DNA from: Lysobacteraceae bacterium
Lineage (GTDB): Bacteria > Pseudomonadota > Gammaproteobacteria > Steroidobacterales > Steroidobacteraceae
Assembly (NCBI GenBank): GCA_012516015.1
Contig: JAAYXG010000301.1
Span: 1 to 13,033 of the forward strand
Direction: 5' to 3'
Length of the DNA stretch: 13,033 bases
Below are positions 1 to 13,033 of the stretch, one piece after another (the first letter of the stretch is position 1; the number at the start of each line of letters is the position of its first letter). The position numbers were made by a program, and so were the translations under genes. Under the pieces are notes generated by a model. That model was not told the DNA's origin. It was given only the letters and a program-made list of their open reading frames with translations, and searched no databases.

Positions 1-1425
1 GGCAAGAGCAACACCGGCACGACGGTGCGCTTCTGGCCGGACCCGCAGTTCTTCGAGTCCGTGAACTTCTCGCTGCCGAAGTTGAAGCACGTTCTGCGTG
101 CAAAGGCCGTGTTGTGCCCGGGTCTGCGCGTCACGCTCACGGTCGAGCAGACTCGCGAGAAAGAAGAGTGGCTCTACACGGGCGGGCTCAACGAGTACTT
201 GCGCGAGGCGCTCGGCAAAGGCGAATGGCTGCCCGCGGAGCTGTTCAGCGGCAGCACCGAAGGCGAGCAAGAAGCGGCGGAGTGGGCGATCGCCTGGCGC
301 GTCGACGATGGACCGAAGGTCGAGGAAAGCTACGTCAATTTGATCCCGACGCCGCAGGGCGGCACGCACGTCAATGGTCTTCGTCTCGGGCTCACCGATG
401 CGATCCGCGAATTCTGCGAGTTCCGCAATCTGTTGCCGAAGGGCTTGAAGCTCGCACCCGAGGACGTGTGGGACGACTTGAGTTTCGTCCTCTCGACGAA
501 GATCAAGGATCCGCAGTTCGCCGGTCAGACGAAAGAGCGCCTCTCCTCGCGAGAGTCGGCGGCGTTCGTTTCAGGTGTCGTCAAGGATCAGTTCGGGCTC
601 TGGCTCAACCAGCACCCCGAGTCGGGCGAGAAGATCGCCCAGCTCGCAATCGCGGGTGCGCAAGCGCGCCTGAAAGCATCCAAGGCGGTCGCACGCAAGC
701 GCGTCGTGAGCGGACCGGCCTTGCCGGGAAAGCTCGCGGATTGCACGTCGCAAGACCCGGAGCGCAGCGAGCTTTTCTTGGTGGAAGGCGATTCGGCCGG
801 CGGCTCGGCGAAGCAAGCGCGCGATCGCGAGTTCCAAGCGGTGATGCCGCTGCGCGGCAAGATTCTGAACACGTGGGAAGTCGACGCGGCTCAGGTGCTG
901 CAATCTCAAGAAGTGCATCACATCGCGATCGCGATCGGCGTCGATCCCGGCTCGGATAAGCTCGACGGCCTTCGGTATCACAAGATCTGCATTCTCGCGG
1001 ATGCGGATTCAGACGGACAGCACATCGCGACCTTGCTGTGCGCATTGTTTCTGCGTCACTTCCGCCCGCTCGTGCTCGCGGGTCACGTGTACGTTGCGAT
1101 GCCGCCGCTCTATCGCGTCGATGTGGGTAAGCAAGTCTATTACGCGCTCGATGACGCCGAGCGCGCCGGCATCCTCGACCGCATCGCGGCCGAGAACCCG
1201 CGTGCCAAACCCGTCGTCACGAGATTCAAGGGTCTCGGTGAGATGAGCGCGCTGCAGTTGCGCGAAACGACGATGGCGCCCGAAACGCGCCGACTCGTGC
1301 AGCTCACCGTGGAGGCGAAAGATCAAGCCGACCAAATGCTCGACATGCTCCTTGCTAAGAAGCGCGCCGCGGACCGCCGCGAGTGGCTGGAGACGAAGGG
1401 CAACTTGGCCGAAGTACAGGTGTGA
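1..1425 (+). CDS. parE: DNA topoisomerase IV subunit B, 3' part (5' end outside window)
   Basis: ParE is the ATPase subunit of topoisomerase IV, which with ParC unlinks daughter chromosomes in the cytoplasm. The frame is open from base 1, so 474 residues of a protein usually near 630 are present; the missing part is most of the N-terminal GHKL ATPase. The fragment opens with GKSNTGT followed by the FWPD segment typical of ParE at the end of the ATPase region. The TOPRIM domain follows: EGDSAGGSA from about fragment residue 262 (bases 784 on), then MPLRGKILN, and the metal-binding DADSDG at 334-339 (bases 1000-1017). The C-terminus keeps RFKGLGEMS and an MAPETRR-like stretch. The wording LRGKILNTWEV and CALFLRHFRPL fits ParE rather than GyrB, and the adjacent downstream gene is parC. 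The stop is TGA; a heptamer repeat element begins 5 bases later. Confidence 0.96.
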   Translation, partial: GKSNTGTTVRFWPDPQFFESVNFSLPKLKHVLRAKAVLCPGLRVTLTVEQTREKEEWLYTGGLNEYLREALGKGEWLPAELFSGSTEGEQEAAEWAIAWRVDDGPKVEESYVNLIPTPQGGTHVNGLRLGLTDAIREFCEFRNLLPKGLKLAPEDVWDDLSFVLSTKIKDPQFAGQTKERLSSRESAAFVSGVVKDQFGLWLNQHPESGEKIAQLAIAGAQARLKASKAVARKRVVSGPALPGKLADCTSQDPERSELFLVEGDSAGGSAKQARDREFQAVMPLRGKILNTWEVDAAQVLQSQEVHHIAIAIGVDPGSDKLDGLRYHKICILADADSDGQHIATLLCALFLRHFRPLVLAGHVYVAMPPLYRVDVGKQVYYALDDAERAGILDRIAAENPRAKPVVTRFKGLGEMSALQLRETTMAPETRRLVQLTVEAKDQADQMLDMLLAKKRAADRREWLETKGNLAEVQV

Positions 1426-1429
1426 CAGA

Positions 1430-1562
1430 AGCGGTCTCAGCGGTCGGTGGTCAGCGGTTCGTTCGGATGCGCTTGCGCGCCACACCCGCTGCTTTCTCCC
1501 GCCGACGCTTCCCAGATCGATCGCATCGTGCTTCCTCTAACCTCTAACCGCTAACCGCCTAT
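1430..1562. repeat. Heptamer inverted-repeat element A (parE/parC gap)
   Basis: The left arm (1431-1460) is made of 7-base units GCGGTCT, GCGGTCG, GTGGTCA and GCGGTTC, with a 2-base slip after the first. The right arm (1535-1562) reads CTCTAAC, CTCTAAC, CGCTAAC, CGCC; on the other strand this is GCGGTTA, GCGGTTA, GAGGTTA, so the arms share the GCGGT core. The interior is about 74 bases. This is the most degenerate of the five elements and a full-length stem is not certain. It fills nearly the whole gap, starting 5 bases after the parE stop and ending 6 bases before the parC ATG. Function unknown. Confidence 0.55.
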
Positions 1563-1568
1563 AGAGCA

Positions 1569-3818
1569 ATGCCTAGCCAACCCCCACTCAACTTCGAAGG
1601 CATCGAGCGTCTTCCTCTCAGAAATTTCACGGAGAAGGCGTACCTCGATTATTCGATGTATGTGATCCTGGATCGCGCGCTGCCGCACATCGGCGACGGC
1701 TTGAAGCCCGTGCAGCGGCGCATCGTGTACGCGATGAGCGAGCTCGGGCTTTCGGCCACGTCCAAGCACAAGAAGTCAGCGCGCACGATCGGCGATGTCA
1801 TCGGCAAGTTCCATCCGCACGGCGATTCGGCGTGCTACGAAGCAATGGTGCTGATGGCGCAGCCGTACTCGTATCGCTATCCGCTCGTTGACGGGCAGGG
1901 CAACTTCGGCTCTCCCGACGACCCGAAGTCGTTCGCGGCAATGCGCTACACCGAATCGCGGCTCACTCGATACGCATCGCTGTTGCTGCAGGAGCTTGGG
2001 CAAGGCACGGTCGAGTGGACGCCGAATTTCGACGGCACGCTCGAAGAACCCGTGATTCTGCCCGCGCGCGTGCCGAACGTGCTGCTCAACGGCGCAACCG
2101 GGATCGCGGTCGGCATGGCGACCGACATCCCGCCCCACAATCTTCGCGAAGTGGCGACGGCGTGCGTACGCCTGCTCGAGGATCCGAACGTCACCTTGCG
2201 TGAGCTTCTCAAACACATTCAAGGGCCCGACTTCCCGACGGGCGGCGAGATCATCACGCCGCGCAGCGAAATCCGTCAGATGTACGAGAGCGGCAACGGG
2301 TCCATTCGTGCGCGCGCCGTCTACGAAGTGGAGGACGGCGAGATCGTCATCACCCAGCTCCCGTATCAAGTGTCGGGCAGCCGCATCCAAGAGCAGGTCG
2401 CCGCACAGATGCAGGCGAAGAAGCTGCCGATGGTCGAAGACATTCGCGACGAATCGGATCACGAGCACCCGACGCGAATCGTCATCGTGCCGCGCTCGAA
2501 CCGCGTCGACATCGAGCAGCTCATGGCGCATCTGTTCGCGACGACGGATCTCGAGCGCACCTATCGAGTGAACTTGAACATCATCGGCCTCGACGGGCGC
2601 CCGAAGGTCATGGGCCTCAAGTCGCTGCTCGAGGAATGGCTCACGTTCCGCATCGACACCGTCACGAAGCGGCTCAATTGGCGCTTGGGAAAGGTGCGGG
2701 CGCGCTTGCACATCCTCGAGGGCTTGTTGATCGCATACCTCAATCTCGACGAGGTCATCAGGATCATCCGTCGCGAGGATGAGCCGAAACCGGTCCTGAT
2801 GAAGCGCTTCAAGATCACGGAGGCGCAGGCGGAGGCGATCCTGGAGACGAAGCTGCGTCACTTGGCCAAGCTCGAGGAGATGAAGATCCGCGGCGAGCAG
2901 AAGGAGCTCGCCGCCGAGCGCGACGAGCTCGAGAAGATCCTGAAGAGCAAGGCGCGCCTGAAGAAGCTCGTTCGCGACGAGCTGATCGCCGATGCGGATC
3001 TGTTCGGCGACGATCGTCGCAGCCGCATCATCGAGCGCGCCGCCGCGCAGGCGATCGATGAGACCGAGCTCGTCGCGAGCGAGCCCGTCACCGTCGTCTT
3101 GTCCGAGCGCGGTTGGGTGCGCGCCGCGAAGGGGCATGACCTCGATCCGCGTGCGCTTTCCTACAAGACGGGCGATTCGTTCCGGGCGGCGGCACGCGGG
3201 CGCAGCACGCAGCAGGCGGTTTTCCTCGATAGCACGGGTCGAGCGTACAGCTTGCTCGCGCATACGCTGCCCTCCGCGCGCGGCCAAGGCGAGCCGCTCT
3301 CGGGGCGCATCGATCCGCCCGACGGAGCGACTTTCGCGGGCGTGCTGATCGGCGAGCCCCAAGACCGATGGGTCGTCGCCTCCGATGCCGGATACGGCTT
3401 CGTCGTGAGGCTCGAGGAAATGTACGCGCGCAACCGCGCGGGCAAAGCCGTCCTCAAAGTGCCCGAAGGCTCGGGTGTCCTAACGCCCGCGCCGGTGCCG
3501 TCGAGCGATGAGGCGCTGCTCTGTGCCGTAAGCTCCGACGGAAAGCTGCTCGCATTTCCGGTGAAAGACCTGCCCGAGCTGTCGCGCGGTAAGGGCAACA
3601 AGATCTTCGGTCTGTCGTCGAAGAAGGTTGCCGCGCGCCAAGAGTTTCTCGCTGCGATCGCCGTCGTCGCGCCCGAGCAGAATCTGATCGTGCGCTCGGG
3701 TGAACGGAAGATGACGATCAAATTCGCCGATCTCAAAGACTATCGCGGCGAGCGTGCACAACGCGGCGCAGTGCTTCCTCGCGGCTGGCGGAAGGTGGAT
3801 GGGTTGGAGGTGGAATGA
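1569..3818 (+). CDS. parC: DNA topoisomerase IV subunit A
   Basis: ParC is the DNA-cleaving subunit of topoisomerase IV. At 749 residues it is full length (E. coli about 752). The N-terminal breakage-reunion domain has [11 protein letters not shown] (42-52), the helix [12 protein letters not shown] (82-93), and AAMRYTE with the catalytic Tyr127 that links to DNA. Residues 437-475 form a charged, coiled-coil-like stretch, and from about 507 the C-terminal beta-pinwheel begins ([11 protein letters not shown] and later blades). Ser87 and Glu91, corresponding to E. coli Ser80 and Glu84, are the unmutated residues of the quinolone-resistance region. The start is the only in-frame choice: a TAA lies 24 bases upstream at 1545-1547. 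The ATG has no convincing Shine-Dalgarno sequence (only AGAG two bases before it), because repeat element A runs almost up to it. It is probably co-transcribed with parE, 143 bases upstream. Confidence 0.97.
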
Positions 3819-3824
3819 CGATGA

Positions 3825-3930
3825 GTTGACGGTTGACAGTTGACCGTTGACGGCAAGAAGGGAAGGGCGCGCCGGTCGAGTAGCTGCTGACTTCCTCTGG
3901 CTGTCAACCGTCAACTGTCGACCGTCAACC
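3825..3930. repeat. Heptamer inverted-repeat element B (parC/fimX convergent gap)
   Basis: The left arm is four exact consecutive heptamers at 3825-3852: GTTGACG, GTTGACA, GTTGACC, GTTGACG. The right arm at 3902-3929 is TGTCAAC, CGTCAAC, TGTCGAC, CGTCAAC. Pairing 3825 with 3929 inward gives 28 positions: 25 Watson-Crick pairs, 2 G-T wobbles and 1 mismatch, around a 49-base interior that can pair further (GGAAG with CTTCC). It starts 6 bases after the parC stop and ends 15 bases from the fimX stop, so a stem could form in either transcript. There is no T-run, so it is not a classical intrinsic terminator. Confidence 0.9.
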
Positions 3931-3944
3931 GGGCGTTAGCCCAG

Positions 3945-5999
3945 CTAGCCCATCACCACCTGCTCAGGCTCATTCACGAAGTAGCCCTGAATGAACTCGA
4001 TGCCGAGCTGCCATAGAACCGCCATCGTGTTGGCGTCTTCCACGCGCTCGGCGATCGTCGCAACCTTCTTCCCTTTGGCGTGATCGACGAGCTCGCGCAC
4101 GCGCTGCTGCAGGCTCTGGTCGACCGCGAGGCCTTGCATCAGCGTGCCGTCCACCTTGATGTAGTCGAGCGGCAAGTGCGAGATGAGCCGCGCGGGATCG
4201 CGGCCCGTGCCGAAATGTTCGAGCGCGAACAGGAAGCCCGCTTTGCGCAGCCCGGAGGCAAGATCCGTCGTATCGGCGAGATATTCGGTCGCGACTTGCT
4301 CGCTGACTTGGAACGCAATGCGCTGCGGGTCTACGCGTGTCGCCTTCAACTGATTCGCCAGCCACTGCAATAGCGACTTGTCGCGCACCGAGTCCTTCGA
4401 GAGGCGCACGAACAGCTGCTTGACGGGACGGCTCGCGCAGAAGGTCATCGACGCGCCGATGATCCAGCGATCGATGTTCTTCATGAGATCGTTGCGCTCT
4501 GCCGCTGCCATGAACTCGGAGGGAAGGAGCTCCTGGCCCGATTCGTCGAGCATGCGCACGAGCACGTCGAACATGCCGCGGTCTTCGCCGAGCAGACTCG
4601 CAATCGGTTGCTGCATGAGGCGAAAACGATTCTCCATGAGCGCGGCCTTGATGTGCCGCACCCAAATCTCGTCGGCCGCAAGCTGGCGCGTGTCTTCGTC
4701 CTGACGATCGATTACGTGGACGCGGCTGCCGCCGCCCTGCTGAGCTGTCCGTCGCGCCGTGATCGCATCGTTGAGCGAAGCGGCGATATCCGGCGAGCGC
4801 GGATCGATCGCGCCCACCCCGATACTGCACGTGCAGGAGATCTGTTTGTCTCCGATGCGGAAAACCTGCGCGCCGACTTTGCGGATGAGGTTCTTGGCCC
4901 AAATTTCGATGTCGCGCGGCGTGCCGCGTTCCATGAGCAGCACGAACGCCCCGTCGCCGAAGCGTCCGAAAAGATCGGATGGTTGGCGGGTCTCGTCGAT
5001 CAAACCGGCGAACTGACCGACGAATTCTTCGACGCCGAGCGGACCGATGTCATCGAAGATCGCGGGCAGCTTATCGGGTTCGACGGAGACGAGTTGCCTG
5101 ATGCCGGCTTTGATCGGTTGCGCCAGCGACTGTTTGAGCCGTTCGAGAAAGAACTTGCGCTGCAGCGTGCCTGTGGCGGCATCGCGCTCGAGCGCCTCGT
5201 TCAAGTTCTGATCGAGCGTATTCGTGCTGGTGCTGCGACTCGCCGCCACGCAAAGGCGGACTGCCGGTTCGCCGTCGAACTCCGTTTTCGAAAGCTCGAT
5301 ATCGAGGGGCACGCTCGACCCGTCGCTCAGGAGCGCCGCGGCTCGCAGCGAGTGATCGGACCATTTGCCCTGCATGCACGCCACGAGGGCGCCTTTGATC
5401 GCGGCATGCGCTTCCGGATCGAAAGAATCCATGAGCGGCGTGCCGACGAGCGCATCGGCGCTCGGCAAGCCGTAAAGGTCCAGCCACGCCGGATTGGCGT
5501 CCACGACGATCCCTTCCTGGACGTGTGCGATCGCATCAGCCGAGCCCGCCATGAACGATTTGAGCTGTTCGCGATATTCGCGAGCGGCGTTGATGGTCGC
5601 ATTGAGGGTGCGAGCTTGCCGATGCGAATCCAACTCCCGTTCCACGACCGCTCGCAGTCGAACCGGGTTCTTGAGCGTCACGACATCGCGCGCGCCTTGT
5701 TGCATGGCATTCGCAATGATCTCCTCATCCACCTGCTCGCGCGCGATCAGGACCGGAACGTCCGCGCCGAACTGCGTGCACACGCTCATGACCTTCGAGG
5801 TATCGGCGGGATCCGGCCCCACGAACGCGATCAGCATGTGGGCGTTGATCTGCTGGAGCGCGTCGCCCAGATCATTGAGCTCGCGGATCCAGTTGCAGCG
5901 CACTGCATGGCCGGCGTTGCGCAACGTGCTGTTGATGGCTTCGACGTTGTCCTGATGGCGGGTCAGGACGATCATCGGCACCGCGCTCTGTTCGGCCAA
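3945..5999 (-). CDS. fimX: FimX-like REC-PAS-GGDEF-EAL protein, probably a c-di-GMP receptor
   Basis: This 684-residue cytoplasmic protein has the order and length of FimX (about 690), a c-di-GMP effector for type IV pilus assembly and twitching. Domains by eye: degenerate receiver about 8-125, without the usual phospho-acceptor Asp; PAS about 140-255; GGDEF-like about 270-430; EAL-like about 440-680. The GGDEF site reads GDGAF (348-352). The EAL site reads DVLVRM (478-483), DDFG is replaced by EHFG (594-597), and EGVE by ERVE (651-654), while KVD (615-617) and QGYF (671-674) remain. Synthesis and hydrolysis of c-di-GMP therefore look lost; binding is inferred from the FimX family. The start is a TTG preceded by GGAGAT at 6006-6011 with a 6-base spacer; an internal ATG at 5975 is the alternative. 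It lies 120 bases downstream of epmB on the same strand. Other degenerate GGDEF-EAL families are possible, but parC/psd synteny as remembered from P. aeruginosa supports fimX. Confidence 0.8.
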   Translation of the reverse strand: MAEQSAVPMIVLTRHQDNVEAINSTLRNAGHAVRCNWIRELNDLGDALQQINAHMLIAFVGPDPADTSKVMSVCTQFGADVPVLIAREQVDEEIIANAMQQGARDVVTLKNPVRLRAVVERELDSHRQARTLNATINAAREYREQLKSFMAGSADAIAHVQEGIVVDANPAWLDLYGLPSADALVGTPLMDSFDPEAHAAIKGALVACMQGKWSDHSLRAAALLSDGSSVPLDIELSKTEFDGEPAVRLCVAASRSTSTNTLDQNLNEALERDAATGTLQRKFFLERLKQSLAQPIKAGIRQLVSVEPDKLPAIFDDIGPLGVEEFVGQFAGLIDETRQPSDLFGRFGDGAFVLLMERGTPRDIEIWAKNLIRKVGAQVFRIGDKQISCTCSIGVGAIDPRSPDIAASLNDAITARRTAQQGGGSRVHVIDRQDEDTRQLAADEIWVRHIKAALMENRFRLMQQPIASLLGEDRGMFDVLVRMLDESGQELLPSEFMAAAERNDLMKNIDRWIIGASMTFCASRPVKQLFVRLSKDSVRDKSLLQWLANQLKATRVDPQRIAFQVSEQVATEYLADTTDLASGLRKAGFLFALEHFGTGRDPARLISHLPLDYIKVDGTLMQGLAVDQSLQQRVRELVDHAKGKKVATIAERVEDANTMAVLWQLGIEFIQGYFVNEPEQVVMG

Positions 6000-6005
6000 T
6001 TTTCT

Positions 6006-6011
6006 ATCTCC
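6006..6011 (-). promoter_or_regulatory. Ribosome binding site deciding the TTG start of fimX
   Basis: On the minus strand GGAGAT is followed by AGAAAA and then TTG (codon at 5999-5997). This is the best Shine-Dalgarno match near the gene. The alternative ATG eight codons inside has no comparable purine run at the right distance, so the TTG start is preferred. Confidence 0.65.
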
Positions 6012-6048
6012 GTTGTCGAGTTACGTTCGTTTCTTAAGGGCGCGCTGC

Positions 6049-6054
6049 ATTGTA
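6049..6054 (-). promoter_or_regulatory. Candidate -10 box for fimX
   Basis: The minus strand reads TACAAT, five of six bases of the sigma-70 -10 consensus, about 50 bases upstream of the fimX start in the 120-base epmB/fimX gap. No acceptable -35 box (TTGACA-like) lies 16-18 bases further up, so this is a weak call. If real, fimX can be transcribed apart from epmB. Confidence 0.3.
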
Positions 6055-6119
6055 CCCGAGGACGCGCCGCTCCTTGTCTGGCCTCGGTCTTGCATCCGAC
6101 CCGAAGCCGAAACGGGAGA

Positions 6120-7166
6120 TTAGCCGCGAGGGTCGGTTGCCTCCTGAGCGCGAATCGGCATTTTTGCAGGTGCGCCCGCGACCTCGCGCACCAGCCGCGG
6201 GACCAAGTACCCGGGAAGCCGGCCCGCGAGCGTTTCGTGGAGCTCGACCGCACGCGCTTCCGGTACGTCGAAATGCGCTGCACCCTGAACCTTGTCCAAA
6301 ACGTGCAGGTAGTACGGCAACACGCCGACGGCGAACAACGCCTCGCTGAGCTCCGCAAGGGTGGCCGCCGAATCGTTCACGCCCGCGAGCAGGACCGTCT
6401 GGTTCAACAACGTCGCACCGGCTTCCGCGAGATCGCGGCAGGCGCGAGCGACGTCGATGTCGATCTCGCGGGCGTGATTTGCGTGCAGCACGACCACCCG
6501 TTGTATCGGCAGAGAGCCGAGCCAATTGAGCAGTCCGTGATCGATCCGGCTCGGAAGCACGATCGGGTAACGCGTGTGCAAGCGTAGGCGCCGTACATGC
6601 GTAAGGGAAAGGAGCTGGTCGGTGAACTGTCTCAAGCGGCGATCGCTCAGGCTCAACGGATCGCCACCGCTCAAGATCACTTCGGAAATCGTCGTATCCG
6701 CTCTGATGGCCGCGATCGCTTGCGCCCAGCCGGACTGAAGCGCCGATTCGCTGGCATACGGGAAATGGCGCCTGAAGCAGTAGCGGCAGTGGACGGCGCA
6801 TGCGCCGGTCGCAATGACGAGCGCCCGTCCCTCGTATTTGTGCAGCACGCCTGCTGCCGCGCGGCTCTCCAGGTCCCCGACCGGGTCGCGCGTGAAGCCC
6901 TTCGTAGCGACGCGTTCGGCGAGCACCGGAAGAACTTGCAGAAGCAGCGGGTCGCGGGGGTCGGCTTTGCGCATCTTCGCGGCGAAATTGCGCGGTACCC
7001 GCAACGGGAAGTCGCGGGCGCTTGCGAGCGCCCCGTCGATGAGCGCCGGATCGAGGTCGAGCAGCTCGCAGAGCTCCCTGGGGTCGGTGATCGCGGCGGC
7101 GAGCTCCTGCTGCCACGAAGACGAACGCGACTCGAATTGGCCGGGAAGGGGGGTTGCGGCTATCAT
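6120..7166 (-). CDS. epmB: EF-P (R)-beta-lysine 2,3-aminomutase (radical SAM)
   Basis: EpmB converts (S)-alpha-lysine to (R)-beta-lysine for attachment to EF-P. It is a cytoplasmic 348-residue protein (E. coli about 342) using an iron-sulfur cluster, S-adenosylmethionine and PLP. The radical SAM cysteines are in CAVHCRYCFRRHFPY: Cys123, Cys127, Cys130. LSGGDPL follows around residue 165, and YYLHVLDKVQGAAHF is the usual signature of the family. Lys335 in APAKMPI matches the PLP-binding lysine of E. coli EpmB (Lys332 by my alignment). The ATG start has AAGGG five bases upstream on the minus strand. It is divergent from efp, whose product its reaction serves, and its start overlaps the stop of a possible 25-codon upstream ORF by ATGA. 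The stop is TAA. Confidence 0.95.
   Translation of the reverse strand: MIAATPLPGQFESRSSSWQQELAAAITDPRELCELLDLDPALIDGALASARDFPLRVPRNFAAKMRKADPRDPLLLQVLPVLAERVATKGFTRDPVGDLESRAAAGVLHKYEGRALVIATGACAVHCRYCFRRHFPYASESALQSGWAQAIAAIRADTTISEVILSGGDPLSLSDRRLRQFTDQLLSLTHVRRLRLHTRYPIVLPSRIDHGLLNWLGSLPIQRVVVLHANHAREIDIDVARACRDLAEAGATLLNQTVLLAGVNDSAATLAELSEALFAVGVLPYYLHVLDKVQGAAHFDVPEARAVELHETLAGRLPGYLVPRLVREVAGAPAKMPIRAQEATDPRG
7137..7166 (+). promoter_or_regulatory. Candidate sigma-70 promoter for efp
   Basis: TTGGCC (7137-7142; 4 of 6 matches to the -35 consensus), an 18-base spacer and TATCAT (7161-7166; 5 of 6 matches to the -10 consensus) point toward efp. The site overlaps the epmB start codon, so both genes could not easily be transcribed from here at once. 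It would give efp an untranslated leader of about 170 bases. The rest of the 7167-7342 gap shows no better promoter on either strand. Confidence 0.3.
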
Positions 7167-7240
7167 TTGCGCCCTTTGTCGGCCCCGACGGGCTCGACTT
7201 TGAAGAAATGAACCTCTGATTCAGCCTTGTTCGTCGCCAT
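7163..7240 (-). CDS. Possible 25-residue upstream ORF overlapping the epmB start
   Basis: On the minus strand an ATG at 7240-7238 opens a 25-codon frame that begins MATNKAESEV, is charged and hydrophilic, and ends in DKGRK. Its TGA (7165-7163) overlaps the epmB ATG in the four-base ATGA arrangement of coupled genes. About two thirds of its codons end in G or C, compatible with translation but not proof. No strong Shine-Dalgarno sequence precedes it. I do not recognise the peptide. It could be a small coupled protein, a leader ORF for epmB, or chance in a 5' leader. Confidence 0.35.
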   Translation of the reverse strand: MATNKAESEVHFFKVEPVGADKGRK

Positions 7241-7342
7241 ACGACGACCGCGACCGAACGCGCTGCGGACGCCGCGCACTGAACGCGACGGCCACGAATC
7301 GAGCGGGTTCGCACATTTTCACAGATTGAGCGGCGGTGCCAA

Positions 7343-7912
7343 ATGGCCAGTTATTCGACGAACGAATTCAAGTCCGGTTTGAAGATCATCCTCGAAAACG
7401 ATCCTTACGCGATCGTCGAGAACGAGATGGTCAAGCCGGGCAAGGGACAGGCTTTCAACCACGTCAAAGTGCGCAATCTCAAGACCGGCCGCGTCATCGA
7501 GCGCACGTTCAAGTCGGGCGATACGGTGGAAGCGGCGGACGTCGTTGAGACGGAGATGCAGTACTTGTACACGGATGGCGAGTTTTGGCACTTCATGGTC
7601 CCGGACACGTATGAGCAGTACACCGCGGGCAAAGAGGCGCTCGGGGACGGTGCGATGTGGCTGAAGGACGGCATGATGTGTACGGTGATGCTCTGGAATG
7701 GCGTCCCGCTCACCGTGACTCCGCCCGCTCATGTGGAGCTCAAAATCGTCGAAACCGATCCGGGTTTGCGCGGCGATACCGCGACAGGCGGCGCGAAGCC
7801 GGCGAAGCTGGAAACCGGCGCCGTCGTACGGGTACCGCTGTTCATCAACGAAGGCGAAGTGATCCGAGTGGATACGCGCACGGGCGAGTACATCGCTCGC
7901 GCGAAAGGCTAG
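7343..7912 (+). CDS. efp: Translation elongation factor P
   Basis: EF-P binds beside the P-site tRNA and rescues ribosomes stalled on polyproline stretches. The 189-residue product matches the family (E. coli 188): KOW-like N-terminal domain, middle OB domain (about 65-125) and C-terminal OB domain (about 130-189), ending in the family signature RVDTRTGEY. The tip of the first domain reads KPGKGQAF with Lys34, the residue that EpmA loads with beta-lysine in E. coli; this fits epmB and epmA being nearby. The start is the ATG at 7343 with GGCGG about 8 bases upstream, a weak site for an abundant protein. The gene stands alone on its strand between divergent epmB and convergent msrC. A 9-bp hairpin spans its TAG stop. 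Confidence 0.97.
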
Positions 7913-7922
7913 CGCCTTTCGC
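7901..7922 (+). terminator. Hairpin spanning the efp stop codon
   Basis: GCGAAAGGC (7901-7909) and GCCTTTCGC (7914-7922) form a perfect 9-bp stem with the 4-base loop TAGC; the outer pair C7900-G7923 also fits. The TAG stop starts in the loop. No T-run follows, so it may act in RNA 3'-end protection or termination, or be chance within coding sequence. The hairpin itself is plain; its function is inferred. Confidence 0.45.
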
Positions 7923-7924
7923 GA

Positions 7925-8036
7925 GTGACCGGTGGACAGCGAATGGCGCTAACGCAGTGATCGGTGAACGGCGGACAGCGGACAGTGAAAGGGCCGAAGA
8001 CATCGTTCTTTCACCGTCCGCTGTCCGCCGTTCACT
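7925..8036. repeat. Heptamer inverted-repeat element C (efp/msrC convergent gap)
   Basis: Heptamer units GTGACCG, GTGGACA and GCGAATG (7925-7945) precede a second run GTGAACG, GCGGACA, GCGGACA, GTGAAAG (7964-7991). The second run, with base 7963, pairs with 8008-8036: 27 Watson-Crick pairs, one G-T wobble and one A-C mismatch over 29 positions, around a 16-base loop. This is the best stem in the window. It lies between convergent genes, and its right arm contains the msrC TGA stop (8034-8032 on the minus strand). No T-run is present. The first run has no partner arm and may be the remnant of an older copy. Confidence 0.92.
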
Positions 8037-8514
8037 TCGTTGAAAGCAGAGCTGCGACGACGCGCTCGAGTCCTGCTCGATCCGCGTCATCGAAGCGGCG
8101 GACGACTGGGCTGTCGATATCCAGCACGCCGAGAACGACATCGTCTTTGATCATCGGGACGACGATCTCCGACTCCGATGCGCTATCGCACGCGATGTGA
8201 CCGGGGAATGCCTGGACGTTCGGCACGACGATCGCCTCGCGTTTGCTAGCCGCTGTCCCGCACACGCCTTTCCCCATCGGGATGCGCACGCATGCGGGCA
8301 GCCCTTGAAAGGGACCCACAATGAGCGTGTCGCCCTCGAGTAGATAGAAGCCCGCCCAGTTCACATCGGGAAGCGAGTGGTATAGCAGCGCCGAGATGTT
8401 CGCGAGATTCGCGATCCAATTCGATTCGCCTTCGATCAGCGCGCCAGCCTCGCGCGCGATTTGTTCGTAGAGCGCGGGCTTCGGGAGGCTTCGGTCGATT
8501 GTCAAAGTGTGCAT
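8032..8514 (-). CDS. msrC: Free methionine-(R)-sulfoxide reductase (GAF domain)
   Basis: This 160-residue cytoplasmic protein is a single GAF domain of the fRMsr family (E. coli MsrC/YebR), which reduces free L-methionine-(R)-sulfoxide using cysteines and thioredoxin-type donors. Typical stretches are NWAGFYLL (52-59), GPFQGLPACVRIPMGKGVCG (67-86) and GHIACDSASESEIVVP (105-120). The three active-site cysteines are Cys75, Cys85 and Cys109, with the same 10- and 24-residue spacing as Cys84, Cys94 and Cys118 of the E. coli enzyme. The ATG at 8514 gives the family length and has GGGGG just upstream; a longer reading from 8613 would add 33 residues encoded by repeat element D and is not credible. 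It is downstream of epmA on the same strand across a 124-base gap. Confidence 0.92.
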   Translation of the reverse strand: MHTLTIDRSLPKPALYEQIAREAGALIEGESNWIANLANISALLYHSLPDVNWAGFYLLEGDTLIVGPFQGLPACVRIPMGKGVCGTAASKREAIVVPNVQAFPGHIACDSASESEIVVPMIKDDVVLGVLDIDSPVVRRFDDADRAGLERVVAALLSTK

Positions 8515-8525
8515 GGGTGGACCCC

Positions 8526-8639
8526 CGTCATTCGTGACTCGTAATCCGTGACTCGTAAGAGGCTGGCGGCCAGCCTTCACCGAAGGCGCACGCCGCGGCT
8601 TCTTGCGAATCACTGGTCATTAGTCACGGATCACGAAAT
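8526..8639. repeat. Heptamer inverted-repeat element D (msrC/epmA gap)
   Basis: The left arm is five heptamers, GTCATTC, GTGACTC, GTAATCC, GTGACTC, GTAAGAG (8527-8561), with GTGACTC repeated at a 14-base interval. The right arm (8605-8639) is GCGAATC, ACTGGTC, ATTAGTC, ACGGATC, ACGAAAT. Reversed, it shares TTCGTGA and CGTGA with the left arm but carries one extra unit, so pairing is imperfect. The interior of about 43 bases holds two small perfect hairpins: GGCTGG-CGG-CCAGCC (8561-8575) and CTTC-ACC-GAAG (8575-8585). The element touches the epmA stop codon and ends just before the msrC ribosome binding site. Confidence 0.7.
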
Positions 8640-9595
8640 CAAGCTCGCTCGAACGGAAACGCCAACACCTCGTCGATGTGCTTCGCGCCGGCGGCGCACA
8701 TGACGAGTCGATCGAAACCGAGCGCGACGCCGGAACATTCGGGTAGTCCATGTTCGAGCGCTTGAAGAAGGCGTTCGTCGATCGGGACTGGCGGCAGGCC
8801 GCGCCGCTTGCGCTCGGCTAAGTCACGCTCGAAGCGCGTGCGTTGCTCGCTTGCATCCGCGAGCTCGTGAAAGCCGTTGGCGAGCTCGATGCCGTCGAGA
8901 TACGCCTCGAAACGCGACGCAACGTCCCCGCGGACCGCCGCGAGCGCCGCCTGCGAGGCGGGATAGTCGTAAATGAAAGTGAGTCGCTCGTGACCGAGCG
9001 CCGGGCCGACGAGCGTGCCCATGATCAGATCCAAACAGTCGTCGCGTTCCGCGCGGACTGCCGCGGGCACCTCGATGCCCGCGCTCTCGAGCCGCGCGAT
9101 CAGCACGGGCGTGGGATCCTCGAACGCATCGACGCCCGCGTGCAGTTGAACCGCTTCGCGGTACGAAAGCCGTTCGGCACGATCGAACTGGCGCGCGGGC
9201 GGGAGCATCGCGCTGATGAGCCGCTCCACGTCGGCCATGAGCGAATGATGATCGATCCCGATTCGGTACCACTCGATCATGGTGAACTCGGGGTTGTGCC
9301 AACGGCCGGACTCGCCGTCGCGATACACCTTTGCGATCTGCCAGATATCGCCGCAGCCTGCTGCGATGAGGCGCTTCATGCAGTACTCCGGCGACGTGTG
9401 GAGGAACCGCTGCCTGTTCAGCGCGCGCGCCTCGATGCACGCGAGGTGAACGTCACTGACGGCCGCCGCTACGAGCGCGGGCGTTTCGACTTCGAGCGCG
9501 CGCGTCGCCGTGAAGTATTCGCGCGCCGCTCGCAGCATCCGGGCGCGCAATTCGAGCACGGCGATCGAAGCGGTGGGTTTCCACGAACTGGTCAT
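8639..9595 (-). CDS. epmA: EF-P--(R)-beta-lysine ligase (GenX/PoxA/YjeA)
   Basis: EpmA is a shortened class II lysyl-tRNA synthetase paralogue without the N-terminal anticodon-binding OB fold. It activates (R)-beta-lysine with ATP and transfers it to EF-P Lys34. The 318-residue product (E. coli 325) has TSPEYCMKRL (68-77), class II motif 2 with GRWHNPEFTMIEWYR (97-111), ELANGFHEL (237-245) and motif 3 GVALGFDRLVM (289-299). The ATG at 9595 overlaps the psd stop as ATGA, which suggests translational coupling and gives the family length; the open frame running further upstream lies wholly inside psd and is rejected. It is the last gene of the sco-psd-epmA operon and lies about 0.7 kb from its substrate gene efp. 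Confidence 0.95.
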   Translation of the reverse strand: MTSSWKPTASIAVLELRARMLRAAREYFTATRALEVETPALVAAAVSDVHLACIEARALNRQRFLHTSPEYCMKRLIAAGCGDIWQIAKVYRDGESGRWHNPEFTMIEWYRIGIDHHSLMADVERLISAMLPPARQFDRAERLSYREAVQLHAGVDAFEDPTPVLIARLESAGIEVPAAVRAERDDCLDLIMGTLVGPALGHERLTFIYDYPASQAALAAVRGDVASRFEAYLDGIELANGFHELADASEQRTRFERDLAERKRRGLPPVPIDERLLQALEHGLPECSGVALGFDRLVMCAAGAKHIDEVLAFPFERA

Positions 9596-10506
9596 CGATT
9601 GTCGAGGCGTCCACCGTCGCGGTTTTCGAGGAGTCGGCCGATGGCTCGACCGAGGCGCACTTGCGTCTCGGGTACGAGCGTCGCATCCCACCTGACGCGC
9701 TGCGATTGGAAGAGCATGATGACCGTGGAGCCCATGTTGAAGCGGCCAAGCTCCTCGCCTTTCGCGAACGAGCGGCCGATGCCTTCCTGAATCGAGACGA
9801 TTCTCTTGCCTCTTCGCGGCGGCGGATTCACTTCGCCGCAATGAACGGTTTCGATGCTGCCCACGAAAAGCGCGCCGACGAGGATGACCGCCATGCGCCC
9901 GACGGGCGTGTCGAAGTCGCAGATGAGCCGTTCGTTGCGGGCGAAGACGCGCGGGACGGCGCGCACCGTCGCCGCGTTCACGCTAAACAGATCGCCTGGA
10001 ACGTAGGTGTTGCTGCGAACCGTACCGTCGAACGGCATGTGAATTCGATGGTAATTGTACGGCGCGAGGTAAAGACAAGCGAAACTGCCGCCTCGATACG
10101 TCTCGACCGCTTCACGATCGCCGGCCAAGAGGTCCGCGAGCGAATAGGCGTGTCCCTTCGCTTGGACGAGTGTGTCGTCCTTCAGATGTCCGCATTGGCT
10201 CACCGTGCCGTCGACGGGACTCACGACGAGTTGCGGATCGGCAGCGATCGGGCGCACGCCGGGACGCAGCGCGCGCGTGAAAAATTCGTTGAAGCTCCCG
10301 TAGGCATACGGATCCGGTTGCTCCGCCTCGCTCATGTCGATTCGGTAGCCTGCGAGAAAGGCGCGCAGCAGCGAATTCTTGATCGCCGGAGAGCGAAGCC
10401 GCATCAGTCGGTACACGATCCGCGAAAGAGCGTGTTTGGGCAGCAGATACTGCAGGAACGCGAACAGGCGATCGCCCAGGCGGGCCGCGGGAATTTCTTC
10501 AGCCAT
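9592..10506 (-). CDS. psd: Phosphatidylserine decarboxylase proenzyme
   Basis: Psd makes phosphatidylethanolamine from phosphatidylserine at the inner membrane, using a pyruvoyl group formed when the chain cleaves itself before a serine. The product is 304 residues (E. coli about 322). Visible sites: SPVDG with Asp99, YNYHRIHMP with His153 and His156, and the cleavage motif at Gly259-Ser260. That motif reads MGST where E. coli has LGST; the cleaved Gly-Ser pair is intact. It would give a large beta chain and an alpha chain of about 45 residues. The start chosen is the ATG at 10506, which overlaps the end of the sco gene by 8 bases and precedes a typical N-terminus; an upstream ATG at 10569 lies inside sco. 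It overlaps epmA by 4 bases. Confidence 0.95.
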   Translation of the reverse strand: MAEEIPAARLGDRLFAFLQYLLPKHALSRIVYRLMRLRSPAIKNSLLRAFLAGYRIDMSEAEQPDPYAYGSFNEFFTRALRPGVRPIAADPQLVVSPVDGTVSQCGHLKDDTLVQAKGHAYSLADLLAGDREAVETYRGGSFACLYLAPYNYHRIHMPFDGTVRSNTYVPGDLFSVNAATVRAVPRVFARNERLICDFDTPVGRMAVILVGALFVGSIETVHCGEVNPPPRRGKRIVSIQEGIGRSFAKGEELGRFNMGSTVIMLFQSQRVRWDATLVPETQVRLGRAIGRLLENRDGGRLDNR

Positions 10507-11152
10507 CGTTGCGCGTGTCCGGCGCGCCAACGATGCGTCGGTAGTCGGCCGCAATTGCCGATGGCGCATGTGGCGGCGAGAATAGGGCGCGTAACTCCGC
10601 TTGCGGATTGATCAAGAAGATCGTCGCCGAATGATCGACGGTGTAGCCGCCGTCGCCGGTCTCCGTGATGACGACAGGGACGCCGAGATTGCGTGTGAAC
10701 TCATCGAGCGCCGCCTGTTCGCCGGTGATTCCGGCGAATGAATCGCTGAAATACTTCACGTAGGAGGCAAGTTGCTCGGGTGTGTCGCGCTTGGGATCGA
10801 CCGAAACCAGGATCACGTGCGGACGTTGCTCTGCGGGCAGGTCGCTGAGCGACTGTTCGACCGAGGACAGCATCCGCAACGTCATCGGGCACACGTCGGG
10901 ACAGTTCGTGAAGCCGAAGAAGAGGAAGGTCCACTGATTCGCGAGTCGATCTCGGTCGTAGGGCTTTCCTTCGTGGTCCACGAGTGAAAACGCCGGCAAC
11001 GGGCGCGCTGGTTCCAACAAGGTGCCCGTGCTGAGCGCTGCAGCTCGAGCATCGTCTGCTGGCCGCAATAGGGCGCGCGACAGCAGCATGCCCGCGATGA
11101 CGGCTACAATGGCGAGTGTGATCGCGGCCGCGATCGATGTCTTGCGTTTCAT
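10499..11152 (-). CDS. SCO1/SenC family copper chaperone, membrane anchored
   Basis: Sco proteins deliver copper to the CuA site of cytochrome c oxidase and can act as thiol reductants at the outer face of the membrane. The 217-residue product starts MKRK followed by a hydrophobic segment (about 7-25), a single membrane anchor placing the thioredoxin-like domain in the periplasm. The copper site is complete: Cys84 and Cys88 in FTNCPDVCP and His174 in VDHSATIFL; SVDPKRDTP (117-125) is also typical. Two ATGs stand side by side at 11155 and 11152; the second is preferred because GAGGG lies 5 bases before it but only 2 before the first. The gene heads the sco-psd-epmA operon and is divergent from prmB with only 26 bases between starts. 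No cytochrome oxidase gene is in the window. Confidence 0.93.
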   Translation of the reverse strand: MKRKTSIAAAITLAIVAVIAGMLLSRALLRPADDARAAALSTGTLLEPARPLPAFSLVDHEGKPYDRDRLANQWTFLFFGFTNCPDVCPMTLRMLSSVEQSLSDLPAEQRPHVILVSVDPKRDTPEQLASYVKYFSDSFAGITGEQAALDEFTRNLGVPVVITETGDGGYTVDHSATIFLINPQAELRALFSPPHAPSAIAADYRRIVGAPDTRNDG

Positions 11153-11178
11153 CATGACCCTCGACCCGGAAGTATCGC

Positions 11179-12075
11179 ATGTCGGATAGCTTGCTGCCGC
11201 CCCTGACCGTCAAGCAGCTCATAGAGCGCGGCGCGAAAGCCTTCGAAGACGCGCAGCTTTGGTTTGGTCACGGCAGCGACAACGCGTTCGACGAAGCGGC
11301 CGAGCTCGTGTTCTTCGGCGCCGGGCTTCGCCATGAGGAAGCGCGCGCGGTGTACGACACGGTCTTGGAGCCGGATCGGCAGGCGCGCGTGACCGAGCTG
11401 TTCGAGCGCCGTATCCGGGAACGCGTGCCCGCTGCCTATCTCACTCGGCGGATGTGGTTCGCCGGGCACGAGTTCTACGTCGATGAGCGCGTGCTCGTGC
11501 CGCGCTCGCCGATCGCAGAGCTCGTCGAAGCGCGCTTCGAGCCGTGGATCGATGCCGGGCGCATCCGCAGAGTGCTCGACATCGGAACGGGCTCGGGCTG
11601 CATCGCCATTGCAAGTGCGCTCGCGTTGCCGGAAGCGCGTGTTGATGCTGCGGATATCTCGAGCGACGCGCTCGCAGTAACCGCGATCAATATCGCGCGT
11701 CATCGGGTTCAAGAACGTGTGCGCGCGCTTCGTTCCGATGTGTTCGACGCTTTGCGGGGCGAGCGATACGACGTGATCGTGTCCAATCCGCCCTACGTCG
11801 GCGACGAAGAGCTCGCGAGCTTGCCGCTCGAATATGCTCGCGAGCCCCGCTTGGGGCTGCATGGCGGGAGCGACGGGCTCGAAATCGTGCACCGAATACT
11901 GAGCGGAGCGGCGGCGCATCTGAGCGAGCACGGAATACTGATCGTCGAAGTCGGTAACTCGGAAGAGGCGCTCATCGATGCCTATCCTCGCGCGCCTTTC
12001 ACCTGGCTGGAGTTCGAGCGCGGCGGGGGCGGCGTCTTCTTCCTCACCGCGGCGCAGCTGCGCACGATAGAATGA
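11179..12075 (+). CDS. prmB: Ribosomal protein uL3 glutamine N5-methyltransferase
   Basis: PrmB methylates a glutamine of ribosomal protein uL3 (L3) with S-adenosylmethionine. The 298-residue protein has a helical N-terminal domain (about 1-95) and a Rossmann methyltransferase domain with LDIGTGSG (133-140) and the glutamine-binding catalytic motif NPPY (203-206). The C-terminal WLEFERGGGGVFFLTAAQL closely follows E. coli PrmB and separates it from the release-factor enzyme PrmC; aroC immediately downstream is the usual PrmB neighbour. GGAAG (11168-11172) lies six bases before the ATG. The start is only 26 bases from that of the divergent sco gene, so its promoter probably lies inside sco; a TACAAT at 11105-11110 is a possible -10 but has no good -35. 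Confidence 0.94.
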   Translation: MSDSLLPPLTVKQLIERGAKAFEDAQLWFGHGSDNAFDEAAELVFFGAGLRHEEARAVYDTVLEPDRQARVTELFERRIRERVPAAYLTRRMWFAGHEFYVDERVLVPRSPIAELVEARFEPWIDAGRIRRVLDIGTGSGCIAIASALALPEARVDAADISSDALAVTAINIARHRVQERVRALRSDVFDALRGERYDVIVSNPPYVGDEELASLPLEYAREPRLGLHGGSDGLEIVHRILSGAAAHLSEHGILIVEVGNSEEALIDAYPRAPFTWLEFERGGGGVFFLTAAQLRTIE

Positions 12076-12079
12076 ACGG

Positions 12080-12170
12080 GTTGACGGTTGACAGTTGACA
12101 GTTGACGGCCGGACAAGAGCCGTAGGTCTTCTGACCGTCAACCGTCAACCGTCAACCGTCAACCGTCAAC
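12080..12170. repeat. Heptamer inverted-repeat element E (prmB/aroC gap)
   Basis: The left arm is GTTGACG, GTTGACA, GTTGACA, GTTGACG (12080-12107). The right arm is five identical CGTCAAC units in a row (12136-12170). Pairing 12080 with 12170 inward gives 26 of 28 Watson-Crick pairs with two A-C mismatches, and leaves a 35-base interior containing the fifth right-hand unit. The heptamer is the same as in element B more than 8 kb away. It begins 4 bases after the prmB stop and ends 19 bases before the aroC ATG. No T-run is present. Confidence 0.92.
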
Positions 12171-12189
12171 CTAACGATTGTAGCGCTTC

Positions 12190-13033
12190 ATGTCCGGCAA
12201 CACCTTCGGTGCCTTGTTCACAGTCACGACGTTCGGCGAGAGTCACGGGCCCGCGCTCGGTGCGATCGTCGACGGGTGTCCGCCGGGGCTCGAGCTCTCG
12301 GAAGCCGACCTGCAACCTGATATCGACCGGCGCCGTACCGGCACGTCGCGGCACACGAGCCAACGTAAGGAGCCCGATCGAGTCAAAATCTTATCGGGGG
12401 TATTCGAAGGGCGCACGACGGGTACGCCGATCGGCCTCTTGATCGAGAACGAAGACCAGCGCTCGCGCGACTACGACAAGATCAAAGATCGGTTCCGACC
12501 TGGTCATGCCGACTACACGTATCAACAGAAGTACGGCTTTCGCGATTACCGCGGCGGCGGACGCTCGTCGGCGCGCGAGACCGTCATGCGCGTTGCCGCG
12601 GGTGCGATCGCGCGCAAGTATCTGCGCGAGCGGCTGTCGATCAACATACAGGGCTACCTCGCGCAGCTTGGACCACTCAAGCTGGAGCCGAAATCGCTCG
12701 CGACCGTATACGACAACCCGTTCTTTTCGCCTGACCCTTCGCGGCTCGAAGAGCTCGAGCGCTACATGATCGATCTGCGTCGCGCAGGCGATTCCGTCGG
12801 CGCGCGAGTGAACGTGATTGCGACCGGCGTGCCGCCCGGGCTCGGCGAACCCGTGTTCGATCGACTGGATGCCGACATCGCGCATGCCATGATGAGCATC
12901 AACGCAGTCAAAGGGGTCGAGATCGGTGCCGGGTTTGCCTCGGTCGAGCAGAAGGGCAGCGAGCACCGGGATCAGATTTCCCCTGAAGGCTTTCTCTCGA
13001 ACAATGCGGGCGGCGTGCTCGGCGGCATCTCGA
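12190..13033 (+). CDS. aroC: Chorismate synthase, 5' part (3' end outside window)
   Basis: AroC converts 5-enolpyruvylshikimate 3-phosphate to chorismate, the last shikimate-pathway step, using reduced FMN in the cytoplasm. The frame stays open from the ATG to the window end: 281 codons of a protein usually near 360. The N-terminus matches E. coli AroC closely: MSGNTFG, then TTFGESHG with the active-site His19, RRRTGTSR (48-55), RPGHADYTY with the second conserved His106, and the signature [10 protein letters not shown] (122-131). [19 protein letters not shown] follows near residue 225. No good Shine-Dalgarno sequence precedes the ATG; the leader is repeat element E plus 19 bases. It is probably co-transcribed with prmB. 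Confidence 0.96.

Follow-up and report, generated by a model that had tools for sequence, protein, structure and literature searches.

Heptad arrays between the genes of the window

The analyzed window, a stretch of 13,033 nucleotides from the genome GCA_012516015.1 (hereafter G000), contains five gene gaps (A to E) that all carry arrays of imperfect seven-base units (heptads). Gap A separates parE from parC, and the right arm of gap E lies upstream of the predicted start, at 12190, of an ORF (12190-13032) that we take to be aroC. The arrays and arms are located as follows:

1431..1459, plus strand: gap A (parE-parC), left array of degenerate GCGGTYN heptads, weakly paired
1534..1559, minus strand: gap A, right array of CTAACCN heptads (GCGGTTA/GAGGTTA on the other strand)
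3825..3858, plus strand: gap B, left arm, four GTTGACN units and then the inner cap GCAAGA at the end
3896..3929, minus strand: gap B, right arm, the cap TCTGGC first and then complementary heptads
7925..7946, plus strand: gap C, incomplete additional copy of the left arm on its outer side (17 nt repeated directly at 88%)
7964..7991, plus strand: gap C, left arm, GTGAACG-GCGGACA-GCGGACA-GTGAAAG
8008..8035, minus strand: gap C, right arm, the left-arm units in mirrored order
8526..8563, plus strand: gap D, left arm of GTGACTC/GTAATCC heptads
8598..8635, minus strand: gap D, right arm, placed by inverted repeat and fold
12079..12113, plus strand: gap E, left arm, four GTTGACN units and the inner end GGCCGGA
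12130..12171, minus strand: gap E, right arm, the cap TCTGACC first and then a period-7 array of 5.4 copies (12134-12171)

The arms form inverted repeats of 34 nt in gap B (88% complementary), 28 nt in gap C (96%), 38 nt in gap D (74%, with a best core of 15 nt at 93%, 8539-8553/8622-8636) and 35 nt in gap E (89%, 12079-12113/12130-12164; an alternative pairing, 12079-12108/12142-12171, reaches 93%). In gap C, the outer part (7925-7963) is a partial extra copy outside the main stem. The RNA fold of each gap was compared with 200 shuffles, and none of these folded as well as gaps B, C, D and E, for which z-scores of -7.72, -8.00, -7.31 and -7.56 were obtained. An earlier note on this DNA had claimed one architecture for all five gaps, which is strongly borne out for B to E (z -7.3 to -8.0) and weakly for A. 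The right array of gap A is recognized by Tandem Repeats Finder (period 7, 3.3 copies, 93% matches, 1534-1556), and the best complementarity between its two arrays spans 14 nt at 86%. Because the fold of this gap has a z-score of only -0.23 and 81/200 shuffles are as good, gap A is here only a degenerate pair of arrays; its orthologue in the congener G012 holds a strong element with a different word.

Overall, four inverted repeats in the window score at least 14, three of them heptad, while 200 Markov shuffles together gave 18 inverted repeats and no heptad one. A search of the window against the curated Rfam families at gathering score returned no match.

Abundance and period across the genome

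A systematic sample of G000 comprised 60 contigs with 281,624 bases, 50,783 of them N. Here, 7 was the best period in 24/29 inverted repeats, 22 of which showed a lag-7 identity of at least 0.6, whereas ten Markov shuffles of the sample contained 1-3 inverted repeats each and never a heptad one. This genome-wide comparison with shuffled sequence, by which the earlier note had proposed to judge the family, rules out a chance origin: period-7 inverted repeats lie far above the shuffles. When only the gaps were shuffled, six heptad elements were left in each of five runs; these presumably overlap predicted ORFs, where the bases stayed unshuffled. About a quarter of the gaps of at least 80 nt (22/89) were occupied in the systematic sample. 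Among gap arrays, period 7 accounted for 33/36 in this sample, 37/52 in G012 and 17/23 in the congener G007; it is thus dominant and not exclusive, with period 8 seen once in the G000 sample and periods 8 and 9 in the congeners G012, G007 and G002.

A complementary partner within 260 nt was present for 42/53 gap heptad arrays in G000 and 29/37 in G012, the former counted on a larger set of the 60 contigs, the window and five further contigs, two of which (C53 and C445) had been picked for arrays already known there. This larger set also supplied the G000 elements for the word comparison, for the polarity, unit-order, stop-triplet and abutting-repeat counts and for the co-occupancy analysis below, to which C53 and C445 contributed no row. 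The main counts were repeated on the 60 contigs alone. Genes were called with our own simple codon-usage predictor, checked on the window against its ORF list. Altogether, heptad-armed hairpins between genes are confirmed as real and genome-wide in G000.

Element architecture and placement

The arms measure 14-70 nt (median 25) and enclose loops of up to 184 nt. Many unit words occur together in G000, forming 14 clusters (most commonly GTTGAC, GCGGTTA, GCGGAC, GTGGGGC, GGCGATA and GGCTGTA, some with G-tracts), and each element is largely self-complementary. These observations and the different words at orthologous gaps described below support the earlier idea that period and pairing, and not a fixed sequence, define the family. 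Its proposed G-Y-K-R-led unit applies in part, with GGGGCTT, GGCTGTA and GTCCGTA falling outside; what holds more widely is that the 5' arm is G-rich, as in 84/91 elements compared with 84/155 other inverted repeats. An assembly mixture is an unlikely source of the word diversity, since a single 13-kb contig already holds several words.

An inner cap, a bias in stop triplets and words that differ from species to species are additional features absent from the earlier note. The first two were counted in the same data in which they had been spotted: the cap (YCRGAR or GCAAGA) stands in 75/182 junction windows versus 37/598 windows of element-free gaps, and stop triplets are read inward in 122/158 arms and outward in 42/158, with 46% for column-permuted units. 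The cap is independent of the unit word and common across words, and the interiors are largely unrelated between elements. Inward stop codons are frequent for two reasons: the frame shifts from unit to unit, 7 not being divisible by 3, and TGA or TAG occurs in many G-rich words (the GCGGAC and GGGGCTT words have no stop triplet). About a third of the arms carry inward stops in all three frames. Besides that, the order of the units matches between the arms, with a mean score of 17.7 versus 13.7 for permuted units (Wilcoxon p 1.5e-9) and 47/60 elements above their own permutation mean, in a test that is biased upward by the preselection of arms for pairing and in which few elements reach significance individually (mean rank 0.38).

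The elements lie close to gene ends, with 53/60 within 20 nt of a gene on at least one side; lone arms were also found. A role of the RNA at gene ends predicts that divergent gaps are rarely occupied. This scarcity seemed clear when the window and contigs chosen on other grounds were included (7/71 divergent versus 60/259 other gaps), but it is non-significant without the contigs picked for their arrays (7/63 versus 48/237, p 0.10, on the 60 contigs alone), which lowers our confidence in the reading preferred below.

It is very improbable that these are ordinary intrinsic terminators which became repetitive by accident. Their stems are indeed very stable, and one G007 element contains a terminator-like hairpin with eight T within its interior. 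However, T5 runs accompany only 4/63 co-directional elements in sense and 2/63 in antisense orientation, and neither a 7-nt period nor such long loops would be expected of a terminator.

Same gaps and different words in congeners

Next, we compared orthologous gaps, regarding them as co-occupied when each of the two genomes has at least one heptad array there. Between G000 and G012, both genomes were occupied in 6 gaps, only one of them in 1 and 2, and neither in 11 (p 0.0044; p 0.035 without the window). The corresponding numbers for G012 and G007 were 5, 10 and 3, and 50 (p 0.0105), while the remaining four of the six congener pairs were non-significant (p 0.2-0.78). The words differed in 16/20 co-occupied comparisons according to our reading of the consensus words. 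Since the element-rich congeners are too diverged (median protein identities of about 74-83%), the interiors could not be aligned to date the word change. Individual loci give a closer view: in G003 and G011, an orthologous element shows the indel of a single complete 7-nt unit as well as an exchange of C and G at equal rank in both arms. In one G012 element, the left side consists of GCGGTTA units and the right side of GCGGATR units, whereas GCGGTTA makes up both sides of the G000 orthologue; one arm of the G012 element appears rewritten.

The load ranges from 0 to 13.4 elements per 100 kb among the sampled congeners (20-156 kb each; all except G005, G006 and G008), and empty orthologous gaps are present in several of them. 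ParC loci of other genomes yielded one such element in 80 loci (745 kb), in Pseudoxanthomonas; the elements are so far known from part of one genus.

This unevenness bears on the possibility, which we consider serious though doubtful, of a non-autonomous mobile family of the MITE or REPIN kind, in which several word subfamilies would have been copied to hot spots at gene ends and the different words per gap would be independent arrivals. Close species indeed differ strongly: GCGGWT hits number 45/65 in G011 versus 0/0 in its near relative G001, at a median amino acid identity of 96% over 13 genes; such a turnover would be expected from dispersal or loss no less than from drift. The word mixes are also species-specific, with GTTGAC triplets counting 49/64 in G000, 58/88 in G012, 9/2 in G007 and 0 in the 11 other congeners. 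Furthermore, different words have the cap in common, and several GGCGATA-type copies of G012 share their unit order across loci, an agreement for which local drift by itself does not account. Other observations speak against such a family. Direct repeats abutting the arms, as expected of target-site duplications, were found at 6/89 elements, in no excess over re-paired flanks (mean 4.7, maximum 11). Interiors of at least 25 nt from 71 elements shared only five short matches (12-29 nt), mostly remnants of heptads or caps. At one G011 site with flanks 96-97% identical to G001, the native G001 gap is replaced rather than interrupted, and the existence of lone arms likewise speaks against a mobile unit. 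Mobilisation by Y1_Tnp transposases (PF01797, RAYT-type) was rejected as their occurrence does not parallel the load. The gene occurs in 6/14 genomes of the genus, including the element-rich G012 and G007 and the element-poor G002 (5) and G009 (2), but was not found in the element-rich G004 (91% complete) or in G000 (76% complete).

Loss of the hairpin nuclease SbcD was considered as a specific cause and likewise rejected. SbcD was absent above the model cut-off from 14/14 genomes of the genus (1/14 at E 0.001) and from 58/59 genomes of the order (13/59 at E 0.001), using a model that reached its cut-off in only 8/14 control genomes. This lack of matches extends beyond the genus, and a loss of SbcD would be at most a permissive background.

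Relationship to known heptameric repeats

The cyanobacterial STRR are tandem arrays of heptamers and come in more than one word. Compared by description, they resemble the present elements in this respect and differ in being direct arrays. Three heptanucleotides of this type in Calothrix are mentioned in the Xanthomonas study (PMC4692102), which also bears out the caution of the earlier note that heptameric repeats exist elsewhere. The closest known system, as far as that account goes, is its GGGAATC heptamer pairs (Rehm 2015), with 70 and 75 convergent pairs; the repeats are mostly intergenic, and 7-8% of them lie in divergent gaps. Both systems have a 7-nt unit, a mostly intergenic location and G-rich arms facing each other (here in 84/91). 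In contrast to the single word GGGANTN described there and chosen for its G-tracts, the present elements have many words, most without G-tracts, as well as a shared inner cap and a word change at orthologous gaps. A unit of the Xanthomonas type, GGG(A)NTN with G-tracts of at least three, is not evident in G000, where GGGRAT triplets number 3 forward and 3 reverse and are more numerous in the reversed control (7/11). The single Pseudoxanthomonas heptad pair links both systems by resemblance only.

In Beggiatoaceae, abundant intergenic TAACTGA heptamers, many of them just upstream of start codons as here, are reported as 169 direct-repeat sets and one indirect set, with single-base variants of the heptamer rarely repeated (MacGregor 2015, PMC4679880), that is, with one favoured word in direct repeats, while our elements are mostly inverted pairs of many words. 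The heptanucleotide elements of Geobacter metallireducens (PMC2700814) are likewise tandem, with four or five heptamers and one class drawn as strand-switching sites. They are presented as fixed-word families grouped by similarity (GGACCGG; MTYCTGA), and the part of that report devoted to them describes no word change of the kind seen here. REP and REPIN sequences (PMC3116915, PMC2817692, PMC3733652) are also high-copy extragenic palindromes; judging from these accounts, and compared by arms, words and transposase genes, the present elements differ in their heptad-periodic arms, the lack of a constant word and a load that Y1_Tnp does not follow. In the open-access literature we found no paper on multi-word heptad inverted repeats; subscription journals may hold one.

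The accounts of Beggiatoaceae (PMC4679880) and Geobacter (PMC2700814) read similar arrays as binding sites. A reading of the present arrays as operators, or as sites on RNA, for one or several sequence-specific regulators would also suit the right arms, which sit at the Shine-Dalgarno position, with SD-like tetramers before 3/43 element-adjacent genes and 209/661 others; this deficit may merely reflect the C-rich arm at that position. Such a role is nevertheless improbable here, considering the many words per genome, their change at orthologous gaps and the maintained pairing of the arms, which operators do not need.

A possible role as intercistronic stem-loops

Our preferred reading, to which we assign a probability of about 0.38, is that the elements are RNA stem-loops between cistrons, and that 7-nt slippage together with template switching from arm to arm preserves the period and the complementarity of their arms. 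At the RNA level, a stem between neighbouring genes would separate them, possibly to the benefit of the cell, and the inward-read arm would often supply stop codons as well. At the DNA level, slippage or unequal exchange along an arm would proceed in 7-nt steps, while template switching would copy between both arms; together, the two processes could maintain both periodicity and pairing even as the word drifts or gets replaced. That template switching may create and mend hairpin stems has been proposed, in the account we draw on, on the basis of reconstructed RNA gene histories (PMC8794818). Somewhat more tentatively, we suggest that these elements are inherited as an architecture and not as a sequence: site, polarity, 7-nt period, cap and self-complementarity would persist, whereas the word would be overwritten repeatedly by templated copying from arm to arm and from unit to unit, leaving congeners with different words in the same gap.

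The same copying processes could also act wherever gaps tolerate them, and the elements would then serve no purpose in the cell. We regard such a purely mutational by-product as rather unlikely, yet as a serious rival next to a mobile origin. The empty orthologous gaps and the broad range of loads among the congeners are in agreement with it, but polarity, cap, stop bias and closeness to gene ends suggest constraint, although a hot-spot mutation process could yield some of these features.

If the preferred reading is true, similarity searches largely miss a class of elements that fills about a quarter of the G000 gaps of at least 80 nt, and a word-agnostic rule, combining lag-7 self-similarity with inverted pairing, would serve for their annotation. 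The elements would then offer a natural system for watching concerted evolution between hairpin arms and a lead on the recurrence of heptamers in distant bacteria.

Heptad inverted repeats in the window and its genome

The window is one entire contig (C207, 13,033 bases) of G000, an assembly of 3.62 Mb in 844 contigs with 76% completeness; other G numbers denote congeners and L numbers stretches of these genomes. Its gene order is:

parE-parC-(GGDEF/EAL-type protein)-epmB-efp-(GAF-type protein)-epmA-psd-(SCO1-like)-prmB-aroC

The products of parC, epmB, efp, epmA, psd and prmB score above their NCBIfam cut-offs, and the parE fragment, truncated at the contig end, slightly below. The GGDEF/EAL protein shows only c-di-GMP family matches below the cut-offs, and the GAF-type and SCO1-like proteins have no NCBIfam match; these two names and aroC are our own presumptive assignments. 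Among the 80 ParC loci kept, the best named relative belongs to a Steroidobacteraceae MAG (75%).

The heptad arrays reported in the earlier note for five gaps (A-E) are present in all of them. The common paired architecture held for B, C, D and E, whose long stems fold with z of -7.3 to -8.0 (equally good shuffles 0/200), but not for gap A, a degenerate array pair lacking a long stem (z -0.23). In the following, an element is an intergenic hairpin with two complementary arms of tandem 7-nt units (words) around an interior.

The note had also proposed a genome-wide scan against shuffled sequence. Run on a systematic sample of 60 G000 contigs (281,624 bases, 50,783 masked), it returned 29 inverted repeats scoring at least 14, of which 24 had a best period of 7, with a lag-7 identity of at least 0.6 in 22. 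Ten first-order Markov shuffles gave one to three inverted repeats each and no heptad repeat in any; earlier single shuffles had given 0 and 2. Heptad inverted repeats are thus found genome-wide, and the period is mostly 7. The same period was seen in 33/36 tandem arrays of predicted gaps in this sample and in 37/52, 17/23 and 7/8 of those in G012, G007 and G004, with at most one gap array at any period after shuffling (one shuffle per genome). A complementary partner lay within 260 nt of 42/53 gap heptad arrays in a larger G000 set (sample, window and five further contigs, two chosen for known arrays) and of 29/37 in G012. Across the whole G000 genome, (GTNRACN)4, allowing at most two mismatches, matched 120/126 times (forward/reverse strand, as for all patterns below) versus 12/12 for the reversed control, and GCGGWY triplets 29/30 versus 1/0. 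The step is not always 7, as inverted repeats of the same layout occur with period 8 (e.g. GTGATGAG, GTGACGAA) or 9 (e.g. GTGATGAAA):

G012: L275, L276, L278, L279, L282
G007: L250
G002: L284
G000: L033

Anatomy of the elements

The 91 elements collected from six genomes have arms of 14-70 nt (median 25) and interiors of 6-184 nt (median 59). Comparison of the interiors of at least 25 nt from 71 elements yielded five short matches of 12-29 nt, mostly heptads or caps. The G-rich arm is the 5' arm in 84/91 elements versus 84/155 other inverted repeats. An inner cap, YCRGAR or GCAAGA, occurs independently of the word in 75/182 junction windows versus 37/598 element-free gap windows, and on at least one side in 54/91 elements, although this motif was picked after inspection of the data on which it was counted. 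Read inward, 122/158 arms contain a stop triplet (all three frames in 50), compared with 42/158 read outward (all three frames in 5) and 46% with column-permuted units. In the G007 gap after efp (L214/L252), the interior of a heptad element contains a terminator-like hairpin with a run of eight T behind it.

When consensus words at most one mismatch apart in any rotation were grouped, G000 alone held 14 clusters, seven with at least two elements (GTTGAC, GCGGAC, GTGGGGC, GGCTGTA, GGGGCTA, GTGATTC and GTGTAAC). The two arms of an element share the order of unit variants: the mean score was 17.7, versus 13.7 with the units of one arm permuted and the best register scored, and 47/60 elements exceeded their own permutation mean. 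This test is biased upward because arms had been selected for pairing, and it was seldom significant per element (mean rank 0.38).

For 60 elements between two predicted genes, a gene lies within 20 nt on at least one side in 53 and on both sides in 22; a further 13 overlap a predicted ORF and three lie at contig edges. Among gaps of at least 80 nt, 22/89 are occupied in the G000 sample and 23/82 in G012. Divergent gaps were occupied in 7/71 cases versus 60/259 other gaps with the window and picked contigs included, and in 7/63 versus 48/237 without them (p 0.10). Genes directly 3' of an arm carry an SD-like tetramer in 3/43 cases versus 209/661, a deficit that may simply result from the C-rich arm occupying that place.

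Distribution among genomes and gaps

Element density per 100 kb was 13.4 in G012, 9.5 in G000 (about 18% of the sampled bases are N, so the true value may deviate slightly), 8.2 in G004, 4.0 in G007, 2.5 in G011 and 1.2 in G003. It was zero in the sampled stretches of G001, G002, G009, G010 and G021, values that are weak given 20-230 kb per genome. Word mixes are species-specific. In whole genomes, GTTGAC triplets occur in three of 14 (G000 49/64, G012 58/88, G007 9/2), and GCGGWT triplets number 177/162 in G007, 117/119 in G012 and 45/65 in G011, with at most 22 over both strands in each other genome. Over a sample of 117 genomes from the order, GCGGWY triplets numbered 29/30 in G000 and one to seven in each of 14 others, where the larger counts come from single arrays. 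A word-agnostic scan of the 80 ParC loci from other genomes (745 kb, mostly titled gammaproteobacterial) gave 36 inverted repeats, one of them heptad (Pseudoxanthomonas).

The same gap can carry different words:

parE-parC gap: GCGGTTA-like (G000), GGCGATA/GGGGATA (G012), GCGGATR (G007), GTGAGTC (G004)
gap after parC: GTTGAC (G000), GTGTAN (G012), GGGCTAC (G004)

The parE-parC gap measures 7-46 nt in G005, G006, G001, G003, G011 and G008; it is longer in G021, G002, G009 and G010, with no element visible. In G009 (L161), TTGAATCA is repeated there at 8-nt steps directly before parC, and no inverted partner was seen in this gap. In G008, the gap after parC is 557 nt long and contains two inverted repeats (L164:1019-1476), both long and non-heptad, whose 33-nt arms share CCTATNTCCTCCCGGCA; they may form another repeat family. 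Before aroC, G000 has a full hairpin, and G012, G007, G002 and G010 show by eye only a C-rich right array, with differing words. Defining co-occupancy as at least one heptad array in both genomes, we obtained 20 co-occupied, mutually non-independent comparisons among the four element-rich genomes; by our reading of the consensus words, the word differs in 16. Co-occupancy exceeded chance for G000-G012 (both 6, single 1 and 2, neither 11; p 0.0044, or 0.035 without the window) and G012-G007 (both 5, single 10 and 3, neither 50; p 0.0105); the four remaining pairs showed no such excess (p 0.2-0.78).

Snapshots of change

An orthologous GCGGTTA element of G003 and G011 differs by one whole 7-nt unit in the left arm, and both arms show a C/G exchange at matching rank. 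One G012 element has GCGGTTA units on the left and GCGGATA/GCGGATG on the right, where both arms of the G000 orthologue consist of GCGGTTA; this looks like the rewriting of one arm. In the orthologous gap L058/L282, the flanks look alignable by eye and the arms begin at about the same point, but one of the two has the words GCGGCCG/GTGAACG, the other GTGACGR.

Near a prmC-like gene, the element is complete in G011 and decayed in G010, where the heptads are eroded and GTCAGAG is still readable by eye. The corresponding gaps of G001, G003 and G008 are short and unrelated. G001 and G011 share 96-97% identity in the flanks, and the native gap sequence is replaced, not interrupted. A gene 5' of parC, which we take to be dxs-like, ends as follows:

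L265:330-400 (G003) and L268, about 7780 (G011): within the right array, whose GCGGTTA/GCGGTTG units encode the last residues KRLAVGG and the stop
L263 (G010): KRLAVGG in ordinary codons, no heptads
L322 (G001): KRLTAVGG in ordinary codons, no heptads

The gene ends differently in the five other congeners for which this end was available. This pattern suggests an ancestral array whose coding remnant outlived it in the gene, though simple decay hardly accounts for as many synonymous changes as G001 shows.

Origin of the elements and related repeats

Of the published cases found, the GGGAATC heptamer of Xanthomonas comes nearest: its convergent pairs number 70 and 75, lie mostly between genes and are few in divergent gaps (PMC4692102). 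The layout is alike, but its defining unit does not apply to our elements. Beggiatoaceae TAACTGA repeats (PMC4679880) and Geobacter heptamers (PMC2700814) are fixed-word families, whereas the elements here use many words. Searches of an open-access library returned no publication on multi-word heptad inverted repeats.

The many words do not fit a recognition site for one single protein. Nor do the largely unrelated interiors, the lone arms and the lack of target duplications (6/89 versus 4.7 expected, no excess) fit a simple transposon; Y1_Tnp genes did not correspond to element load in the genomes. The load of G011, compared with no GCGGWT triplet in G001, shows that gain or loss of elements can be fast, and with this contrast mobile dispersal stays a serious rival to local recopying.

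What stays constant is the shape of the elements: period, pairing, polarity, cap and place. The simplest account would be an intergenic hairpin whose arms are recopied from each other and along themselves, with 7-nt steps supplying the period. Creation and mending of stems by template switching is a published proposal (PMC8794818). SbcD (TIGR00619) exceeded its cut-off in 0/14 genomes of the genus and 1/59 of the order, and in control genomes it was detected in 13/14 and over the cut-off in 8. Its absence above the cut-off in the genus and most of the order may ease the keeping of long hairpins.
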